Program-made: the position numbers and the translations under genes
The notes under the pieces: model-generated
Told to the model about the DNA's origin: nothing
Databases searched by the model: none
What the model saw: the letters and a program-made list of their open reading frames with translations, nothing else
Shown here: positions 1-64,000 of the stretch, one piece after another
Layout: the number at the start of each line of letters is the position of its first letter
Position numbering within the stretch: the first letter of the stretch is position 1
Source of the DNA: Mitsuokella multacida DSM 20544
GTDB lineage: Bacteria; Bacillota; Negativicutes; Selenomonadales; Selenomonadaceae
Direction of reading: 5' to 3'
Assembly (NCBI RefSeq): GCF_000155955.1
Contig: NZ_GG697143.2
Coordinates: 62,554-126,553, forward strand
Length of the DNA stretch: 64,000 bases

Positions 1-1364
1 TCACGGCCGCCGAAGAAGTTGCCGATCTGCGGCAGCGAGGTGTCGGTGAGCTCGCGGCAGAGGTACATGGCAATCTGGCGCGGGAACGCGATGCTGCGCG
101 TACGTTTCTTGGAATGGAGGTCCTCGATGCGGATCTTGAAGTAGGTGGCGACAATCTCCTGGATGACCTCGAGCGTGACCTCTTTCTTATGGCTGTTCGG
201 GAAGACGTCCTTGAGGGCCTCGGCGACGACGTCGGTCGTGACGGGCTTGTTGATGAGGGAGGCGTAGGCGACGACGCGCGTCAGGGCTCCCTCGAGCTCA
301 CGGATGTTGCTGTCGATACGGTTGGCGATGAACATCAGGACGTCGTTCGGCACGTCGACGTGGTCGAGCAGCGCCTTGTTCTTGAGGATCGCGATGCGTG
401 TCTCGAGGTCCGGTGCCTGGATGTCGGTGATCAGACCGCCCTCGAAGCGCGAGCGCAGGCGGTCTTCGAGCTTCTGGACTTCGCGTGGCGGGCGGTCGGA
501 CGACAGGATGATCTGCTTGTCGGCGACGTGCAGGGCGTTGAAGGTGTTGAAGAACTCTTCCTGCGTGCTCTGCTTGCCGGAGAGGAACTGGATATCGTCG
601 ACCATCAGGACGTCGATGGTCCGGTACTTCTGGCGGAAGAGCTCGGCCTTGCCTTCCTGGATGGCGCGGATGATCTCGTTGGTGAACTGCTCACTCGAGA
701 CATAGAGCACGCGCATCTCGGGGTGGTTTTGCAGCACGCGGTTGCCGATGGCGTGCATGAGGTGGGTCTTGCCGAGGCCGACGCCGCCGTACATGAAGAA
801 CGGGTTGTAGACTTTGCCCGGCGATTCGGCGACGGCCATGGCCGCCGCATGGGCAAAGCGGTTCGAGCTGCCGGTCACGAAGGTCTCGAAGGTGTACTTC
901 GGGTTCAGCGACGAGCGGTCGCCTGGCGCGACGATGTGCATGTCGCCGTTGTCGACGGGTGCGGGCGGCTGCTCCTGGAAGAGCGTCCCCTGATTGGGGT
1001 CTTCCTTCTTGCGGCTGCTGTGGCCGGCTGCTTCTTTTGCCTCTTTTGTGTCTTGGGTGCTGTCGGCGTCTTTTTCCGGCTTGGCGGGCTCGGGTTCGGG
1101 CTCGGGCTGAACGGAGGGCAGGACCAGGAAGTCCACCTTGCGCTTGCTGCCGAGCACGGCGCCAACCGCATCCTCGATGATCGTGAGGTAGTGGCTGGTG
1201 ATCCAGTCCTTGACGAGGTCGTTCTGCGCGCTGAGGACAAGTCCCGTGGCGGTCAGGGAGATGGGCTTGACCGACTTGAACCACTTGAAGGCTGACTCGG
1301 CGAGCGTTTCCTTCATCTTGGTGAGGATCTGCTCCCAAACAGCCTGCAGCTGTGTCTGCTCCAT
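1..1364 (-). CDS. dnaA: Chromosomal replication initiator DnaA (3' end outside window)
   Basis: DnaA binds DnaA boxes at oriC, melts the origin and loads the replicative helicase. Reading leftwards from the ATG at 1364 (behind GGAAAGGA), the protein has domain I at about residues 1-82, a Glu/Pro/Lys-rich linker to about 150, then the AAA+ domain with Walker [10 protein letters not shown] and Walker B MVDDIQFL followed by the [11 protein letters not shown] segment. Domain IV is nearly complete: the last visible residues are [13 protein letters not shown], the DnaA signature that normally sits some 30 residues before the C-terminus. Only the final codons are therefore missing at the window edge. 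The gene points away from rpmH, with the DnaA-box cluster between them, as in other Firmicutes origins. Confidence 0.97.
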
Positions 1365-1677
1365 GAAAAAAATCCTTTCCTGCTATTAGAATATGTAGAA
1401 ACTTTTTCCACAGGTGCATAAGGTTATCCACATTTTTATCCACAGCTGTGGATAAGTATAGTTGTTCCTTGGGTATAGTGGCGGGAAATGTGGATGATAT
1501 CTTACGGTATCTTACGTTTACGAGCCTTGCCTCGCAGGGCACCAATGGGGTTTTCCGCACAATAATCAACAATATCTTATCAAAAGTGACGTGACTTATC
1601 AACAGTTTTTCTGTGGGCAAGTGGCCATAAGCCTGAAAATATCCACAGCCTGACAGCAAAAAGACAAGGGAAAATCC
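1365..1677. other. oriC: Origin of replication oriC: DnaA-box cluster between dnaA and rpmH
   Basis: Perfect DnaA boxes TTATCCACA lie at 1424-1432 and 1436-1444, and an inverted one (TGTGGATAA) at 1447-1455. Near matches are TTTTCCACA 1404-1412, TGTGGATGA 1489-1497, TTATCAACA 1596-1604 and ATATCCACA 1639-1647. The tight triplet at 1424-1455 is the core. The T/A-rich stretch around 1570-1615 could be the unwinding element, but no clear 13-mer array or DnaA-trio run is obvious by eye. No gene is visible in this interval. The call rests on box density and on the dnaA/rpmH context. Confidence 0.85.
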
Positions 1678-1707
1678 TTGACAGGCCGCGAGTCGGTAGT
1701 CTATAAT
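1678..1707 (+). promoter_or_regulatory. Promoter of the rpmH-rnpA operon
   Basis: A consensus -35 TTGACA (1678-1683) and a consensus -10 TATAAT (1702-1707) are separated by 18 bp. They sit about 80 bp before the rpmH start and just after the last DnaA-box-like sequence, so initiation complexes at oriC could influence rpmH transcription. Confidence 0.75.
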
Positions 1708-1788
1708 TTGACATAGTTAAAATCTGATACTATGCTTCTATACAGCCAATTAGTCTCAGAGACAAATCCAGAAGGAGGTGTTACACAC

Positions 1789-1923
1789 ATGAAACAGACT
1801 TTCCAGCCGAACAACCATTGGAGAAAGAAGACCCATGGCTTCCGTGAGCGCATGAAGACGAAGGGCGGCCGTCTCGTTCTGAAGAGAAGACGCCAGCGCG
1901 GTAGAAAGAAGCTTTCGGCATAA
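1789..1923 (+). CDS. rpmH: Ribosomal protein bL34
   Basis: A 44-residue basic protein beginning [18 protein letters not shown] and ending GRKKLSA, the conserved L34 pattern with the [15 protein letters not shown] core. It is a component of the large ribosomal subunit that binds 23S rRNA. The start is the ATG at 1789, preceded by a strong GAAGGAGGTG; an upstream in-frame start at 1732 would add a non-conserved extension and is rejected. A short UUCG-capped terminator follows before rnpA, so rnpA probably depends on read-through or on its own weak promoter. Confidence 0.97.
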
Positions 1924-1931
1924 ATCGGATG

Positions 1932-1955
1932 AGGTCACTTCGGTGGCCTTTTTTG
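1932..1955 (+). terminator. Intrinsic terminator after rpmH
   Basis: The stem AGGTCAC/GTGGCCT (with one G-U pair) closes a UUCG tetraloop and is followed by six T residues. The stem is short, so it is probably a partial terminator that sets the ratio of rpmH to rnpA transcripts. Confidence 0.7.
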
Positions 1956-2008
1956 CTTATCTTTTTCCGTTTTACTAACTCGTTCAATTGGATTTTGGGG
2001 AAATGCGA

Positions 2009-2443
2009 ATGCTTACCTTACCGAGGAGACGGATCATCAAGCGCCGCAGTGACTTCCAGCGCGTCTATCGGAGCGGCCGCTCTTATGCGAACCGCTACTT
2101 CGTACTGTACGTCTTCCCATCGGATGGGGTGCGCGGCCGTGTCGGCTTTGCTGCAGGCAAGAAGCTCGGCTGTGCGGTCACGCGCAACCGCGTCAAGCGC
2201 CTGCTGCGCGAGGCGTACCGGCTGAACCAGGACCGCGTCCGCGAGGATGCGGCTCTCTTGCTCGTCGGCCGCAAGCCCATCGTCGATGCCAAGTGCCAGG
2301 CCGTGGAGCAGGCTTTCCTGCAGATTGGCCAGCAGGCTGGCATCTTCAAGGGCTCGAAGAAGGACCTTCATGTCTTTCATGGAGCCCATCATGGGGGCCG
2401 TCCGAAGCATGGGAAATCTACTGCAAGGCAAAAGAGGTCCTGA
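2009..2443 (+). CDS. rnpA: Ribonuclease P protein component
   Basis: The protein subunit of RNase P, which helps the catalytic RNA remove 5' leaders of pre-tRNAs. [20 protein letters not shown] matches the conserved N-terminus, and [16 protein letters not shown] is the diagnostic RNR motif near residues 59-74. The ATG at 2009 is spaced about 7 nt from GGGGA; starts at 1988 (TTG) and 2003 (ATG) are possible but badly placed relative to it. The 144 residues exceed the usual 110-120. The extra length is a C-terminal tail of basic and His/Gly-rich residues ([18 protein letters not shown]), a possible extra RNA contact. yidD starts 2 nt after the stop. Confidence 0.95.
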
Positions 2444-2445
2444 GC

Positions 2446-2655
2446 TTGAAGACAATTCTGCTTCTATTGGTGCGGTTCTATCGCGGATTCATTTCGCCGA
2501 TGTTCCCACCCTCCTGCCGCTATGTCCCGACGTGTTCTGAATACGCGCTCGAAGCGATCGAGCGTTATGGAGCCCGGCGTGGGGGCTGGCTGGCCCTCAA
2601 GCGCATCCTGCGCTGCCACCCGTTCCACAAGGGTGGCTATGATCCCGTGCCGTGA
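2446..2655 (+). CDS. yidD: Membrane protein insertion efficiency factor YidD
   Basis: A 69-residue protein with the family hallmarks [20 protein letters not shown] and [13 protein letters not shown]. YidD is a small membrane-associated protein that supports YidC-dependent membrane insertion. The start is a TTG at 2446, two bases after the rnpA stop, with AGAGG about 8 nt upstream; longer frames starting inside rnpA have no family similarity there. The gene order rnpA-yidD-yidC is the standard one. Confidence 0.94.
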
Positions 2656-2714
2656 GGCATAGGGGATGTTTTTCTGTATTACTGGTATTTTTGTGAAGAT
2701 TAGGATGTGATATA

Positions 2715-3383
2715 TTGGGTTTCTTTGGAACGATATTCGAACCGATCGAGAATCTCCTGCACGTTGTCCTGCAGGCGCTCTATAATGTGACGGATGCTGC
2801 TGGCATCGGCAGCTACGGCGTGGCCATCATCTTGCTGACGATTCTCATCAAGATGATGCTCTATCCGCTGACGGTCAAGCAGGTCAAGTCGATGAAGGCC
2901 ATGCAGGAGCTCTCTCCGAAGATGAAGAAGATCCAGGAGAAGTACAAGGACAATCCGCAGGTCATGCAGCAGAAGGTCGGCGCGCTCTACAAGGAGGCCG
3001 GTGTCAACCCGCTGGCTGGCTGCCTGCCGCTGCTCATCCAGATGCCAATCCTCATGGGCATGTACTACGCGCTCTACAATTTCACGTATCCGACGCCGGA
3101 GTCGGCTGCCTTCCTCTGGCTGCCGAACATGTCGGACCCGGACCCGTACTACATCCTTCCGGTCCTCTCGGCTCTGACGACGTTCCTGCAGCAGAAGCAG
3201 ACGACGACGGAGATGAATCAGCAGATGAAGATCATGATGACGGTCATGCCGCTCTTCATCGGCTGGATCAGCTTGAACTTCCCATCCGGCCTCGTGCTGT
3301 ACTGGGTCACGATGAACATCGTCCAGATCACGCAGCAGTGGTGGATGTATCGCCACGACGACAAGAAAAAGGAGGCTGCCTGA
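2715..3383 (+). CDS. yidC: Membrane insertase YidC/Oxa1 family
   Basis: YidC inserts and folds inner-membrane proteins, alone or with SecYEG. This 222-residue form begins with a TTG at 2715 behind AGGATGTGA and has the conserved core: TM segments around residues 35-55, 95-120, 135-155 and 170-205, with a charged cytoplasmic hairpin (MQELSPKMKKIQEKYKDNPQ) between the first two. It lacks the large periplasmic P1 domain of proteobacterial YidC, so a diderm organism uses the short Gram-positive architecture. The catalytic-groove Arg of B. subtilis SpoIIIJ appears here as Lys (TILIKMMLYPL). The stop abuts jag. Confidence 0.95.
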   Translation: MGFFGTIFEPIENLLHVVLQALYNVTDAAGIGSYGVAIILLTILIKMMLYPLTVKQVKSMKAMQELSPKMKKIQEKYKDNPQVMQQKVGALYKEAGVNPLAGCLPLLIQMPILMGMYYALYNFTYPTPESAAFLWLPNMSDPDPYYILPVLSALTTFLQQKQTTTEMNQQMKIMMTVMPLFIGWISLNFPSGLVLYWVTMNIVQITQQWWMYRHDDKKKEAA

Positions 3384-3384
3384 T

Positions 3385-4218
3385 ATGGCAGATACCATGG
3401 AATGGACCGGCCGGACGGTCGAGGCGGCGCTTGAGGCAGCCGCCGCTGACCTCGGCTGTGCGCCAGCGAGCCTGGAGTACACGGTGCTCGAGCAGCCTTC
3501 CCGCGGCTTCCTCGGCCTGATCGGCCGCAAGGATGCGCGCATCCGCGTCCGCGATATCGATGGCGCCGCAGTGGCTGAGACGAAGGCTGCTGATCCGTCT
3601 GCCGATATGGCAGAGCTGGAGACGCGCCTGGAGGAAGAGGTCGAAGAAACGCAGGTGGATGCGCCAGCTAAGGCAGCATCTGCTAAGGCCGCCAAGGCAA
3701 AGGATGCTGTGTCGCTGCTCGAACAGGAGCAGCGCGCGCGCAAGTTCCTCGAGGATGTGTTCGCCGCGATGAAGATCGAGGTCGAGCTGCAGCGCTCGGA
3801 GACGGAGGAGGGCATCCTCTTCCAGCTCGAGGGCGAGAGCCTCGGCATCCTCATTGGCAAGCATGGGCAGACGCTCGATGCGCTGCAGTACCTGACGAAC
3901 CTCGCGGCCAACCGCGGCGTTGCAGGCGAGCGCCTGCATGTCCAGCTTGACATCGAGGGCTACCGCGCCCGCCGTGAGGAGACGCTCACGCGCCTCGCAG
4001 GCCATCTGGCTGAGAAGGCCTGCCGCATCGGCCAGGAAATCCATCTCGAGCCGATGAACCGCCATGAGCGCAAGATCATCCACATGGCGCTGCAGGACAG
4101 CCGCAAGGTATCGACGTACAGCGCCGGCGATGAGCCGCGCCGCTATGTCGTCATCGTGCCGCGCCGCCGCCGTCGGGTGGAGAGCAATCGGCGCAGCCGG
4201 GAGAACGAGGACAATTGA
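3385..4218 (+). CDS. jag: RNA-binding protein Jag/KhpB (Jag-N, KH and R3H domains)
   Basis: This 277-residue protein starts 1 nt after yidC. Residues 1-50 form the Jag-N domain (TVEAALEAAAADLG, FLGLIGRKDARI). A Glu/Lys/Ala-rich linker runs to about 115. A KH domain follows with the GKHGQTLDALQYLTN loop (about residues 155-170), then an R3H domain with RREETLTRLAGHLAEKACR and MNRHERKIIHMALQ (about 190-245). KhpB forms a complex with KhpA and binds many RNAs; in Firmicutes it affects cell elongation and division. Being coupled to yidC is typical. The C-terminus is Arg-rich (RRRRRVESNRRSRENE). Confidence 0.94.
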   Translation: MADTMEWTGRTVEAALEAAAADLGCAPASLEYTVLEQPSRGFLGLIGRKDARIRVRDIDGAAVAETKAADPSADMAELETRLEEEVEETQVDAPAKAASAKAAKAKDAVSLLEQEQRARKFLEDVFAAMKIEVELQRSETEEGILFQLEGESLGILIGKHGQTLDALQYLTNLAANRGVAGERLHVQLDIEGYRARREETLTRLAGHLAEKACRIGQEIHLEPMNRHERKIIHMALQDSRKVSTYSAGDEPRRYVVIVPRRRRRVESNRRSRENEDN

Positions 4219-4262
4219 CCCTGTCCTCAACCCGGACAGACAGCAAGATACAGAGAGCTGTG

Positions 4263-4303
4263 AAAGGGCTTTCTCCTTCTGGGAGCAGGCCCTTTTTGCT
4301 TTA
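4263..4303 (+). terminator. Intrinsic terminator between jag and mnmE
   Basis: AAAGGGC and GCCCTTT pair around an inner CTCC/GGAG stem, followed by TTTTTGCTTT. It closes the rpmH-jag unit; mnmE follows after about 90 bp. Confidence 0.65.
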
Positions 4304-4394
4304 CCTGCCCGGGGTCCATGTACTAGAATGATTGAGAACGAAATTGCTTAAAACGACTCGAGATGACTCGAGAGCGAAAGGAAGGGAAGACAGT

Positions 4395-5780
4395 ATGCAG
4401 CAGGGAGATACGATCAGTGCCATCGCGACACCGCAGGGTGAGGGCGGTATCGGCGTCATCCGCATCAGCGGGGAGCATGCGCTGAAGACGGCCGGCAAGG
4501 TCTTCGAGGCGAAGAACGGCAAGCCGCTCGTCCTGGCGGGCAGCCATCATGCCGTCTACGGCCATATCGTGGATGAGAAGGGGCAGGTCGTCGACGAGGC
4601 GCTGGCCCTCGTCATGCTCGCGCCGCATTCGTATACGGTGGAGGACGTCGTGGAACTGCAGTGCCACGGCGGCCTCATGACGCTGCGCAAGACGTTGGAG
4701 CTCACGTGGAAGGCGGGGGCAAGGCCGGCGGAACGCGGCGAGTTCACGAAGCGCGCTTTCCTCAACGGGCGGCTCGACCTCTCGGAGGCGCAGGCCGTCA
4801 TGGATATCATCCAGGCGCGGACGGAGACGTCGCTGACGATGGCGGCGGGGCATCTTACGGGGCACTTCTCGAAGGGCATCCATGCGATGCGCCACGAGAT
4901 CCTCGGCATGATCGCCCATATCGAGGCGGCCATCGATTTCCCCGAGGATGAGGTCGACGATGTGCTGACGTACGATATCCAGAAAAATGTGGTTGAGATA
5001 CGCAATAAAATCGCCGGCCTTTTGCAGACGGCACATGCGGGGCGGATCCTTCGCGACGGACTGCTGACGGCCATCATCGGCAAGCCGAATGTCGGCAAGT
5101 CGAGCCTGCTCAATTCCTTACTCCGCGAGGAGCGGGCTATCGTCACGGACGTGCCGGGCACGACGCGCGATTCCATTGAAGAGTACGCTGACGTCGGCGG
5201 CATCCCGCTGCGCATCATCGACACGGCGGGTATCCGCGCGACGGACGACGTCGTCGAGCGCATCGGCGTCGAGAAGGCGCGCTCCTATGTCAAGGAAGCC
5301 GCCTTGATCCTCGCGCTCTTCGACGCATCACGCCCGCTCGACAGCGAGGATGAAGAGATCCTCAAGCTCGTGCGCGGTCGCGATGCCATCCTGCTGCTCA
5401 ACAAGGACGACCTGCAACCCGTCGTCACGGCCGAGATGTTGCAAAGGCATGTCAAGAAAGAGGTGCCGGTCATCACGATCTCGACACGCACGCAGGACGG
5501 CCTTGAGAATCTCGCAAAGGCCATCACCGCGAAGGTCTATGCGGGCACGCAGGCCGGGCAGGAAGGCACCTTCGTCACGGACGCGCGCCAGGCCGAAGTG
5601 CTGCGCCAGGCGGACGAGCACCTCGCGGCGGCCATCCGCACGATCGAGGCAGATATGGGCCTCGACTTCATCTCCATCGACCTGCGCTCTGCCTGGGAGA
5701 AGCTCGGTGAGCTCACGGGCGAGACGGTCGGCGAGGATATCATCAATGAGATCTTCAGCAAGTTCTGCATCGGCAAGTGA
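4395..5780 (+). CDS. mnmE: tRNA uridine-5-carboxymethylaminomethyl(34) synthesis GTPase MnmE
   Basis: MnmE works with MnmG to install the (carboxymethyl)aminomethyl group at wobble U34 of several tRNAs. The 461 residues show the N-terminal formyl-THF-binding domain (QQGDTISAIATPQGEGGIGV), a helical region, the inserted G domain with P-loop GKPNVGKSS near residue 225, the VPGTTRDS switch, DTAG and NKDD, and the C-terminal CIGK tetrapeptide carrying the catalytic Cys. The ATG at 4395 follows GGAAGGGAAGACAGT; an in-frame start 63 nt upstream adds unconserved sequence. It is in an operon with mnmG and rsmG. Confidence 0.97.
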   Translation: MQQGDTISAIATPQGEGGIGVIRISGEHALKTAGKVFEAKNGKPLVLAGSHHAVYGHIVDEKGQVVDEALALVMLAPHSYTVEDVVELQCHGGLMTLRKTLELTWKAGARPAERGEFTKRAFLNGRLDLSEAQAVMDIIQARTETSLTMAAGHLTGHFSKGIHAMRHEILGMIAHIEAAIDFPEDEVDDVLTYDIQKNVVEIRNKIAGLLQTAHAGRILRDGLLTAIIGKPNVGKSSLLNSLLREERAIVTDVPGTTRDSIEEYADVGGIPLRIIDTAGIRATDDVVERIGVEKARSYVKEAALILALFDASRPLDSEDEEILKLVRGRDAILLLNKDDLQPVVTAEMLQRHVKKEVPVITISTRTQDGLENLAKAITAKVYAGTQAGQEGTFVTDARQAEVLRQADEHLAAAIRTIEADMGLDFISIDLRSAWEKLGELTGETVGEDIINEIFSKFCIGK

Positions 5781-5817
5781 GTAAGTTCGTACCTAATATA
5801 GATAAGGGGGATTTTTG

Positions 5818-7725
5818 TTGTTTACCGCTGGATCATACGATGTCATCGTCATTGGCGCTGGCCATGCCGGCGTGGAGGCGGCGCTGGCCGCCGCGCGCAT
5901 CGGCTGCCGGACGCTTTTGGCGACGCTCTCGATGGATAATATTGCCCTGATGCCCTGCAACCCGTCGGTCGGCGGCCCGGGCAAAGGCCATCTCGTGCGC
6001 GAGCTCGATGCGCTCGGCGGCGAGATGGGCGTCAATGCGGACAAGACCTGCATCCAGTTCCGCATGCTCAACACGGGCAAGGGGCCGGCTGTCCACGCAT
6101 TGCGCGCACAGGCGGACAAGAAGCTCTACCAGTTCACGATGAAGGAGACCTGTGAGAAGACGGAGAACCTCGACGTCAAACAGATCCTCATCACGGACCT
6201 GCTGCTGACCGAGGACAAGAAGGCCGTGCGCGGCGTCCTCGTCGAGACGGGGGAGGTCTACCTCGCGCCGGCCATCATCATGGCGACGGGCACGTATCTC
6301 AGGGGCCGCATCATCGTCGGTGAGCACACCTACAGCGGTGGCCCGAACGGGCAGCGCCCAGCCATGAAGTTCTCGGACTCGCTCAAGGCGGCGGGCATCC
6401 GGCTCATGCGCTTCAAGACGGGCACGCCGGCCCGCGTCGACGCCCGCACGCTCGACTACGAGAAGATGCAGATCCAGCCGGGCGACGAGGAGGCGCGCAA
6501 TTTCTCGTTCATGAGTGACGAGCGGACGCGCGAGCAGGTGCCGTGCTGGCTGACCTACACGAACGAAGCGACGCACAAGATCCTGCGCGACAACATGGAC
6601 CGCGCGCCGATGGCGAACGGCATCATCGAGGGCATCGGCCCGCGTTACTGCCCGTCCATCGAGACGAAGATCCTGCGCTTCCCGGACAAAGACCGCCACC
6701 AGCTGTTCCTCGAGCCGGAGGGCCTGCACACGAATGAAGTCTACGTACAGGGCATGAGCACGAGCATGCCGATGGACGTGCAACTCGCCTTCCTCAAGAC
6801 GATACCGGGCCTCGAGCATGCGCACGTCATGCGCGCGGGCTATGCGATCGAGTACGACTGCATCGACCCGACGCAGCTCAAGCCGACGCTGGAGTTCAAG
6901 GATATCAAGGGCTTCTTCTCGGCAGGGCAGGCCAACGGCACGTCGGGCTATGAGGAGGCGGCAGCGCAGGGCATCATCGCCGGCATCAATGCGGCCATGT
7001 TCATCCAGAAGCGAGAGCCTCTCATTCTCAAGCGTTCGGAGGCTTACATCGGCGTGCTCATCGATGACCTCGTGACGAAGGGCACGAATGAGCCGTACCG
7101 CATCATGACAAGCCGTGCAGAATATCGTCTCCTTTTGCGCCAGGACAATGCCGACCTGCGCCTGACGCCGTACGGCCGTCGCGTCGGCCTCGTCAAGGAC
7201 GATCGCTGGGCGCGTTTCCTCAAGAAGAAAGAGGATATCGAAGCGGCGATGAAGCTGCTCAAGGAGACGAATATCAACCCGAGCCAGGAGACGAACGCCC
7301 GCTTGCAAGAAGCGGGCATCGAGCCCATCAAGAGCGCGCAGCCGCTTGCCGACCTGCTGCGCCGCCAGCAGGTCGACTACGAGAAGCTGCGGCTCGCATA
7401 TCCCGAGCTGCCGGAACTCGCGAAGGAAGTCCGCCAGCAGGTGGAGACCTCCATCCTCTACGAGGGCTATATCAAGAAACAGCTCGAGCAGGTCGCGCAC
7501 ATGGAGAAGCTCGAGGCAAAGCTCCTGCCAGAAGATATTGATTATCAGGACGTGCCTAGCCTGCGCGATGAGGCGCGCGAGAAACTCGCGGCCATCCGCC
7601 CGCGCTCGGTCGGTCAGGCTGGGCGCATCAGCGGTGTCTCGCCGGCCGATGTGTCCGTGCTGCTCGTCTGGCTCGAGCAGCAGAAGCGTCTCCATGATAC
7701 AGCAAAACAGAATGAGGAAGATTGA
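5818..7725 (+). CDS. mnmG: tRNA uridine-5-carboxymethylaminomethyl(34) synthesis enzyme MnmG
   Basis: The FAD-dependent partner of MnmE (also called GidA). Near the N-terminus is the dinucleotide-binding motif [12 protein letters not shown], then the conserved [15 protein letters not shown] and the GTYLRG and [16 protein letters not shown] segments. The C-terminal region includes the helical MnmE-interacting part ending in [20 protein letters not shown]-like sequence, expected for the family. The length of about 635 residues is usual. The start is TTG: codons at 5815 and 5818 are both TTG, and 5818 gives the better 7-nt spacing from AAGGGGG. The stop is 14 nt before the rsmG start. Confidence 0.97.
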
Positions 7726-7739
7726 GAGGGGGAAGAGCA

Positions 7740-8453
7740 ATGTTTCGAGATGAGATGAAGAAAGCAGCGGAGGACTTCGGCCTGACGCTCAGCGAGAACC
7801 AGCTCGCGCAGTTCACGCGCTACTACGAGCTGCTGGTGGAGTGGAATGAGAAAATGAATCTCACTGCCATTACGGAGGAGCATGAAGTTGCTGTCAAGCA
7901 CATGGTCGATTCGCTCTCCGCTTACGATCCGGCCCTCTTTGATGGTGAGATATCGATAATTGATGTCGGAACTGGCGCGGGCTTTCCCGGCCTGCCGCTC
8001 AAGATCTTCTGCCCGCAGGTGCACCTGACGCTCATGGATTCGCTGAATAAGCGCGTCAATTTTCTGCAGACAGTCGTCGATGAACTCGGCCTCGAAGATG
8101 TGGACTGCGTCCATGCGAGAGCAGAGGAGGGGGCGCGCATGAAGAAATACCGCGAGCAGTATGACCTCGCCGTCTCGCGCGCCGTCGCACGCCTGCCAAT
8201 CCTCTGCGAGTACTGCCTGCCATTTGTCAAGCGCGGCGGCCACTTCCTCGCACTCAAGGGCAGGGCTTTTGCTGAGGAAGTCGAGGAAGCGGCGAAAGCC
8301 ATCAAAGTCATGGGCGGCAGCCAGACCGATGTGCGCGAAGTCCACCTGCCCGGCCTTGATGACAAGCGCGCCATCATCACCGTGACGAAGACCATGCCGA
8401 CGCCCAAAGCTTATCCGCGCAAGGCCGGCACACCGGCAAAGAATCCGCTTTAA
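7740..8453 (+). CDS. rsmG: 16S rRNA (guanine(527)-N7)-methyltransferase RsmG
   Basis: RsmG (GidB) methylates G527 of 16S rRNA with S-adenosylmethionine. The 237-residue protein has the family N-terminus (LSENQLAQFTRYYELLVEWNEKMNLTAI) and the SAM-binding motif DVGTGAGFPGLPLKI at about residues 76-90, followed by DSLNKRVNFL and the SRAVA motif. The ATG at 7740 lies 8 nt after GAGAGGGGGAA; the frame is open upstream to 7722, overlapping the end of mnmG, but those residues are not conserved. It is the last gene before a parS-centred palindrome. Confidence 0.96.
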   Translation: MFRDEMKKAAEDFGLTLSENQLAQFTRYYELLVEWNEKMNLTAITEEHEVAVKHMVDSLSAYDPALFDGEISIIDVGTGAGFPGLPLKIFCPQVHLTLMDSLNKRVNFLQTVVDELGLEDVDCVHARAEEGARMKKYREQYDLAVSRAVARLPILCEYCLPFVKRGGHFLALKGRAFAEEVEEAAKAIKVMGGSQTDVREVHLPGLDDKRAIITVTKTMPTPKAYPRKAGTPAKNPL

Positions 8454-8465
8454 TGTATTTTAGAC

Positions 8466-8497
8466 AAAGGGGATGTTTCACGTGAAACATCCCCTTT
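8466..8497. promoter_or_regulatory. parS: parS site 1 embedded in a perfect 32-bp terminator-like palindrome
   Basis: The core TGTTTCACGTGAAACA (8474-8489) is the canonical ParB-binding site. The dyad continues perfectly for 8 more bases on each side (AAAGGGGA/TCCCCTTT) and ends in a T run. The same DNA can therefore serve as a ParB loading site and, when transcribed, as the terminator hairpin for mnmE-mnmG-rsmG. Confidence 0.93.
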
Positions 8498-8524
8498 TGC
8501 TTTTGGAAGAAAGGAAGAATCCCA

Positions 8525-9433
8525 TTGAAGATTTCCTATACCGTAGATGCTGCCCATGACGGCAGGGAACTGCGCCAACTCGTGCGCGCGCCGCTCGGGC
8601 TCTCGGCGAAGCTCTGGAAGCACATCAAGTGGAACGGCACGGTCCTCGTCAATGGGAAGAAGAACGGCGACGCCCGCCTGCGCGTCCATACGGGCGATGA
8701 GCTGACACTGCTCTGGCAAGAAGTATCGTCCGTCGTGCCCGTCGATCTGCCGCTCGACATCCTCTATGAGGACGAAACCTTTCTCGTCGTCAACAAGCCC
8801 GCGGACATGATTGTCCATCCGACGCACCGCGCGGCGCGCGATACGCTCGTCCATGCCGTGGCGGGCTATTTCGAGCGCAGGGGAGAGGCGGCGGGCATCC
8901 ATCCGCTCTACCGGCTCGACCGAGACACAACGGGCATCGTCATCCTCGCCAAATCCGCGCGCATCCAGCACGCGATGACAAAGCATCATGGCCAGATCTA
9001 CCGCGAATACCTGGCACTGGCGCAAGGTCATCTGGACTGTCTAAGTGGTCGAATCGACATGCCAATCGGCCGTGACATCACAAGGGCGAATCACTGGCAG
9101 GTGCGCGCCGATGGCAGGCGCGCCCTGACGGAGTACGAGACCATCGCATCGTGGCCCGCGTATTCCCTGCTCAAGATACATCTGCTGACTGGCCGCACCC
9201 ACCAGATCCGCGTCCACTTCGCCGCCCTCGGCCATCCTCTTTTAGGCGACACAGCCTACGACGGCTCCTGCGATACAATCCCGCGGCAAGCCCTGCACGC
9301 TTGGCGCGTCCACTTCTTCCATCCCGATACCGGCAAAGAGATCCGCATCGAGGCCCCCATTCCCGAAGACATGTGCCGACTCATCGGTTCCGACACTGTT
9401 TCACGTGAAACATTTAAAGAGGAGATAAAATAG
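8525..9433 (+). CDS. RluA-family RNA pseudouridine synthase
   Basis: Converts specific uridines of rRNA or tRNA to pseudouridine. Residues 1-75 form an S4-like RNA-binding region (LRQLVRAPLGLSAKLWKHIK ... GDELTLLW). The catalytic domain begins at about 80 (DILYEDETFLVVNKPADMIVHP) and contains the motif YRLDRDTTGIVILAKS, whose Asp is the nucleophile. GRTHQIRVHFAALGHPLLGD is the family's RluA C-terminal signature. The start is a TTG at 8525 behind AAAGGAAGAA. RluD and RluB-like assignments cannot be separated here, so no symbol is given. Its last codons contain a complete parS site, encoding Val-Ser-Arg-Glu-Thr near residue 295. Confidence 0.92.
   Translation: MKISYTVDAAHDGRELRQLVRAPLGLSAKLWKHIKWNGTVLVNGKKNGDARLRVHTGDELTLLWQEVSSVVPVDLPLDILYEDETFLVVNKPADMIVHPTHRAARDTLVHAVAGYFERRGEAAGIHPLYRLDRDTTGIVILAKSARIQHAMTKHHGQIYREYLALAQGHLDCLSGRIDMPIGRDITRANHWQVRADGRRALTEYETIASWPAYSLLKIHLLTGRTHQIRVHFAALGHPLLGDTAYDGSCDTIPRQALHAWRVHFFHPDTGKEIRIEAPIPEDMCRLIGSDTVSRETFKEEIK
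9397..9412. promoter_or_regulatory. parS: parS site 2, inside the coding end of the pseudouridine synthase gene
   Basis: A perfect TGTTTCACGTGAAACA without any extension of the dyad. It lies in frame within the preceding gene, 21 bp before its stop codon, so the protein tail reads DTVSRETFKEEIK because of the DNA site. Confidence 0.93.
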
Positions 9434-9502
9434 CAAAATAATCTTTGACAGCAAGACTACCGAAATCAATTCGGCATCGATTGCAGAAAGGTTGTGGTTG
9501 TT

Positions 9503-10243
9503 TTGGATACTGCTGTTTGGCAGGCGCATCTCTTACCGGCGCTAGCCATCGGGCTGGCTGCGTTCATGCAGGGCATCACGGGATTTGGGCTCGTGATCAT
9601 CGCGGCGCCGCTGCTCATGATTTTCTACGATCCGCGCGAGACGGTTCTCATGATGTTCGTCGTGGCGCTGCTCACCGGCATCGTGCAGACGTTTCTCGTC
9701 TGGAAGGATGCCCGCTACAAGCTGATCGAGACCATCCTCGTCGGCTACATCGCCGCACAGCCCTTCGGTTTCTGGATCTTCGCGCATTTCTCGGCGAATC
9801 AGTTGAAGCTGCTCGTCAGCACGGTCATCCTGATTTCTCTGTTGCTCATGCAGTTCACGCATCACAGGTTCTCGCTCTGCCGTCGCAACTCCATCCTCAT
9901 GGGATTCCTCGCGGGCATCTGCGGCGTCACGACAGGCATGGCGGGCCCGCCTCTGATTCTCTACTTCGCCTACACCGAGCTGACGCCAGCAGAGCTACGC
10001 GGCACGAGCGTCGTCTTCTTCCTGATCAGCGGCATCATCTCCATCGGTTTCTTCCTGTTCCAGGGCGTGCCGATGTACGCCGCCGCCGTGGAATCGCTCT
10101 ATCTCATCCCAGCCCTCGTCATCGGCCTCCTTCTCGGCCACGCCGTCATCCGCTTCGTCTCCGTCAAGCTCTTCCGCTTCATGATCTTCTTCATGCTCTA
10201 CTTCATCTGTGCCTACATGTTCTACGAACTCGCCGTGCAGTGA
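9503..10243 (+). CDS. TauE/SafE-family sulfite exporter-like membrane permease
   Basis: A 246-residue integral membrane protein. The segment LPALAIGLAAFMQGITGFGLVIIAAPLLM near the N-terminus and the later CGVTTGMAGPPLILYF are the two repeats typical of TauE/SafE permeases (DUF81). About seven to eight TM segments can be counted. The family exports small anions such as sulfite, sulfoacetate or organic acids, but the substrate cannot be read from the sequence. The start is uncertain: TTG at 9503 is 11 nt from AGAAAGG, while GTG at 9494 is only 2 nt away. It stands alone, ending just before a parS-centred palindrome. Confidence 0.85.
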   Translation: MDTAVWQAHLLPALAIGLAAFMQGITGFGLVIIAAPLLMIFYDPRETVLMMFVVALLTGIVQTFLVWKDARYKLIETILVGYIAAQPFGFWIFAHFSANQLKLLVSTVILISLLLMQFTHHRFSLCRRNSILMGFLAGICGVTTGMAGPPLILYFAYTELTPAELRGTSVVFFLISGIISIGFFLFQGVPMYAAAVESLYLIPALVIGLLLGHAVIRFVSVKLFRFMIFFMLYFICAYMFYELAVQ

Positions 10244-10248
10244 AATCA

Positions 10249-10292
10249 AAAATAGGCGTCGATGTTTCACGTGAAACATCGACGCCTATTTT
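10249..10292. promoter_or_regulatory. parS: parS site 3 at the centre of a perfect 44-bp palindrome
   Basis: The core TGTTTCACGTGAAACA (10263-10278) is extended by 14 further perfectly complementary bases on each side, outer arms AAAATAGGCGTCGA and TCGACGCCTATTTT. It separates the convergent permease and deoR genes and would form a bidirectional 22-bp-stem terminator in RNA. It is the longest perfect dyad found in the window. Confidence 0.93.
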
Positions 10293-10297
10293 CGTTT

Positions 10298-11242
10298 TCA
10301 GTTCATTTCTTTTAAGGCGAGGGCTGTATATTGATCGGTGATCAATACATTCATATAACCAGCTTTGAGCGCTGCATGGATGGCCCGGAGCTTTTCTTTG
10401 CCACCGGCAACGAGGATGCGCGTTTCCTTTTTTTGAAATTCATCGAGACGGATGCCGACCGTACGGTTATCGAGCTCTTCATCGACAATCTTTCCGTCGT
10501 CGTCGTAGAAGCGGGAGCAGAGATCGCCAGCAGCCTTCTGGCTCAGGAGCTCGCGGTCTTTTTCGTTGATATAGTAGCCGAGGTGGAAGAGAATGGATTC
10601 ATCTGAGGCTGGACCGACCGTTACGATTGCGATATTCGCTCGTTTGCCCATGTCGAGAATGTTCTTTACGTATTTATCATGCTCGACTAAGCGCTTTACT
10701 TCTATATTGTCGAACATGACAGGAATGGGCAGGAAGATTCCTGTAGTGGAAAAGGCCCTAGCGACAAGCGTGACAATCTCATGCGCATACGTGTTGAGCT
10801 TTGAGTAGCTGATGCCGCCTTTCAACTGTACGACTTGTACATCTTTGACAGGCTTTGTCCTGAGATCCTGGGCCATTTGGTAAAGGGAAGAGCCCCATCC
10901 TACACCGATGATGTCGTGATCCTTGACGATATCGTATAGATATTCAGCGGCTTTCAGACCGATGGCTTTTTTTATTTCTCGGTTATCGTTGAGCGGTGCG
11001 TTTGCTATCTTCACAGTCTTCAGATTGTATTTCTGACACAGTTCATCAGCCAGAGACAGACCCCGTTCGGTAGGATCGATGATCTTGATCTGAACAAAGC
11101 CCCTGTCCTTAGCATATTGCAATAAACGTGAAACAGAAGGTCGCGATATGCCAAGCTCATTGGCTATTTTCTGTTGGCTCATATCGGATTCATAATATAG
11201 TCTGGCAGCATCGATGCTCAGCCGATCTTTATCTTGATCCAT
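10298..11242 (-). CDS. deoR: SorC/DeoR-type sugar-binding transcriptional regulator of the deoxyribose locus
   Basis: A 314-residue regulator. Residues 1-55 hold an HTH (LSIDAARLYY, MSQQKIANELGISRPSVSRL), and the remainder is the sugar-phosphate-sensing SorC domain with DIIGVGWGSSLYQMA and VVQLKGGIS. The length and architecture match B. subtilis DeoR, which responds to deoxyribose-5-phosphate. Start ATG 11242 is preceded by GGGGAGATGAGGAT; the longer frame to 11272 has no better signal. It lies downstream of, and in the same direction as, the deoC-deoK genes, but is separated from them by a strong terminator and has its own promoter. Its ligand is inferred from its neighbours. Confidence 0.87.
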   Translation of the reverse strand: MDQDKDRLSIDAARLYYESDMSQQKIANELGISRPSVSRLLQYAKDRGFVQIKIIDPTERGLSLADELCQKYNLKTVKIANAPLNDNREIKKAIGLKAAEYLYDIVKDHDIIGVGWGSSLYQMAQDLRTKPVKDVQVVQLKGGISYSKLNTYAHEIVTLVARAFSTTGIFLPIPVMFDNIEVKRLVEHDKYVKNILDMGKRANIAIVTVGPASDESILFHLGYYINEKDRELLSQKAAGDLCSRFYDDDGKIVDEELDNRTVGIRLDEFQKKETRILVAGGKEKLRAIHAALKAGYMNVLITDQYTALALKEMN

Positions 11243-11281
11243 ATCCTCATCTCCCCATACATTCCCGGTCAATCTTCTATC

Positions 11282-11318
11282 TGAACCTATTATATATCGG
11301 ATGTTGCTGATGGTTCAA
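11282..11318 (-). promoter_or_regulatory. deoR promoter with flanking inverted repeat
   Basis: On the minus strand, -35 TTGAAC (11313-11318) and -10 TATAAT (11289-11294) are 18 bp apart. TGAACC (11282-11287) and GGTTCA (11312-11317) form an inverted repeat around the -10, a candidate autoregulatory operator. Confidence 0.55.
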
Positions 11319-11331
11319 ATAATGGGCATAG

Positions 11332-11371
11332 AAAAATGGCTCTCCTTGATGAAATGAGGAGAGCCATTTTT
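11332..11371 (-). terminator. Terminator of the deoC-deoP-mutarotase-deoK operon
   Basis: A perfect 15-bp stem AAAAATGGCTCTCCT/AGGAGAGCCATTTTT with a 10-nt loop, with T runs on both strands. It insulates deoR from the upstream structural genes. Confidence 0.88.
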
Positions 11372-11387
11372 CAGATGTAGATAGGAC

Positions 11388-12302
11388 TTACTCCTTGAGC
11401 AATTTCAGTACATCTTCTTTTTCAGGATAGGACTTCTGCGTACCGCGCTTCGTGACGCTGAGTGCAGCAAAGGCACTGGCTGTCTTCATCGAGGAGAGGA
11501 TGTCGCCAGTCTGCACGTAGCAGCAAGCAAAGCAGCCGATGTAGGCATCTCCAGCACCAGACGTATCGATGGCATTGACTTTGAATGGCTTTACGAGATG
11601 CTTTCCTTCTTTGCTGATCCACATGGATCCATGAGACCCCATGGTGACGATGACATTTTTCAGGCCTCGATCGACAAGACTCTTAGCCGCGGCTTCCACT
11701 TCATCTAGTGTCGAGACTGGCATCTCTGTCAAGATGGCTAACTCTGTTTCGTTCGGCATGAAGAAGTCACATTGGCAAGCCTTGTCTATGAGTAACTCTT
11801 TTGTTGCTGGTGCAGGATTTAACAATACTGGGATTCCGTGTTTTTTACCGAAGTCGATGGCGTAATATACGGTTTCCAGAGAAATCTCTAACTGTAGGAT
11901 GATTAGCTGGCAGTTCTTGAGATCTTCTTCTGCATCATCGATGTCTTTGGGCAACAGGTATTGATTGGCACCCTTGATGATCAAGATGCTGTTCTGTCCG
12001 CTTTTGTCAACAAAGATTGGTGCAACGCCACTGGATACACCAGGAACTTTCTGCACATATTTTGTGTCGATACCAGCTTTCTGGAAGTTAGCGATGGTAT
12101 TATCTGCAAAGGCATCATCACCGACTTTTGTCATCATCAGGACATCGGCGCCGTATTTTGCGGCAGCAACAGCCTGATTCGCGCCTTTGCCTCCGCAGCC
12201 CATTGAGAAGTCAGGGGCTTCCAGCGTTTCGCCGAGCACAGGCATGCGTGTGATATATGAGGTCAGGTCGACCATATTGGACCCGATTACTGCTATTTTC
12301 AT
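11388..12302 (-). CDS. deoK: PfkB-family sugar kinase, probable deoxyribokinase
   Basis: A ribokinase-like enzyme of 304 residues. MKIAVIGSNMVDLTSYI, the GCGGKGANQAVAAAKYG substrate-site segment near residue 35, the FFMPNETELAIL segment and the anion-hole/catalytic motif DTSGAGDAYIGC near residue 250 are all in place. Family members phosphorylate ribose or 2-deoxyribose at O5. The flanking deoC, deoP-like and mutarotase-like genes argue for deoxyribose, giving deoxyribose-5-phosphate for DeoC; ribose cannot be excluded from sequence alone. ATG at 12302, 25 nt after the previous gene. Confidence 0.85.
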   Translation of the reverse strand: MKIAVIGSNMVDLTSYITRMPVLGETLEAPDFSMGCGGKGANQAVAAAKYGADVLMMTKVGDDAFADNTIANFQKAGIDTKYVQKVPGVSSGVAPIFVDKSGQNSILIIKGANQYLLPKDIDDAEEDLKNCQLIILQLEISLETVYYAIDFGKKHGIPVLLNPAPATKELLIDKACQCDFFMPNETELAILTEMPVSTLDEVEAAAKSLVDRGLKNVIVTMGSHGSMWISKEGKHLVKPFKVNAIDTSGAGDAYIGCFACCYVQTGDILSSMKTASAFAALSVTKRGTQKSYPEKEDVLKLLKE

Positions 12303-12327
12303 GGGAATGCTTCCTTTCTTGATGATG

Positions 12328-13356
12328 TCATTTCAGTCCGGTCAGTACTGTGAAGGTTTTCTTTTCATTGGGCTTCAAGTAGAGAAGCGTGCCAGCTTTC
12401 TTGGCCGCAAGGAAGCCTTCTGGACGGCAGGTGGCAGGCAGGACAAAGGCGGCTACCTGAAGGTCGTCGTTCTTCATGATCCAGCGGGTAGCACTGGTGA
12501 AGTCTTTTGTGGAGAAATCCGTGCGGAAGCCATAGCCTTTCGGGGAATCAATCTCTACCGTGACATTCGGGGCATACTGGTCGATATGGTCTGCCATGAA
12601 GACGATTTCAGGATCGTACATATCAGGCTGATCGAGGACCTCTAAGCTGCGCCCTTTCTTCTGCAGTTTCTTGATCTCTTCATTGTAAGCAAGCCATTTT
12701 TCAGTTGGATGGACATGGGATGGGATGGATTCGCGCAGCTTGAACGCCGTGGCAGGGATGTTGGAGGAGATGCGTCCCTGATCGACATAAGCATAATTCA
12801 TATGGCACATGTACTGCAGGGGCATCTCTGTGCAGGTAAGATTCGTGACTTCCATGTGGATGGTGAAGCGGGTGGCATCTTTTTTCAGGGAGACACTTGG
12901 CTGTGCGATGTAATGATAGCCGAAGCCCTGACAATATTCATACTTGCTGACGAGCGACACTGTGTCCTCGCTGATCTCAAGCCATGCTTCATCCATTTTT
13001 GCACAGGAGAACTCGCCATGCATGGGATGTGTATCTTCAGGGCCAGGGCAGCCGTTGGCCAGTAACCCGGAATGGAAAGCAAAGCAGCCGTATGTGTCAA
13101 CGATGCATGTTGCTGGTTTAGGCTCCTTGAAGATATTCTTGAGGCGCAGGCTGATGCCATTGAATTCAGCATCCCAGATGATCTGGCCCATGTAGGGGAG
13201 TAATTCCACATATCCCTTTGCATTTGCAATCTTCACGGATTCAATGCCAGAAGGATAACGGAATAAGGTGACCTTGAAATCATCATTCTCTAAGATTGTT
13301 GTTAGATTTTCCTTGAAATACGATTTATTCAGACAAATTTTGGTAGCAATAGACAT
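12328..13356 (-). CDS. Aldose 1-epimerase-like protein (DUF4432), DeoX/DeoM-like mutarotase
   Basis: A 342-residue protein of the galactose-mutarotase-like beta-sandwich type. Visible segments include LLPYMGQIIWDAEFNG, the His-containing LANGCPGPEDTHPMHGEF, and YMCHMNYAYVD with a further conserved His. Such proteins interconvert sugar anomers. Homologues sit in the deoQKPX locus of Salmonella and in the deoxyribose locus of pathogenic E. coli, where a mutarotase role has been proposed. Position between deoK and deoP fits a protein that supplies the correct deoxyribose anomer. Cytoplasmic: no signal peptide is seen. Confidence 0.78.
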   Translation of the reverse strand: MSIATKICLNKSYFKENLTTILENDDFKVTLFRYPSGIESVKIANAKGYVELLPYMGQIIWDAEFNGISLRLKNIFKEPKPATCIVDTYGCFAFHSGLLANGCPGPEDTHPMHGEFSCAKMDEAWLEISEDTVSLVSKYEYCQGFGYHYIAQPSVSLKKDATRFTIHMEVTNLTCTEMPLQYMCHMNYAYVDQGRISSNIPATAFKLRESIPSHVHPTEKWLAYNEEIKKLQKKGRSLEVLDQPDMYDPEIVFMADHIDQYAPNVTVEIDSPKGYGFRTDFSTKDFTSATRWIMKNDDLQVAAFVLPATCRPEGFLAAKKAGTLLYLKPNEKKTFTVLTGLK

Positions 13357-13396
13357 GGAAAAGACCTCCTATACAAATCGATTGACAACCATGAGA

Positions 13397-14734
13397 TTAT
13401 TTTTGTGCGAGCATCGTATTGGCATCCTGACTGACTTTTGATTCAGCACGGTATTTCTGGTAGAAGTAGAAGCCGACATAGAGGAAGCAGAAGAAATTGA
13501 CGATGAACGAGAACTGCATCGAGCCGGTCATATCGGAGACATAGCCCTGGATTGCCGGGACAATCGCACCACCGATGATGGACATGACCAGGATTGCACC
13601 AGCTGTGGCCGTGTATTTCTTATCAACGGTTTTGAGGGTTTCACCGTAAATGGTAGCCCAGCAGGGGCCCATCAGAATGCTGATCGCGACAGCGGCATAG
13701 ACCGCCGTGAAGCTTGGGATAAAGGAAACATAGAGTACCAGAAGGCAGCCGATGACGGAGTAGGCAACGAGTACTTTATTCGTGGAGAAACGTGCGAGAA
13801 GGAAGTTGGCGATGAATTTGCCGACAAAGAAGCAAGCGTAGCTGATGACCATGAAATTGGCGGCCATGCGCTCATTGATGGAGGCATCCATTGTCAGGGC
13901 CAGGCGGATGGTAAAGGACCAAACTGCTACCTGCATGCCGACATAAAGGAATTCTGCCGCGATGCCCTTCTTGAATTTATGGTTGCCGACAAGATAACGC
14001 AGCGTTTCGCCGATACTGGGATCTTCTGCCTTTGGTGCATCCTTGGGGGCGACTGGTTTGCAAGATGGATATTTCGTCAGGGCAAAGAGAAGAAGAACAG
14101 CTAAGAGCACGATGATGAGGACACGGTAAGGTTCGAGTGTATTCATCAACATATCAAGGCGATAGGCATGAGCTTCTTCTGCCGTCATGCTGGCAATCTG
14201 TGCAGCCATGCTCTGGCCGTCTTCAAAAATCAGATATTTGCCGAGCAGGATGCCTGCTGCAGCACCGATGGGGTAGAACGTCTGGCTGATGTTCAGGCGC
14301 AAGGTAGAATATTTCTCAGGTCCAAGCATGGTGCTGTAGGTATTCGAAGCAGTTTCCAGGAAGCCAAGGCCGATGGCGATGGCAAATACAGCTGCGAGGA
14401 ACATGGTGTATGTAGCCATGTGCGAGGCAGGGAAGAAGAGTGAGCAGCCGACAATGTAGAAAATCAGGCCACAGAGAATGGCTGTCTTATAAGTCGTTTT
14501 CTTGATGACCATCGATGCAGGAATGGAGATTAAAAAATAACCGCCATAAAATGCACTCTGTACAAGGGCACTGGCGAAGTCACTCAAATCAAAGACACTC
14601 TTGAATTGCGTAATCAATACATCATTCAAGCTTGCTGCTGCTCCCCATAAGGGGAACAGGCAGGAAAGAAGAATGAACTGAAAGATTGGGGTCTTATTGA
14701 GATAGCCATTATCGTATTGGATCCACTTTGCCAT
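13397..14734 (-). CDS. deoP: MFS sugar permease (FucP-like), probable deoxyribose transporter
   Basis: A 445-residue, 12-TM major facilitator of the FucP/fucose-H+ symporter type. FILLSCLFPLWGAAASLNDVLI in TM1 and the SAFYGGYFLISIPASMVIKK segment after TM2 are typical of that subfamily, as is AIGLGFLETASNTYSTMLGP. It sits between deoC and the mutarotase in a single-direction cluster, so 2-deoxyribose is the likely substrate. Start ATG 14734 follows AGGAGGAAAGAAA. Substrate assignment is by context; the fold assignment is secure. Confidence 0.82.
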   Translation of the reverse strand: MAKWIQYDNGYLNKTPIFQFILLSCLFPLWGAAASLNDVLITQFKSVFDLSDFASALVQSAFYGGYFLISIPASMVIKKTTYKTAILCGLIFYIVGCSLFFPASHMATYTMFLAAVFAIAIGLGFLETASNTYSTMLGPEKYSTLRLNISQTFYPIGAAAGILLGKYLIFEDGQSMAAQIASMTAEEAHAYRLDMLMNTLEPYRVLIIVLLAVLLLFALTKYPSCKPVAPKDAPKAEDPSIGETLRYLVGNHKFKKGIAAEFLYVGMQVAVWSFTIRLALTMDASINERMAANFMVISYACFFVGKFIANFLLARFSTNKVLVAYSVIGCLLVLYVSFIPSFTAVYAAVAISILMGPCWATIYGETLKTVDKKYTATAGAILVMSIIGGAIVPAIQGYVSDMTGSMQFSFIVNFFCFLYVGFYFYQKYRAESKVSQDANTMLAQK

Positions 14735-14779
14735 GTTTTCTTTCCTCCTATTCTGATATAATCATGGATTTTCAGAGAA

Positions 14780-15421
14780 TCAACCCTGCATGATCTCGAC
14801 ACCGTGGCTCGTGCCGATGCGGTTGGCGCCGGCGGCTACCATGGCTTCGGCTTCCTTGCGGTCGCGGACGCCGCCCGATGCCTTGACACCCATGTCCGGA
14901 CCAACGGTCTTGCGCATGAGCTTGACATCTTCGACCGTAGCGCCCCATTTGGAGAAGCCCGTCGAAGTTTTGACGAAGTCAGCGCCAGCTTTTTTTGCGA
15001 GCTCGCAAGCCTTCACCTTTTCTGCATCCGTCAGCAGGCATGCTTCGATGATGACCTTCGTCGTCTTGCCTTGTGCGGCCTCTACGACTGCACGGATGTC
15101 TTTTTCTACATAATCATATTCTCCATCCTTGAGGAAACCAATCGGGATGACCATATCGACTTCGTCGGCACCATCAGCGATGGCCTGCTTGGTTTCGAAT
15201 GCCTTGACGGAAGTCGGCGTAGCACCTTCTGGGAAGCCGATGACCGTGACGACGTTGACACCAGAGCCGGCCAGTTCTTTATGGGCATAGGAGACCCAGA
15301 TCGGGCTGATGCAGACCGAAGCGAAATGATACTGCTTTGCCTCAGCGAGGATCTTGTCGATGTCCTTCTTCTGGGCATCCGGCTGGAGATACGTGTGATC
15401 GATGAATTTTGCGAGTTCCAT
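14780..15421 (-). CDS. deoC: Deoxyribose-phosphate aldolase
   Basis: DeoC cleaves 2-deoxyribose-5-phosphate to acetaldehyde and glyceraldehyde-3-phosphate. The 213-residue class I aldolase begins [16 protein letters not shown], has the [11 protein letters not shown] strand, KVIIEACLL, and the Schiff-base segment [14 protein letters not shown], with the catalytic Lys in VKTSTG near residue 150 and the second Lys in GVKASGGVR. The ATG at 15421 lies behind AGGAGGATAAAA; the frame is open to 15442 but without a ribosome site. It is the first gene of the deo operon. The acetaldehyde produced could be handled by the aldehyde dehydrogenase about 1.6 kb away. Confidence 0.96.
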
Positions 15422-15448
15422 TTTTATCCTCCTATAAATCAATTTCTA

Positions 15449-15494
15449 TTGTTCTGACATGATTTATCATACCACTTATTGGAACAAGTGTAAA
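15449..15494 (-). promoter_or_regulatory. deo operon promoter and candidate DeoR operator
   Basis: On the minus strand, -35 TTTACA (15489-15494) and -10 TATGAT (15466-15471) are separated by 17 bp. TTGTTC (15449-15454) and GAACAA (15482-15487) form an inverted repeat straddling the -10, and CACTT/AAGTG (15473-15477, 15486-15490) form a smaller dyad in the spacer. The GAAC-type half-sites recall those around the deoR promoter. Confidence 0.6.
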
Positions 15495-15550
15495 GATAAA
15501 AATGAACAAATTTGCAATACAAGGTGAATTGGGAAGAACAGGCATGAGAA

Positions 15551-15584
15551 AGGCCCCAGCCAATTTTGTCTGGCTGGGGCCTTG
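15551..15584 (-). terminator. Terminator of the secreted-protein gene
   Basis: A perfect 12-bp stem AGGCCCCAGCCA/TGGCTGGGGCCT with an 8-nt loop; read leftwards it runs into TTTCTC. It lies 28 bp beyond the stop of the gene ending at 15612. Confidence 0.8.
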
Positions 15585-15611
15585 AAGATGATCGCAGTGG
15601 CGGAGGGGGGA

Positions 15612-16757
15612 TTATGGATTCTCTAAGTCACCGTCGTGGTAGAGGAAATCGAGGTAGGGGATGGCAGCGAGATACTCCGTCCTCGCGGGGATCCAGCTGT
15701 CGGTGTAGAGGATATCGGCCTCTTCGAGGACTTTGCGCTGCGGGTCGTAGCGGACGGCAAAACTTGGGAAGAGCAGGTTGGCGAGGCCGTCCTCGGTGTC
15801 GGCCAGCGAGCAGTAGAGCATGCCATCGATGCGCTTCATGTTGAGCTTGTCGGTGTAGAGCGGCGGCTCGAGCAGAGGAATCGGGCCCCAGCCCGGCTGC
15901 TTGAGGTGGGCGTACTCGGGAAGCTGTAGCTGCTTGCAGACCAGGCGGCGGTAGTAATCGTCGGTGGAGTAGGTGGCAATCGGCAGCATGGTCTCGCGCG
16001 CCTTCTTGAACTTCAACTCGGTGGCTTGGAACGGTTTCTCGGTGATTTTTGTGATCTTGTAGATGCGCTCGGTGTTATCCGGATAGGAGAGCTCGACGTG
16101 GAATGCATAGAGCTGATCATCGTCCACGGCTCTCGTGAACCGGTTGTAGCGGATCAGGCCCGTCGCTTTGTCGTAGCTCACGCTGTCGACGTCGTAGCCG
16201 ACATCACAGACTTTCTTGAGCAGGGAGCTGTTCTGGGCAAATTTCTGGAAGTAGGCCGTGCCGTAGGGCAGCTCGCCTGCCTTGCCCTGGCTGTGTTTGA
16301 GGCCCTCGATGACGGCCTTGAGCTCCCGGTTCTCGCCCTCGATGTTGATCTGCTGGATGGCCTGGTTGAGGTCGACCTGGTCGAGCTGGATGTAGGCCGT
16401 CAGATGGCAGGTGACGAGCGTGTAGCCGTCATCCGTCTTGCTCGTCGCATACGACTCATTCTGGACGGCGAGGATGTTGCCAGATATGGACTGAATCTCA
16501 TCTTCAGTAAGTACCTGATTGTGCGTCTTAGAATAACTCTGGACAAAGACGCCGGCCTTCTCCGTTGCCAGGCGCAGCGCATCCTTATGCGCTTCCTCGC
16601 GGGCCTTCTTGAGCCCTGCCTCGGAGGTGTCGTCCGTCAGATAGCTGCCTGTCACCTCGACATTCTCGATATGGGCATTGCCGTGCCACTCGGCATAGGC
16701 AGGGGCTGCCGCGACGAGCACGGGCACCATGGCCAGCACACCGATTTTCTGGAACAT
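15612..16757 (-). CDS. Secreted protein of unknown function
   Basis: A 381-residue protein with a clear signal peptide (MFQKIGVLAMVPVLVAAAPAYA, Ala-x-Ala site near residue 22), so it is periplasmic or attached to the envelope. After the signal, residues 25-140 (NAHIENVEVTGSYLTD, ARLATEKAGVFVQSY-like helix, ILAVQNESY, YTLVTCHLTAYIQLD) resemble the N-terminal fold seen in FlgT/LPP20-type envelope proteins; this is a weak resemblance. The rest (for example RYNRFTRAVDDDQLYAF, ILYTDSWIPARTEYLAAIPY) is not recognised. ATG 16757 follows GAGGCGATTTTG. It is monocistronic, between two terminators. Confidence 0.6.
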   Translation of the reverse strand: MFQKIGVLAMVPVLVAAAPAYAEWHGNAHIENVEVTGSYLTDDTSEAGLKKAREEAHKDALRLATEKAGVFVQSYSKTHNQVLTEDEIQSISGNILAVQNESYATSKTDDGYTLVTCHLTAYIQLDQVDLNQAIQQINIEGENRELKAVIEGLKHSQGKAGELPYGTAYFQKFAQNSSLLKKVCDVGYDVDSVSYDKATGLIRYNRFTRAVDDDQLYAFHVELSYPDNTERIYKITKITEKPFQATELKFKKARETMLPIATYSTDDYYRRLVCKQLQLPEYAHLKQPGWGPIPLLEPPLYTDKLNMKRIDGMLYCSLADTEDGLANLLFPSFAVRYDPQRKVLEEADILYTDSWIPARTEYLAAIPYLDFLYHDGDLENP

Positions 16758-16900
16758 CAAAATCGCCTCATTTCTCATATCTTACGTGTATCTGTGTCTT
16801 TCTTTTATTGTATCGCAAATGAGAAAACACGCAAGAATTTTGTAATAATCTAATCTGTAAGGTACAGGGCGTTTTGATCCTATGCGGCTTCTGGACATGA

Positions 16901-16932
16901 AAAAGGCTGCCGGACTTGCGGCAGCCTTTTGC
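16901..16932. terminator. Bidirectional terminator
   Basis: A perfect 12-bp inverted repeat AAAAGGCTGCCG/CGGCAGCCTTTT with T runs on both strands. It ends the aldehyde dehydrogenase gene and also insulates the promoter region of the secreted-protein gene. Confidence 0.8.
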
Positions 16933-16985
16933 TGTATGTGAGGAAAAGCAGGATGGGAATGTGGTAAGCCAAGGAGTGGTGTGTT

Positions 16986-18476
16986 TTATTTCTGCGGGTA
17001 GAAGCCGGATGGCTGTCCCGAGAGATTGATGAGGATGTTCTTCATCTGCGTGTAGTGCTCGAGGATGACTTTGTGCGTCTCGCGTCCGATACCGGACTGC
17101 TTGTAGCCGCCAAACGGCGAGCCTTCAGGAATCTGGTTGTACGTGTTGACCCAGACGCGGCCCGTCTCGATGGAGCTAGCAACACGGAAGGCACGGTTGA
17201 TATCCTGTGTCCAGACAGCGCCGCCAAGGCCGTAATCGCTGTCATTGGCCATCTTGATCACTTCTTCTTCCGTCTTGAATTTGATGACGACGGCGACAGG
17301 TCCGAAAATCTCTTCGCGGGCAACGCGCATATCGTTCGTGGCATTTGTGATGAGCGTCGGCTTCATGAAGATGCCGTTCTTGAGCGCACCGTCAGTTGCC
17401 TGCTCACCGCCGCAGGCGATGGTCGCACCTTCTTCTTTAGCGAGTTCGACATAGGAGAGGACCTTATCGAGCTGAGTTTTATAGATCGTCGCACCGAGCT
17501 GCGTATCTTCTTTCCACGGCAGGCCAATCTTGACTTTATTGAAGCGGTTGGCGAGTTCTGCTACAAATTCGTCATAGATATCTTCCTGAACGAAGATGCG
17601 CGAACCAGCGCAGCAGACCTGCCCCTGATTGAAGAGGATGCCGAGCTGGGCACCATCATAAGCCTGTTCGAGGTTGCAGTCCGCGAAGAAGATGTTCGCG
17701 GATTTGCCGCCGAGCTCAAGCGTAGCCGGAATGAGTTTTTCGGCCGCAGCCTTGGCAACGGAAAGACCGACTTCCGTTGAGCCCGTGAAGGCCAGTTTGC
17801 AGAAGCCCTTGTGGTCGAGCATGTACTGGCCGGCTTTTGAGCCTGCGCCTGTGATGACGTTGAATACACCTGGCGGCAGGACCTCCTTGATGAGATCGGC
17901 AAAGTACAGCACGGAGAGGGAGGTCGTCTTTGACGGCTTCAGGACCGTGCAGCAGCCGCTGGCGAGTACCGGTGCGAGTTTCCACGCTGCCATGAGGAAG
18001 GGGAAGTTCCACGGTACGATCTGGCCGACAACGCCAATCGGTTCACGCAGGATGATGCTCATGGTCGTATTGTCGAGCATCGTGGCGGAGCCTTCCTCAG
18101 CGAGGATGCAGCCGGCAAAATAACGGAAATGCGCAGCGGAAAGCGGCACATCGATATTCTTTGTCTCACGGATGGGCTTGCCATTGTCGAGGGTCTCGAT
18201 GAGAGCCAGCTCGTCCGTATGTGCATCGATGATGTCGGCAATCTTGTTGAGAAGGGTGGCACGCTCCTTGACCGTGGTCTTCTTCCACGTGGCAAAGGCT
18301 CTCCAGGCTGCGTCTACGGCAGCATCGACATCCTGCGATGTGGCTTCTGCACAACTGGCGAGCTTGTCACCAGTCGCAGGGCAAAAAGAATCAAATGTCT
18401 TGCCATCGGCTGACGGACGCCAGGCCCCGTCGATGAAAAGGCCATACTGGCTGTTCAGTTTCGTTTCTGGAATCAT
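16986..18476 (-). CDS. NAD-dependent aldehyde dehydrogenase (acetaldehyde type)
   Basis: Oxidises an aldehyde to the acid with NAD(P)+. The 496-residue protein has all ALDH motifs: VPWNFPFLMAAWKLAP, AFTGSTEVG (Rossmann turn), the general base Glu in LELGGKSANI, the nucleophilic Cys in NQGQVCCAGSR (about residue 300), EEIFGPV and the C-terminal SPFGGYKQSGIGRE. Similarity is to the AldB/ExaC-like class acting on acetaldehyde and small aliphatic aldehydes. ATG 18476 follows AGGAGGGATTCAC. Its closeness to deoC, which makes acetaldehyde, suggests a linked role, but it is a separate transcription unit. Confidence 0.92.
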   Translation of the reverse strand: MIPETKLNSQYGLFIDGAWRPSADGKTFDSFCPATGDKLASCAEATSQDVDAAVDAAWRAFATWKKTTVKERATLLNKIADIIDAHTDELALIETLDNGKPIRETKNIDVPLSAAHFRYFAGCILAEEGSATMLDNTTMSIILREPIGVVGQIVPWNFPFLMAAWKLAPVLASGCCTVLKPSKTTSLSVLYFADLIKEVLPPGVFNVITGAGSKAGQYMLDHKGFCKLAFTGSTEVGLSVAKAAAEKLIPATLELGGKSANIFFADCNLEQAYDGAQLGILFNQGQVCCAGSRIFVQEDIYDEFVAELANRFNKVKIGLPWKEDTQLGATIYKTQLDKVLSYVELAKEEGATIACGGEQATDGALKNGIFMKPTLITNATNDMRVAREEIFGPVAVVIKFKTEEEVIKMANDSDYGLGGAVWTQDINRAFRVASSIETGRVWVNTYNQIPEGSPFGGYKQSGIGRETHKVILEHYTQMKNILINLSGQPSGFYPQK

Positions 18477-18547
18477 GTGAATCCCTCCTATATATCTGGA
18501 CTAAAAGGTAACGTTTCTTTATGTAAAAGCTTTTTGCTTTACATGCA

Positions 18548-19894
18548 TTACGACGCCTGTTTCTCCGCTCCGACATCTTTTACTTCCGGCGTATTTTTTA
18601 TGGATTCAGGCAGGCCTTGCAATTCAGGACGCGTGATCAGGCGGCCAAGGCGTGTCCCTGAAAAATAATTGAAAATCCATTTAAACGTGACGGAGATATT
18701 GGCATGGAAGCCTGCTTTCGTGAGCAGATGGATCCAGAGCCAGGCCGACCAGGCGAGAAAGCCGCGGCCACGCAGCGGGCCTGCTTCCATGACGGCTTCA
18801 CTGTTGCCGATGATGGCCATGACGCCTTTGCTCTTGTAATGGAGATGTTCCATCTCTTCCCCGCGTACATCATGCAGGATGTTCTTGGCGGCGAGCTCTC
18901 CTTCCGCCAGCGCAACGGGCGCAAGCGTCGGCAGAGGACGCTGTTCACCGGGCGGCGTGTAGCTTGAGCAGTCCCCGATAGCAAAGATATCCTGCATGCC
19001 TGGAACACGGATCGTATCATCGATGAGCAGGCGTTTGCCGCGGTCTTTTTCGCAGGCAAAGCTGCTGAGACAGTCCACAGGGCGTACACCTGCCGACCAG
19101 ACAACCGTTTTCGCCTTGATCGTGGAGCACGGCGCATCTTTGGGCGCCTTCATCGGACGGTAGGAAAGCGTCTCTCCGTCGTAGCCCGTCACGAGCATGG
19201 AGCACTGTACGTCAATGCGTTTTTTCTGCAGGACCTTGAGCGTCTCTATACGGAGCTTTTCGGACATCATGCTGAGCACGCATGGATCAGCGCCAATCAG
19301 ATGGATGCTGACTTCATCAAAGTCAATATGGTGAAACTCTTTCTGCAGGACATCGTAAACGAGCTCGGATACGCCGCCTGCCCCTTCAACACCGATTGGG
19401 CCAGCGCCGACAAAGACAAAGGTCAGCAGAGCCTTGCGCTTTTCAGGGTCTGGTTCAGCAGAAGCTTCTTCAAAGACACTTAAGAGATGGCTGCGGATGC
19501 GGATGGCATCCTGCAGGGTCTTCAATGGGAATGCGTTTCGTTCTACTTCTTTATTGCCAAAGAAATTTGGCGTCGAGCCAAGAGCGATGATGAGATAGTC
19601 GTAGGGAACATCCCCGTGACTCGTCTTGACAATCTTTGCTTCTGGCTGGATGCCGCGGACTTCTGCTAAAAGGAAATCCACGTTATTTGCTTTTTTGAAG
19701 AAACCACGAATGGGGTAGACGACCTCATCCGTCGAGAGCATCGACGTCGCTACCTGATAAAGGAGCGGCTGGAAGACCTGGTAGTTGTTGTGATCGATGA
19801 TCAGCACATCCACCGGCTGATTGGCCAGCTGCTGCGCTGCTTTGATACCGCCGATACCTCCACCGAGGATGACGACACGCGGCCGTTCTTTCAT
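18548..19894 (-). CDS. ndh: Type II NADH dehydrogenase / FAD-dependent oxidoreductase
   Basis: Transfers electrons from NADH to the quinone pool without pumping protons, on the cytoplasmic face of the membrane. Two dinucleotide motifs are visible: FAD site VVILGGGIGGIKAAQQL near residue 8 and NADH site TFVFVGAGPIGVEGAGG near residue 160. The AIGDCSSYTPPGEQR segment near residue 305 is the second FAD contact. The C-terminal region (FLAWSAWLWIHLLTKAG, FKWIFNYFSG) is amphipathic and fits membrane attachment. The 448 residues start at ATG 19894 behind GGCGGGA; the frame is open to a TTG at 19918. A Rex-like operator overlaps its promoter. Confidence 0.9.
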   Translation of the reverse strand: MKERPRVVILGGGIGGIKAAQQLANQPVDVLIIDHNNYQVFQPLLYQVATSMLSTDEVVYPIRGFFKKANNVDFLLAEVRGIQPEAKIVKTSHGDVPYDYLIIALGSTPNFFGNKEVERNAFPLKTLQDAIRIRSHLLSVFEEASAEPDPEKRKALLTFVFVGAGPIGVEGAGGVSELVYDVLQKEFHHIDFDEVSIHLIGADPCVLSMMSEKLRIETLKVLQKKRIDVQCSMLVTGYDGETLSYRPMKAPKDAPCSTIKAKTVVWSAGVRPVDCLSSFACEKDRGKRLLIDDTIRVPGMQDIFAIGDCSSYTPPGEQRPLPTLAPVALAEGELAAKNILHDVRGEEMEHLHYKSKGVMAIIGNSEAVMEAGPLRGRGFLAWSAWLWIHLLTKAGFHANISVTFKWIFNYFSGTRLGRLITRPELQGLPESIKNTPEVKDVGAEKQAS

Positions 19895-19955
19895 GTCCGA
19901 TCCCGCCTTTCTATTCAAGGATGAAGGGAATATGCTCGTGTAGCGGAGAACGCCT

Positions 19956-19995
19956 AAGTGACGTTTATCACATTTTGATACTCACTTCGTCTCAA
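19956..19995 (-). promoter_or_regulatory. ndh promoter overlapped by a Rex-like redox operator
   Basis: On the minus strand, -35 TTGAGA (19990-19995), a 17-bp spacer, and -10 TGTGAT (19967-19972). The -10 is inside AAGTGA-N6-TCACAT (19956-19973, + strand), which resembles the Rex consensus TTGTGA-N6-TCACAA. Rex represses NADH-oxidising genes when NADH is low, so ndh is a sensible target. The rest of the gap to 20100 is AT-rich without a gene. Confidence 0.45.
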
Positions 19996-20100
19996 TATTT
20001 ATTATCTTTTAGGTATATTATACACTTATTTTTCAGAAACATAAAATACTAAAAATTTATAATGTATAGCATATTGATATCCTTTATCCTGAAGCAAAAT

Positions 20101-20132
20101 AAAAATCCCGGCGGAAATGCGCCGGGATTTTT
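20101..20132 (-). terminator. Terminator after the AICAR transformylase gene
   Basis: A perfect 13-bp stem AAAAATCCCGGCG/CGCCGGGATTTTT with a 6-nt loop, T-rich on both sides. It lies 20 bp beyond the stop of the gene at 20152. Confidence 0.85.
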
Positions 20133-20151
20133 GCTGTCGATATTTGGTGGA

Positions 20152-21327
20152 TCAGTGATGGAACAGGCGAATGTGCGTCATGGCCATCGTCATGTTGTAT
20201 TTGTCGGCCGTCTCGATGACATTGTCGTCGCGGATGGAGCCGCCGGTCTGGGCGACGTAGGTCACGCCGCTCTTGTGGGCGCGCTCGATGTTGTCGCCGA
20301 ACGGGAAGAAGGCATCGGAGCCGAGGGAGACGCCTGTCTCCTTCTTGAGCCAGGCCTTTTTCTCCTCACGCGTGAAGACGGGCGGCTTCTCGGTGAAGAC
20401 GCGCTTCCAGTCATCGGTCTCCAGGAGGTCTTCCCACTCTTCGCCGATGTAGACGTCGATGGCGTTGTCGCGGTCCGGGCGGCGGACTTCCGGCTTGAAC
20501 GGCAGGTTGAGGACCTGCGGGCTCTGGCGCAGGAACCAGTTGTCGGCCTTCGTGCCGGCAAGGCGCGTGCAGTGGACGCGGCTCTGCTGGCCGGCGCCGA
20601 TGCCGATGGCCTGGCCATCCTTTGTGTAGCAGACGGAGTTGGACTGCGTGTACTTGAGCGTGATCAGGGCGATCAGCAGATCGCGCTTTGCGTTCTCCGG
20701 CAGGTCGTGGTTCTTCGTCGCGATATCCTTGAGGCAGTCTTCCGTGATGGCGACGTTGTTGCGCTTCTGCTCGAAGGTGACGCCGAAGACCTGCTTGCGC
20801 TCGAGCTCTGCCGGCTGATAGGCGGGGTCCATCTGCAGGATCAGGTACGTGCCTTTGCGCTTCGACTTGAGGATCTCGAGGGCCTCTGGCGAATACGACG
20901 GCGCGATGATGCCGTCGGAGACCTCGCGCTTGAGGAAGGAAGCCGTCTGGGCATCGCACTCGTCGGACAGGGCGACGAAATCGCCGTAGGAGCTCATGCG
21001 GTCCGCGCCGCGCGCGCGGATGTAAGCCGTGGCAATCGGGGAAAGCTCTACGCCTTCGACGAAGTAGACTTTCTCGAGGACGGGGGAGAGGGGAACGGCG
21101 ACGGCAGCGCCTGCCGGGCTGACGTGCTTGAAAGAAGCGGCAGCCGGAAGGCCGGTGGCCTCGCGCAGCTCGCGGACGAGCTGCCAGCTGTTCATCGCGT
21201 CGAGCAGGTTGATGTAGCCCGGACGGCCGTTGAGGACGGTGAACGGCAGCTCAGCATCGTGCTCCATGAAGACACGGGCTGGCTTCTGGTTCGGGTTGCA
21301 TCCGTATTTGAGTTCCAGTTCTTTCAT
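20152..21327 (-). CDS. Stand-alone phosphoribosylaminoimidazolecarboxamide (AICAR) formyltransferase
   Basis: Catalyses formylation of AICAR by 10-formyl-THF, the penultimate step of purine synthesis. The 391 residues align only with the C-terminal AICARFT domain of PurH: LKYGCNPNQKPARVF, the SFKHVSPAGAAV catalytic Lys-His segment near residue 66, KYTQSNSVCY and FFPFGDNIERAHKSGV. The N-terminal IMP cyclohydrolase domain is absent, so IMP cyclohydrolase must be encoded elsewhere. ATG 21327 sits behind AAAGGAGCAATAGGAA. A ZTP riboswitch with overlapping terminator precedes it, which fits: ZTP accumulates when folate-dependent formylation is short. Confidence 0.92.
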   Translation of the reverse strand: MKELELKYGCNPNQKPARVFMEHDAELPFTVLNGRPGYINLLDAMNSWQLVRELREATGLPAAASFKHVSPAGAAVAVPLSPVLEKVYFVEGVELSPIATAYIRARGADRMSSYGDFVALSDECDAQTASFLKREVSDGIIAPSYSPEALEILKSKRKGTYLILQMDPAYQPAELERKQVFGVTFEQKRNNVAITEDCLKDIATKNHDLPENAKRDLLIALITLKYTQSNSVCYTKDGQAIGIGAGQQSRVHCTRLAGTKADNWFLRQSPQVLNLPFKPEVRRPDRDNAIDVYIGEEWEDLLETDDWKRVFTEKPPVFTREEKKAWLKKETGVSLGSDAFFPFGDNIERAHKSGVTYVAQTGGSIRDDNVIETADKYNMTMAMTHIRLFHH

Positions 21328-21351
21328 TTCCTATTGCTCCTTTTTCACGTA

Positions 21352-21450
21352 CAAAAAAAGCCGACACAAATCCAGGCTGTGCCCAGACGGTCGGCTCTTC
21401 TTCCCTGTGCTCCCTGTGGTCATCCACTTCCGTCAGTTGCACAGCATCTA
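21352..21450 (-). ncRNA. ZTP (pfl) riboswitch with overlapping terminator
   Basis: Read on the minus strand, the leader contains the pfl hallmarks: AACTGACGGAAGTGG, then ACCACAGGGAGCAC, a short linker, and GCCGACCGTCTGGGCA, which provides the pseudoknot strand and conserved CUGGGC loop. The strand AGCCGAC (21391-21397) is shared with a terminator whose other arm GTCGGCT is followed by seven T residues (21352-21365). Ligand binding would tie up the shared strand and allow transcription of the AICAR transformylase gene. Confidence 0.9.
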
Positions 21451-21455
21451 GTTAA

Positions 21456-21484
21456 AATCTATCATCCTCATGGCCTTTTGTCAA
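21456..21484 (-). promoter_or_regulatory. Promoter of the ZTP-riboswitch transcript
   Basis: On the minus strand, a consensus -35 TTGACA (21479-21484), a 17-bp spacer and -10 TAGATT (21456-21461). Transcription would begin near 21449, right at the 5' edge of the aptamer. Confidence 0.75.
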
Positions 21485-21626
21485 GGGTTGTGCTGGTCCG
21501 AAAAAATAACCGTCATCCCTGTTTTCTTCGGGGCTTTTATGGTATGATTAAAGATGATAAACGCCATACTATGGTTTTGATTCAGTCAATATGCTAGCAA
21601 TTCTCAATTCAAGGGGGACTTCCATT

Positions 21627-22589
21627 ATGTTGAAAAGTATTGCAGTCTTGACGAGCGGCGGCGACAGCCCAGGCATGAACGCAGCAGCTCGCGCTGTCGT
21701 CCGTACGGCTCTGTACGAGGGTGTCAAGGTATGGGGCATCCGCGGCGGCTATCACGGTCTGCTGGAAGAGGATATGTTTGAGATGAAGTCCAGGGATGTC
21801 AGTGATATCATCCAGCGCGGTGGTACGTTCCTCGGCACGGCGCGCTGCAAACGCTGGAAGACGCCGGAAGGCCGCATGATGGGCTACAAGCATCTGACGG
21901 ACCGCGGCATCGAGGGCCTCTGCGTCATCGGCGGTGACGGTTCGCTGCGCGGCGCATCGCTGCTCTCGAAGGAGACGGGCATCCCTATCGTCGGCCTGCC
22001 GGGCACGATCGACAACGATGTCTGGGGCTCTGACTACACGATCGGCTGCGATACGGCTGCGAATACGATCATCGATGCGATCAACAAGCTGCGCGATACG
22101 GCTTCGGCACATCGCCGCGTCATCGTCCTCGAGGTCATGGGCCGCAATTGCGGCTGGCTGGCTCTCGTCTCGGGCATCTCGGGCGGCGCTGAGTACATCC
22201 TCGTGCCGGAGGAGGAGTACAACCTCGATGAGATCTGCGACAACATGACGGAAGCCTACAAGAAGGGCAAGCGCTACATCCTCGTCGTCGTGGCAGAGGG
22301 TGCTGGCAGCGGCCAGGAGATCGGCCAGTACATCGCGGAGAAGACGCAGCTCGATACGCGCGTCTCGGTCCTCGGCCACATTCAGCGCGGCGGCTCGCCG
22401 TCGGTCATCGACCGCGTCCGCGCCAGCCAGCTCGGTGAGCAGGCTGCTCTCGCACTGATCTCGGGCCTGTCGGACATCGTCTTCGGCTACAGCAAGGGCC
22501 GCGTTGTCTCGATCGACCTGCACGATGCAGTCAACAACAAGAAGGTCCTCGACCCGGACTACCTGCATCTCGCAAAGGTACTGTTCTGA
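21627..22589 (+). CDS. pfkA: ATP-dependent 6-phosphofructokinase
   Basis: Phosphorylates fructose-6-phosphate, the committed step of glycolysis. The 320-residue protein shows AVLTSGGDSPGMNAAARAVV, IGGDGSLRGA, the catalytic PGTIDNDVWGSDYTIGCDTA loop and LGHIQRGGSPS. The Asp of TIDND is the general base. The Gly at the position after GGDG (GGDGS) is typical of ATP-using enzymes rather than the PPi type. ATG 21627 is preceded by AAGGGGGACTTCC. It is monocistronic and ends at a strong terminator. Confidence 0.97.
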   Translation: MLKSIAVLTSGGDSPGMNAAARAVVRTALYEGVKVWGIRGGYHGLLEEDMFEMKSRDVSDIIQRGGTFLGTARCKRWKTPEGRMMGYKHLTDRGIEGLCVIGGDGSLRGASLLSKETGIPIVGLPGTIDNDVWGSDYTIGCDTAANTIIDAINKLRDTASAHRRVIVLEVMGRNCGWLALVSGISGGAEYILVPEEEYNLDEICDNMTEAYKKGKRYILVVVAEGAGSGQEIGQYIAEKTQLDTRVSVLGHIQRGGSPSVIDRVRASQLGEQAALALISGLSDIVFGYSKGRVVSIDLHDAVNNKKVLDPDYLHLAKVLF

Positions 22590-22611
22590 TTGACGATACT
22601 CGGATAACGGT

Positions 22612-22660
22612 AAAGGAGCCCGTTTCCTCATCCATTCGGATGGGAAACGGGCTCCTTTTT
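22612..22660 (+). terminator. Terminator after pfkA
   Basis: A long stem AAAGGAGCCCGTTTCC... /GGAAACGGGCTCCTTT with one bulged T and an ATTC loop between CATCC and GGATG, then TTTTTG. Confidence 0.9.
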
Positions 22661-22890
22661 GATGCAGATGTAGTGGACGGGCGAGCAGGGTTGCACAACG
22701 CTTCGCTGTGGCGCACTGCTGAATCGATTTTTTCCCTTTTAATGAATCCTATCAAAAGAGCTAAACGCGCTTCGCTTGGACGACGCTCTTTTGATAGGAT
22801 TCTGGTGGGGAAAAAATCGATTCTTAACGCAGTGCGCCAACGCTACGCTTTTGTGCAGCCCTGCTCGCCCGAAGGTACTTTTGGTGCATC
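22661..22890. repeat. 230-bp imperfect hairpin element (MITE-like or structured RNA)
   Basis: Nested complementary blocks lie symmetrically around about 22773: 22661-22666/22885-22890 (6 bp), 22679-22698/22851-22870 (20 bp, one G-U-compatible mismatch), 22711-22719/22829-22837 (9 bp), 22722-22736/22808-22822 (15 bp) and 22745-22761/22785-22801 (17 bp). The apex is about 23 nt long. No gene, transposase or reverse transcriptase is nearby and no clear target-site duplication is visible. It lies between pfkA's terminator and the 3' end of metH. Confidence 0.85.
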
Positions 22891-23213
22891 TTAGCTCATT
22901 TAAAGGAACTGCCGTGGACAATGAAGTTCTTAGCATGCGAACTTAGCTCGGCTAGAAGGCGAGTCATGTTTTTTGCTTGCAGGCGCACAGTGAAAGTGCA
23001 GAACGTAACTTTAGGAGGGGGGCTGTATTTCGCCTGCAGGAGCGAAGTGATTGCCCGCAGGGCTGTGCCCCGAGAAATCATAGCTTTGCCAGTAGATGTA
23101 AGAACGACGCGGCAGGCGGCGGATTATCTAGGCTGAAATCGATAACATGGGGCACATTTAACGGAGCGACGAAGCCGAAATGTCTTCCCCCTCTGTCGGG
23201 GATATATGTCTTT
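22891..23213. other. Non-coding stretch rich in small stem-loops
   Basis: Between the hairpin element and metH. Short inverted repeats include AAGTTC/GAACTT (about 22924-22950), GCTCG/CGAG (about 22951-22970), a GCTTGCAGGCG arm near 22974 answered by CGCCTGCAGGAGC near 23032, and CCCC/GGGG just before metH (about 23188-23202). Two overlapping short frames exist on opposite strands (22921-23136 + and 22896-23081 -) but neither has a convincing ribosome site or recognisable family. It is probably a decayed or interspersed repeat. Confidence 0.4.
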
Positions 23214-25592
23214 TTACTCTACACCAACAATCTGCTTGGCCAATTTCACTGCCTTGACGCCATCGGCTGCATAGGCGTCGGCGCCGCAGCTGTCGGCGTA
23301 GTCCTGGGTGACGGCGGCGCCGCCAATCATGACTTTGGCGCGTGCGCCGGCGCGGCGCAGTTTGTCGATGACTTTATCGATCTGAGGCATGGTCGTCGTC
23401 ATCAGGGCGGCGAGGCCGACGACGTCGGCATTTTGCTCGAGGGCGGTCTCGACGATGGTGTCGGCCTCGACGTCCTTGCCGAGGTCGATGACCTTGAAGC
23501 CGGAGTTCGCGAGCAGCGCGCCCGTGATATTCTTGCCGAGGTCGTGGACGTCGCCCTTGACGGTGGCGATGACGAACGTGCCCTTATCGGCTTCGGCACT
23601 CGCGGGGATGAGTTCCTTGAGCTTGTCGAACGCCGCGCGCATTGTCTCGGCCGACAGCAGGACCTGCGGCAGGAACATGCGGCCGGAGCCGAAGTCCTCG
23701 CCAATCTCGGTCATGGCGGCCGTCAGTCCTTTCTCGGTGATCTCGTTGCTGGACTTGCCCTCCTGCAGGGCCTGGACGACGAGGCCGACGATGACGTCCT
23801 TCTCGCCTTCGATGACGGCCTGCTTGATGGCATCGAGGATCGGCAGGTCGGTCGTCTTCATGACGGCGGCCTTCTTCGGCACGGCGAGGTTTGCCTCGTC
23901 CTGGCTGAAGGCGAGGCCGCAGGGGTCGTCGCCTAAAAGGGCAGCGCTGGCCTTCAGGGCCTTCTGCATCGATTCGTCGTACGGGTTCATGATCGGGGCG
24001 TCGAGGCCGGCGGCGAGGCACATCGCGAAGAAGGTGCTGTTGATCAGCGGGCGGTTCGGCAGGCCAAACGAGATGTTCGAGAGGCCCATCGTCGAAGGAT
24101 AGCCGAGGCGCTGGCGGTAGAGCTGCAGGGTTTTGAGTACCTCGCGGCAGGCGTTCTTGTCGGCGGAGACGGTCATGACGAGGGCGTCGAGCAGGAAGTC
24201 GCCGTCGTTGAGGCCGTTTTCCTTCGCCTTGCCGACGATGTACTCGATGGCCTTGAGGCGGTCCTCGGCCGTCTTGGGCACGCCGTCTTCGGTGATCGGC
24301 AGGCAGAGGATGGCGGCGCCGTACTTCTTGGCCAGCGGCAGGAAGTCGCGGATGCGGTCGTCCTCGGCCGTTACCGAGTTGATGAGGGCGCGCCCCGGAT
24401 AGGCGCGCAGGCCGGCCTCGAGCGCGGCGGCGTCGCTCGTGTCGATGGCGAGCGGGGCATCTGTGAGCTGGGCGATTTCCGTCACGGCCTGCTTCATGGC
24501 CTTGGTGGCATCGATGCCGGCCACGCCCATGTTGACGTCGAGCAGCCTTGCGCCGGCCTTGACCTGGTTCACGGCTTCTTTCTTGACGGAGAGCAGGGAG
24601 CCTTCGCGGATCTCGGCGGCGAGTTTCTTGCGGCCTGTCGGGTTGATGCGCTCGCCAATCAGGACGGTCGGCAGGTCCTTGTCGACGCAGACCGAGCGGC
24701 TGCGGCTGGCGAGCCAGAGGCGCTTCGGCAGCGGCTCTCGCACGGGCTCAGCCTGCCCTTCGAGCGCCGCGCGCAGCGCTCGGATGTGAGCTGGCGTCGT
24801 GCCGCAGCAGCCGCCGAGGTAGGTGGCACCGGCGGCGAGGAGCTTCGGGCCCCAGCTGCCGAAGTCCTCAGGACCCATCGGGAAATGCGTCACGCCGTCA
24901 ACGAGCTGCGGCATGCCGGCGTTCGGCTGGACGCTGATTGGGCAGTCGCAGCTGGCGGCGAGCGTCTTGACAATCGGCACGAGCTGCTCCGGTCCGAGCG
25001 AGCAGTTGACGCCAATGATGTCCGCGCCCATGTGGGAGAGGATGATGGCGGCCGACTGCGGGTCGGTGCCCGTGACCGTGCGGCCGTCGTCGCTGTAGGT
25101 CAGCTGGCAGATGACCGGGATCGCTGGCGCGACCTCTTTGGAGGCGAGCAGGGCGGCGCGCATCTCCTGGATGTCGATGCAGGTCTCGATGATGAAAAAG
25201 TCGACGCCGGCCTTGGCGAGTGCGCTGGCCTGCTCCTTGAAGCACGCATAGGCCTCTTCGAAATCGAGGTCGCCGAGCGGGCTGATGAAGCGGCCCGTCG
25301 GGCCCATGGAGCCGGCGACCTTGGCGCGCGTGCCGGCAGCTTCTTTGGCAATACGGACGGCTGCCGTGTTGAGCTCTTCGACGCGGTCCTCGAGGCCGTA
25401 ATGGTCGAGCTTGAGGCGGCTGGCGCCGAAGGTGTTCGTCTCGATGATGGTCGCACCGGCCTCGATGTAGGCCTCGTGGATGTGCCGGACGACTTCCGGG
25501 TGGTCGATGTTCATGAGTTCGGGACAGCCGCCCGCTTCCAGGCCGCCAGCCTGCAGCATCGTGCCCATGGCACCGTCAAAGATGTGGATCAT
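23214..25592 (-). CDS. metH: Cobalamin-dependent methionine synthase lacking the reactivation domain
   Basis: Transfers a methyl group from 5-methyl-THF to homocysteine through B12. Domains in order over 792 residues: homocysteine domain (IFDGAMGTMLQ at the start; zinc Cys in GVNCSLGP and GGCCGTTPAHI, about residues 200-275), pterin-binding domain (VLIGERINPTGRKKL from about 315), four-helix cap from about 555, and the Rossmann B12 domain with base-off motif DVHDLG at about 675. It stops right after this domain; the 300-residue SAM-binding reactivation domain of E. coli MetH is absent, but a stand-alone activation protein is encoded next door. ATG 25592 follows GGAGGAATT. Confidence 0.95.
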   Translation of the reverse strand: MIHIFDGAMGTMLQAGGLEAGGCPELMNIDHPEVVRHIHEAYIEAGATIIETNTFGASRLKLDHYGLEDRVEELNTAAVRIAKEAAGTRAKVAGSMGPTGRFISPLGDLDFEEAYACFKEQASALAKAGVDFFIIETCIDIQEMRAALLASKEVAPAIPVICQLTYSDDGRTVTGTDPQSAAIILSHMGADIIGVNCSLGPEQLVPIVKTLAASCDCPISVQPNAGMPQLVDGVTHFPMGPEDFGSWGPKLLAAGATYLGGCCGTTPAHIRALRAALEGQAEPVREPLPKRLWLASRSRSVCVDKDLPTVLIGERINPTGRKKLAAEIREGSLLSVKKEAVNQVKAGARLLDVNMGVAGIDATKAMKQAVTEIAQLTDAPLAIDTSDAAALEAGLRAYPGRALINSVTAEDDRIRDFLPLAKKYGAAILCLPITEDGVPKTAEDRLKAIEYIVGKAKENGLNDGDFLLDALVMTVSADKNACREVLKTLQLYRQRLGYPSTMGLSNISFGLPNRPLINSTFFAMCLAAGLDAPIMNPYDESMQKALKASAALLGDDPCGLAFSQDEANLAVPKKAAVMKTTDLPILDAIKQAVIEGEKDVIVGLVVQALQEGKSSNEITEKGLTAAMTEIGEDFGSGRMFLPQVLLSAETMRAAFDKLKELIPASAEADKGTFVIATVKGDVHDLGKNITGALLANSGFKVIDLGKDVEADTIVETALEQNADVVGLAALMTTTMPQIDKVIDKLRRAGARAKVMIGGAAVTQDYADSCGADAYAADGVKAVKLAKQIVGVE

Positions 25593-25653
25593 AGCCAATT
25601 CCTCCAGAGTTGTTCCTGATACGTGATTCCTGATGTTCTTGCTCAAAGATTCT

Positions 25654-25689
25654 ATTGACATAGTAATGCAGTATGAATTCTATGTCAAT
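25654..25689 (-). promoter_or_regulatory. metH promoter inside a 10-bp inverted repeat
   Basis: On the minus strand, -35 TTGACA (25683-25688), 17 bp, and -10 TACTAT (25660-25665). ATTGACATAG (25654-25663) and CTATGTCAAT (25680-25689) form a perfect inverted repeat with a 16-bp centre that covers both promoter boxes, a strong candidate operator. Confidence 0.65.
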
Positions 25690-25704
25690 GCTTTTATAGC
25701 CCGC

Positions 25705-26388
25705 TCACTTGACCGCCTTGCGGGAGGGGCAGTCGACTTTGTCGCAGGCGGCACAGCCGTTGGGGGAGTGCGCTGCTTCTTCTGAGCCCTTGACTTCCTT
25801 ATATAGGCCGATGATAGCCGTGACGCTCTTGCGCGGCACGAGCATCTTCGACTCGGAAAGCGAGATGCCGATGGTCTCGCACTTTGTCACGCGGATGAGC
25901 TCGGGCTGTTGGTCGAGCGGCCAGTCGCCGTAGCCGGGGCTGAAGCGCCAGCGCATGCCATAGCCCTGTGCGGCCATCTTCGGCTTGATGGCCTTCTCCA
26001 TGCCGTCGGCCAGCTGCTCGACGGCCGTGGTCGCGGCGGCGTCGAGCAGGACGCTGCTCGCGTACTCGCCATCGGCAAAGCGCTTCGTGACCATGTCCTC
26101 GATGGCATCGCCGACTGTGACGGCGAGCAGGATGACCTTGTCGCAGCCAGAGAGATGCTTGCCGATCTTCGTTCCTTCGATGTGGAAGGGCGGGTCGGCT
26201 TTCACGATCTGCTTCTCGCAGTCGTAGTCGTAGAGCTGCCAGATGCCGCGCGGCTCGGCGAGCAGGCGGGCGTCCTGGCAGGCATCCTCGATGAGGCGTT
26301 CATCGAAATCCTTGGCGCGCATGAGCCCCGCATAGCGGCGCGTCTCCTTCGGGTCAATCTTCAACAGTGGGGCATTGTAGACAGGCAT
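25705..26388 (-). CDS. Stand-alone methionine synthase activation-domain protein
   Basis: A 227-residue protein resembling the C-terminal SAM-binding reactivation domain of MetH. Visible are the RYAGLMRAKDF start region, KVILLAVTVGDAIED, and the family signature WRFSPGYGDWPLDQQ with the following SESKMLVPRKSVTAIIGL. It should bind SAM and, with a reductant, re-methylate oxidised cob(II)alamin on MetH, replacing the missing domain of the neighbouring enzyme. The C-terminus has a small Cys cluster (CAACDKVDC), possibly redox- or metal-related. ATG 26388 follows GGGGAGGAATATCC; frames starting further upstream would run across a parS site. Confidence 0.9.
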   Translation of the reverse strand: MPVYNAPLLKIDPKETRRYAGLMRAKDFDERLIEDACQDARLLAEPRGIWQLYDYDCEKQIVKADPPFHIEGTKIGKHLSGCDKVILLAVTVGDAIEDMVTKRFADGEYASSVLLDAAATTAVEQLADGMEKAIKPKMAAQGYGMRWRFSPGYGDWPLDQQPELIRVTKCETIGISLSESKMLVPRKSVTAIIGLYKEVKGSEEAAHSPNGCAACDKVDCPSRKAVK

Positions 26389-26416
26389 GGATATTCCTCC
26401 CCGTAATTTTTTAAAA

Positions 26417-26432
26417 TGTTTCACGTGAAACA
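26417..26432. promoter_or_regulatory. parS: parS site 4, upstream of parA
   Basis: A perfect TGTTTCACGTGAAACA without extended dyad, between the divergent MetH-activation gene and parAB. Confidence 0.95.
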
Positions 26433-26521
26433 ATGGCATTTTCGCGATTTCTATATTATGATATAGGGTATACAGCGCGGAGGAGCCGTGACGGATGGCA
26501 GAGGCTCCTGCCGCACAAGCA

Positions 26522-26551
26522 TTACAAATGTTACAATGTAACAATTATACT
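26522..26551 (+). promoter_or_regulatory. parA promoter with a 15-bp palindrome in its spacer
   Basis: -35 TTACAA (26522-26527) and -10 TATACT (26546-26551) are 18 bp apart. The spacer holds the perfect palindrome TGTTACAATGTAACA (26529-26543), which a dimeric regulator could use to shut off parAB. The remainder of the 26389-26642 gap contains parS 4 and a small GGCAG/CTGCC hairpin. Confidence 0.6.
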
Positions 26552-26642
26552 GATTCTAGCACGCTTTTACAAGGATAGCTGTGCACTTGTTTACTATTGC
26601 AGGACAGAATGGTATGGGAAATCAAAGAAAGTGGTGAAATTC

Positions 26643-27399
<757 letters not shown>

Positions 27400-27410
<11 letters not shown>

Positions 27411-28344
27411 GGGACACGGCGGCCTCGGCAAAGGACTCGGCGCGCTCTTGAAGAACCGCGAGATCACGCCGGCCAAAGACCAGGTGCAGGAAATCGCGGC
27501 CGATGAGATCCGGGCCAACCGCTATCAGCCGCGCCAGAATTTCGACGAGGCGGCGCTCGAGGATCTCAGCGAGTCCATCCGCCAGTACGGCATCCTGCAG
27601 CCCCTGATCGTCCGGCGCCTGCCGGAGAAGGGCTATGAGCTCATCGCGGGTGAGCGCCGCCTGCGCGCCGCCCGCAAAGCAGGACTTGAAAAAGTACCGG
27701 CACTTGTGCGAGAATATAACGATGCAGAGATTAGTGAGATCGCCCTGATCGAGAACATCCAGCGCGAGAACCTCAATATCATCGAGGAGGCAGAGGCCTA
27801 CGCTTTCCTCATGCAGAACTTCCAGCTGACGCAGGAGATGCTCGCGAAGAAGGTCGGCCGCAGCCGCCCGCACATCGCCAACTCGCTGCGCCTCCTGGAG
27901 CTCGCAGAGCCTGTCCAGGACAAGCTCGTCGCAGGTGAACTGCTCATGGGGCAGGCACGGCCGCTGCTCGCGCTCAAGGATGAGGCACTGCAGGTCAAGG
28001 CAGCGGCGCACATCCTCGCGGAGCACCTGTCCTCGCGCCAGGCGGAAGAACTCGTGCGCCGACTGCTCGATGACCCCGCCTATCTCGATGCAGAGGAGAG
28101 CAGGCCGGAAGACGAGTCCGCAGAGGCTCAGGAAACGCAGGAAGCTCAGCAGGATGCATTCTATCAGGATGCTGTGGGCCGGCTCAACGAGTACCTCGGC
28201 ACGAAGGTGCGCATCCGCCCCGGCAAGAAAAAGAGCCGCATTGAGATCGAGTTCTACTCCGAAGACGACCTCGAGCGCCTGCTCGAGCTTCTCGAGGGGC
28301 AGAAGGACTCACATCCGACTCCGCCCGAGCACTTCTCTGTCTGA
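27400..28344 (+). CDS. parB: Chromosome partitioning protein ParB (Spo0J)
   Basis: A CTP-dependent DNA clamp that loads at parS, slides along flanking DNA and recruits SMC. The 314 residues contain the N-terminal KGLGALL ParA-stimulating region, the CTPase domain with [26 protein letters not shown] (GERR phosphate motif, about residues 82-97) and [10 protein letters not shown], and the HTH ([24 protein letters not shown]) that reads parS. A Glu/Gln-rich linker ([19 protein letters not shown]) precedes the C-terminal dimerisation domain. Six perfect parS sites in this window provide its substrate. Confidence 0.96.
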
Positions 28345-28356
28345 TCTTGACGGCAT

Positions 28357-28372
28357 TGTTTCACGTGAAACA
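28357..28372. promoter_or_regulatory. parS: parS site 5, directly after parB
   Basis: A perfect TGTTTCACGTGAAACA starting 13 bp beyond the parB stop. TGACG (28348-28352) and CGTCA (28374-28378) add an imperfect outer dyad. Confidence 0.95.
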
Positions 28373-28417
28373 TCGTCATCTATTTACCGTATCTTATGAA
28401 GGAGCATTCAATAGACA

Positions 28418-28933
28418 ATGGATATTCAGGAAATCACGAAATTTGCCCTAAATAACATCATCCCGATTCTCGCTGGTCTCGGCGTCATCGCCGTCATCCT
28501 GCTGGCGCTGCTCATCAACCTCTACATGAAGGTCAGCTACATGAAGAAGCGCTACCGCAAGATGATGACGGGGGCGGATGGCGCGAACCTCGAGCGCATG
28601 CTCATCGGCCATCTCAACGAGATCCAGGCGGTGTCGGAGGAGAACGCCGCGATAAAGCGCGAGAACGAGCGCCTCGATGGACTGCTGCAGCTCGCCATCA
28701 CGCGCGTCGGTGTCGTGCGCTTCCGCGCGTTCGACGATATGGGCAGTGACCTGAGCTATGCCGTTGCACTCCTCGACTCCTACAATGACGGCGTCATCCT
28801 CACGAGCATCTTCGGCCGCGAGGATTCGCGCAGCTACGTCAAGCCGGTCGAGAAGGGCCAGTCGACGTACCAGCTGATGCCGGAAGAGCAGCAGGCTCTC
28901 GACGAGGCAATGCGCAAGGGCGCATCAGCCTGA
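28418..28933 (+). CDS. DUF4446 family membrane-anchored protein
   Basis: A 171-residue protein commonly found just downstream of parB in clostridial and Negativicutes genomes. Residues 15-38 (IIPILAGLGVIAVILLALLINLY) form one TM helix. A coiled-coil follows (LNEIQAVSEENAAIKRENERLDGLLQLAI, about residues 66-95). The C-terminal domain contains RFRAFDDMGSDLSYAVALLDSYNDGVILTSI, the DUF4446 core. Function is unknown. ATG 28418 follows a GAAGGAGCATTC site, and the gene lies about 45 bp beyond parS 5. Confidence 0.88.
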   Translation: MDIQEITKFALNNIIPILAGLGVIAVILLALLINLYMKVSYMKKRYRKMMTGADGANLERMLIGHLNEIQAVSEENAAIKRENERLDGLLQLAITRVGVVRFRAFDDMGSDLSYAVALLDSYNDGVILTSIFGREDSRSYVKPVEKGQSTYQLMPEEQQALDEAMRKGASA

Positions 28934-29095
28934 GCCATGAAATAAGCTTTGAATTGCGGTAAATCCTATGCTATAATAGGCGTAAGATTTACCGCATCAT
29001 TTTTTCCAGTAAATTTTTCCAGTAATTCAAAGGCAGTTCTGATCCAGGGAGCGTATCATTTCCGTGGATTATTTTTTTGTTTGGAGGTTTCATCT

Positions 29096-30223
29096 TTGGC
29101 TAAGAGCGAAGAACAGAAAGTGCAGAAGGCAGCCACTGCAGCGGAGCAGGAGGGCGTGACCGAGCAGACGACGGTGATGGCCCCTCTGTCAGACGAGGCA
29201 GTCAAGGCTGCGGTGGAAGCTGAGAAGGTAAAGGACACGAAGAAGAAAAAGGCCAAGAAGAAGCAGACGATCTATACGATCAAGCTGATCCCCGATGACG
29301 ATGGCGACACGAAGAGCATCCGCCTGTCGGAGCGCGTGCTCAAATACGGCATCGCCTCGGTGGCGGCTGGTGCGCTGCTCTTCGTCGGCGCGTTCAGCTA
29401 CTCGGTCTACAGCACGTTCGCCAATCAGAACGGTGCCGCAGAGATCCATGAGCTGCGCGAGGTCAACAACATCCAGCAGGAGCAGCTGCTGCAGCTCTCC
29501 AAGAAGGCCAATGCGCTGCAGGATGAGCTCGACCAGCTCACGCAGCTCGAGTCGGACCTGCGCCGCATGTCGGGCGCGAGCCCCGCACAGGATGATGGCT
29601 CGGGCGATGGCAGCGGCCTGACGAATGACGGCACGAGCGGCCAGCACGATGGCCAGGGCGGCCCGTACGCACAGCAGCCGAGCCTCGATAACGTCAGCGA
29701 GGCTCTCGACAATGTCGCGAAGGACATCGAGAAGCGTCGCGCCTCGCTGCTCGCCCTGCAGGAAGAGCTCAAGGCACAGCAGGAGTCGATGGGGACGCCG
29801 GGCATGGTCTCGCTGCCGGGCTCGCTCGTCGGCAGCACGGTGTCGGTCACGACGCCGACGGGCTGGCCGGCTCGCGGTGAGGTCAGCTCGCCGTACGGCC
29901 TGCGCTGGAATGGCTCGGACTTCCACCCGGGCATCGATATCGCCAATGACATGGGGACGCCAATCGTCGCTACGGCTGACGGCACGGTCACCACGGCTGG
30001 CTGGAACTCAGGCGGCTACGGCAACATGGTCGACATCGACCACGGCAACGGCATCACGACGCGTTACGGCCATGCGATGCAGGTCGTCGTCAGCGCCGGC
30101 CAGCACGTGCGCCGCGGCCAGATCATCGCTTACATGGGCAGCACGGGCTTCTCGACGGGCCCGCACGTCCACTACGAGGTCCGCGTCAACGGCCAGGCGG
30201 TCAACCCGGTCAGCTACCTCTGA
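29096..30223 (+). CDS. M23 family metallopeptidase (LytM-type), membrane anchored
   Basis: A 375-residue envelope protein. A Lys-rich cytoplasmic start (TKKKKAKKKQTIYTIK) precedes one TM helix at about residues 82-103 (ASVAAGALLFVGAFSYSVYS). A coiled-coil (REVNNIQQEQLLQLSKKANALQ..., about 115-150), a Gly/Asp/Ser-rich linker and a second coiled-coil (about 205-245) follow. The C-terminal M23 domain carries the zinc motif HPGIDIAND and GPHVHYEVR, with intact ligands, so it should be an active peptidoglycan endopeptidase. The TTG at 29096 is spaced 8 nt from GGAGGT. The architecture is close to cell-division EnvC/NlpD-like or sporulation SpoIIQ-like peptidases; the exact role is not clear. Confidence 0.88.
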   Translation: MAKSEEQKVQKAATAAEQEGVTEQTTVMAPLSDEAVKAAVEAEKVKDTKKKKAKKKQTIYTIKLIPDDDGDTKSIRLSERVLKYGIASVAAGALLFVGAFSYSVYSTFANQNGAAEIHELREVNNIQQEQLLQLSKKANALQDELDQLTQLESDLRRMSGASPAQDDGSGDGSGLTNDGTSGQHDGQGGPYAQQPSLDNVSEALDNVAKDIEKRRASLLALQEELKAQQESMGTPGMVSLPGSLVGSTVSVTTPTGWPARGEVSSPYGLRWNGSDFHPGIDIANDMGTPIVATADGTVTTAGWNSGGYGNMVDIDHGNGITTRYGHAMQVVVSAGQHVRRGQIIAYMGSTGFSTGPHVHYEVRVNGQAVNPVSYL

Positions 30224-30241
30224 TCCTTCAATAAATAGAAT

Positions 30242-30291
30242 GAGACTCTGTATCAACGTGTTCTCTCGCGTTGATGCGGGGTCTCTTTTTG
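30242..30291 (+). terminator. Terminator after the M23 peptidase gene
   Basis: GAGAC and TCAACG pair with CGTTGA and GTCTC around a 9-nt loop, with an asymmetric internal loop, followed by TTTTTG. Confidence 0.7.
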
Positions 30292-30346
30292 TTTTGAACG
30301 AAACCGAAACAGAATAAAGGAGAATAATCATTCGATAAGGCGTATC

Positions 30347-30412
30347 CATGTATACATGTTAAGTTATGGTTGACATGTCAAGTATACATTTTTATAATAG
30401 AAGTTACGTAAC
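30347..30412 (+). promoter_or_regulatory. Glutamate synthase promoter with three perfect palindromes
   Basis: Consensus -35 TTGACA (30370-30375), 17 bp, consensus -10 TATAAT (30393-30398). CATGTATACATG (30347-30358) lies upstream, TTGACATGTCAA (30370-30381) overlaps the -35, and GTTACGTAAC (30403-30412) covers the expected start site. GTATAC also recurs in the spacer (30382-30387). The rest of the leader to 30492 holds no gene. Confidence 0.75.
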
Positions 30413-30492
30413 GCCATATGCATTGTGCAAACACATTTGTGTATTGATTCTATGTAAGACAGAAAGCTAGAAGGATAGAAGGAGAGACCGCT

Positions 30493-31599
30493 ATGTGTCG
30501 GATAGGTTCCATAAAGAGTAAAGTACCCATTCAGCCCTCCAAGGCACTGCATCTCATGCTTCCACAGCAGGAAGGTCATGATAACTCAGGTTTCGCCATG
30601 GTCATGCAGGACCTGTACGGAATCTTTTCCAATTATAAGGACAAGCCGCTGTTGTCGCTGGCCTGCACGCAGCGCGGTGCCCAGCTCGTCGAGGAGTACA
30701 TGGACACGCACAACTTCGTGCAGCTGGCCGAGTGGATCCCGGTCCCGGACAAGCAACCGGGCCTTGACATCCAGGCGATGCCGTACTACATCTTCCGCAA
30801 CTACGATTATCCGGAAGATGCAGAGCACATGACGAAGGAGCAGAAGGAAGACCTGCTGCTCGACACGCGCCTGGCCCTGCGCAAGATCCTCGAGGAGGAG
30901 AATGCCGGTTACGTCTACTCGTTCTGGCCGGATGTGCTGACGCTCAAGGAGATCGGCGATCCGCGCGACATCGCGACATACTTCCATCTCTGGGATGACA
31001 ATGGCTGCCTCGTCGCCAAGTCCATCGTCGCCCAGTGCCGCCAGAACACGAACTACGACATCGTCCGCTATGCGGCGCACCCGTTCTTCCTGCAGGGTTA
31101 CACGCTCTGCGCGAACGGCGAGAACACCTTCTACACGAAGAACAAGGAGTTCCAGAAATCCCTGCACCGCGGCTACATCGGCTTTGAGTCCGACTCCCAG
31201 TGCTTCCTCAACACGCTCCACTACGTCCATCACGAGCTCAAGTGGCCACTAACGTACTACAAGCACGTCATCACGCCGCTGCCGTTCGAGGAGATCGCCG
31301 AGCGCCCCGACAAGGATGTCCTGATCGCCATCCGCCAGAGCCTCGCAAACCTCGAGATCAATGGCCCGAACACGATCATCGGCGTCCTGCCGGACAAGAA
31401 GATGATCACCTGCTGTGATTCCAAGAAGCTGCGCCCGGTCGTCGTCGGACGCACGGATGACATGGTGGCCATCTCGTCCGAGGTTTGTGGTCTCAATGAG
31501 ATCATGCCGGACCGTGACCAGACGAAGGATATCTACCCGAATGAACGTGAAATCGTTGTGATCGACAACGACCTGGAGGTACAGAGATGGAAGCAGTAA
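30493..31599 (+). CDS. Glutamate synthase, glutaminase (class II amidotransferase) subunit
   Basis: The 368-residue protein corresponds to the N-terminal glutaminase domain of GltB, encoded separately as in archaea and some Firmicutes. It releases ammonia from glutamine for the synthase subunit. MCRIGS places the nucleophilic Cys at residue 2, exposed after Met removal. Supporting segments are GHDNSGFAMVMQDL near residue 28, HNFVQLAEW and, towards the end, GPNTIIGVLPDKKMITCCDSKKLRPVVVG and ISSEVCGL. ATG 30493. The C-terminus overlaps the next gene by 13 nt, so translation is coupled. Confidence 0.88.
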   Translation: MCRIGSIKSKVPIQPSKALHLMLPQQEGHDNSGFAMVMQDLYGIFSNYKDKPLLSLACTQRGAQLVEEYMDTHNFVQLAEWIPVPDKQPGLDIQAMPYYIFRNYDYPEDAEHMTKEQKEDLLLDTRLALRKILEEENAGYVYSFWPDVLTLKEIGDPRDIATYFHLWDDNGCLVAKSIVAQCRQNTNYDIVRYAAHPFFLQGYTLCANGENTFYTKNKEFQKSLHRGYIGFESDSQCFLNTLHYVHHELKWPLTYYKHVITPLPFEEIAERPDKDVLIAIRQSLANLEINGPNTIIGVLPDKKMITCCDSKKLRPVVVGRTDDMVAISSEVCGLNEIMPDRDQTKDIYPNEREIVVIDNDLEVQRWKQ

Positions 31600-33218
31600 A
31601 GACTCAAGATGTGGGCGTCAATGACCTGCCCTGGATAATCGAATATCATCCCGACCGCTGCACGATGTGCGGCAGCTGCGTGGCATCCTGCTCCTTCAAG
31701 TCCATCAAGGTAGCGGTCCGCGGCCAGTCCCTGACGGTGTCGGAAAAGCCGGTACCGGAGCCGAAGAAGATCCATCGCGTGCGCCCGGTCATCAAGCAGG
31801 TCGCGAGCCTCACGGATTTCTGCCGCGGCTGCGGCATCTGCGAGAAGGTCTGCCCGAATGATGCCATTCATCCGGTCCGCAACCCGGATACGCGCAAGAC
31901 CCTGCTCTCGAAGGACCACGGCCCGATAAAGCGCGGCGGCCGCACGAACCTCAACGCACAGCGCACGCTCGACTCGATCGTCGTCGGCCGCATCTCGCAG
32001 ATGACGGACCCGTCGCTCGATGCCGCGCGCCACACCTTCGACATCCGCTCGCCGTTCGGCCGCGTGCTCTCGGCCAAGGAGCTGCCATTTGCCATCAAGG
32101 ACGGCAAGCTCGTCGAGACGAAGCACACGCCGCCGGTACACTGGATCTACCCGCTGATCTTCTCCGATATGTCCATCGGTGCGCTGTCGACGCGCGCCTG
32201 GGAAGCTGTCGCACTCGCTGTCGGCTACCTCAACGAGAAGTGTGGCTTGCCGGTCCGCATGAGCTCTGGTGAGGGCGGCATGCCGGTAAAGCTCCTCGAA
32301 TCGGACTATCTCAAGTACTTCATCATCCAGATCGCATCCGGCCACTTCGGCTGGAACCGCATCATCAAGGCCATGCCGCACATGAAGACGGACCCTGCGG
32401 GTATCCTCATCAAGATCGGCCAGGGCGCAAAGCCGGGCGACGGCGGCCTGCTGCCGGAGGCAAAGGTCGCAGAGCATGTCCAGGCCATCCGCGGCGTACC
32501 GAAGGCGACGCTCGCCTCGCCGCCGAACCATCAGGGCCTGTACTCCATCGAGGAATCCGTCCAGAAGATGCATCTCTCGATGAACGCGGCTTTCGGCTTC
32601 CGCGTGCCGGTCGCCATCAAGTGCGCGGCCTCGGCCACGTCGGTATCCGTCTACAACAATCTGCTGCGCGACCCGTACAAGATCTGCGGCGGCTTCTTCA
32701 TCGACGGCATCCAGGGCGGCACGGGCGCGGCCAATGAGGTCTCGCTCGACCACACGGGCCATCCGGTCGTCTCGAAGATCCGCGACTGCTACCTCGCAGC
32801 CGTCAAGCAGGGCCTGCAGGGCCAGATCCCGCTTTACGGCGGCGGCGGCATCGGCATGACGGGCAACGCCGCAGCCGACGCCTTCAAGATAATGTGCCTC
32901 GGCGCCAACGGCGTTTTCGTCGGCAAGATCCTCATCCAGCTCCTCGGTTGCATCGGCAACGAGCAGGGCCGCTGCAATTCCTGCAACACGGGCAAGTGCC
33001 CGATGGGCATCTGCTCGCAGGACCCGCGCCTCGTCAAGCGTCTCGACATCGACCGCGGCGCGCAGAAGATCGTCGACTACGTGCTGGCCTTCGACGCCGA
33101 GCTCAAGAAGCTCATGGCGCCGATCGGCAACAGCTCGCTGCCGATTGGCCGCAGCGACGCGCTCGTCTCCACGGACAAGGCCGTGGCCGACAAGCTTGGC
33201 ATCCAGTACGTTTGCTGA
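31587..33218 (+). CDS. Glutamate synthase, FMN-binding synthase subunit with N-terminal ferredoxin domain
   Basis: This 543-residue subunit makes glutamate from 2-oxoglutarate and ammonia. The N-terminal 100 residues are a two-cluster ferredoxin domain (CTMCGSCVASC at about 28-38 and CRGCGICEKVCP at about 75-86). The rest is the GltS FMN TIM barrel: GEGGMPVKLLES, IKIGQGAKPGDGGLLP, LASPPNHQGLYSIE, DGIQGGTGAA and YGGGGIGMTGNAAADAFKIM. The Cys-rich GRCNSCNTGKCPMGICSQD holds the 3Fe-4S cluster. Start ATG 31587 follows CTGGAGGTACAGAG. Confidence 0.92.
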   Translation: MEAVKTQDVGVNDLPWIIEYHPDRCTMCGSCVASCSFKSIKVAVRGQSLTVSEKPVPEPKKIHRVRPVIKQVASLTDFCRGCGICEKVCPNDAIHPVRNPDTRKTLLSKDHGPIKRGGRTNLNAQRTLDSIVVGRISQMTDPSLDAARHTFDIRSPFGRVLSAKELPFAIKDGKLVETKHTPPVHWIYPLIFSDMSIGALSTRAWEAVALAVGYLNEKCGLPVRMSSGEGGMPVKLLESDYLKYFIIQIASGHFGWNRIIKAMPHMKTDPAGILIKIGQGAKPGDGGLLPEAKVAEHVQAIRGVPKATLASPPNHQGLYSIEESVQKMHLSMNAAFGFRVPVAIKCAASATSVSVYNNLLRDPYKICGGFFIDGIQGGTGAANEVSLDHTGHPVVSKIRDCYLAAVKQGLQGQIPLYGGGGIGMTGNAAADAFKIMCLGANGVFVGKILIQLLGCIGNEQGRCNSCNTGKCPMGICSQDPRLVKRLDIDRGAQKIVDYVLAFDAELKKLMAPIGNSSLPIGRSDALVSTDKAVADKLGIQYVC

Positions 33219-33236
33219 TAGCAGGAGGAGAGCTTA

Positions 33237-35573
33237 ATGTTTAAGATAGATACCATGAAAGGGCATGAACGCATGTCCACCCAGGACCTGCTCCTGGCCA
33301 TCGGCGAAGCCGTCAAGCAGGGCGAGACGGATTTTGAGATCAAGGCATCCGGTCAGCACGACATCGGCGGTCCGCTCTGGCATCCGGAAGGCAAGAAGCT
33401 GCACTTCCACGTCTGGAACGCCGGTCAGCGCACGGGTTCGATGTGCCTGCCGGGCACGGAGATTGTCATCGAGGAGTCGACGTCGGCTGACGTCGGCTGG
33501 CTCAATGCCGGCGGCATCATCACGGTCAAGTGCGATGCCGGCGATACGGCGGGCCACTGCTCGTCGGGCGGCAAGATCTTCATCGGCGGCCGCGGCGGCA
33601 CGCGCACGGGCTCGCTGATGAAGCACGACCCGCTCTATGAGGAGCCGGAGCTCTGGATCCTCAAGAATGTCGGCTCGTTCTCGTTCGAGTTCATGGGCGG
33701 CGGCAAGGCCGTCGTCTGCGGCTACGACAGCGCGGAGTTCGACTCGGTCCTCGGCGAGCGCGCCTGTGTCGGTATGGTCGGCGGCACGGTCTATGTGCGC
33801 GGCCCGATCGGCACGCATCCGGCTGACATCATCTGCTCCGCGCTCGACGAGGATGACATCGCCTTCCTCGCGGGGGGCATGGATGACTTCCTCGCGCACA
33901 TCGAGCGCCCGGAGCTCAAGGCAGAGCTCACCAACTGGAGCGAGTGGCACAAGCTGCGCCCGCTGACGGCTGCGGAGCGCAAGCCGAAACCAGCGCCGGA
34001 CCTCCATTCCTTCCGCCTGCACGAGTGGGTCAAGGGCGGCATCTTCTCGGATGTCGCACACGATGACTTCGCGGTCCACAATACGATCACGCACGGCCTC
34101 TACCGCCTGCGCGTGCCGAGCTGGGACAATGCGAAGTACGCAGCACCGTGCGAATTCAACTGTCCGACGGGCATCCCGACGCAGCTGCGCTACAAGTACA
34201 TCCGCAACGGCGAGCTCGACAAGGCCATCCAGCTCGAGCTCGACTACACGCCGTTCCCGGGCTGCGTCTGCGGCTCTGTCTGCCCGAACCCCTGCATGGA
34301 TGCCTGCACGCGCGGCACGATCGATGAGCCAATCCAGATCGGCGACCTCGGCTACAGCTCCGCCTTTGCGAAGGTCGAGCCGCCGAAGGCGAAGACGGGC
34401 AAGAAGATCGGCATCATCGGCGGCGGCGTCGCCGGTCTCTCGACGGCCTGGCAGCTCGCCCGCAAGGGCCATGATGTCACGGTCTACGACGATGCCGACC
34501 ACATCGGCGGCAAGCTCGAGCAGGTCATCCCGCGCGGACGTCTCTCGCACGAGCTGCTCGAGTCGGAGCTCAAGCGCATCGAGAGCGTCGGCGTCAAGTT
34601 CGTCGAGGGATGCAAGGTCGACCGCGAGAAGTTCGACAAGATCCGCGAAGCGAGCGACGCCGTCGTCGTCGCGACGGGCGGCACCAAGTCCCGCTACTTC
34701 CCGTGGGAGGGTGTCGAGCGCCTGACGATGGGCCTCGAGTACCTCAAGGCCATCAACCGCGGCGAGCATCCGAAGACGGGCAAGAAAGTCGTCGTCATCG
34801 GCGCCGGCAACTCCGGCATGGACACGTGCCGCGGCGCCTACGAGATGGGCGCGGAGTCGGTCATCGCTGTCGATGTCCAGAAGCCGGCTGCTTTCCAGAA
34901 GGAAATCGCCTACTTCGAGGGCCTCGGCGGCAAGATCGTCTGGCCGTTCTTCACGAGCAAGATCACGCCGGAAGGTGTCTACGGCAATGACGGCCGCTTC
35001 ATCGAAGCCGACCAGGTTATCGTCTCCATCGGCGAGGCGCCAGTCCTCGACTTCCTGCCGGAGGATGAGGGCATCGAGTACTTCCGCAAGAGCTGGCTCG
35101 TGCCGAAGAAAGACCTCTCCATCATGGACGGCGTCTTCACGGCCGGCGACACGATCAAACCGGGCCGCCTGACGGATGCCATCGGCAGCGGCCGAAAGGC
35201 AGCCTGGTACGTCGACCAGTACGTCATGGGCAAAGAGTACAAGGCTTTCCCCGAGAAGAAGCAGGTCCCGGCCGACCGTCTCTCGAAGGCCTACTTCGAG
35301 AAGTGCCACCACTGCGAGCTCGGCGACCCGGTCAGCGACTACAAGCGCTGCGTGAGCTGCGGCACCTGCCGCGACTGCAAGATGTGCCTTGAATCCTGCC
35401 CGGAGAAGGCCATCAACCGCATCGAGCACGAGGACGGCACGATCGAGTACACGAGTGACCCGAACCGCTGCATCGGCTGCGGCATCTGCGCCGGCGTCTG
35501 CCCGTGCGGCGTCTGGACGATCCAGGACAACCCAGAGAAGATTCCGATGTACTCTACGGGTGCCAAAGCCTGA
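33237..35573 (+). CDS. Glutamate synthase GXGXG domain fused to FAD/NAD(P)H oxidoreductase (GltD-like) with C-terminal ferredoxin
   Basis: A 778-residue fusion that completes the split glutamate synthase. Residues 20-240 form the GXGXG beta-helix normally at the C-terminus of GltB (GGIITVKCDAGDTAGHCSSGG, GGRGGTRTGSLM). The second part is the small subunit: Cys clusters PCEFNCPTGIP and PGCVCGSVCPNPCMDACTRG, FAD motif KIGIIGGGVAGLSTAWQLA (about 395), NAD(P)H motif VVVIGAGNSGMD (about 520) and AGDTIKPGR. Two 4Fe-4S motifs at the end (CVSCGTCRDCKMCLESCP, CIGCGICAGVCPCG) suggest electron exchange with ferredoxin. ATG 33237 follows GCAGGAGGAGAGC. Confidence 0.9.
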   Translation: MFKIDTMKGHERMSTQDLLLAIGEAVKQGETDFEIKASGQHDIGGPLWHPEGKKLHFHVWNAGQRTGSMCLPGTEIVIEESTSADVGWLNAGGIITVKCDAGDTAGHCSSGGKIFIGGRGGTRTGSLMKHDPLYEEPELWILKNVGSFSFEFMGGGKAVVCGYDSAEFDSVLGERACVGMVGGTVYVRGPIGTHPADIICSALDEDDIAFLAGGMDDFLAHIERPELKAELTNWSEWHKLRPLTAAERKPKPAPDLHSFRLHEWVKGGIFSDVAHDDFAVHNTITHGLYRLRVPSWDNAKYAAPCEFNCPTGIPTQLRYKYIRNGELDKAIQLELDYTPFPGCVCGSVCPNPCMDACTRGTIDEPIQIGDLGYSSAFAKVEPPKAKTGKKIGIIGGGVAGLSTAWQLARKGHDVTVYDDADHIGGKLEQVIPRGRLSHELLESELKRIESVGVKFVEGCKVDREKFDKIREASDAVVVATGGTKSRYFPWEGVERLTMGLEYLKAINRGEHPKTGKKVVVIGAGNSGMDTCRGAYEMGAESVIAVDVQKPAAFQKEIAYFEGLGGKIVWPFFTSKITPEGVYGNDGRFIEADQVIVSIGEAPVLDFLPEDEGIEYFRKSWLVPKKDLSIMDGVFTAGDTIKPGRLTDAIGSGRKAAWYVDQYVMGKEYKAFPEKKQVPADRLSKAYFEKCHHCELGDPVSDYKRCVSCGTCRDCKMCLESCPEKAINRIEHEDGTIEYTSDPNRCIGCGICAGVCPCGVWTIQDNPEKIPMYSTGAKA

Positions 35574-35597
35574 GGATCTATCGGAGCACAAAGCAAT

Positions 35598-35638
35598 AAA
35601 AATCAGCCTTTCCACTGCGACGTGGAAAGGCTGATTTT
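35598..35638. terminator. Bidirectional terminator of glutamate synthase and MATE genes
   Basis: AAAATCAGCCTTTCCAC and GTGGAAAGGCTGATTTT form a perfect 17-bp stem with a 7-nt loop. Its last T is the first base of parS 6. Confidence 0.88.
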
Positions 35639-35653
35639 GTTTCACGTGAAACA
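35638..35653. promoter_or_regulatory. parS: parS site 6, abutting a terminator
   Basis: A perfect TGTTTCACGTGAAACA between the convergent glutamate synthase and MATE genes. It is the most distal parS seen, about 34 kb from oriC. Confidence 0.95.
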
Positions 35654-35667
35654 TTTAGGGGCGGCCA

Positions 35668-37065
35668 TCAGGCATTCCTGCCATTGATATCGGTCAGGCG
35701 GATTCCCTTCTGTGCAGCATCCATGTTCTTGAACTCGCGCATCCGGCTGACGAGCAGGAAGAGGCCGAAGAGAAGGGCTGTGACGTCAGCGGCCGGCACC
35801 GCGAGCCAGACGCCCGAGAGCCCGAGCATCCGGGGCAGGGTCAAGAGGAAGAAGACGATGCCGAGCAGGTTGCGGGCAAACGACATCAGCGCGGACGTGC
35901 GGCCATCGGAGATGGCCGTGAAGAAGCCGGAGATGAAGAGGTTGAACCCGCAGAGCAGGAACGTGAAGGAAAAGAGCGCGAAGCCCTGGCGCGTGAGCTC
36001 GTAGACGTGGCCGCCCTGTGGCAGGAACAGCGAGACAAGTGGCTCAGCGAGCAGATGCGAGAGGCTGAAGGAGATCAGCGCACCGCCTGCGATGACCGTC
36101 AGGCTCAGGCGGACGAGGCGGCGCAGCTCCCCGAAGTCCCGTGCGCCGAAGCGGTAGGAGAAGATCGGGGCGACGCCGTTCGTGAAGCCCATGTAGACGG
36201 CCGTCAGCAGCATCTCCGCATAGAGGATGACGGAGATGGCCGCAACGCCGTCGGCGCCGGCATAGCGGAAGGTCAGGATGTTGAACAGGAAGGTCGTGAT
36301 GCCGACCGAGAGCTGCGTGACGAGCTCTGAGCTGCCGTTGTAGAAGGCCTGGCCGAGCGCGCGCCACTCGAGGCGGGGCTTCGCGAAGCGGATCAGATGG
36401 CTGAAGCGATAGAAGTAGACGAGGCCAATGACGCCGGCAATCAGGTCGGCAATGCCCGTTGCGAGGCCCGCGCCGAAGATGCCGAGGCCGAGATGCGCGA
36501 GGAACAGGTAGTCGAGGCTCGCGTTTGTCAGACCGGCCAGCACGGAGACGATGAAGCCCTGCATTGGCCGGCCGTCCGCGATGAAGAAGGCGTTGAAGAG
36601 AATCATGAGCGCGGCGAATGGGAAGAACGGCAGCAGCGAGTAGAGGTAGCTGCGGCAGTCTGCCATGAGCTCTGGCGAGGCGCCGAGCAAGGTGAGCAGG
36701 CTGTCGCCGGCGGCAATCGTCAGCGTGGCCAGGACCGTGGCGAGCACGGCTGTCGTCACGGTGATCATCGTAAAGTGCTGGCGCGCGAGCTGCGGCTTGT
36801 TCTCGCCAAGATTCTTGGCGACGAGTGCCGAGCCGCCCGAGGCCAGCATGATGGCGAGGCCGAAGACGACGTTGATGGCGGGGTAGACGATATTGGAAGC
36901 GGCCAGCGCGTCGCTGCCGGCATAGCGCCCGATGAAGATGCCGTCCGTCACCGTGTAGAGCGAGATGATGATCATCATGCCGATGGACGGCGCGGCAAAG
37001 CGCAGCAGGCTGCCGAGCCGGAAACGGCGGGCGAGCGGTGAGTGTTTTGTCGTTGTGCGTTGCAT
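35668..37065 (-). CDS. MATE family multidrug efflux transporter
   Basis: A 465-residue, 12-TM Na+ or H+ coupled exporter of the MATE/MepA type. It begins MQRTTTKHSPLARRF, followed by the family's first helix APSIGMMIISLYTVTDGIFIGRY and the LAASNIVYPAINVVFGLAIMLASGGSALVAK segment. The symmetric second half has QAFYNGSSELVTQLSVGITTFLFN and GVAPIFSYRFGARDF. The frame is open far upstream, but ATG 37065 is preceded by AAAGGATC and by a MerR-type promoter. Divergent merR control strongly suggests drug-inducible export. Confidence 0.92.
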   Translation of the reverse strand: MQRTTTKHSPLARRFRLGSLLRFAAPSIGMMIIISLYTVTDGIFIGRYAGSDALAASNIVYPAINVVFGLAIMLASGGSALVAKNLGENKPQLARQHFTMITVTTAVLATVLATLTIAAGDSLLTLLGASPELMADCRSYLYSLLPFFPFAALMILFNAFFIADGRPMQGFIVSVLAGLTNASLDYLFLAHLGLGIFGAGLATGIADLIAGVIGLVYFYRFSHLIRFAKPRLEWRALGQAFYNGSSELVTQLSVGITTFLFNILTFRYAGADGVAAISVILYAEMLLTAVYMGFTNGVAPIFSYRFGARDFGELRRLVRLSLTVIAGGALISFSLSHLLAEPLVSLFLPQGGHVYELTRQGFALFSFTFLLCGFNLFISGFFTAISDGRTSALMSFARNLLGIVFFLLTLPRMLGLSGVWLAVPAADVTALLFGLFLLVSRMREFKNMDAAQKGIRLTDINGRNA

Positions 37066-37102
37066 ATCTATCAAGATCCTTTCAGAAAACTGTCCTATAC
37101 TC

Positions 37103-37133
37103 ATGGTAGGGTATACAGTAACTGTAAAGTCAA
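37103..37133 (-). promoter_or_regulatory. MerR-type promoter of the MATE gene (19-bp spacer)
   Basis: On the minus strand, -35 TTGACT (37128-37133) and -10 TACCAT (37103-37108) are separated by 19 bp, the overlong spacing that MerR regulators untwist. The perfect dyad TACAGTAACTGTA (37114-37126) lies in the spacer. Confidence 0.75.
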
Positions 37134-37146
37134 GGGAGAACGTCAT

Positions 37147-38019
37147 ATGGAACCAAAACCGATGCTTCATACGGGCGAATTCGCCAAGCTCTGCGGCGTC
37201 AACAAGCGCACGCTCCACTACTACGACGAGCAGGGCATCTTCTCGCCCGACCACGTCGATGCGAACGGCTACCGCTGCTATGCCGTGCGGCAGCTCTATC
37301 CCTTCATCATGATCCGGCTGCTGCGGCAGATGGGACTCGACCTCGCAGAGATACAGGACTACATGAGCCACCGCAGCCCCGCACGCCTTGAGACGCTGCT
37401 CAAAGAGCAGGAGGCGTGGCTTGACGGCGAGCTGCGCCGCCTCCAGTACATGAAGGAGATCGTGCGGAACCAGAGGGATGTGCTCGCCGTCGCACACCGC
37501 GTCCACTGCGATGATGTGGAAATCGAGGAATGGCCGGCAGCCAACCTCATCTACTCGCGCCCTGTGCGCGCACTGCTGCAGGCCGGCGATGAGACGGGCG
37601 TGGAGCGCGTCATCATGGAGCACATGCGCTACATGATGGAGCACGAACTGACGACGGGGCAGGTCTTCGGTGCGATGGTGAGGACGGAAGACTGCCTCGG
37701 CCCGGATGGCGAGACGGGGCTCTTTGCGCGCTTCTTCACCGTCACGACAAAGAGCATTGATCATGTGCCAGAGGACCTCTGCGCCGTCCGTCCGGCGGGC
37801 CGCTACCTCGTGACCTACTTCAAGGGCGACTACATGAAGACGGGGCCAGCCTACGCGCGCCTGCGCCGCTGGCTGCAGGCGCATCCCGAGTGGCGGCCGG
37901 GAGACTACTCCTATGAAGAGAGCATCTTGGAGGACCTCAGTACCGCCAATCCGCAGGAGTACATCACGCGCGTCGCCGTCCTGCTGCAGCAGAGCGATGA
38001 CAAGAGAGGAGATAGATGA
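37147..38019 (+). CDS. MerR-family regulator with C-terminal effector domain (BmrR/TipA-like)
   Basis: A 290-residue regulator. Residues 6-75 form the MerR winged helix (HTGEFAKLCGVNKRTLHYYDEQGIFSPDHVDANGYR is the diagnostic helix-turn-helix and wing). A coiled-coil dimerisation helix (LETLLKEQEAWLDGELRRLQYMKEIV) follows at about 85-115. The C-terminal 160 residues are a GyrI-like drug-sensing domain. Predicted to activate the divergent MATE pump by binding the 19-bp-spaced promoter in between. ATG 37147 follows AAGGGAGAACGTC. lysR starts 2 nt beyond the stop. Confidence 0.9.
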   Translation: MEPKPMLHTGEFAKLCGVNKRTLHYYDEQGIFSPDHVDANGYRCYAVRQLYPFIMIRLLRQMGLDLAEIQDYMSHRSPARLETLLKEQEAWLDGELRRLQYMKEIVRNQRDVLAVAHRVHCDDVEIEEWPAANLIYSRPVRALLQAGDETGVERVIMEHMRYMMEHELTTGQVFGAMVRTEDCLGPDGETGLFARFFTVTTKSIDHVPEDLCAVRPAGRYLVTYFKGDYMKTGPAYARLRRWLQAHPEWRPGDYSYEESILEDLSTANPQEYITRVAVLLQQSDDKRGDR

Positions 38020-38020
38020 A

Positions 38021-38881
38021 ATGGATTTAAAGCAATTGCGCTATTTCATGGCGATCGTGGAGGAGCGGCAGATCACAGCGGCCGCGAGGCGGCTGCACAT
38101 GGCCCAGCCGCCACTGAGCAACCAGATGAAGATGCTCGAGGACGAGATCGGGCTCCAGCTCTTCCGGCGTGGGCCGCACCACATCGAGCTGACCGAGGCC
38201 GGCGAGCTGCTCGCCGCCCGCGCGGCCCAGCTCTTAGACATGGCGGCCATGACGAAGCGAGAGCTCCAAGACCTCAAGCAGGGGCTCTGCGGCACGCTCG
38301 CCATCGGCACGGTCTCCTCGTCCGGCAACCTGCTGATGCACGAGGGCATGCAGGCCTTCCGCGCGAAGTTCCCGCGCGTCCACTTTGAGATCCACGACGG
38401 CAATACGTACCAGCTCATCGACATGCTGGAGAAGCGGCTCATCGAGATTGCCATCGTCCGCACGCCGTTCAACGCCTCGCGCTTCAACTGCAAGTACCGC
38501 CAGCCGGAGCCGATGATCGCCGCGATGACGCCAGAGCTTGACTGGGCAACGCAGCAGCAGGAAATCGCGGTGGAAGAGCTCGCAGACAGGCCGCTGATTC
38601 TCTACCGCCGCTTCGAGCAGCTCCTGCTCGATACCTTCGCTGCGCATGGGTTTACGCCGGACGTCGCCTGCCTCAACGACGATGCGCGCACGACAATCCT
38701 CTGGGCCAATGCGGGCCTCGGCGTGGCCATCGCACCGGCCGCCGCTGTCGACCTCGCCGCCCACAACCACCTGCACGTCAAGAACATCGCGGAGCCCTCT
38801 CTGCGCACGCGGCTCGCCGCCATCTGGCCGCGCGAAGCCTACATTTCCTCGCTTGCCGAGCACTTCCTGGAATATTTTTGA
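38021..38881 (+). CDS. LysR-family transcriptional regulator
   Basis: A 286-residue protein. The N-terminal winged HTH reads MDLKQLRYFMAIVEERQITA, RRLHMAQPPLSNQMKMLEDEIG (recognition helix), LFRRG. The rest is the periplasmic-binding-like co-inducer domain (GTLAIGTVSSSGNLLMHEGM, DARTTILWANAGLGVAIAPAA). It is transcribed with merR, with translation almost coupled. Its target and ligand are not evident; it may co-regulate the drug-response unit or the downstream secreted-protein gene. ATG 38021 follows AGAGAGGAGATAG. Confidence 0.88.
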   Translation: MDLKQLRYFMAIVEERQITAAARRLHMAQPPLSNQMKMLEDEIGLQLFRRGPHHIELTEAGELLAARAAQLLDMAAMTKRELQDLKQGLCGTLAIGTVSSSGNLLMHEGMQAFRAKFPRVHFEIHDGNTYQLIDMLEKRLIEIAIVRTPFNASRFNCKYRQPEPMIAAMTPELDWATQQQEIAVEELADRPLILYRRFEQLLLDTFAAHGFTPDVACLNDDARTTILWANAGLGVAIAPAAAVDLAAHNHLHVKNIAEPSLRTRLAAIWPREAYISSLAEHFLEYF

Positions 38882-38998
38882 CTCAGTCAATTAATTTAAC
38901 GGAAATCCAACGGCTATCTAAGCGGACTGCAAAATCACGCGGCTATACTGTCATCATCAAAAGGAAGACAGACTCCATATAGAAAAGAGGAGATTATC

Positions 38999-39298
38999 AT
39001 GATGAAGTTGAACTGGAAGAAAAGCATGGCTGCCGTCCTGGCAGGCATCATGAGCTTTGGCGTGCTGAGCACGACGCTGGCTGTCCCTGCAGAAGCAGCT
39101 GCGCATCACTACGAGGATTCGAATTGGCATTCGCACCATGACCGTCAGGTCGAGAAACAACGCCATGAAGCGCATGAGCGCTGGGAACGCGAGCACCGTC
39201 GCACAGAGAAGTCCTCGAAGGGTCACTCGACGGGTGAGGTCACGACGGCCGCCATCCTCGGTGCCGTCGTCGGCGCTGTCATTGCCAAGAATACCTGA
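38999..39298 (+). CDS. Small His-rich secreted protein with C-terminal glycine-zipper-like helix
   Basis: A 99-residue protein with a signal peptide (MMKLNWKKSMAAVLAGIMSFGVLSTTLAVPAEA, cleavage near residue 33). The mature part is very rich in His, Glu, Arg and Lys (HHYEDSNWHSHHDRQ, RHEAHERWEREHRRTEK) and ends in a hydrophobic, Gly/Ala-containing segment (TTAAILGAVVGAVIAKNT), resembling glycine-zipper membrane tails. A metal-binding or envelope-stress role is possible but unproven. AGAGGAG lies 7 nt before the first ATG (38999); the next ATG at 39002 is an equal alternative. Confidence 0.7.
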   Translation: MMKLNWKKSMAAVLAGIMSFGVLSTTLAVPAEAAAHHYEDSNWHSHHDRQVEKQRHEAHERWEREHRRTEKSSKGHSTGEVTTAAILGAVVGAVIAKNT

Positions 39299-39410
39299 TG
39301 CCCGAGCACCCAGCTCCAGCAGGGCCCGGAAATAAATTTGCTTCCGAGGCGTCTGGGAGAAGGAAAACGCCCTCGTTTTGGCGAAATTATTACCATTGAA
39401 TACGAGAATT

Positions 39411-39449
39411 AAAGACCGCTGTTCTGCAAAGAAAAGCGGTTTTCTTTTT
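39411..39449 (+). terminator. Terminator before the tannase gene
   Basis: ACCGCT (39415-39420) pairs with AGCGGT (39435-39440) and is followed by TTTTCTTTTTG. The stem is short, so termination may be incomplete. Confidence 0.55.
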
Positions 39450-39490
39450 GTCATGATCATCGTGATCGCTGTGAAAGGATGGGAATATCC

Positions 39491-41248
39491 ATGAACTTGA
39501 AGCAATATGTTCTGACGGCACTGGCCGTCAGCGCCCTGACGATGCCGTGGGCACCTGGCGTATCGCAGGCCGCTGCTGCCGATGCATCTGCACAGGCCGC
39601 AACGGCCAAAACAGCGGCTGCTGTCAGCAGTGCGACGGCAGTCAAAGCCGATACTGCTGCCAAGAGCGATGAAGCTGAGGCGAAGGCGAAGCAGGTGAAG
39701 TACAGCCTGAAGTTCAACGCGAAGAACTACACGAAGGAGACGCTGCAGCTCGACGGCAAGGATGTGGCCTTCCGCGCCTACCGCAATGTCGTTTACGTCT
39801 CGAAGCCGGCCTCTGTCGCCGCCGAATCCATGAGCATCTTCATCCCTGAGGCGTACTTCCAGAAGGGCGGCACGGTCAATGGCTACACGAAAGAGACTGC
39901 GCCAATCTTCCTGCCAAACGGTGTCGGCGGCTACATGCCGGGCGAGATCAAGGAGCCGAGTGCCAACGATCGCATGAGCGGCGGCGCCAATGCCTCGCTC
40001 GTCGCGCTCTCGAGGGGCTATGTCGTCGCGGCACCGGCCATCCGCGGCCGCACGACGGTCGGCGATGACGGCAAGACGTACGTCGGCAAGGCGCCGGCGC
40101 TCATCGTCGACTACAAGGCGGCCGTGCGCTACCTGCGCTACAACCGTCACCGCCTGCCGGCCGGCAATACGGACAAGATCATCTCGAATGGCACGAGCGC
40201 GGGCGGCGCACTCTCCGCATTGCTCGGCGCGACGGGCAACAGCAAGGAGTACGCCGCAGAACTCAAGGCCATCGGCGCGGCCAATGAGCGCGACGACATC
40301 TTCGCCTCGATGGACTACTGCCCAATCACGAACCTCGACCATGCCGACATGGCTTACGAGTGGATGTTCAACGGCGTCAATGAGGCACATCAGAGCAGTG
40401 CCCAGATGAGCCCGCTGCTGCCGCTGAAGTCCGGCTCCATGCCGGGCACCATCAAGGCCGGTGGGCAGCTCGTGCCGCTCGGCCCGGGGCCCGTTGTGCA
40501 GGGCGATGGCGGCATGGTGACGGATCGCCCCGCGAATGCGCCGACAGAGACGAGCGCCGGCACGGAGATGACGCAGGAACAGCGCGTGGCCTCGGATCAG
40601 CTCAAGGCACTGTTCCCCGATTACGTCAATAGATTGGGGCTCAAGGACCGTCAGGGACACACCCTGATGCTCAATGAGGATGGCACGGGCAGTTTTGCCG
40701 ATTACATCAAGTCCATCTACGCTGCCTCGGCGCAGTCGGCTCTCGATGCGGGCGAAGACCTCTCGAGCCTCGACTGGCTGACCATCGAGAACGGTCTCGT
40801 CAAGGATGTAGACCTCGCGAAGTACGCGGCCTGGGCGACGCGCCTCAAGGCAGCGCCGGCCTTCGATAAGTTCGACCTGAGTTCCGGTGAGAACGACGAG
40901 TTCGGCACGTCGGACAACACGCCGCGCCACTTCACTGGCTTCGCCCTGACGCGCGATAAGAAAATGGGTGCGACCATGGCGACCTGGGACGACATCCGCC
41001 GCATGAATCCGCTCTACTTCATCGGCCAGAAGGGCGTCACCGTTGCCCCGCACTGGCGCATCCGCCATGGTGCCAAGGACCGCGACACGTGCCTGGCCAT
41101 CCCCGCCATCCTGGCCCTGACGCTGCAGAATAACGGCTACGATGTCGACTTCTCCTCGCCGTGGGGCAAAGGACATGCCGGCGATTATGACCTCACCGAG
41201 CTCTTTGACTGGGCCGACGGTCTCTGCAAGGCATCAACGAAAAAATAA
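39491..41248 (+). CDS. Secreted tannase (tannin acylhydrolase, bacterial subtype B)
   Basis: Hydrolyses galloyl esters of tannins. The 585 residues begin with a signal peptide (MNLKQYVLTALAVSALTMPWAPGVSQA) and an Ala/Lys-rich spacer to about 70. The alpha/beta-hydrolase domain matches Lactobacillus plantarum tannase along its length: TVNGYTKETAPIFLPNGVGGY, AIRGRTTV, nucleophile motif ISNGTSAGGALSALLG (about residue 240), YCPITNLDHADMAYEW, HWRIRHGAKDRD and, at the C-terminus, the catalytic-His region GHAGDYDLTELFDWADG. Unlike that cytoplasmic enzyme it is exported. ATG 39491 sits behind GAAAGGATGGG. A LysR gene follows and may regulate it. Confidence 0.92.
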   Translation: MNLKQYVLTALAVSALTMPWAPGVSQAAAADASAQAATAKTAAAVSSATAVKADTAAKSDEAEAKAKQVKYSLKFNAKNYTKETLQLDGKDVAFRAYRNVVYVSKPASVAAESMSIFIPEAYFQKGGTVNGYTKETAPIFLPNGVGGYMPGEIKEPSANDRMSGGANASLVALSRGYVVAAPAIRGRTTVGDDGKTYVGKAPALIVDYKAAVRYLRYNRHRLPAGNTDKIISNGTSAGGALSALLGATGNSKEYAAELKAIGAANERDDIFASMDYCPITNLDHADMAYEWMFNGVNEAHQSSAQMSPLLPLKSGSMPGTIKAGGQLVPLGPGPVVQGDGGMVTDRPANAPTETSAGTEMTQEQRVASDQLKALFPDYVNRLGLKDRQGHTLMLNEDGTGSFADYIKSIYAASAQSALDAGEDLSSLDWLTIENGLVKDVDLAKYAAWATRLKAAPAFDKFDLSSGENDEFGTSDNTPRHFTGFALTRDKKMGATMATWDDIRRMNPLYFIGQKGVTVAPHWRIRHGAKDRDTCLAIPAILALTLQNNGYDVDFSSPWGKGHAGDYDLTELFDWADGLCKASTKK

Positions 41249-41284
41249 AGAAGTGTGTGAGCGACGCTCCTGCGCCTGCTCTCT

Positions 41285-41317
41285 GGGCATCCTTCCGACT
41301 GGCAGGATGCCCTTTTT
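41285..41317 (+). terminator. Terminator after the tannase gene
   Basis: A 9-bp stem GGGCATCCT/AGGATGCCC with a 10-nt loop followed by TTTTTGATT. Confidence 0.85.
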
Positions 41318-41490
41318 GATTATTAGAAAATAGCAGTAAAGTTGAATGAAATGGGTGTCGTTTCTTACAGCAATGGGATATAGCCTTATGCTATAATAGA
41401 GATACGTATCGATACAGGATTGCGTATGGACAATAAGATACAAGCTATATAGGAAATACAGGATAAAAGATAAGAAAGGTGATTCTTACG

Positions 41491-42372
41491 ATGATGACAT
41501 TGACGCAGATGCGTTACTTCTATGAAGTATGCCAGTGGCAAAATATCACGAAAGCGGCAGAACACCTCCACGTCTCGCAGCCGACGATCAGCGTGGCGAT
41601 GCAGACGCTCGAGGCAGAAACCGGACTGAACCTGTTCCATCGCGAGGGCCGAAAACTCGTCGTGACGCCGGAGGGCAGTAAGTTACTTGGCAAGGTCAAC
41701 CACATTTTGCCCCAGATGGACCAGCTTGAGACAGAAATCCAGGACATGGCGCACAATCGCAATCACATCCGCATGGCCCTGCCGCTGCAGATCGGCACGC
41801 GCTTCCTGCCGCGCATCCTCGGAGAGTTCCGGCTTGCCCATCCGCAGATCAAGCTCGAGATCATCGAGACGGGCGGCATCAGCGCCCTGCAGATGGTCGA
41901 GGATGAGAAGCTCGACATCGCCCTGACGAACTACGCGACCGGCTTCAGCCAGAAGCTCTGCTACCAGAAACTCTATGACTGCGAGTGCTGCTTCGTCACC
42001 TATCCCTTCCATCCGCTGGCCAAGCGCAAATCTGTCTCGTTCGCCGACTTTGCCGACGAGGAGCTCGTCATGCTCGACAGCCACTTCTTCATCTATCGCA
42101 TGGTCCATGACCTCTATACTGCGCACAGCTGCAAGCCGCGCGTCATCCACTTCTCACCGTACCTGCACACCATCAAGAACCTCGTCGAGAGCGGCATTTG
42201 CTCAACCTTCCTCGCCCGCCAGGCCGTGCTGCCCGACGAGAATCTCGTCGCCGTTGCCCTCGAAGAGCCCTTCTACATCAACTCTGGTATCGTCACCAAG
42301 AAAGGACGCCAGGTCTACGAGGACGAGCAGCAGCTTATCGACTACCTGCAGCAGATCACGAAGGATATGTAG
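41491..42372 (+). CDS. LysR-family transcriptional regulator, candidate tannase regulator
   Basis: A 293-residue LysR protein. HTH: MTLTQMRYFYEVCQWQNITKAAEHLHVSQPTISVAMQTLEAETGL, with LFHREGRKLVVTPEG as the wing. The sensor domain begins near residue 90 (IRMALPLQIGTRFLPRILGEF), with GICSTFLARQAV near the end. AAGAAAGGTGATT lies before ATG 41491 (41494 is an equal alternative). It has its own leader after the tannase terminator. Linkage to the tannase gene suggests sensing of gallate-like aromatics, an inference from position only. Confidence 0.88.
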   Translation: MMTLTQMRYFYEVCQWQNITKAAEHLHVSQPTISVAMQTLEAETGLNLFHREGRKLVVTPEGSKLLGKVNHILPQMDQLETEIQDMAHNRNHIRMALPLQIGTRFLPRILGEFRLAHPQIKLEIIETGGISALQMVEDEKLDIALTNYATGFSQKLCYQKLYDCECCFVTYPFHPLAKRKSVSFADFADEELVMLDSHFFIYRMVHDLYTAHSCKPRVIHFSPYLHTIKNLVESGICSTFLARQAVLPDENLVAVALEEPFYINSGIVTKKGRQVYEDEQQLIDYLQQITKDM

Positions 42373-42412
42373 AGATATATAAATATGCATAAGATTCAAT
42401 AATATACGAAAT

Positions 42413-42453
42413 AAAGAAGTCCCTTCCATCAATGGAGGGGACTTCTTTATTTG
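42413..42453 (+). terminator. Terminator after the LysR gene
   Basis: AAAGAAGTCCC and TTCCAT pair with ATGGA and GGGGACTTCTTT around a short AATC-like loop, then TATTTGCC. Confidence 0.8.
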
Positions 42454-42879
42454 CCGAAAATTACCTTTCTTTTCATAATGGAACAGGAGGTAATGCGGAT
42501 TGTTCTGTAACGGATAATATTTCGCCGTAAAGACTTGTTCTAGAATCGATTTTACGGTATAGTAGGAAGTAGTGATGAAATTAAGGCGGTGCTAACTGAT
42601 TTCACAGCGGAGTACCGCAATATTTCAAGCCACTTTGCTGAACAGATGACATCATAATTCATGGACGATGAGAGCTGATAAGAGAGATGTGGAGATCTTT
42701 CCGGTAGCGTCCATGATCGTTCAGGAATGAACCGTTATTTGCATGTCTCTGTCCGAGATGCGACTGCATGAGAGCAGCGCGTACGAGTTGAATAAATATA
42801 CAAAACTCGAATCGATTCGACAAAGTTGGCAGGAGCATAGAGAGAAGAACGAAGAGCGAAGAGAAAATGGAGGCATTCT
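42454..42879 (+). other. Long AT-richer leader/intergenic region before the giant adhesin
   Basis: A 426-bp stretch without a plausible gene. It contains the perfect palindrome TCGAATCGATTCGA (42807-42820) and several degenerate -10-like sequences (for example TATAGT near 42558), and it ends with AAAATGGAGGCATTCT before the start codon. Its length and palindrome suggest regulated expression of the adhesin. Confidence 0.5.
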
Positions 42880-45800
42880 ATGAATCGGATTTATCAAGTC
42901 ATCTGGAGCAGCGTCAAGAGTTGCTACGTCGTCGTATCAGAGAACGCAAGCCGTCACGGTAAGAAGAAAGCTGCGCATCTGGCACCGTCGACAACTAAGC
43001 GCACCATGCTGGCCATGAGCCTAGGGGCAGCCGTGCTGATGGGCTCGGGCTCTGCAACAGAGGCGGCTGCTACAGGAGAACATGCTACCATCAGCGGTGG
43101 TGACAATGGGACTGCCTCGGGAAAGTATTCCAGCATCAGCGGTGGCAAGGATAATGTAGCTGCTGGGGAAAATTCCAGCATCAGCGGTGGCTCGACCAAC
43201 AAAGCTTCGGGGATAAATTCCAGTGTCAGCGGTGGTGGCGACAATGAAGCGATTGGTGAAGAGGCCAGTGTCAGCGGCGGTTCTCAAGGAAAGGCTACTG
43301 GCAAACGTTCGAGCGTTACCGGTGGTGGACAGAACCAAGCGGCCGGTGACTTTTCTACCGTTAATGGCGGTACCGGCAATAAAGCGTTTGGTTACGGATC
43401 ATCCATCATTGGTGGTAGTGGCAATGTAGTCGGCAAAATGGCTGTAGACGAGAACGGAAACCCAAAGTTTAAAGACAGCAATGGCAATGATGTTGTTGGA
43501 ACGATAACAATGGACAAAGAGAGGAATCCTATTCTCGTAGACAGTAAAGGCAATGTTATCAAGGATGCTCATCAGTATCCAGATCCTTCATCTCCTTTTG
43601 CAGCTTCAGTTGCCGTAGCAATTGGTGGTTATTCATCCTCTGTACAGGGAAGCTATTCCGTCGGTATTGCTGGCGGCAGCACGAGCGCATCGGCCTCCAG
43701 CGGCTTAGCAGCTGGCAGACAGGCCACGGTCACGATGGCGAATGGTGTTGCTATCGGCTACGAGTCTACGGCTTCTGTCATCAATTCGTCTCGTGCAGCG
43801 GATAAAGAAGGGCGCATTGTATCCTTTGGTCATCAGGCGGGAGATGTTTATTATACGGTAGACTATCAAAACCACACCGTCACCGAGAATCAATATGACT
43901 CTGCCGCCTACAACCGTCTCGTCAATGTCGCTGATGGTATCGACGACCACGACGTCGTCGTTATGGAGCAGCTCAAGAACGCCAAAGCGGAGGCTGTGGC
44001 AGAGGCCAAGACGAATATCAAGGTCAAGGGCGATGAGTTCAATGTCCATGCTGCTGAAAGCACGGATGCCAAGGGCGTACAGACTACGACCATCAGCCTG
44101 ATGCCCAAGGTCACGTTGAAGAACAGCACGGACACCACCGGTGCCAAGCAGGTGGTGCTGGACGGCACGGCGGGGACGATTTCTGCCGGCCTCAGCACGG
44201 ACACGAAGAATTTTGTTTCCCTAGACGGGACAAAAGGCCTTGCCAAGGTGGGAGGAATCCAGATCGGCAATCAGTCCTTTACCTATGATTATATGAAGCC
44301 GGTCAGCCTCAATGACGATGGGGCCACCCTCAAGCTGGAATCCACCCGGGCGAGTGCATCGGGGAACTTTGTGACGGGCCTTTCCAACCGCACCTGGACG
44401 CCGGGCAATTATATGACCGGCCGTGCGGCAACAGAAGACCAGCTGGAACAGGCGGGCCGCCACTTCCTGAGCATCAAGACGGCCAATAAAGATGATGATG
44501 GCAATCCGATAACGCCGGTTGCGGAAAACAGCTTGGCCAACTACTACAACGATGGTGCCACGGGCTCGGCTTCCATGGCCTTTGGCGTGGGCACCACGGC
44601 AAAAGGAGACCATTCTCTGTCCATGGGCGTCAGGAGCTCTGCTTCCGGTTTGAATTCTCTGGCCATCGGCTACGATAACACGGCTTCCGGCACCCAGTCC
44701 GTGGCAGTGGGCAACGGCACCAATGCCAGCGGCAATTACTCCGTTGCCATGGGCCTGGGCTCTCAGGCAGGTACTCAAAATACAGATCCGGAATCCACGG
44801 ACAATGGCGCTGCCGTAGCCGTTGGCTTTGAGTCCTCTGCAGAACAGACTGGTTCGGCTGCTTATGGCTATATGGCTTCGGCGAATAACTTTGAATCCTC
44901 GGCGTTTGGTACCAGTGCTACTGCAAATGCAGATGGCAGTGTAGCTTTGGGCGCTCATTCAGTAGCGAATCGAGACAAAGGCATCTCTGGGTATCTGGCA
45001 CCGACGTCTATGACTCCGGATAATGCAGCTATTTGGATTTCTACGGATGGTGCAGTATCTCTTGGCGGTAAAACGAAGAATGCTGCCGGCCAGGATGTCA
45101 CTATTTCCCGCCAGATCACCAACCTGGCCGCTGGTTCTGAGGATTCCGATGCCGTCAATGTGGCTCAGCTCAAGGCCTTGGCAAGCCAGGGCATGAACTT
45201 CCAGGGCAATGACACGAATACCTCTGTCCACCTCGACCAGGGCGGCACCCTCCAGATCCAGGGCAGCGGCCGCAAGGAGGACACGGAATACTCCACCCAG
45301 AATGTCAAGGTCCTGACGGATACGGCGAATAAGCGTCTTTCCATCGCTCTGGACAAGAACCCCACCTTTGATTCTGTCACGGCCGGTACGGAAAACAGCA
45401 CTTCCGGCGGCGGACAGACCGGCTCCCTCAAAATCGTAGGGGCCAATAGCAGCAGTACCAACAAAGCCACCACCATCACCGCAGGCTATGCCGCATCTCC
45501 GGAACTTTCCGGTGCCAAGGGCACGGGCCGCATCAGCTATACCGATGGAGACGGCACGGCGCATACCGTAGCAACCCTCGGCGATGGCCTCAAGCTGGCT
45601 GGCGATACGGGAACGGGCAGCGTGGCTCTGGACAATACGCTCACCGTTTCCGGCGGTGCTACGAATCTGGCCAATGGCAATAATATCGGCGTCACCGCCA
45701 ATGGCTCCACCCTTTCGCTGAAGCTGGCCAAGGACATCACCGGTCTTGACACCGTGACTGCCGGCGGCGTCAAGATGGGCACCCAATCCGATGGCAATGA

Positions 45801-48800
45801 TACCACCAAGAGCGGGAAGTACGTCACCGGCCTCGACAATACCACCTGGACCGTAGGGCAGACCCAGCCTGTCACCGGCCGTGCTGCTACAGAAGACCAG
45901 CTCAAGAGCGTGTCCGATGTGGTCAATACGAACCGGACCAATATTGCCAACAATACCGAAGCCATCGCCAAAGGCCTCAATTTCTCGGCCAGCAACAAGG
46001 TAGATGGTACCTATAAGACGGTCAAAAAGAATCTGGGCGATACGGTGGCAGTTCGCGCCAGCGATGTCAAGGATGGCCATACCTACAATACGGACAACCT
46101 GACCACAGAAATCGATGACAACGGCATCATCACCGTGAAGATGGATACCCAGCTCACGGCGGACAAGGTGACTGTGGGAACAGGCGATAATGCCATCACC
46201 ATCGATGGTTTCGACGGCAGCATGAAGACCGGTTCTTCCACCTTGAACGGTACAGGCCTGACCATTAATAATGGTCCCAGTGTCACCACCAGCGGCATCA
46301 GCGGCGGCAGTAAGCAGATCACTGAGGTCAAGAGTGGTGCATCCGGCATGGATGATTCCAATAACCCGATATATGGAACGGACACCAATGCCGCCAATAT
46401 CGGCGATGTCAAGAATATCGCCGCCAAGACCGTGACCGTCAGCGGAGACAATAAGAATACGAAGGTGGTAGGAACGCCGAATACCACAGATGGAACGGTG
46501 GACTACAAGGTTTCCTTGAACGATACTGTGACCCTGGGCAGCGATGCCGGAACACAGGTTTCCTTGAATGGCAAGACCGGTGTCATTAAGGCTGGCAATC
46601 AGGCGACTATCGACGGCAGTGCAGGAACGGCTTCCATTGGCAATCTCTCCTTGGGGACTGTTGCAGCGAATACCCTGACCTTAAAGGATAAAGATGGCAG
46701 AGACACCCCCCAGAAGGCAGATGCAGGAACGTATGCAACGGGCTTGACCAATACGACTTGGGACGTCGCCAACCCGTCTTATGTCAGCGGTAGAGCTGCG
46801 ACGGAAGACGAACTCCTGACTGTATCCAATACCGTCAACTCCGGCTGGAAGGCCCAGATTAACGGCACCGATGTCAAGACTGTCACACCTACCGATAACA
46901 CCTTGAACTTTGTGGCAGGGGATAATATTTCTCTTTCCAGCGGCAATGATATCAAGGATATCAAGATTGCCACTACACCGGATGTCAACTTTACAACGGT
47001 CCGCGTCGGTGGTACCAATACTAGCGGCACTTATACAGGCGGCATTTTCCTGGGAAATCAGGCTGGCGGTGGTGCTAATGGCAGTGCTGATTCCCCGATT
47101 ATGAGTATTACAGGACTTAAAAATACAGCCTGGGTGAAGGGCAACTTTATGTCCGGCCGTGCGGCTACAGAAGATCAGCTGAACGTAGTAGCCCAGCAGA
47201 TTATAGGCGAAGTCAACGCTGCTGATATTTATGTAGAGAGCGGATCTGTCTCTTATGATACAAAGGGCGATGGAACCGGTACATTGCAGCGTTCTAATAA
47301 GACCACAGGCAATCTGACTGGCCTCCATGATTACTATGTAACCGGTGGCAGTGTCAGCACCGATGGTAAAACCCTGAATCTGACGAAAAATGGCGGTGAT
47401 GCCATTCCGGGTATTGATATGACCAATGTGCTGAATCAGGACAGCCATCTGGTGGCCGCCGACAGTGGTGAATACACGGTAGGCAGCGATGGCAAGGTAA
47501 CGCTGAAGGTGAAAAATAACGTAGCGGGAAGCACTCCTACGGATGTGGTGATTTCTGGTATTGCCAGCAATGCGGCTCTGCAGAAGGGCTTGAATTTTGA
47601 AGCCAATGGAGCAGAGAAGGAGGGCGGAAGTGCTGCCTACAATGCTCCGCTGGGGGATAAAATCAGTGTATTGGGCGGTGCGGCAAAGGATAAGCACACC
47701 TACAATACAGATAACATCACCACTACTATGAATAATGGCACCATCACGGTGAAGTTGGACAATGACCTGACGGCTCACAGCCTGACGGCAGGGTCCAGTA
47801 CTGTTGATGGTAGAGTGAGGGTAACTGGCGCTAAAGGTGCCTATGTTGAGATGGATGGCAGTGACGGTTCCATTCATTTGGGCAACAACGGTGGCCGTTA
47901 TTCCGCACTGTATCAGAACTATGGCGGCACGGGCTTCTTGACGGCTGAAACATCTCCGCGTTTGGAATATGCGGTAGACAATGCCCCGAACACGCGTCAC
48001 ACCATTGCCACCCTGGACGATGGCATGAAGTTTGCCGGTGATGATGCCAAGGCAGATTCGTCTAAGACTGTCAGCACAACCCTCAACAGCACTTTGAAGA
48101 TCACTGGAGGTGCTGCTGCCGGCAATTTGACGGACGGCAATATCGGTGTGGTGAAGAACGATGCTGGCGATGGCCTGATAATCAAGCTGAATAAGGACCT
48201 CACCAATATGGGCACCATCAGCTTTGCACCCACTGCAGGGACTACGGGCAGTGGCATCAAGATTGGCTCCCAGACTATTGCCAACAACGGCACCAGCCCT
48301 AATGCTGCTGCCGGTGACTACGTTACCGGCCTGACCAACACCAAATGGTCGAAAGACGGCATCGTCAGCGGCCGGGCAGCTACAGAAGACCAGCTCCAGC
48401 AGGTGGCCAATGCCATTGTCAATGGCAAGGAAACGGGTGGCGGCTTTGGTATCAGCGACAATGCAGGCAATGTGGTGAAGCAGGATCTGGGCGGCGCCAT
48501 CCAGCTGAAGGCGGCAGACAGCAATCTGACCACTACGGCAGATACCACTGGCAAAGCCATTACCTTTGGCTTGAGCAAGGAACTGAAAGACATGACCAGT
48601 GCTACTTTCAAGGATGCGACGACTGGTGCTATGACCGTAATTGACGGCAAGGGCATTGCCATTACGCCCCAGAACGGCAGCACAAATGGCCAAGTAAAGC
48701 TGACCACCGATGGACTGTCCAATGGCGGTAAGCAGATTACCAATGTACAGAGCGGACTCTATGATACGGCACAGAATAAGCCGGTGGATATCTCTACCAT

Positions 48801-51800
48801 TACGGCAGACAGCTCCATGCTGCAAAATGGGGCCACTATCGGCGATTTGCAGACCGTCAGAAATGGTTTGAAAACAGAACTGACAAACAAGGGCCTGGAC
48901 TTCAAGGGCAATGACGCTACCACTACTGTCCATAGAAATCTGGGCGACACCCTGACCATCCAGGGAACCGGCGCGGATGGCCGTGAATACGACGGCGGCG
49001 CCAATGTGCAGGTCAAGGCAGATAAGAATGCCAATACGCTGACGGTCCAGCTGGATCGCGACCTCAATGCCCATACCCTGACGTTGGGCAAAGCTTCTAA
49101 TGGAACCGAAAAAGGGGAAGCAGGGACGCTGATCCTCAACGGGAAAAACAAGGATAATGGGATGAGCCCGGTATCCATCGGTGTCACCTATCGGGGAAAT
49201 CAGAACAATGAAGCCATGAAGACGGCCATGTCTCGGATTACCTATAAAGGTGGCAATGGAAATGACCACACCGTGGCCACCCTGGAAGACGGCCTGCAGT
49301 TGTCCGGTGATAATGGCGAAGCCCTCAATACCACCCTGGACAAGAAGGTGACCATCAAGGGCGGCGCGAAGGACAAGCTGGTGGACAACACCACGGATCC
49401 CACGAAGAACAATAACATCGGTGTCGTTGCCAGCCAGGATGATGACGGCAATACCACCCTTTCCTTGCAGCTGGCCAAGGATCTCACCGGTCTCAATACG
49501 GTGACGGCCGGCTCAGTGGTCATGGGCAATCAGAATGTCATCAGTGTAGGAAAAGCTTCGGGACAGGGCAACTTCATCACTGGTCTTGATAACAAGACAT
49601 GGGATGGGACCGACTATGTCTCCGGCCGGGCGGCGACAGAAGATCAGCTGAAGACAGTCAGCGATTCCATCAAGACTTCTGTAAACAATGCCCAGTTTGG
49701 GATTACCGCCGGCGGCCTGGCTGATGGCGGCGATGTGACGGTCAAGAAGAATCTCGGTGAATCCATCCGCATCTATGGCGATGCTCCGGTAACCAACGAG
49801 AAAAACGATGGCTCCGGGGATTTCTGGGATCGCAGCAAGGCCAACATCCTCACCAAGGTGAAGAAAGACCATGATGGAAATGATTACGTTTCCGTAGAAC
49901 TCCAGGATCATCTGGAAGTCGGTGTCCATGGGGGTGCCGATGACAAAGGTACAGATGGCAGCATGCAGTTCAAGGGCAAGTCCGCCAAAGAGGTGAACAT
50001 CACCGGCGATACGGGTGTTATCCTGAGCGACGGCGATGGCCAAGCCAGGACGCAGACAGCGGCTCTTCGCCAGAACAATGGTACAGGCTATCTGGACCTC
50101 GCCGGTTCTGAGGGCGCGTTTACCAGCCTGTTTACGAAGAAAGGCACACAGAATCTGTCTCAGGAGGATGCCAAGAAGTCTGATACACGCTTGACCTATA
50201 CGACGGATAAGAGCAGCAAGACTGAGCATCAGGTGGCTACGCTGGACGATGGTCTCGTCATCGCTGGCGACAATGGACAGGTGACGCGCCTTCTGAACAG
50301 CACGCTGAAGTTGTCCGGTGGTGAGACGGATGAAGCCAAACTTTCCAGTGGCAAGAATATTGGTGTTGTCGCCAATAAGGATAACGATGGCCTTGATATC
50401 AAGCTGGCCAAAGACCTGACGGATATCGACAGCATCAATATGACGGGCGGCCTCAAGCTCAACAGCACCAATGGCTCGTCGACGATCACTGGCCTGACGA
50501 ATACGAGCGTCGATCTGCCTGACTTTGGCAAAGCTGGCCGGGCTGCTACAGAAGAACAGCTGGAGCAGGTGAAGGGCAGCATCACCGACACTGCAAAGGG
50601 CGGCGGTTTTGGCCTGGCCGATGACAAGGGGAATGCCGTAAAGGCAGACCTTGGAAGCAACATCGGCATTCACGGGGACAGTAATATCACGACGGCTGTT
50701 TCTGAAGATGGCAAATCGCTCAACATCGGCCTGAAGAAGGATGTTGACCTCGGTGATGCTGGCTCCATCAAGGCCGGCGGCGTCACAATCGACAAAAACG
50801 GCATTGACGCTGGTGGCAAGAACATCACCAACGTCAAGAGTGGTATCGTCAAGGGCGATGACAGCGACAACGGCAATGCTGCCAACATCGGCGATGTGAA
50901 ACATATCGTCGATGGCAAGATTGGCGATGTCAACGGTAAGATCGACAACATCACGAAGGATGTCTCGAACATCAAGACGGATGTATCGACGATCAAACAG
51001 ACGAAGCGCACATATCAGGGCGATGACGGCAAGGTCGTTAATGTCGACTTTGGCGGTGCACTGAGCCTGACGGGCGGCGCTACGGAAGTCGCGGAGGATA
51101 AGAACATCGGCGTCGTCAAGAATGGCGGAAATGGCCTGTCCCTGCGCCTGGCGAAGAATCTTGGCGGCCTTGAGAGTGTCACGACGGGTAAGACTACGAT
51201 GGATGACAGCGGCCTGACCATTGCGGGCAGCGATGGCAAGGCTAGCACCACGGTCACGAATAGCGGCATCAAGATTGCCTCTAGCGGCGATGATACGCAT
51301 GCGGTGGAAATCAGCAATAGCAATGTCTCAATGGGTGGTCAGCAGATTCATGATGTGGCTCCTGGCGCGGCGGACGGCGATGCAGTCAATGTCTCGCAGC
51401 TCAAGAAGAGTGTTGGGGCGCTCGGTGGGGCCATCAATCAGGTGGACCGCCGCGTGGATCGCGTCGGCGCTGGTGCGGCAGCTCTGGCGGCCCTGCATCC
51501 GCAGGATTTCGACCCGGATGACAAGTGGGACTTCGCTGTGGGCTACGGCAATTACCGCGGCGCGAATGCGGCGGCTGTCGGTGCGTTCTACAAGCCGAAT
51601 GAGGATACGACATTCTCGGTCGGCGGCACGGTCGGTGGCGGCGAGAACATGGTCAATGCGGGCATCAGCTTCAAGTTTGGCCAGGGCAACCACGTCTCGA
51701 ACAGCCGTGTGGCCATGGCCAAGGAAATCAAGGACCTGCGCAAAGAGGTCGAGAGCCTGCGCAGTGCGCTTGTCGATGTAGCAGCTGGCAAGCAGCTTGA

Positions 51801-52122
51801 CCCGGCGAAGACGAAGCTCTTCCCGGATATGCCCAAAAACCACTGGGCTTACAAGGAAATCTCGGAGCTCGCAGGCAATGGACTGCTCGACGGGTATCCG
51901 GATGGTGAGTTCAAGGGCGACCGCATGATGACGCGTTACGAATTCGCGACGATTGTCTACCGCCAAATGATGGCGGGCAGGGAGCTCAGTGACCGCCTTG
52001 TACAGGAATTCGAGCCAGAGCTCGAGCGCATCCGCATCGATGTCGTCGCGCGCCACAAGGACGGCACGCCGTCAATCGAGCGCGTCCGCGTCAACAAGCC
52101 TGCTGATGCGAACCGCAAGTAA
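42880..52122 (+). CDS. Giant trimeric autotransporter adhesin with C-terminal SLH domain
   Basis: A 3,080-residue surface adhesin. Residues 1-25 (MNRIYQVIWSSVKSCYVVVSE) are an extended signal peptide region, followed by a signal helix at about 42-64. Residues 65-190 carry 14-residue YadA-head-type repeats (SSISGGxxNxAxG). A further head follows at about 550-710 (SLAIGYDNTASGTQSVAVGNG). The stalk repeats a module ending GRAATEDQL seven times, at about residues 513, 999, 1303, 1425, 1830, 2248 and 2552. The YadA anchor begins at about 2848 (GGAINQVDRRVDRVGAGAAALAAL) and ends near 2938. Unusually, a coiled coil (2945-2971) and an SLH domain (LFPDMPKNHWAYKEISELAGNGLL..., 2977-3030) follow, which must be periplasmic and could grip peptidoglycan. 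Confidence 0.95.
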   Translation: MNRIYQVIWSSVKSCYVVVSENASRHGKKKAAHLAPSTTKRTMLAMSLGAAVLMGSGSATEAAATGEHATISGGDNGTASGKYSSISGGKDNVAAGENSSISGGSTNKASGINSSVSGGGDNEAIGEEASVSGGSQGKATGKRSSVTGGGQNQAAGDFSTVNGGTGNKAFGYGSSIIGGSGNVVGKMAVDENGNPKFKDSNGNDVVGTITMDKERNPILVDSKGNVIKDAHQYPDPSSPFAASVAVAIGGYSSSVQGSYSVGIAGGSTSASASSGLAAGRQATVTMANGVAIGYESTASVINSSRAADKEGRIVSFGHQAGDVYYTVDYQNHTVTENQYDSAAYNRLVNVADGIDDHDVVVMEQLKNAKAEAVAEAKTNIKVKGDEFNVHAAESTDAKGVQTTTISLMPKVTLKNSTDTTGAKQVVLDGTAGTISAGLSTDTKNFVSLDGTKGLAKVGGIQIGNQSFTYDYMKPVSLNDDGATLKLESTRASASGNFVTGLSNRTWTPGNYMTGRAATEDQLEQAGRHFLSIKTANKDDDGNPITPVAENSLANYYNDGATGSASMAFGVGTTAKGDHSLSMGVRSSASGLNSLAIGYDNTASGTQSVAVGNGTNASGNYSVAMGLGSQAGTQNTDPESTDNGAAVAVGFESSAEQTGSAAYGYMASANNFESSAFGTSATANADGSVALGAHSVANRDKGISGYLAPTSMTPDNAAIWISTDGAVSLGGKTKNAAGQDVTISRQITNLAAGSEDSDAVNVAQLKALASQGMNFQGNDTNTSVHLDQGGTLQIQGSGRKEDTEYSTQNVKVLTDTANKRLSIALDKNPTFDSVTAGTENSTSGGGQTGSLKIVGANSSSTNKATTITAGYAASPELSGAKGTGRISYTDGDGTAHTVATLGDGLKLAGDTGTGSVALDNTLTVSGGATNLANGNNIGVTANGSTLSLKLAKDITGLDTVTAGGVKMGTQSDGNDTTKSGKYVTGLDNTTWTVGQTQPVTGRAATEDQLKSVSDVVNTNRTNIANNTEAIAKGLNFSASNKVDGTYKTVKKNLGDTVAVRASDVKDGHTYNTDNLTTEIDDNGIITVKMDTQLTADKVTVGTGDNAITIDGFDGSMKTGSSTLNGTGLTINNGPSVTTSGISGGSKQITEVKSGASGMDDSNNPIYGTDTNAANIGDVKNIAAKTVTVSGDNKNTKVVGTPNTTDGTVDYKVSLNDTVTLGSDAGTQVSLNGKTGVIKAGNQATIDGSAGTASIGNLSLGTVAANTLTLKDKDGRDTPQKADAGTYATGLTNTTWDVANPSYVSGRAATEDELLTVSNTVNSGWKAQINGTDVKTVTPTDNTLNFVAGDNISLSSGNDIKDIKIATTPDVNFTTVRVGGTNTSGTYTGGIFLGNQAGGGANGSADSPIMSITGLKNTAWVKGNFMSGRAATEDQLNVVAQQIIGEVNAADIYVESGSVSYDTKGDGTGTLQRSNKTTGNLTGLHDYYVTGGSVSTDGKTLNLTKNGGDAIPGIDMTNVLNQDSHLVAADSGEYTVGSDGKVTLKVKNNVAGSTPTDVVISGIASNAALQKGLNFEANGAEKEGGSAAYNAPLGDKISVLGGAAKDKHTYNTDNITTTMNNGTITVKLDNDLTAHSLTAGSSTVDGRVRVTGAKGAYVEMDGSDGSIHLGNNGGRYSALYQNYGGTGFLTAETSPRLEYAVDNAPNTRHTIATLDDGMKFAGDDAKADSSKTVSTTLNSTLKITGGAAAGNLTDGNIGVVKNDAGDGLIIKLNKDLTNMGTISFAPTAGTTGSGIKIGSQTIANNGTSPNAAAGDYVTGLTNTKWSKDGIVSGRAATEDQLQQVANAIVNGKETGGGFGISDNAGNVVKQDLGGAIQLKAADSNLTTTADTTGKAITFGLSKELKDMTSATFKDATTGAMTVIDGKGIAITPQNGSTNGQVKLTTDGLSNGGKQITNVQSGLYDTAQNKPVDISTITADSSMLQNGATIGDLQTVRNGLKTELTNKGLDFKGNDATTTVHRNLGDTLTIQGTGADGREYDGGANVQVKADKNANTLTVQLDRDLNAHTLTLGKASNGTEKGEAGTLILNGKNKDNGMSPVSIGVTYRGNQNNEAMKTAMSRITYKGGNGNDHTVATLEDGLQLSGDNGEALNTTLDKKVTIKGGAKDKLVDNTTDPTKNNNIGVVASQDDDGNTTLSLQLAKDLTGLNTVTAGSVVMGNQNVISVGKASGQGNFITGLDNKTWDGTDYVSGRAATEDQLKTVSDSIKTSVNNAQFGITAGGLADGGDVTVKKNLGESIRIYGDAPVTNEKNDGSGDFWDRSKANILTKVKKDHDGNDYVSVELQDHLEVGVHGGADDKGTDGSMQFKGKSAKEVNITGDTGVILSDGDGQARTQTAALRQNNGTGYLDLAGSEGAFTSLFTKKGTQNLSQEDAKKSDTRLTYTTDKSSKTEHQVATLDDGLVIAGDNGQVTRLLNSTLKLSGGETDEAKLSSGKNIGVVANKDNDGLDIKLAKDLTDIDSINMTGGLKLNSTNGSSTITGLTNTSVDLPDFGKAGRAATEEQLEQVKGSITDTAKGGGFGLADDKGNAVKADLGSNIGIHGDSNITTAVSEDGKSLNIGLKKDVDLGDAGSIKAGGVTIDKNGIDAGGKNITNVKSGIVKGDDSDNGNAANIGDVKHIVDGKIGDVNGKIDNITKDVSNIKTDVSTIKQTKRTYQGDDGKVVNVDFGGALSLTGGATEVAEDKNIGVVKNGGNGLSLRLAKNLGGLESVTTGKTTMDDSGLTIAGSDGKASTTVTNSGIKIASSGDDTHAVEISNSNVSMGGQQIHDVAPGAADGDAVNVSQLKKSVGALGGAINQVDRRVDRVGAGAAALAALHPQDFDPDDKWDFAVGYGNYRGANAAAVGAFYKPNEDTTFSVGGTVGGGENMVNAGISFKFGQGNHVSNSRVAMAKEIKDLRKEVESLRSALVDVAAGKQLDPAKTKLFPDMPKNHWAYKEISELAGNGLLDGYPDGEFKGDRMMTRYEFATIVYRQMMAGRELSDRLVQEFEPELERIRIDVVARHKDGTPSIERVRVNKPADANRK

Positions 52123-52142
52123 AGCGCAAACAAGATAAAAAT

Positions 52143-52185
52143 AAAAACCGGAAGGTTTCTCGGATGAGAGACCTTCCGGTTTTTG
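52143..52185. terminator. Bidirectional terminator between adhesin and acyl-CoA ligase genes
   Basis: AAAAACCGGAAGGT and ACCTTCCGGTTTTT with inner TCTC/GAGA pairs form a near-perfect stem with T runs on both strands. Confidence 0.9.
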
Positions 52186-52195
52186 CTATATGCGA

Positions 52196-53683
52196 TTATT
52201 TGGCGTTCTTCTTTGCGAGGAAATCCCTGAGAATCTGGCGCTTGGCAATCTTGCCGGTCGAGGTGCGCGGCAGGGACTGGAGTTCGTGGAACTCGCGCGG
52301 AATCTTGTAGAGCGCGAGGTTGGCCTGCAGGAATTTCTTGAGCTCGCGGATGTTGATGGAGGCACCCTCGTGCAGGCTGTAGAAGCAGGCGCCGGCCTGG
52401 CCGCGCAGCTTGTCGTCGATGCCGACGACGGCGGCTTCGCTGATGCCCGGGAACTGATAGATGAGCTCTTCGACTTCGCGCGGGTAGATGTTCTCGCCCA
52501 TGCTGATAATCATGTCCTTGAGGCGGTCGACAATGTAGATGTAACCCTCTTCGTCGGCGCGGGCGACGTCGCCCGTGTGGAGCCAGCCGCCGCGCAGCGC
52601 GTTCTTCGTCGCGTCGGGCAGGTTCCAGTAGCCGAGCATGATGTTGTCGCCCTTGACGATGAACTCGCCGGCCTCGCCTTTGGGGACTTCCTTGCCGTCG
52701 GCGTCAATGAGCTTCCAGGCGATGCCCGGCACGACGGGGCCGCAGGAGCCGACTTTCGGCTTCTCGGGCGGGTTCATCGTGACGACTGGCGAGGTCTCGG
52801 AAAGGCCGTAGCCCTCGCAAATGTCGACGCCGAACTTGTTCATGAAGTCCTGCTCGATCTGCAGCGGCAGTGTCGTGCCGCCCGAGACGACGAGGCGCAA
52901 GGAGGCCATGTCTTCCTTGCTCGCGAGCTTCGTCAACAGGCTGCAGATTGACGGCACGATGTAGAGGTCGTTGATTTTCTCCTCGCGGATGACGCTGATG
53001 GTCTCTTTTGGTGTGAAGGAGTCGAGGATGACGACTTCGGCGCCGCAGTAGAGCGGGTAGAGCACGGAACAGGTCCAGCCGAAGCAGTGGTACATCGGCA
53101 GCACGCAGAGCACGTGATGTTCGGCCTTGCAGCCCATGATGCTCATCTGATCGGCGTTCGTGATGAGGTTGCGGTGCGAGAGGACGGCGCCCTTCGGCGA
53201 GCCCGTCGTGCCGGACGTGTAGATGATGACGCAGGGGTTCTGCTCATCGAAGGTCGGTGGCAGGGTCGGAGCAGCCGGCAGACTCTCGTCTTTCTTGCCC
53301 ATCTGGCGGATGTCGTGCTGTGTCACGCGCATGTCGCAGCGCAGGGTGGAGAGCGCGTCGACGAGGTTCAGCGGCTGGTATGTCAGGATGTGGCGCGAGC
53401 CGGAGTCCTTGATGATGTAGGCAATCTCACGGCTGCTGAGCTGGAAATTGATCGGCACGGCGATGGCGCCGAGCGAGACGATGGCCATGTAGGCGTAGAC
53501 GTAGTCCGCACTGTTGCGGGAGAAGATGCTGACGCGGTCGCCGACGCGCACACCGGCGGCGTAGAGGCGGTCACGGCAGGCGGCGACGTGCTGCTGCAGC
53601 TCGCGGTAGGTGATGCGGCGCTCGTGATCGACGATGGCGAGGGAGTCTGGCTTCCCCTGATAGATCAGTTCATGTACAAACAT
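52196..53683 (-). CDS. AMP-forming acyl-CoA synthetase (long-chain fatty acid-CoA ligase-like)
   Basis: Activates a carboxylic acid to its acyl-CoA through an acyl-adenylate. The 495 residues contain the adenylation motifs IIYTSGTTGSPKGAVLSH (about 165), GYGLSETSPVV (about 295), GWLHTGD (about 375), YIVDRLKDMIISMGENIYP and the C-terminal catalytic Lys in SLPRTSTGKIAKRQIL. The N-terminus (ITYRELQQHVAACRDRL) and overall length match FadD-like ligases with medium or long-chain preference, but the substrate is not determinable. ATG 53683. The 5' leader contains a CCGC/GCGG hairpin (53717-53728). Confidence 0.9.
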   Translation of the reverse strand: MFVHELIYQGKPDSLAIVDHERRITYRELQQHVAACRDRLYAAGVRVGDRVSIFSRNSADYVYAYMAIVSLGAIAVPINFQLSSREIAYIIKDSGSRHILTYQPLNLVDALSTLRCDMRVTQHDIRQMGKKDESLPAAPTLPPTFDEQNPCVIIYTSGTTGSPKGAVLSHRNLITNADQMSIMGCKAEHHVLCVLPMYHCFGWTCSVLYPLYCGAEVVILDSFTPKETISVIREEKINDLYIVPSICSLLTKLASKEDMASLRLVVSGGTTLPLQIEQDFMNKFGVDICEGYGLSETSPVVTMNPPEKPKVGSCGPVVPGIAWKLIDADGKEVPKGEAGEFIVKGDNIMLGYWNLPDATKNALRGGWLHTGDVARADEEGYIYIVDRLKDMIISMGENIYPREVEELIYQFPGISEAAVVGIDDKLRGQAGACFYSLHEGASINIRELKKFLQANLALYKIPREFHELQSLPRTSTGKIAKRQILRDFLAKKNAK

Positions 53684-53773
53684 TCTATACCCTATTCCTT
53701 CCTGAGAGCCTTAAGACCGCAAGTGCGGAGAGGCCCTCATCGCACAGGACAATTCCTCTTTATTATAGCCCTA

Positions 53774-53802
53774 ATTTTATACCAGGTCATAAACTTTGTC
53801 AA
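53774..53802 (-). promoter_or_regulatory. Promoter of the acyl-CoA synthetase gene
   Basis: On the minus strand, consensus -35 TTGACA (53797-53802), 17 bp, and -10 TAAAAT (53774-53779). It is located just after the stop of the upstream permease gene, so the two genes are probably transcribed separately. Confidence 0.7.
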
Positions 53803-53827
53803 AGCATAATGTTGCCAGCTCGTGATT

Positions 53828-55225
53828 TCAGTCTTCTTCCTCGTCGTGCGGGTGTGCGAGAGCGCTGTGCTGGTAGCTGTAGCCGAAGTAGACGAGGCAG
53901 CCGAACGTACACCAGACGATGAAGCGGACCCAGGTCTCCCAGGGCAGGTGATACATGAGGTAGCCGCAGGTCAGGACGGCGAGCGGCGCGATGAGCCAGA
54001 CGAACGGGCAGCGGAAGGTGCGCGGCACCTCCGGCTTCGTGATGCGCAGGACGAGAACGCCGATGGCGGCAATCAGGAAGGCCGAGAGCGTGCCGATATT
54101 GGCCATCTCGGCGATGATGCCAATGGGGACGAAGCCCGCGATGATCGAGACGAAGATGCCGCCCATGACGGTGACGATGTACGGCGTGTGGTAGCGCTTG
54201 TGAATCTTGCAGACGCGGGCCGGGACCATGCCGTCACGGCTCATCGCGAAGAAGATGCGGGCCTGACCGTAGAGCAGCACGAGCAGGACCGTCGTGATGC
54301 CGGCGATGGCGCCGACGCCGACGAGAGCTGAGCCGAGGTTATAGCCGATGTAGCGCAGGGCAAAGGCCACTGGCTCCGGGTTGTTGAGTTCGGTGTAGGG
54401 CACGATGCCCGTCAGCACGCCGGCGACGACGACGTAGAGGGCCGTGCAGATGACGAGCGAGCCGATGATGCCGATCGGCAGGTCATGCGAGGGGTTCTTG
54501 CACTCCTCGGCGCTCGTCGCGACGGCATCGAAGCCGATGTAGGCAAAGAAGACGATGGCGGCGCCGCCAAAGATGCCCGAGACGCCGAATGGCATGAAGG
54601 GCTCCCAGTTCATCGTGTCGACGTGCGGGATGGCCAGCAGCAGGAAGATGGCGATGGCCGTGAGTTTGACACCGACGAGGATGCGGTTGAGCTTCGTGCT
54701 CTCCTGCGTGCCGCGAATCAGGAGGACGGAGAGCAGGAGCGTGATGAAGATGGCGGGGATGTTGATGATGCCGCCGTCTGCTGGCACATGCGTGAGTGCA
54801 TGGCCCGGGTCGATGCCGGCCGAGAGCAGCAGGCCCGTGACGTAGCCGGACCAGCCCGAGGCGACGGCGCTCGCGGTGACGGTGTACTCGAGGATGAGGT
54901 TCCAGCCGACGATGAAGGCGATGAACTCGCCGAGCGAGGCGTAGGTGTAGGTGTAGGCGCTGCCCGACGCCGGCACGATGGAGGAGAATTCCGCGTAGGC
55001 GAGGCCCGCGAGCGCGCAGGCGAGTCCGGAGATCATGAAGGAGACCGTGACGGCCGGGCCCGCGTACTTCGCGGCAGCGACGCCCGTCAGGACGAAGATG
55101 CCGGTGCCGATGACACAGCCGATGCCGAGCAGGATGAGGTCAAAGGCGCCGAGCGTCTTGGCCATGCCCGATTGGGCAGCCGTCTCACGCATCTGCTCGA
55201 TGCTTTTTGTGCGGAATAAGTTCAT
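53828..55225 (-). CDS. APC-superfamily amino acid permease (cationic amino acid transporter type)
   Basis: A 465-residue, 12-TM importer. MAKTLGAFDLILLGIGCVIGTGIFVLTG is the classical APC TM1 with the substrate-binding GTG, and AYAEFSSIVPASGSAYTYTYASLGE is the TM3 region. VFFAYIGFDAVATSAEECKNPSHDLP (TM6 onwards) is typical of the CAT/YfnA subfamily, which carries cationic or small neutral amino acids. The C-terminus is a cytoplasmic His/Asp/Glu tail (HPHDEEED). ATG 55225. It appears monocistronic. Confidence 0.9.
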   Translation of the reverse strand: MNLFRTKSIEQMRETAAQSGMAKTLGAFDLILLGIGCVIGTGIFVLTGVAAAKYAGPAVTVSFMISGLACALAGLAYAEFSSIVPASGSAYTYTYASLGEFIAFIVGWNLILEYTVTASAVASGWSGYVTGLLLSAGIDPGHALTHVPADGGIINIPAIFITLLLSVLLIRGTQESTKLNRILVGVKLTAIAIFLLLAIPHVDTMNWEPFMPFGVSGIFGGAAIVFFAYIGFDAVATSAEECKNPSHDLPIGIIGSLVICTALYVVVAGVLTGIVPYTELNNPEPVAFALRYIGYNLGSALVGVGAIAGITTVLLVLLYGQARIFFAMSRDGMVPARVCKIHKRYHTPYIVTVMGGIFVSIIAGFVPIGIIAEMANIGTLSAFLIAAIGVLVLRITKPEVPRTFRCPFVWLIAPLAVLTCGYLMYHLPWETWVRFIVWCTFGCLVYFGYSYQHSALAHPHDEEED

Positions 55226-55297
55226 AAGTTACCATTCCCTTTTCTTTTTCTTCCTTAAGATTTACAACTTTACTAAACTCTATTATTATAAGTAAGG

Positions 55298-55328
55298 AAA
55301 AAGCCTCCGTCAATACGACAGAGGCTCT
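55298..55328 (-). terminator. Terminator after the PHP-domain gene
   Basis: AGCCTC/GAGGCT stem (55302-55307, 55321-55326), read leftwards into TTTTTCC. Confidence 0.7.
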
Positions 55329-55357
55329 CTGCAGCAAAATATATCGGGAAGTGGGCG

Positions 55358-56080
55358 TCAGGCGCGGATCCACTCCTTGAATTTCTCCGGCGAGCTGTTG
55401 ATGACGAGCTCTTCCGGGAAATCGGCCTCACGGATGACCTCTTCCGAGAGTGCGTGGTTGCCGACATCGAGGTCGATGTGTGCATCGCTGCCCATGATGA
55501 CGTGCGTGCCGTACTTCTTGCAGGCCTGCAGCATCTTCTTGGCGAGGTCGCGCGAGCCGGTGCGGCTGCCGCCCGGGCGGTAGGAGCTGTTGTTGCACTC
55601 GAGCAGGACGTGGCGCTCTGCAGCGGCCTTGGCAATCTGGTCGAAGTCAACTGGGAAGACCGGGTTGTCCGGATGGCCGATGATCTTGACCTGTGGAATC
55701 CACATGGCGCTCATGATGGCTGTCGTGTTGTCGAGTGCCGTGCCCGGATTGATGCAAGGGTCGTGCAGGCTTGCGATGGCGTAGTCGACGGAGCGCAGGC
55801 CCTTCTCTTCGAGGTCGACCTTGCCCGTCGTGTTCAGGATGTTGAGTTCCACACCCATGAGGAGCTCAACGCCGGCTTCATCGCCGTAGACCTTGCGGTC
55901 GAAGATGCGCAGGTTCTCGAAGTAGAAGCGGTGCGTCGAGCCCGGCATGGCCGGTGCATGGTCAGCGATGCCGACGAGTGCGAGGCCCTTCTTGCTGCCC
56001 GCCGCAATCATCTCGCGAATCGTGTTGTAGGCATGGCCACTGGCCAGCGTGTGCATGTGGACGTCGAGTAAGTCTTTCAT
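55358..56080 (-). CDS. PHP-domain phosphoesterase (YcdX family)
   Basis: A 240-residue metal-dependent phosphatase-like protein. The four PHP metal-binding motifs are visible: DVHMHTLASGHAYNT at the start, GIADHAPAMPGS, the His in IIGHPDNP, and GSDAHIDLDVG near residue 190. YcdX-type proteins bind three metals, usually zinc or manganese, and have phosphatase activity of unclear physiological substrate. ATG 56080 follows a G-rich GGGGGG site 6-7 nt away; a start at 56095 is not supported. A TATAAT-like -10 lies at 56120-56125 on the minus strand. Confidence 0.9.
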   Translation of the reverse strand: MKDLLDVHMHTLASGHAYNTIREMIAAGSKKGLALVGIADHAPAMPGSTHRFYFENLRIFDRKVYGDEAGVELLMGVELNILNTTGKVDLEEKGLRSVDYAIASLHDPCINPGTALDNTTAIMSAMWIPQVKIIGHPDNPVFPVDFDQIAKAAAERHVLLECNNSSYRPGGSRTGSRDLAKKMLQACKKYGTHVIMGSDAHIDLDVGNHALSEEVIREADFPEELVINSSPEKFKEWIRA

Positions 56081-56175
56081 AATAAAACCCCCCAAAACAG
56101 TTGATGTATCCTATCGACTATTATACCACGGATGGAGGGAGTCAAAAATTTTTTCAAGAAATTTGAATTTCCCTG

Positions 56176-56204
56176 TTGACATTTCTGGGGGACTCCTTTA
56201 TAAT
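56176..56204 (+). promoter_or_regulatory. Promoter of the tRNA-Val(GAC) gene
   Basis: Consensus -35 TTGACA (56176-56181), 17-bp spacer and consensus -10 TATAAT (56199-56204), ending 20 bp before the tRNA. Confidence 0.88.
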
Positions 56205-56224
56205 AAATCTTGTCGTTAAGACAT

Positions 56225-56301
56225 GGGGTTATAGCTCAGTTGGTTAGAGTGTCTCGTTGACATCGAGGAGGTCACAGATTCGAATTCTGTTAACCCCACC
56301 A
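56225..56301 (+). tRNA. tRNA-Val (anticodon GAC)
   Basis: 77 nt with the acceptor pair GGGGTTA/TAACCCC, D-arm TAGCTCAGTTGGTTAGAG, anticodon loop TTGACAT giving GAC, T-arm with GATTCGAATTC and an encoded CCA end. It reads valine codons GUC and GUU. Confidence 0.96.
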
Positions 56302-56313
56302 TTTAGAAAGATG

Positions 56314-56343
56314 AGGTTTCGTCGAACGGCGAAACCTTTTTTG
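56314..56343 (+). terminator. Terminator between the two tRNA genes
   Basis: An 8-bp stem AGGTTTCG/CGAAACCT with an 8-nt loop followed by TTTTTTG. It lies only a few bases before the next tRNA. Confidence 0.75.
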
Positions 56344-56346
56344 TTT

Positions 56347-56423
56347 GCTCGCTTAGCTCAGTTGGCTAGAGCATCTCCGTCACATGGAGGGGGTCGGGGG
56401 TTCGAATCCCTCAGCGAGCACCA
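56347..56423 (+). tRNA. tRNA-Val (anticodon CAC)
   Basis: 77 nt with the acceptor pair GCTCGCT/AGCGAGC, D-arm TAGCTCAGTTGGCTAGAG, anticodon loop GTCACAT giving CAC, T-arm GGTTCGAATCC and encoded CCA. It reads GUG. It has no promoter of its own between the preceding terminator and its 5' end, so it probably arises by read-through. Confidence 0.96.
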
Positions 56424-56435
56424 TATGGATAGTTC

Positions 56436-56469
56436 AAGCCGTGCGCATTGCGCACGGCTTTTATTTTTA
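56436..56469 (+). terminator. Terminator after tRNA-Val(CAC)
   Basis: A perfect 11-bp stem AAGCCGTGCGC/GCGCACGGCTT with an ATT loop, followed by TTATTTTTAT. Confidence 0.88.
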
Positions 56470-56490
56470 TCAAAATGGATAGAAAACATA

Positions 56491-56519
56491 TTGACATTAT
56501 ATGCTTTTGCTGATATGAT
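56491..56519 (+). promoter_or_regulatory. Promoter of the seven-gene operon
   Basis: Consensus -35 TTGACA (56491-56496), 17-bp spacer, -10 TATGAT (56514-56519). Transcription should begin near 56527, leaving a leader of about 180 nt before the first gene. Confidence 0.78.
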
Positions 56520-56551
56520 AATGCCCATAAGATGAGTTGACCAAACGAATT

Positions 56552-56661
56552 GGAGACTTTGAGCAGCATATGGATCTCGTCCGGAAGGATGGCAATGGAG
56601 CCCAAGAGGGCACAGTCACTTTTTCGAGCATTTCCATAGGCTCGCTTGGAGTCTCCTTTTT
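56552..56661 (+). ncRNA. Orphan structured leader RNA (riboswitch- or attenuator-like)
   Basis: Long-range pairing nests as GGAGACT/AGTCTCC (56552-56558, 56650-56656), GAGC/GCTC (56561-56564, 56640-56643), TATGGA/TCCATA (56569-56574, 56633-56638) and CTCG/CGAG (56576-56579, 56625-56628). Inside are two hairpins: TCC-GGAA-GGA (56580-56589, a GNRA loop) and GCCC-AAGA-GGGC (56600-56611). The outer closing arm runs directly into TTTTTG. The multibranched fold with a closing stem that doubles as a terminator is how many riboswitches are built. I do not recognise a known class. Confidence 0.55.
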
Positions 56662-56709
56662 GCATACTTAAAAGTACGGATATGCATCAATGAAAGGATG
56701 TTGGACAAT

Positions 56710-57798
56710 ATGGCAATCAAGGATCAGGATATCGCAAGAGAACGAGAGAAGGTAGAATTCAAGCGCGCGATGGACCCGTGCCCGATCGACTTTTCGGAGC
56801 TGCAGACGACGAACCCGCGCGCCAATGGCGAGCAGAAGGAATACGAGGGCCGCGATGCCTCGAACTTCAATCGCCGCAAGAAGTACAACGATGAAGAGGA
56901 ACCGCAGTTCACGGCGAGCTTCCTGACAGGCGAGCTTCCTGTCGAGCCAAACCGCTATCGTCTCGTCTGGTCGCGCCACTGCCCGTGGGCCAACCGCATC
57001 TCGATCGCGATTGACCTCCTGGGACTCGACAGGGTGATCTCGAAGGGCGTCGTCGATCCGCTGCGCCCAGCTGGCGTCGTCGGCGACTGGTTCTTCACAT
57101 TGGACCCGGATGAGAAGGACCCCGTCCTCGGCGTCCATTCACTCGGCGAATGCTATCGCAAGGCGGACCCGGCATTTGACCAGCGTGCGACGGTACCGGC
57201 TCTCGTCGATGTCAAGACGGGCAAGGTCGTTAACAATGATTACCATGTCCTTGATGCGGAACTCGCTGTGGCTTTCAAGGACTACATCGCCGAAGATGCG
57301 CCGGATATCTATCCGGAGGAGCTGCGCGAGGACATCGATGCCCTCAATATCATCCTCTACGCAGATGTCAATCTGGCCGTCAATCTCGCTGCACTCGTCG
57401 GTACGCAGGAAGAGTACGAGTTCTACTACAATAAGATCTTCGACCGCCTCGACTGGCTTGAGGAGCGCCTTTCGACGCGCCGCTACCTCATGGGCGATAC
57501 GATTACGCTGCCGGATATCCGCCTGTTCGTGACACTCTCGCGCTTCGATCTCGTCTTCTATCAGAAGTACTTCGTCAACAAGAAGCGCCTCGTCGACTAT
57601 CCGAATCTCTGGAATTACGCGAAGGACCTCTACTCGAATCCGGCTTTCGGCAACAACACGGACTTCGATTCCATGCGCAAGCGCTTCTACTATGTCGATC
57701 ACACACCGTTTGCCGATCTCAAGCGCATCGTGCCGAAGGGACCCGATGACAGCCGCTGGAATGAGCCGAATGACCGCGCGGAGAAATTCGCCAGATAA
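56710..57798 (+). CDS. Glutathionyl-hydroquinone reductase-like GST (ECM4/YqjG family)
   Basis: A 362-residue member of the Xi-class GST family, which reduces glutathionyl-hydroquinones through an active-site Cys. The thioredoxin-like N-domain shows VEPNRYRLVWSRHCPWANRISIAIDLLGL with the catalytic Cys in HCPWANR (about residue 95). The all-helical C-domain includes DWLEERLSTRRYLMGDTITLPDIRLFVTLSRFD and NLWNYAKDLYSNP. The typical GVVDP and WFFTLDPDE segments are also present. AAAGGA is 11 nt before ATG 56710; a TTG at 56701 is less well placed. First gene of a seven-gene operon. Confidence 0.87.
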   Translation: MAIKDQDIAREREKVEFKRAMDPCPIDFSELQTTNPRANGEQKEYEGRDASNFNRRKKYNDEEEPQFTASFLTGELPVEPNRYRLVWSRHCPWANRISIAIDLLGLDRVISKGVVDPLRPAGVVGDWFFTLDPDEKDPVLGVHSLGECYRKADPAFDQRATVPALVDVKTGKVVNNDYHVLDAELAVAFKDYIAEDAPDIYPEELREDIDALNIILYADVNLAVNLAALVGTQEEYEFYYNKIFDRLDWLEERLSTRRYLMGDTITLPDIRLFVTLSRFDLVFYQKYFVNKKRLVDYPNLWNYAKDLYSNPAFGNNTDFDSMRKRFYYVDHTPFADLKRIVPKGPDDSRWNEPNDRAEKFAR

Positions 57799-57841
57799 TC
57801 TGCTGAGATGAGCATGACAGGTAGCAGAGGAGGGACCCTGT

Positions 57842-59143
57842 ATGGACCAGAATACGACGGCTGTCGTTCGCCTTATTGAAGCGACAGAACTTTCAGGGCG
57901 CGATGACCTCATCGCCCAGGCCAAGCGGGCCTTTCTCGACTATCTGGCAGCTCTGCTGGCAGCTCGGCGCGAGCCGGCTGTAGAGAATCTGCGCCAGATG
58001 ACGGATGAGGGTCGCGCATCTGACAGGGCAAGGCTTTACGGCTTTGCTTCGCATTACCTCGATTTTGACGATGCGCAGGCCAATATCGCCGGCCACTTCA
58101 GCACGGTGCTCTATTCAGTGCTGTTGGCGGTGGCAAGGCCGGACGATGCAGTCTGCGACTTCCTGGCAGCATACATCGCTGGGGCGGAATTGGAGGGCTT
58201 GCTCGGCGCGCGCCTCAATCCAGAACACCGGCGGCAGGGCTGGCATTCCACTGGCACGGTCGGCACTTTGGGGGCTGCCGCGGCCATCGTGCGGCTGCGT
58301 CGTTTGACAGGGGAGCGGGCGGCAGAGGTCCTCTCGCTGGCAGGCACTCAGTCAGCTGGCATGGCCTTTGAGGCCGGCTCGGACGGCAAGCCGCTTCATG
58401 CTGGTTTTGCGGCAGAGCATGCGGTGACGGCGTTTCGTCTCGTTGAGGCGGGCCTGAATGCACGTACAAACCTGTTCGACGATGTGACGGGGTGGCTGGC
58501 CGTCTTCACGGATGGCCGACGGTACCTCGATGTGGCACGCATGCAGCAAGAATGGTTGCAGCCCGGCCAGATTTTGGAGCCGGGCCTCTGGATGAAGCGT
58601 CACATGTACTGTTCCGCTGCAATCTGTGCGGCAGATGGTGCAGAAGAGCTCTACCGACAAGGGCTGCGCATGGCGGATGTTCGCTCCATCACGGTGCATT
58701 TCCCACCTGGCGCCGACCGAGCACTGCGCTATACGCGGCCGCAGACGGGCCGCGAGGGACAGTTCTCCGTCGAATTTATCATCTGGCAGATCTTGCAGCA
58801 TGGCAGGATCGAGGATGCATACTTTAGGCAGAGTACCGTGCCGCAGGCGTTCCTGGAGGCGCTTCCCAAGTTTCACCGCGCTTATGACGTCCCGACGCTG
58901 CCGCTGTCGGAGCGCGCCGTGCCACTGACAGCTGAGACCGTGGACGGACGGCACTGGCAGGCGGATGTGCGCGAGCCGCAGGGCTCGCCGGCAAGACCGC
59001 TGACGATTGCGCAGCAGAAGGAGAAACTGGAGATGGCGGTAGGCAGTCTGTCGGCCGGCCATATCATCGATACGATTGGCAACTGGCCCGATGGGGAAAT
59101 CGGGCCTTGCCTTGACTGGATAAAAGGAGAGATGTTCCCATGA
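57842..59143 (+). CDS. MmgE/PrpD family protein
   Basis: A 433-residue protein of the family that includes 2-methylcitrate dehydratase, cis-aconitate decarboxylase and iminodisuccinate epimerase. Visible landmarks are AKRAFLDYLAALLAARREPAV near the N-terminus, HYLDFDDAQANIAGHFSTVLYS, GCRLNPEHRR-like GARLNPEHRRQGWHSTGTVGTLGAAAA, and LAGTQSAGMAFEAGSDGKPLHAGFAA. The substrate cannot be deduced. The gene lies 43 bp after the GST and overlaps the next gene by ATGA, so it is firmly tied to the transporter. It may act on the imported compound or its product. Confidence 0.87.
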   Translation: MDQNTTAVVRLIEATELSGRDDLIAQAKRAFLDYLAALLAARREPAVENLRQMTDEGRASDRARLYGFASHYLDFDDAQANIAGHFSTVLYSVLLAVARPDDAVCDFLAAYIAGAELEGLLGARLNPEHRRQGWHSTGTVGTLGAAAAIVRLRRLTGERAAEVLSLAGTQSAGMAFEAGSDGKPLHAGFAAEHAVTAFRLVEAGLNARTNLFDDVTGWLAVFTDGRRYLDVARMQQEWLQPGQILEPGLWMKRHMYCSAAICAADGAEELYRQGLRMADVRSITVHFPPGADRALRYTRPQTGREGQFSVEFIIWQILQHGRIEDAYFRQSTVPQAFLEALPKFHRAYDVPTLPLSERAVPLTAETVDGRHWQADVREPQGSPARPLTIAQQKEKLEMAVGSLSAGHIIDTIGNWPDGEIGPCLDWIKGEMFP

Positions 59144-59979
59144 AGATACCGAATCGATTTGCACGCGTGCTGACAGCCGTCCTGATGGTCGTGGGCCTCG
59201 GCGTACTGGCCGGCTGCGGCAGTGATACGGATGATAGCAGTGCCAGCGTCAACAAGGATGCCAAGACGGTCGTCGTGGCGACGCGCGGCACGGTCAAACC
59301 GTATTCCTACACGGATGATGACGGCAAGCTGACGGGCTACGATGTCGAGATCCTCAAGGAGATCGAGAAGCGCGACCCGAGCTTGCACTTCACTTTCAAG
59401 CCAATGGCTGTCGATGCAGCTTTCGTCGCGATGGATTCCTCGCAGGTTGACATGATTGCCAACCAGATGCGCCATTCGCCGGCGCGCGACGAGAAGTACA
59501 TCTTCCCGAAAGAACTCAACAATTACACGGTGCGCAAGCTCGTCGTGCCGAAAGACGATGATGCGACGAAGTCCCTCGACGACCTCAAGGGCAAGAAGGT
59601 AGCTGTCACGACGAACTCGGAGTTTGCCGATCTCGTCAAGAAATTCAATGAGACGGCCGATACCCCAATCGAGATTGTCTACACGGATAAGGGCCCATCG
59701 GAGACGATGAACCTCGTTGCGACGGGGCGTGCACAGGCTGCCGGCGAGTATGAGTACATTGTCTCGGTCGCACAGAAAGACAAGAATCTGCCCATCAAGA
59801 CGGTGGGGCCGACACTGACGAAGGTACCGACTTACTTCCTGCTCCGCAAGGACGACGAGATGCAGAAGGTCGCCGATAAGATCGACGCTGCGCTCAAGTC
59901 CATGAGGGAAGATGGCACGCTCAAGGCGCTCTCTGAGAAGTACCTCGGTGCGGATTACACGGAAGCGCCGACTGAATAA
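59140..59979 (+). CDS. ABC transporter substrate-binding lipoprotein, polar amino acid/cystine type
   Basis: A 279-residue lipoprotein: signal MKIPNRFARVLTAVLMVVGLGVLAGCG with lipobox LAGC, so it is attached by Cys25. The mature domain is a family 3 solute-binding protein (TVKPYSYTDDDGKLTGYDVEILKEI, VDMIANQMRHSPARDEKYIF, KKVAVTTNSEFADLV). The ANQ...RDEKYIF region resembles cystine-binding TcyJ/TcyK-type proteins, hinting at a cystine-like or S-substituted cysteine ligand; this is tentative. It overlaps the MmgE/PrpD gene by 4 nt. Confidence 0.9.
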   Translation: MKIPNRFARVLTAVLMVVGLGVLAGCGSDTDDSSASVNKDAKTVVVATRGTVKPYSYTDDDGKLTGYDVEILKEIEKRDPSLHFTFKPMAVDAAFVAMDSSQVDMIANQMRHSPARDEKYIFPKELNNYTVRKLVVPKDDDATKSLDDLKGKKVAVTTNSEFADLVKKFNETADTPIEIVYTDKGPSETMNLVATGRAQAAGEYEYIVSVAQKDKNLPIKTVGPTLTKVPTYFLLRKDDEMQKVADKIDAALKSMREDGTLKALSEKYLGADYTEAPTE

Positions 59980-60002
59980 CCGCGCAGAAAGGAGAAGGCT
60001 CG

Positions 60003-60710
60003 ATGGGTACTTATTTTGATGTCGGATATATGATCAAGTCATTTCCGACGCTCCTGGGCATGGTCCACATCACGCTGCTGGTGACGATTTTTTCGGCGAT
60101 TGTCGGCATCCTGCTCGGCGCTGCCATCGCGGTCCTGCGCATCCAGTGCGTGCCAGTCATCGCGCCGCTCCTGCGCATCTTCATCTCGTTCATGCGCGGG
60201 ACGCCTTTCCTCGTGCAGCTTTTCCTTGCTTACTTCGGTGTGCCGGAGATCCTCGCACATGTCGGTATCAGCATGAAAGGCGTGCCGCCATTGGCTTTTG
60301 TTCTCGCAGTGTTTACGCTGCACATGGCTGCCTATGGTGCGGAGATCCTGCGCTCGAGCATTTTGGCTGTGCCTGTCGGAGAGAAAGAGGCGGCGATGAG
60401 CCTCGGCATGACGTCCTTCCAGATGTACCGTCGTGTCGTCCTGCCACAGGCCTTCCAGATGGCGATGCCGGCTCTCATCAACACGGTCATCGGCGTCGTC
60501 AAAGGCACGAGCCTGATCTTTAATGTCGGCGTCGTCGACATCATGCGCAAGGCGGAGCTCATGGCGGGCAACTCACAGCGCAGCCTGGAACTCTACGTGG
60601 ACGTGGCCGTCATCTACGGTATCTTGATCTTCCTGATTGCGCGCATCGGACGGTTCCTCGAGAGGCGCCAGAGCCACAATCGGGATCTTGCAGAACTCAG
60701 TGAGGCGTAA
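60003..60710 (+). CDS. Amino acid ABC transporter permease
   Basis: A 235-residue HisM/GlnP-type permease with about five TM helices. FPTLLGMVHITLLVTIFSAIVGILLGAAIAVLR is the N-terminal region and RGTPFLVQLFLAYFG the early motif. The EAA loop, which docks with the ATPase, is EKEAAMSLGMTSFQMYRRVVLPQA at about residues 128-151. It pairs with the next permease, giving a heterodimeric channel. ATG 60003 follows AAAGGAGAAGGCTCG. Confidence 0.93.
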   Translation: MGTYFDVGYMIKSFPTLLGMVHITLLVTIFSAIVGILLGAAIAVLRIQCVPVIAPLLRIFISFMRGTPFLVQLFLAYFGVPEILAHVGISMKGVPPLAFVLAVFTLHMAAYGAEILRSSILAVPVGEKEAAMSLGMTSFQMYRRVVLPQAFQMAMPALINTVIGVVKGTSLIFNVGVVDIMRKAELMAGNSQRSLELYVDVAVIYGILIFLIARIGRFLERRQSHNRDLAELSEA

Positions 60711-60714
60711 GATT

Positions 60715-61434
60715 ATGAATGGACATAGTTTGATTGACTGGCAATACATCGTGCAGGGTGCTGCGTTCATCGCGCCTTATGTCAAGGTCACTTTGCTCCT
60801 GACGCTCTCGAGCGTATTCTTCGGCGCAGTGCTCGGACTCGTCAGTTGCCTGGCACAGCGGAGCCAAGTGCCCGCGCTGGGCAAGCTCTTCCGGCTTTAC
60901 GTCTACGTTTGCCGGAGCATTCCCAACATGGTGCTTTTATATCTCGTTTACTACGGCATGCCGCTTGCCTTCCTGGCATTACGCGGCAAGACCGGCATCC
61001 ATGTGCCCATAGAACATGTGCCAGCCATGGCTGTAGCCATCATCGGCCTGACGCTCCACACGGGGGCCTACCTCAGCGAGATTTTCCGCGCGGCACTCGA
61101 CTCGGTACCTCAGGGACAGTTTGAAGCGGCTGAGGCGATGGGGATGACATCGTTCCAGATGTACCGCCGCGTCATCTTCCCGCAGGCCATCGTCTTTGCG
61201 CTGCCGCTCTTTGCCAACCAGTTCCTTTCGACGATGAAGAGCACGAGCATCGTTTTCGTTATCACGGTCATCGAGGTGTTTGGTGCGGCCAAACTCTTCT
61301 GTGAGGACAACTCGCAGTACTTCGAAGCTTACATCGTGGCGGCTCTCCTCTATTGGGGTATGGGCATCTTATTTGAATACCTATTTACGAAACTCGAGGA
61401 CCGACTCTCCTCGTACAAGAGGTGCAAGATATGA
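60715..61434 (+). CDS. Amino acid ABC transporter permease
   Basis: A 239-residue second permease of the same HisM/GlnP family. FIAPYVKVTLLLTLSSVFFGAVLG near the N-terminus, RSIPNMVLLYLVYYG and the EAA loop FEAAEAMGMTSFQMYRRVIFPQA (about residues 130-155). The start is ATG 60715, 4 nt after the previous stop; the frame is open into the preceding gene but only this start has GAGGCG at a sensible distance. Overlaps the ATPase gene by ATGA. Confidence 0.93.
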   Translation: MNGHSLIDWQYIVQGAAFIAPYVKVTLLLTLSSVFFGAVLGLVSCLAQRSQVPALGKLFRLYVYVCRSIPNMVLLYLVYYGMPLAFLALRGKTGIHVPIEHVPAMAVAIIGLTLHTGAYLSEIFRAALDSVPQGQFEAAEAMGMTSFQMYRRVIFPQAIVFALPLFANQFLSTMKSTSIVFVITVIEVFGAAKLFCEDNSQYFEAYIVAALLYWGMGILFEYLFTKLEDRLSSYKRCKI

Positions 61435-62198
61435 TAAAACTTGAACACGTGAAGAAGTCCTTCGGTGATCAGGCTATCCTGCGGGATATCAGCCTGAATG
61501 TGCCGACGGGCAGTGTGACAGTCATCCTCGGCCCGTCGGGCAGTGGTAAGACGACGCTCCTGCGCACGATCAACTTTCTTGGCAAGGCCGATGGAGGCAC
61601 GCTCTTCATCAATGACCAGCGCTACGACCTCCGCAAGGCATCCCGCAAAGAGATTCTCGCTGTACGCCGTCAGACGGCTATGGTATTCCAATCGTACAAC
61701 CTTTTCTCGAATATGACGGCATTGCAGAACGTTATGGAAGCGCTCGTGACGGTGCAGGGCAGGAACAAGGCGGACGCGAGGGAGCGGGCGGCTGAGTTGC
61801 TCACTCAGGTCGGCATGAAGGAGCATGCCGACAAGTATCCGGCACAGCTTTCAGGTGGTCAGCAGCAGCGCGTCGGCATCGCCCGCGCTCTGGCGGTCAA
61901 TCCGCAGGTCATCCTGTTCGATGAGCCGACGAGTGCTCTCGATCCGGAACTCGTCGGCGAGGTACTGGCTGTCATCCGCGACGTGGCTAAGAACAGCAAG
62001 GTCACGATGATCATCGTGACGCATGAGATTGCCTTTGCGCGCGAGGTCGCCGACCAGATCGTTTTCATGGAGGGCGGCTGCGTCGTGGAGACGGGCGCAC
62101 CGCAGGACGTTCTCGTCCATCCGCGCGAGGAGCGCACGAGAGTATTCCTCAACCGCTACCTCGGCGGCACAACATTGCGCGACGGCGCGGGCATTTGA
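61431..62198 (+). CDS. Amino acid ABC transporter ATP-binding protein
   Basis: A 255-residue ATPase: Walker A GPSGSGKTTLLR (about residue 34), Q-loop VFQSYNLFSNMTALQNVMEAL, signature LSGGQQQRVGIARALA (about 135), Walker B VILFDEPTSALDPELVGEVL, and switch His in IVTHEIAFAREVAD. Such ATPases drive the two permeases encoded just upstream. Translationally coupled through ATGA overlap. Confidence 0.95.
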   Translation: MIKLEHVKKSFGDQAILRDISLNVPTGSVTVILGPSGSGKTTLLRTINFLGKADGGTLFINDQRYDLRKASRKEILAVRRQTAMVFQSYNLFSNMTALQNVMEALVTVQGRNKADARERAAELLTQVGMKEHADKYPAQLSGGQQQRVGIARALAVNPQVILFDEPTSALDPELVGEVLAVIRDVAKNSKVTMIIVTHEIAFAREVADQIVFMEGGCVVETGAPQDVLVHPREERTRVFLNRYLGGTTLRDGAGI

Positions 62199-62228
62199 CA
62201 TCGACAGTTGATAGAGAGGAGGAATCAC

Positions 62229-62717
62229 ATGGCAACGTATCGTGAACTGGGGGAGGCCGACCTTGATGCGTACTACCGCATCCTGCATGAGGGCTATCAG
62301 ACGGACAAGAAGTATCCCCTTTCTTTCGCCGCCATGACGGCAACGCGGGAGCAGGAGCGCGCTTGGCTCATGAGCAACCCGACGTACGGGCTGTTCGAGG
62401 ATGGCGAGCTTGTCAGCGCGCTCTCTCTGCGCATGCCTTGGGGGCCAAATCCCGGTCCTGAAGGTGTACCGCACATCGGCCAGGTCGTCACAGCCCCTGA
62501 GCATATGCACCGAGGCTATGCTTCAACACTCATCGGCCTCATCTTGGAAGAGGTCCTGAAACAGCAGCTCAAGGTGCCCTTCGTGACGCTCGGGACAGCG
62601 ACGAGCCATCCGTGGCTGCGGAAGATGTATGAGAAGCTCGGCTTTCGTGCGTTCCGTGAAGTCCAGTTGCCGGGGAAGGCACACCGTACTGTCTATCTGC
62701 GCCGAGACCTCGATTGA
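62229..62717 (+). CDS. GNAT family N-acetyltransferase
   Basis: A 162-residue acetyl-CoA-dependent transferase. The acetyl-CoA-binding region is VPHIGQVVTAPEHMHRGYASTLIGLILEEVL, where the HRGYAS loop corresponds to the Q/RxxGxG/A motif A. KMYEKLGFRAFREVQLPG is the usual motif B. B. subtilis couples GNATs (SnaA-type) to cystine-like importers for S-substituted cysteines, so N-acetylation of the imported compound is a reasonable hypothesis. ATG 62229 follows GAGAGGAGGAATCAC. It is the last gene before the operon terminator. Confidence 0.85.
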   Translation: MATYRELGEADLDAYYRILHEGYQTDKKYPLSFAAMTATREQERAWLMSNPTYGLFEDGELVSALSLRMPWGPNPGPEGVPHIGQVVTAPEHMHRGYASTLIGLILEEVLKQQLKVPFVTLGTATSHPWLRKMYEKLGFRAFREVQLPGKAHRTVYLRRDLD

Positions 62718-62731
62718 CCGAGGTCTTTTTT
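62705..62731 (+). terminator. Terminator of the seven-gene operon
   Basis: The stem AGACCTCG/CGAGGTCT with a 6-nt loop and TTTTTT overlaps the end of the GNAT coding sequence. Confidence 0.85.
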
Positions 62732-62776
62732 GTGTGTCATCCAGTTCTACTTATATGTAGGGAAGGGCCGGACACA

Positions 62777-62806
62777 TTGACACTGGGGCCCGCAAGATGA
62801 TATGAT
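62777..62806 (+). promoter_or_regulatory. purB promoter
   Basis: -35 TTGACA (62777-62782), 18-bp spacer and -10 TATGAT (62801-62806). The start site would be near 62813, about 150 nt before the gene. Confidence 0.75.
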
Positions 62807-62833
62807 AGATAAGGGAATATCGGTAACTTCTCC

Positions 62834-62900
62834 AAACTCAAAATGAGATTTTCCAGAGGCCGCCATGATAGGCGGGTGGAAGGTCAATTTGAGTTTTTTC
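62834..62900 (+). promoter_or_regulatory. Attenuator-like leader of purB
   Basis: AAACTCAAA (62834-62842) pairs with TTTGAGTTT (62888-62896), which runs into TTTTTT, enclosing a long hairpin with TTCCA/TGGAA and CCGCC/GGCGG pairs. The same CTCA can instead pair with the local TGAG (62837-62847), which would break the terminator. No known purine aptamer is recognised. Confidence 0.5.
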
Positions 62901-62961
62901 GTCGTGTTTTCACTTCCGCGGTGCAGAGACGCCGCCAGGAAATTGAGGAGGAAATCACTAA

Positions 62962-64000
62962 ATGATCGAGCGTTATACTAAGCCGGAAATGGGCCATCTC
63001 TGGTCTATCGAGAACGAGTGGCAGCAGATCCTGAATGTCGAGATGGCTGCCTGCGATGCCATGGCCGAACTCGGAGAGATCCCGAAAGAGGCTGCCAAGA
63101 ACATTCGCGCGAAAGCAAAATTCGATGTCAATCGCATCCATGAGATCGAGTCGGTCACGCATCACGACATCATCGCGTTCCTGACGAACGTCGCCGAGAA
63201 TGTTGGTGATGACTCCAAATACATCCACAAGGGCCTGACGTCCTCGGATGTCAAGGACACGGCATACTGCATGATGATGCGCGATGCCTGCACGATCATC
63301 CTCGATGACCTCAAAAAGTTCCGTGAAGTCCTGCGCCGCCGCGCGAAGGAATTCAAGCATACGCCGTGCATCGGCCGCACGCATGGCATCCATGCTGAGC
63401 CGATGACGTTCGGCCTCAAGCTCTTGCTCTGGAGCGCCGAGATCGAGCGCGACATCGAGCGCATGGAGCATGCGAAGAAGATTGTCTCGGTCTGCAAGCT
63501 CTCGGGCGCTGTCGGCACGTACTCGAACATCGACCCGAAGATCGAGCAGATGGTCGGCAAGAAGCTCGGCCTGACGCCGGTGCGCCTCGCTACGCAGGTC
63601 ATCCAGCGTGATCGTCATGCTGAGTTCGTCACGTCAATCGCAATCTGTTCCTCGACGCTCGAGAAGATCGCGACGGAAGTCCGCAACCTGCAGCGCACGG
63701 ATATCCGCGAGGCAGAGGAGTACTTCTCCCCGGGCCAGAAGGGCTCTTCGGCGATGCCGCATAAGCGCAATCCGATCAACTGCGAGCGCATCTCCGGCAT
63801 GGCCCGCCTGAACCGCGGCAATGCCGTCGCTGCTCTTGAGGACATCACGCTCTGGCATGAGCGCGATATCTCCCATTCGTCCGTCGAGCGCGTCATCCTG
63901 CCGGATTCGTCGATCAACCTCGACTACTGCACGCAGAAGCTCACGGACATCATCGACAAGCTGCTCGTCTATCCGGACAAGATGCTCCACGATATGAACC
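62962..64000 (+). CDS. purB: Adenylosuccinate lyase (3' end outside window)
   Basis: Cleaves SAICAR to AICAR and adenylosuccinate to AMP, in both arms of purine synthesis. The 346 visible residues start MIERYTKPEMGHLWSIENEW and include VTHHDIIAFLTNV, GLTSSDVKDTA, the catalytic-His segment CIGRTHGIHAEPMTFGLK, and the signature loop GQKGSSAMPHKRNPINCE near residue 265. ATG 62962 follows GAGGAGGAAATC. It produces AICAR, the substrate of the ZTP-riboswitch-controlled enzyme at 20152. The window ends inside the gene. Confidence 0.97.
   Translation, partial: MIERYTKPEMGHLWSIENEWQQILNVEMAACDAMAELGEIPKEAAKNIRAKAKFDVNRIHEIESVTHHDIIAFLTNVAENVGDDSKYIHKGLTSSDVKDTAYCMMMRDACTIILDDLKKFREVLRRRAKEFKHTPCIGRTHGIHAEPMTFGLKLLLWSAEIERDIERMEHAKKIVSVCKLSGAVGTYSNIDPKIEQMVGKKLGLTPVRLATQVIQRDRHAEFVTSIAICSSTLEKIATEVRNLQRTDIREAEEYFSPGQKGSSAMPHKRNPINCERISGMARLNRGNAVAALEDITLWHERDISHSSVERVILPDSSINLDYCTQKLTDIIDKLLVYPDKMLHDMN

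Follow-up and report, generated by a model that had tools for sequence, protein, structure and literature searches.

Chromosomal parS sites within predicted intrinsic terminators in Mitsuokella multacida and in unrelated bacteria

The chromosomal parS site, a perfect palindrome of 16 bp, is the loading site for ParB/Spo0J in the ParABS system, and has so far been regarded as a signal that acts in DNA alone, at one position or another within the origin region. The main survey of parS sites is reportedly that of Livny and colleagues. In a search of titles and abstracts no report of parS in terminators was found, an earlier mention in Livny et al. 2007 being possible, and the word ‘terminator’ is absent from a 2020 review of ParB. 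The sites described below resemble known chromosomal parS in their exact match to the consensus TGTTTCACGTGAAACA, their location near parAB and their occurrence as multiple copies in one region. They differ in that parS, a DNA site only in the literature consulted, here also forms the predicted apex of a terminator. With intrinsic and bidirectional terminators they share a stable hairpin at the gene 3' end, a T-rich 3' arm and compensatory changes in the arms; here, however, an invariant protein-binding site makes up both apex and loop, and the stems are long and perfectly palindromic. Template switching makes perfect hairpins (PMC8794818), which have similarly long, perfect arms and multi-base compensatory changes, whereas in the present case a palindrome that binds protein would act as the seed and the switch event is one that we infer. 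parS and terminators are each of a known kind, and it is their systematic combination that appears to be new.

parS sites and palindromes of the M. multacida window

The window, the whole 64-kb stretch of M. multacida DSM 20544 DNA analysed here, contains six exact parS 16-mers, against 0.09 expected in a consensus search allowing up to 3 mismatches. They constitute the complete set for the 2.58-Mb genome, and all lie within 28 kb, around parA-parB. The sites and the genes near them are as follows (strand given where assigned).

7722..8453, + strand: rsmG (TIGR00138)
8466..8497, + strand: perfect 32-bp palindrome, AAAGGGGA-parS-TCCCCTTT, a terminator-like hairpin with the tail TGCTTTT
8474..8489: parS core TGTTTCACGTGAAACA, exact consensus match, centre of the 32-bp palindrome
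8525..9433, + strand: RluA-family pseudouridine synthase (TIGR00005)
9397..9412: parS without extension, within the 3' end of the RluA-family gene
9494..10243, + strand: TauE/SafE-family transporter (PF01925), ending just 5' of the 44-bp palindrome
10249..10292: perfect 44-bp palindrome, a bidirectional terminator-like hairpin with convergent genes on either side
10263..10278: parS core, exact match, centre of the 44-bp palindrome
10298..11272, - strand: DeoR-type (SorC-family) regulator (NF053881), convergent to the transporter
26417..26432: parS without extension, in a divergent spacer upstream of parA
26634..27410, + strand: parA (soj), matching ParA-type families
27400..28344, + strand: parB/noc-family clamp protein (TIGR00180, E 2e-55)
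28357..28372: parS without extension in this host, 12 nt past the parB stop
33237..35573: oxidoreductase gene, upstream of the hairpin at 35599-35638
35599..35638, + strand: terminator-like hairpin with a 17-bp stem, 3' of the oxidoreductase gene, its U-tract being the TGTTTC of parS
35638..35653: parS core adjoining that hairpin, exact match

The longest perfect palindromes in the 64 kb are the 44-bp and 32-bp ones centred on parS, the next longest measuring 20 bp. The 32-bp palindrome starts 12 nt past the rsmG stop, and the two convergent genes end about 5 nt from either edge of the 44-bp palindrome; a palindrome scan confirmed both elements as a preceding sequence-only reading had described them. 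The same reading had placed the parS at 35638 against a terminator with a 17-bp stem, which is borne out by the pairing of 35599-35615 with 35622-35638 and by the predicted fold (-27.6 kcal/mol). The final base of this stem is the first T of parS, with the stem running directly into the T-rich TGTTTC. Predicted RNA folds for the two palindromes were likewise stable, with -22.1 kcal/mol (z -5.6) for 8466-8497 and -31.4 and -35.0 kcal/mol for the + and - strands of 10249-10292; relative to shuffled sequence, the z values of the three hairpins ranged from -5.6 to -9.9. Both palindromes pass a simple terminator consensus scan on the + strand.

The position 3' of parB frequently carries a palindrome in relatives, and none is present at 28357 in the host. 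On the parB/noc-family protein the Noc model TIGR04285 scored below its cut-off. Elsewhere in the window, a ZMP/ZTP riboswitch lies at 21374-21450 (- strand), and positions 1436-1455 hold a 20-bp palindrome of facing DnaA-type boxes, TTATCCACAGCTGTGGATAA. A longer palindrome of this type, 54 bp, perfect and with two facing DnaA-type boxes, was seen in a divergent spacer of another sequence (L146:14028-14081).

Extended parS palindromes across bacteria

parS sites were collected from 80 Negativicutes regions of at most 20 kb each, picked because they contain parS and distributed, for the most part, across genera, the Negativicutes label being taken over from the initial sequence-only reading. 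Gene context outside the window relies on the calls of a simple codon-model caller. A site was counted as extended if perfect pairing continued beyond the core for 5 or more pairs on each side, and the null was generated by re-pairing flanks between sites. By this definition 38 of 171 non-redundant sites were extended, compared with a mean of 1.27 and a maximum of 7 in 2000 re-pairings, in agreement with the low chance probability that had been ascribed to such extensions. The arm-length distribution of this sample rises to a second peak at 7-17 pairs.

The excess extends well beyond this sample. In a named cross-phylum sample, 17 of 128 parS sites were extended (0.85 expected), among them sites in Streptomyces, Actinomadura, Lachnospiraceae, other Clostridia and Paceibacterota. 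When tallied by group, the extended sites numbered 37/165 in Negativicutes, 10/47 in Clostridia, 16/68 in Actinomycetes, 15/130 in the mixed set and 1/12 in Bacilli, the excess being present in each group sampled but Bacilli, which contributed just 12 sites. Perfect palindromes of at least 24 bp in 1.44 Mb of Negativicutes DNA comprised 47 centred on parS and 7 others, a count that shows parS to be special in these regions and that is not a fair comparison, because parS-centred palindromes begin with a 16-bp seed. Many parS sites have no extension at all.

Several other repeats and sites related to parS were observed. Exact parS pairs 130-132 bp apart, flanked by a common TTTTCAGGTTATGTTC motif, occur in many spacers of one genus (genomes G008, G071 and G083; L463:816-963, L464:1190-1337, L465:1253-1399, L466:940-1086, L469:1219-1366 and L474:1340-1485) and resemble a dispersed repeat with parS at its borders; in G008, 55 sites within 2 mismatches of parS are scattered across many contigs. 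At L470:1107-1244 (G046) a unit of about 41 bp that contains an exact parS is repeated in tandem. A parS-like site, TGTTTCACGTGGAACA, lies inside the parB/noc gene at the same place in many families (L162:8391, L161:8992, L170:8774 and others). At L157:2344-2377 a perfect 34-bp palindrome is centred on ATTTCCCGGGAAAT, which resembles the known Noc site, another clamp-protein site with extended arms.

Pairing, polarity and placement of the arms

Pairing in the arms is kept as their letters change. At 27 sites directly 3' of parB/noc, chosen regardless of extension, covariation between the arms was 0.358, compared with 0.152 (sd 0.019) in shuffled data; 0 of 500 shuffles reached this value, and controls with slid partners gave at most 0.18. 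After rsmG the arms, read outward from the core, are AGGGGAAA in the host and ACGGGGC in the sister species (G001), with three pairs altered on both sides and pairing retained. The compensatory changes for which the sequence-only reading had pointed to relatives are found, and its contrary case, a kept core with arms that are not conserved, describes the arm letters and not their pairing. At the end of the oxidoreductase gene, four genomes of at least two genera retain parS, and the hairpin stands before it in the host and the sister species (G001, L188), around it in G108 and after it in G017. No counterpart of the 44-bp site at 10249-10292 was found in the two closest genomes, so this site may be recent.

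Four lines of evidence point to a role in RNA: avoidance of genes, T polarity of the 3' arm, hairpins abutting parS, and polarity in convergent spacers. Inside genes hardly any parS sites are extended (2/87, versus 63/255 in tandem and convergent spacers; P 4e-7). The outer 3' arm of extended palindromes has more T than A in 39 sites and more A than T in 10 (P 4e-5), with T equal to A in the flanks of unextended sites. In Negativicutes the outer arms are T-rich at the 3' end in 22 sites to 1, and outside Negativicutes the ratio of 17 to 9 is not significant. Convergent spacers, which need termination on both strands, show this polarity most strongly (T 28, A 2, Actinomycetes left out). Furthermore, 19 hairpins that do not contain parS end 0-4 nt from it, compared with 2.4 in shuffles.

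Other measures bear on orientation and spacing. In tandem spacers T content did not differ between sense and antisense (16 versus 18 sites; T in at least 5 of 9 positions at 25 sense and 18 antisense of 40 sites), which fits bidirectional terminators without proving them. The distance from tandem-spacer parS to the stop codon has a median of 27 nt for extended and unextended sites alike. Divergent spacers are moderately depleted in parS (0.67 of the length expectation, versus 1.13 for convergent and tandem spacers), and 10 of their 53 sites are extended, not far below the rate in the other spacers, or 6 of 49 without the genus g61 (P 0.09). In g61, and in this genus only, two to three parS palindromes with arms of 10-13 pairs and no T tract lie in a long spacer upstream of parA (L140:9080-9334, L141:8164-8270, L142:13148-13407); these are not ordinary terminators. 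Internal arm mismatches number only 6, too few for a comparison of G-U with A-C. As operator controls, the LexA-type site CGAACATATGTTCG gave 1 site in 61 Bacilli, too few for arm statistics, and the PurR-type site ACGCAAACGTTTGCGT gave 0 sites in 124 Gammaproteobacteria. The proposal that the sites are dual-purpose is partly supported: its structural side is largely right, with features of terminator and parS found together, kept pairing and generality, and the g61 palindromes without T tracts and the similar T content of sense and antisense speak on the other side.

Origin and function of the arms

parS is commonly incorporated in predicted intrinsic terminators, in this window and in many unrelated bacteria. 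The reading that we prefer, at a probability of about three in four, is that the core serves in double-stranded DNA as the ParB loading site and in RNA as the apex of a terminator, its arms perhaps having been made by template switching and retained by selection for termination. The RNA hairpin would be topped by six pairs, UGUUUC/GAAACA, closing the loop ACGU, and the flanking arms would extend it into an intrinsic terminator, bidirectional where genes converge. In an alternative arrangement a separate terminator hairpin would stop exactly at parS, whose T-rich start would supply the U-tract. Being already a perfect palindrome, parS could serve as a terminator apex without further change and could also seed template switching, by which one flank may be rewritten to the reverse complement of the opposite flank, giving long, perfect arms in a single step. 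Arms arising at gene 3' ends would provide a strong terminator and be retained; elsewhere they may persist neutrally, as in g61. Creation by template switching with retention by termination would account for the perfection of the arms, the free change of their letters, their polarity and the exceptions.

A version of this history that we regard as unlikely dispenses with selection: parS would form a hairpin in single-stranded DNA at replication, and template switching would perfect and lengthen its arms as a mutational by-product. The mechanism is established (PMC8794818, PMC7202029), the arms are strikingly perfect, and both the long g61 palindromes lacking T tracts and the similar extension of the Noc-box-like and DnaA-box palindromes agree with it. 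However, it does not lead one to expect the terminator-like polarity in Negativicutes, nor hairpins that adjoin parS without containing it, nor pairing that persists from family to family at a single gene end, after parB/noc, nor hairpins differently placed at the conserved end of the oxidoreductase gene. The g61 palindromes, in their divergent spacers, have also to be set on the side of a role in DNA, whereby the long arms would act in cruciform extrusion or in ParB/SMC loading; the perfection of both strands and the similar T content of sense and antisense are consistent with this. Nevertheless the T/A polarity has no reason at the DNA level, the majority of parS sites do without arms, and the free variation of the arm letters argues against sequence-specific contact, so we consider such a role improbable.

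Mere crowding, by which parS and terminators would be neighbours because they share short spacers, is the least probable account, and a very doubtful one. The frequency of parS in tandem spacers is close to that predicted from spacer length, and tandem parS lies equally near the stop codon whether extended or not. Crowding cannot, however, yield reverse-complementary arms centred on parS, and hairpin edges are concentrated within 0-4 nt of the site. It is therefore contradicted for the palindromes, and may explain part of the abutting class.

Returning to the reading of parS as terminator apex, a benefit to ParB is also conceivable, in the form of the shielding of its clamps from RNA polymerase that the sequence-only reading put forward. 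RNA polymerase has been discussed as an obstacle to ParB spreading (PMC9242446), which makes protection of the loading site reasonable. The wider proposal, that parS palindromes are a cross-phylum hybrid of terminator and centromere because ParB clamps load and slide best where RNA polymerase stops, with template switching on the parS palindrome as their seed, is tentative, and we would sooner doubt than adopt it.

If many parS sites are also terminators, the placement of sites, the limits of ParB spreading and the local gene ends become linked. Deletion of a parS that doubles as a terminator may then give read-through, and the resulting phenotypes could be partly transcriptional. What fixes the positions of parS would, if this is true, become testable by breaking the arms and leaving the core untouched.

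Follow-up and report, generated by a model that had tools for sequence, protein, structure and literature searches.

The leader and its operon

The window analysed here is a stretch of 64,000 nucleotides from the genome of Mitsuokella multacida DSM 20544. On its forward strand, a leader at 56552-56661 stands ahead of an operon whose first gene (56710-57798) encodes a glutathione S-transferase (GST) of the ECM4/YqjG type. This name was given by an earlier reading made from the letters of the DNA (hereafter the sequence-only reading) and agrees with the GST domains detected in the protein, for which there was no match to an equivalog model. The gene probably starts at 56710, where its orthologues begin to align, rather than at 56698. 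It is followed on the same strand by a gene of the MmgE/PrpD family (57842-59143), by a cystine-like ABC transporter composed of a binding protein, two permeases, and an ATPase (59140-62198), and by a GNAT acetyltransferase gene (62208-62717). The best NCBIfam matches of the transporter are mostly cystine transporters, yet they lie below the curated cut-offs, and the operon probably serves the uptake of sulfur amino acids. Elsewhere in the window, positions 42880-52122 encode a protein of 3080 residues that, judged by eye, is trimeric autotransporter-like with an S-layer-homology-like end.

A sigma-70-type promoter, TTGACA-17-TATGAT, is located at 56491-56519 on the forward strand. It agrees with the consensus at 11 of 12 positions and has a TG preceding the -10 element (extended -10), and so confirms the consensus promoter that the sequence-only reading had placed at 56491. 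The transcript is predicted to start near 56526. Between the U run that ends the leader and the GST gene, no second promoter-like site was observed.

The segment from 56469 to 62751 (about 6.3 kb), which reaches from a tRNA-Val pair to purB and carries the leader at its left end, is missing from both congeners compared (G001 and G002), where the tRNA-Val pair and a terminator adjoin the purB promoter. No integrase gene was seen within the segment. A GST of the same kind was found in only one other of 151 sampled genomes of the family, with at most 51% identity, and gain is thus likelier than repeated loss. The closest orthologues (76-78% identity) belong to other families of the class, namely to Veillonella and Megasphaera, in which the gene order ecm4-mmgE-SBP-permease is kept and the leader is different each time. 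Judging from these comparisons, the leader and the operon look to have been inserted as a unit, by transfer.

Fold of the leader RNA

At minimum free energy (MFE, -50.6 kcal/mol), 56552-56661 folds without branching into a single rod interrupted by small internal loops. This long hairpin occupies 56552-56656 and has GGAGACU/AGUCUCC at its base and a GCCC-AAGA-GGGC hairpin (56600-56611) at its tip. The sequence-only reading had described a multibranched fold with a long closing stem, a GNRA hairpin, and a GCCC/GGGC hairpin; the closing stem and the GCCC/GGGC hairpin stand, and the branching and the GNRA hairpin fall away. The suboptimal structures listed for 56552-56661 are variants of the rod, and the multibranch fold was rejected on the ground that its GNRA hairpin (GUCC-GGAA-GGAU, 56579-56590) is absent from every structure within 3 kcal/mol of the MFE. 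When the GNRA and GCCC/GGGC hairpins are forced together, the energy is -45.2 kcal/mol, 5.4 kcal/mol worse than the MFE. The GNRA hairpin is transient: seen only in transcript prefixes ending at 56600 and 56615, it is lost as more RNA emerges.

The closing stem of the rod (GGAGACUUUGAGCAGC/GGCUCGCUUGGAGUCUCC) is followed directly by UUUUUG, as had been read from the DNA, and the U run (56657-56661) immediately 3' of the rod is an intrinsic terminator signature. The earlier proposal that the closing stem could act as a terminator is therefore consistent with this hairpin and U run, the termination itself being deduced from the anatomy. Folding of 56552-56656 yields -49.4 kcal/mol, compared with a mean of -30.3 kcal/mol for shuffled sequences (z = -5.5; reached by none of 500 shuffles), and the whole leader has z = -4.2 against shuffles. 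The interior of the rod alone is mildly structured against shuffles (z = -2.0 for 56568-56642 and -1.6 for 56575-56634), and hence most of the energy signal comes from the terminator-like closing stem. At 56638-56654, the sequence AGGCUC-GCUUG-GAGUCU can form another, shorter hairpin that also resembles a terminator (-7.3 kcal/mol).

Upstream of the rod and overlapping its base, a 5' hairpin (GAGUUGACCAAACGAAUUGGAGACUU, 56534-56559; -6.1 kcal/mol alone) holds most of the GGAGACU of the 5' arm, so that this hairpin and the rod base are mutually exclusive. It is present in the MFE structures of transcript prefixes up to 56650, until the 3' arm of the rod has been made, and could be an antiterminator. 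In constraint folds in which the 5' hairpin was enforced, the 3' arm was freed from the 5' arm and the leader had an energy of -48.1 rather than -57.2 kcal/mol. The state with a free 3' arm therefore lies 9.1 kcal/mol above the MFE, and the terminated form is favoured. The 5' hairpin and the rod together would have the anatomy of a simple attenuator, with the reservation that a competing hairpin of about -6 kcal/mol can arise by chance.

Searches for known families and relatives

In Rfam, nothing reaches its gathering score on the leader, and relaxing the threshold to E = 10 adds only ill-fitting matches of chance level, far below the cut-offs. The same holds for riboswitches of any described class, none of which matched the region at gathering score or at E up to 10; the sequence-only reading had found that the fold does not match ZTP, SAM, purine, THF, fluoride or guanidine aptamers. 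The T-box family (RF00230) likewise gave nothing across 56300-56900, even with E values of up to 10 allowed.

The leader is present as one copy in its own genome by both DNA search and covariance model, and a MITE, repeat, or other mobile element was rejected on the basis of this single copy. No DNA match was found in the other relatives within a sample of 60, and plasmid and phage DNA gave only chance matches of 20-35 bases. A covariance model built from the leader alone (R1, one sequence) was run against 152 genomes of the family and 379 Negativicutes genomes and, besides the leader itself, found nothing at E = 0.01 or better. Its weak matches (E = 0.026-0.25) were judged to be chance: three (L102, L104, and L105) are near-identical copies, in one genome, of a near-perfect hairpin, and another (L103) lies inside an aldo/keto reductase-like gene. 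With no credible relative of the leader, a conserved aptamer core with covariation across species was not found.

The window also contains the aptamer of a ZMP/ZTP riboswitch (RF01750, 57.3 bits) at 21374-21450 on the reverse strand, which served as a positive control. A one-sequence model of this sole ZTP riboswitch of the window (R2), built in the same way as R1, matched 59 of 101 family genomes, compared with 62 for the Rfam ZTP family, and the absence of relatives of the leader is therefore informative. Had the leader belonged to a riboswitch class spread normally through Negativicutes, relatives would probably have been seen; a class restricted to a donor outside the sample would have been missed.

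Leaders of orthologous operons

The leaders of 13 Negativicutes orthologues are unrelated to the one at 56552-56661. Together with the DNA and covariance searches, this gives the outcome, a lack of conservation before orthologous operons, that the sequence-only reading had itself named as refuting its riboswitch proposal. The leader of this operon varies from lineage to lineage. T-boxes, whose specifiers were read by eye from alignments, precede several of the orthologous operons. In Megasphaera cerevisiae (L002), the specifier is UGC (Cys), and in genome G322 (L090, 2710-3217, reverse strand) the ecm4-mmgE operon is preceded by a pair of T-boxes in tandem, each with the specifier UGC (Cys). 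Those of Paucilactobacillus (L006), Agrilactobacillus (L010), and Lentilactobacillus (L012) read AUG (Met), and in Leuconostoc (L007) a T-box with an ambiguous specifier lies further upstream. The Veillonella leaders are short and AT-rich and match no family, and no literature linking the Veillonella operon to T-box control was found.

The orthologous T-boxes show that this type of operon is often under the control of amino-acid-responsive leaders and support a sulfur amino-acid signal. The sulfur or amino-acid context that had been suggested from the downstream genes accordingly holds, given the cystine-like transporter and the Cys or Met T-boxes. The picture is of a sulfur-uptake operon, apparently transferred, that has a different leader in each lineage: T-boxes that read Cys in Megasphaera and Met in lactobacilli, a short leader in Veillonella, and the terminator-like rod in this genome. 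Among the orthologous loci, the mmgE gene of this operon was observed in two pieces in two genomes of the class, G374 and G379 (L118/L125 and L119/L126), one piece with an internal TAG; this suggests decay or a frameshift while ecm4 is intact.

A conserved leader upstream of purB

A second structured leader (62811-62961, forward strand), with purB starting at 62962, was noticed during comparison of the insertion site, 6 kb downstream of the leader at 56552-56661. Of 152 genomes of the family, 44 are matched by a covariance model built from three congeneric copies (R3), and these belong to 9 of the 30 genera. At 39 of the 40 loci taken, purB lies shortly downstream; another gene follows in the remaining one (L153). 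Across 30 aligned copies, 93.8% of pairs are standard and 29 of 45 pairs have changes on both sides, counts that are biased towards the model because the alignment was fitted to it. The covariation score of the 30 copies is 0.223, compared with 0.122 for shuffled and at most 0.073 for slid alignments. The terminator hairpin is CUCAAA...UUUGAGUUUUUU, replaced in L168 and L169 by CUCGGGA...CCCGGGUCUUUU, and is followed by a strongly conserved stretch, CGUGUUUUCACUUCCGCGGUGCAGUGACGCCGC. The 5' CUUCUCC of the leader is able to base-pair with the ribosome-binding site of purB (Shine-Dalgarno region GAGGAGGAA).

Rfam gave nothing on the purB leader up to E = 1, and the main text of surveys of new bacterial RNAs does not mention purB. 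From its conservation and covariation, the purB leader is a strong candidate for an orphan riboswitch or attenuator, and a far better orphan candidate than the leader at 56552-56661; control by a protein may also be involved. It merits ligand tests and a separate study.

Explanations of the leader

The sequence-only reading had put the leader forward as a candidate new riboswitch. This proposal does not survive the absence of a multibranch core and of relatives in Negativicutes in searches whose control worked, and a new riboswitch class is unlikely; the failure of the candidate saves bench work. Our preferred explanation, in which we place about even confidence, is that the leader is an ordinary intrinsic-terminator attenuator, specific to this locus and serving a transferred sulfur-amino-acid operon, with regulation proposed from its position and from the orthologues. 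A stable hairpin and a U run lie between the promoter and the first gene, and the promoter, rod, and U run stand in the right order, far beyond chance, which supports an attenuator. RNA polymerase would start near 56526 and make the long hairpin ending in the U run; most transcripts would then halt near 56661, and low expression of the operon would be the default state. For polymerase to read through, the base of the rod would have to stay open, for instance because the 5' hairpin at 56534-56559 holds the GGAGACU arm, and some factor might assist this hairpin in opening the base. Termination at the rod in vivo, the two-state switch, and its signal are all predictions. With the terminated form favoured by 9.1 kcal/mol, any switch could only be driven by kinetics or by a factor, and the U run, of only five U, counts against the attenuator.

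The leader is a single example, and an intrinsic terminator that is leaky and unregulated, holding the operon at a low basal level and sensing nothing, fits nearly as well. We regard this as possible though doubtful: a single unbranched rod with neither conserved core nor relatives, its strong energy sitting mainly in the closing stem, is what such a terminator would look like, but several orthologous operons have regulated leaders, and terminators that separate the promoter of an operon from its first gene are as a rule conditional. Control through a leader peptide is very unlikely. Translation of a 33-codon frame (56570-56671, MDLVRKDGNGAQEGTVTFSSISIGSLGVSFLHT) through the rod would open the terminator, and the frame stays open through the rod and has several serine codons close to its end, by the 3' arm; against this, its ribosome-binding site is weak, with poor Shine-Dalgarno spacing, its start codon lies within the stem, it contains no cysteine codon, frames of 33 codons are common by chance, and there are no relatives for comparison. 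That the leader is a decayed or diverged T-box, once matching those of the orthologues, is extremely improbable. The orthologous operons carry T-boxes and the genome itself has 13 T-box matches, but matches are detected in this genome down to 55 bits while the leader region gave none, and no T-box sequence is visible in it.

A riboswitch could also be hidden in the rod, as a new or very rare class with its aptamer inside the terminator stem. Terminator-embedded aptamers exist in the HMP-PP riboswitch (thiS motif; PMC6478431), the rod has internal loops, and an uptake operon lies downstream. We consider this very unlikely in view of the 379 Negativicutes genomes in which no relative was found despite the performance of the ZTP control (59 against 62 of 101), and of a rod interior with z of only about -2. 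The narrower version, in which the rod is an embedded sulfur-compound aptamer restricted to an unsampled donor lineage and hence has no relatives in the genomes searched, is very unlikely as well.

Comparison with known systems

The leader shares with the intrinsic-terminator attenuators of amino-acid operons a promoter, a structured leader, a terminator hairpin with a U run, and an uptake operon; it differs from them in being a single example whose sensor part is putative. T-box leaders (RF00230) occur on orthologous ecm4-mmgE-ABC operons with Cys or Met specifiers, whereas the present leader lacks a T-box sequence and is not matched by cmscan. As in the HMP-PP riboswitch, the elements of the leader lie within a terminator stem that is followed by U. 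The thiS RNAs, however, share a conserved loop and number in the hundreds (PMC6478431), and the rod has neither relatives nor an Rfam match. Within the same window, the purB leader likewise has, soon after its promoter, a long hairpin with a U run at its end, but it is conserved and covarying across genera, unlike the leader at 56552-56661, for which the searches gave no relatives.
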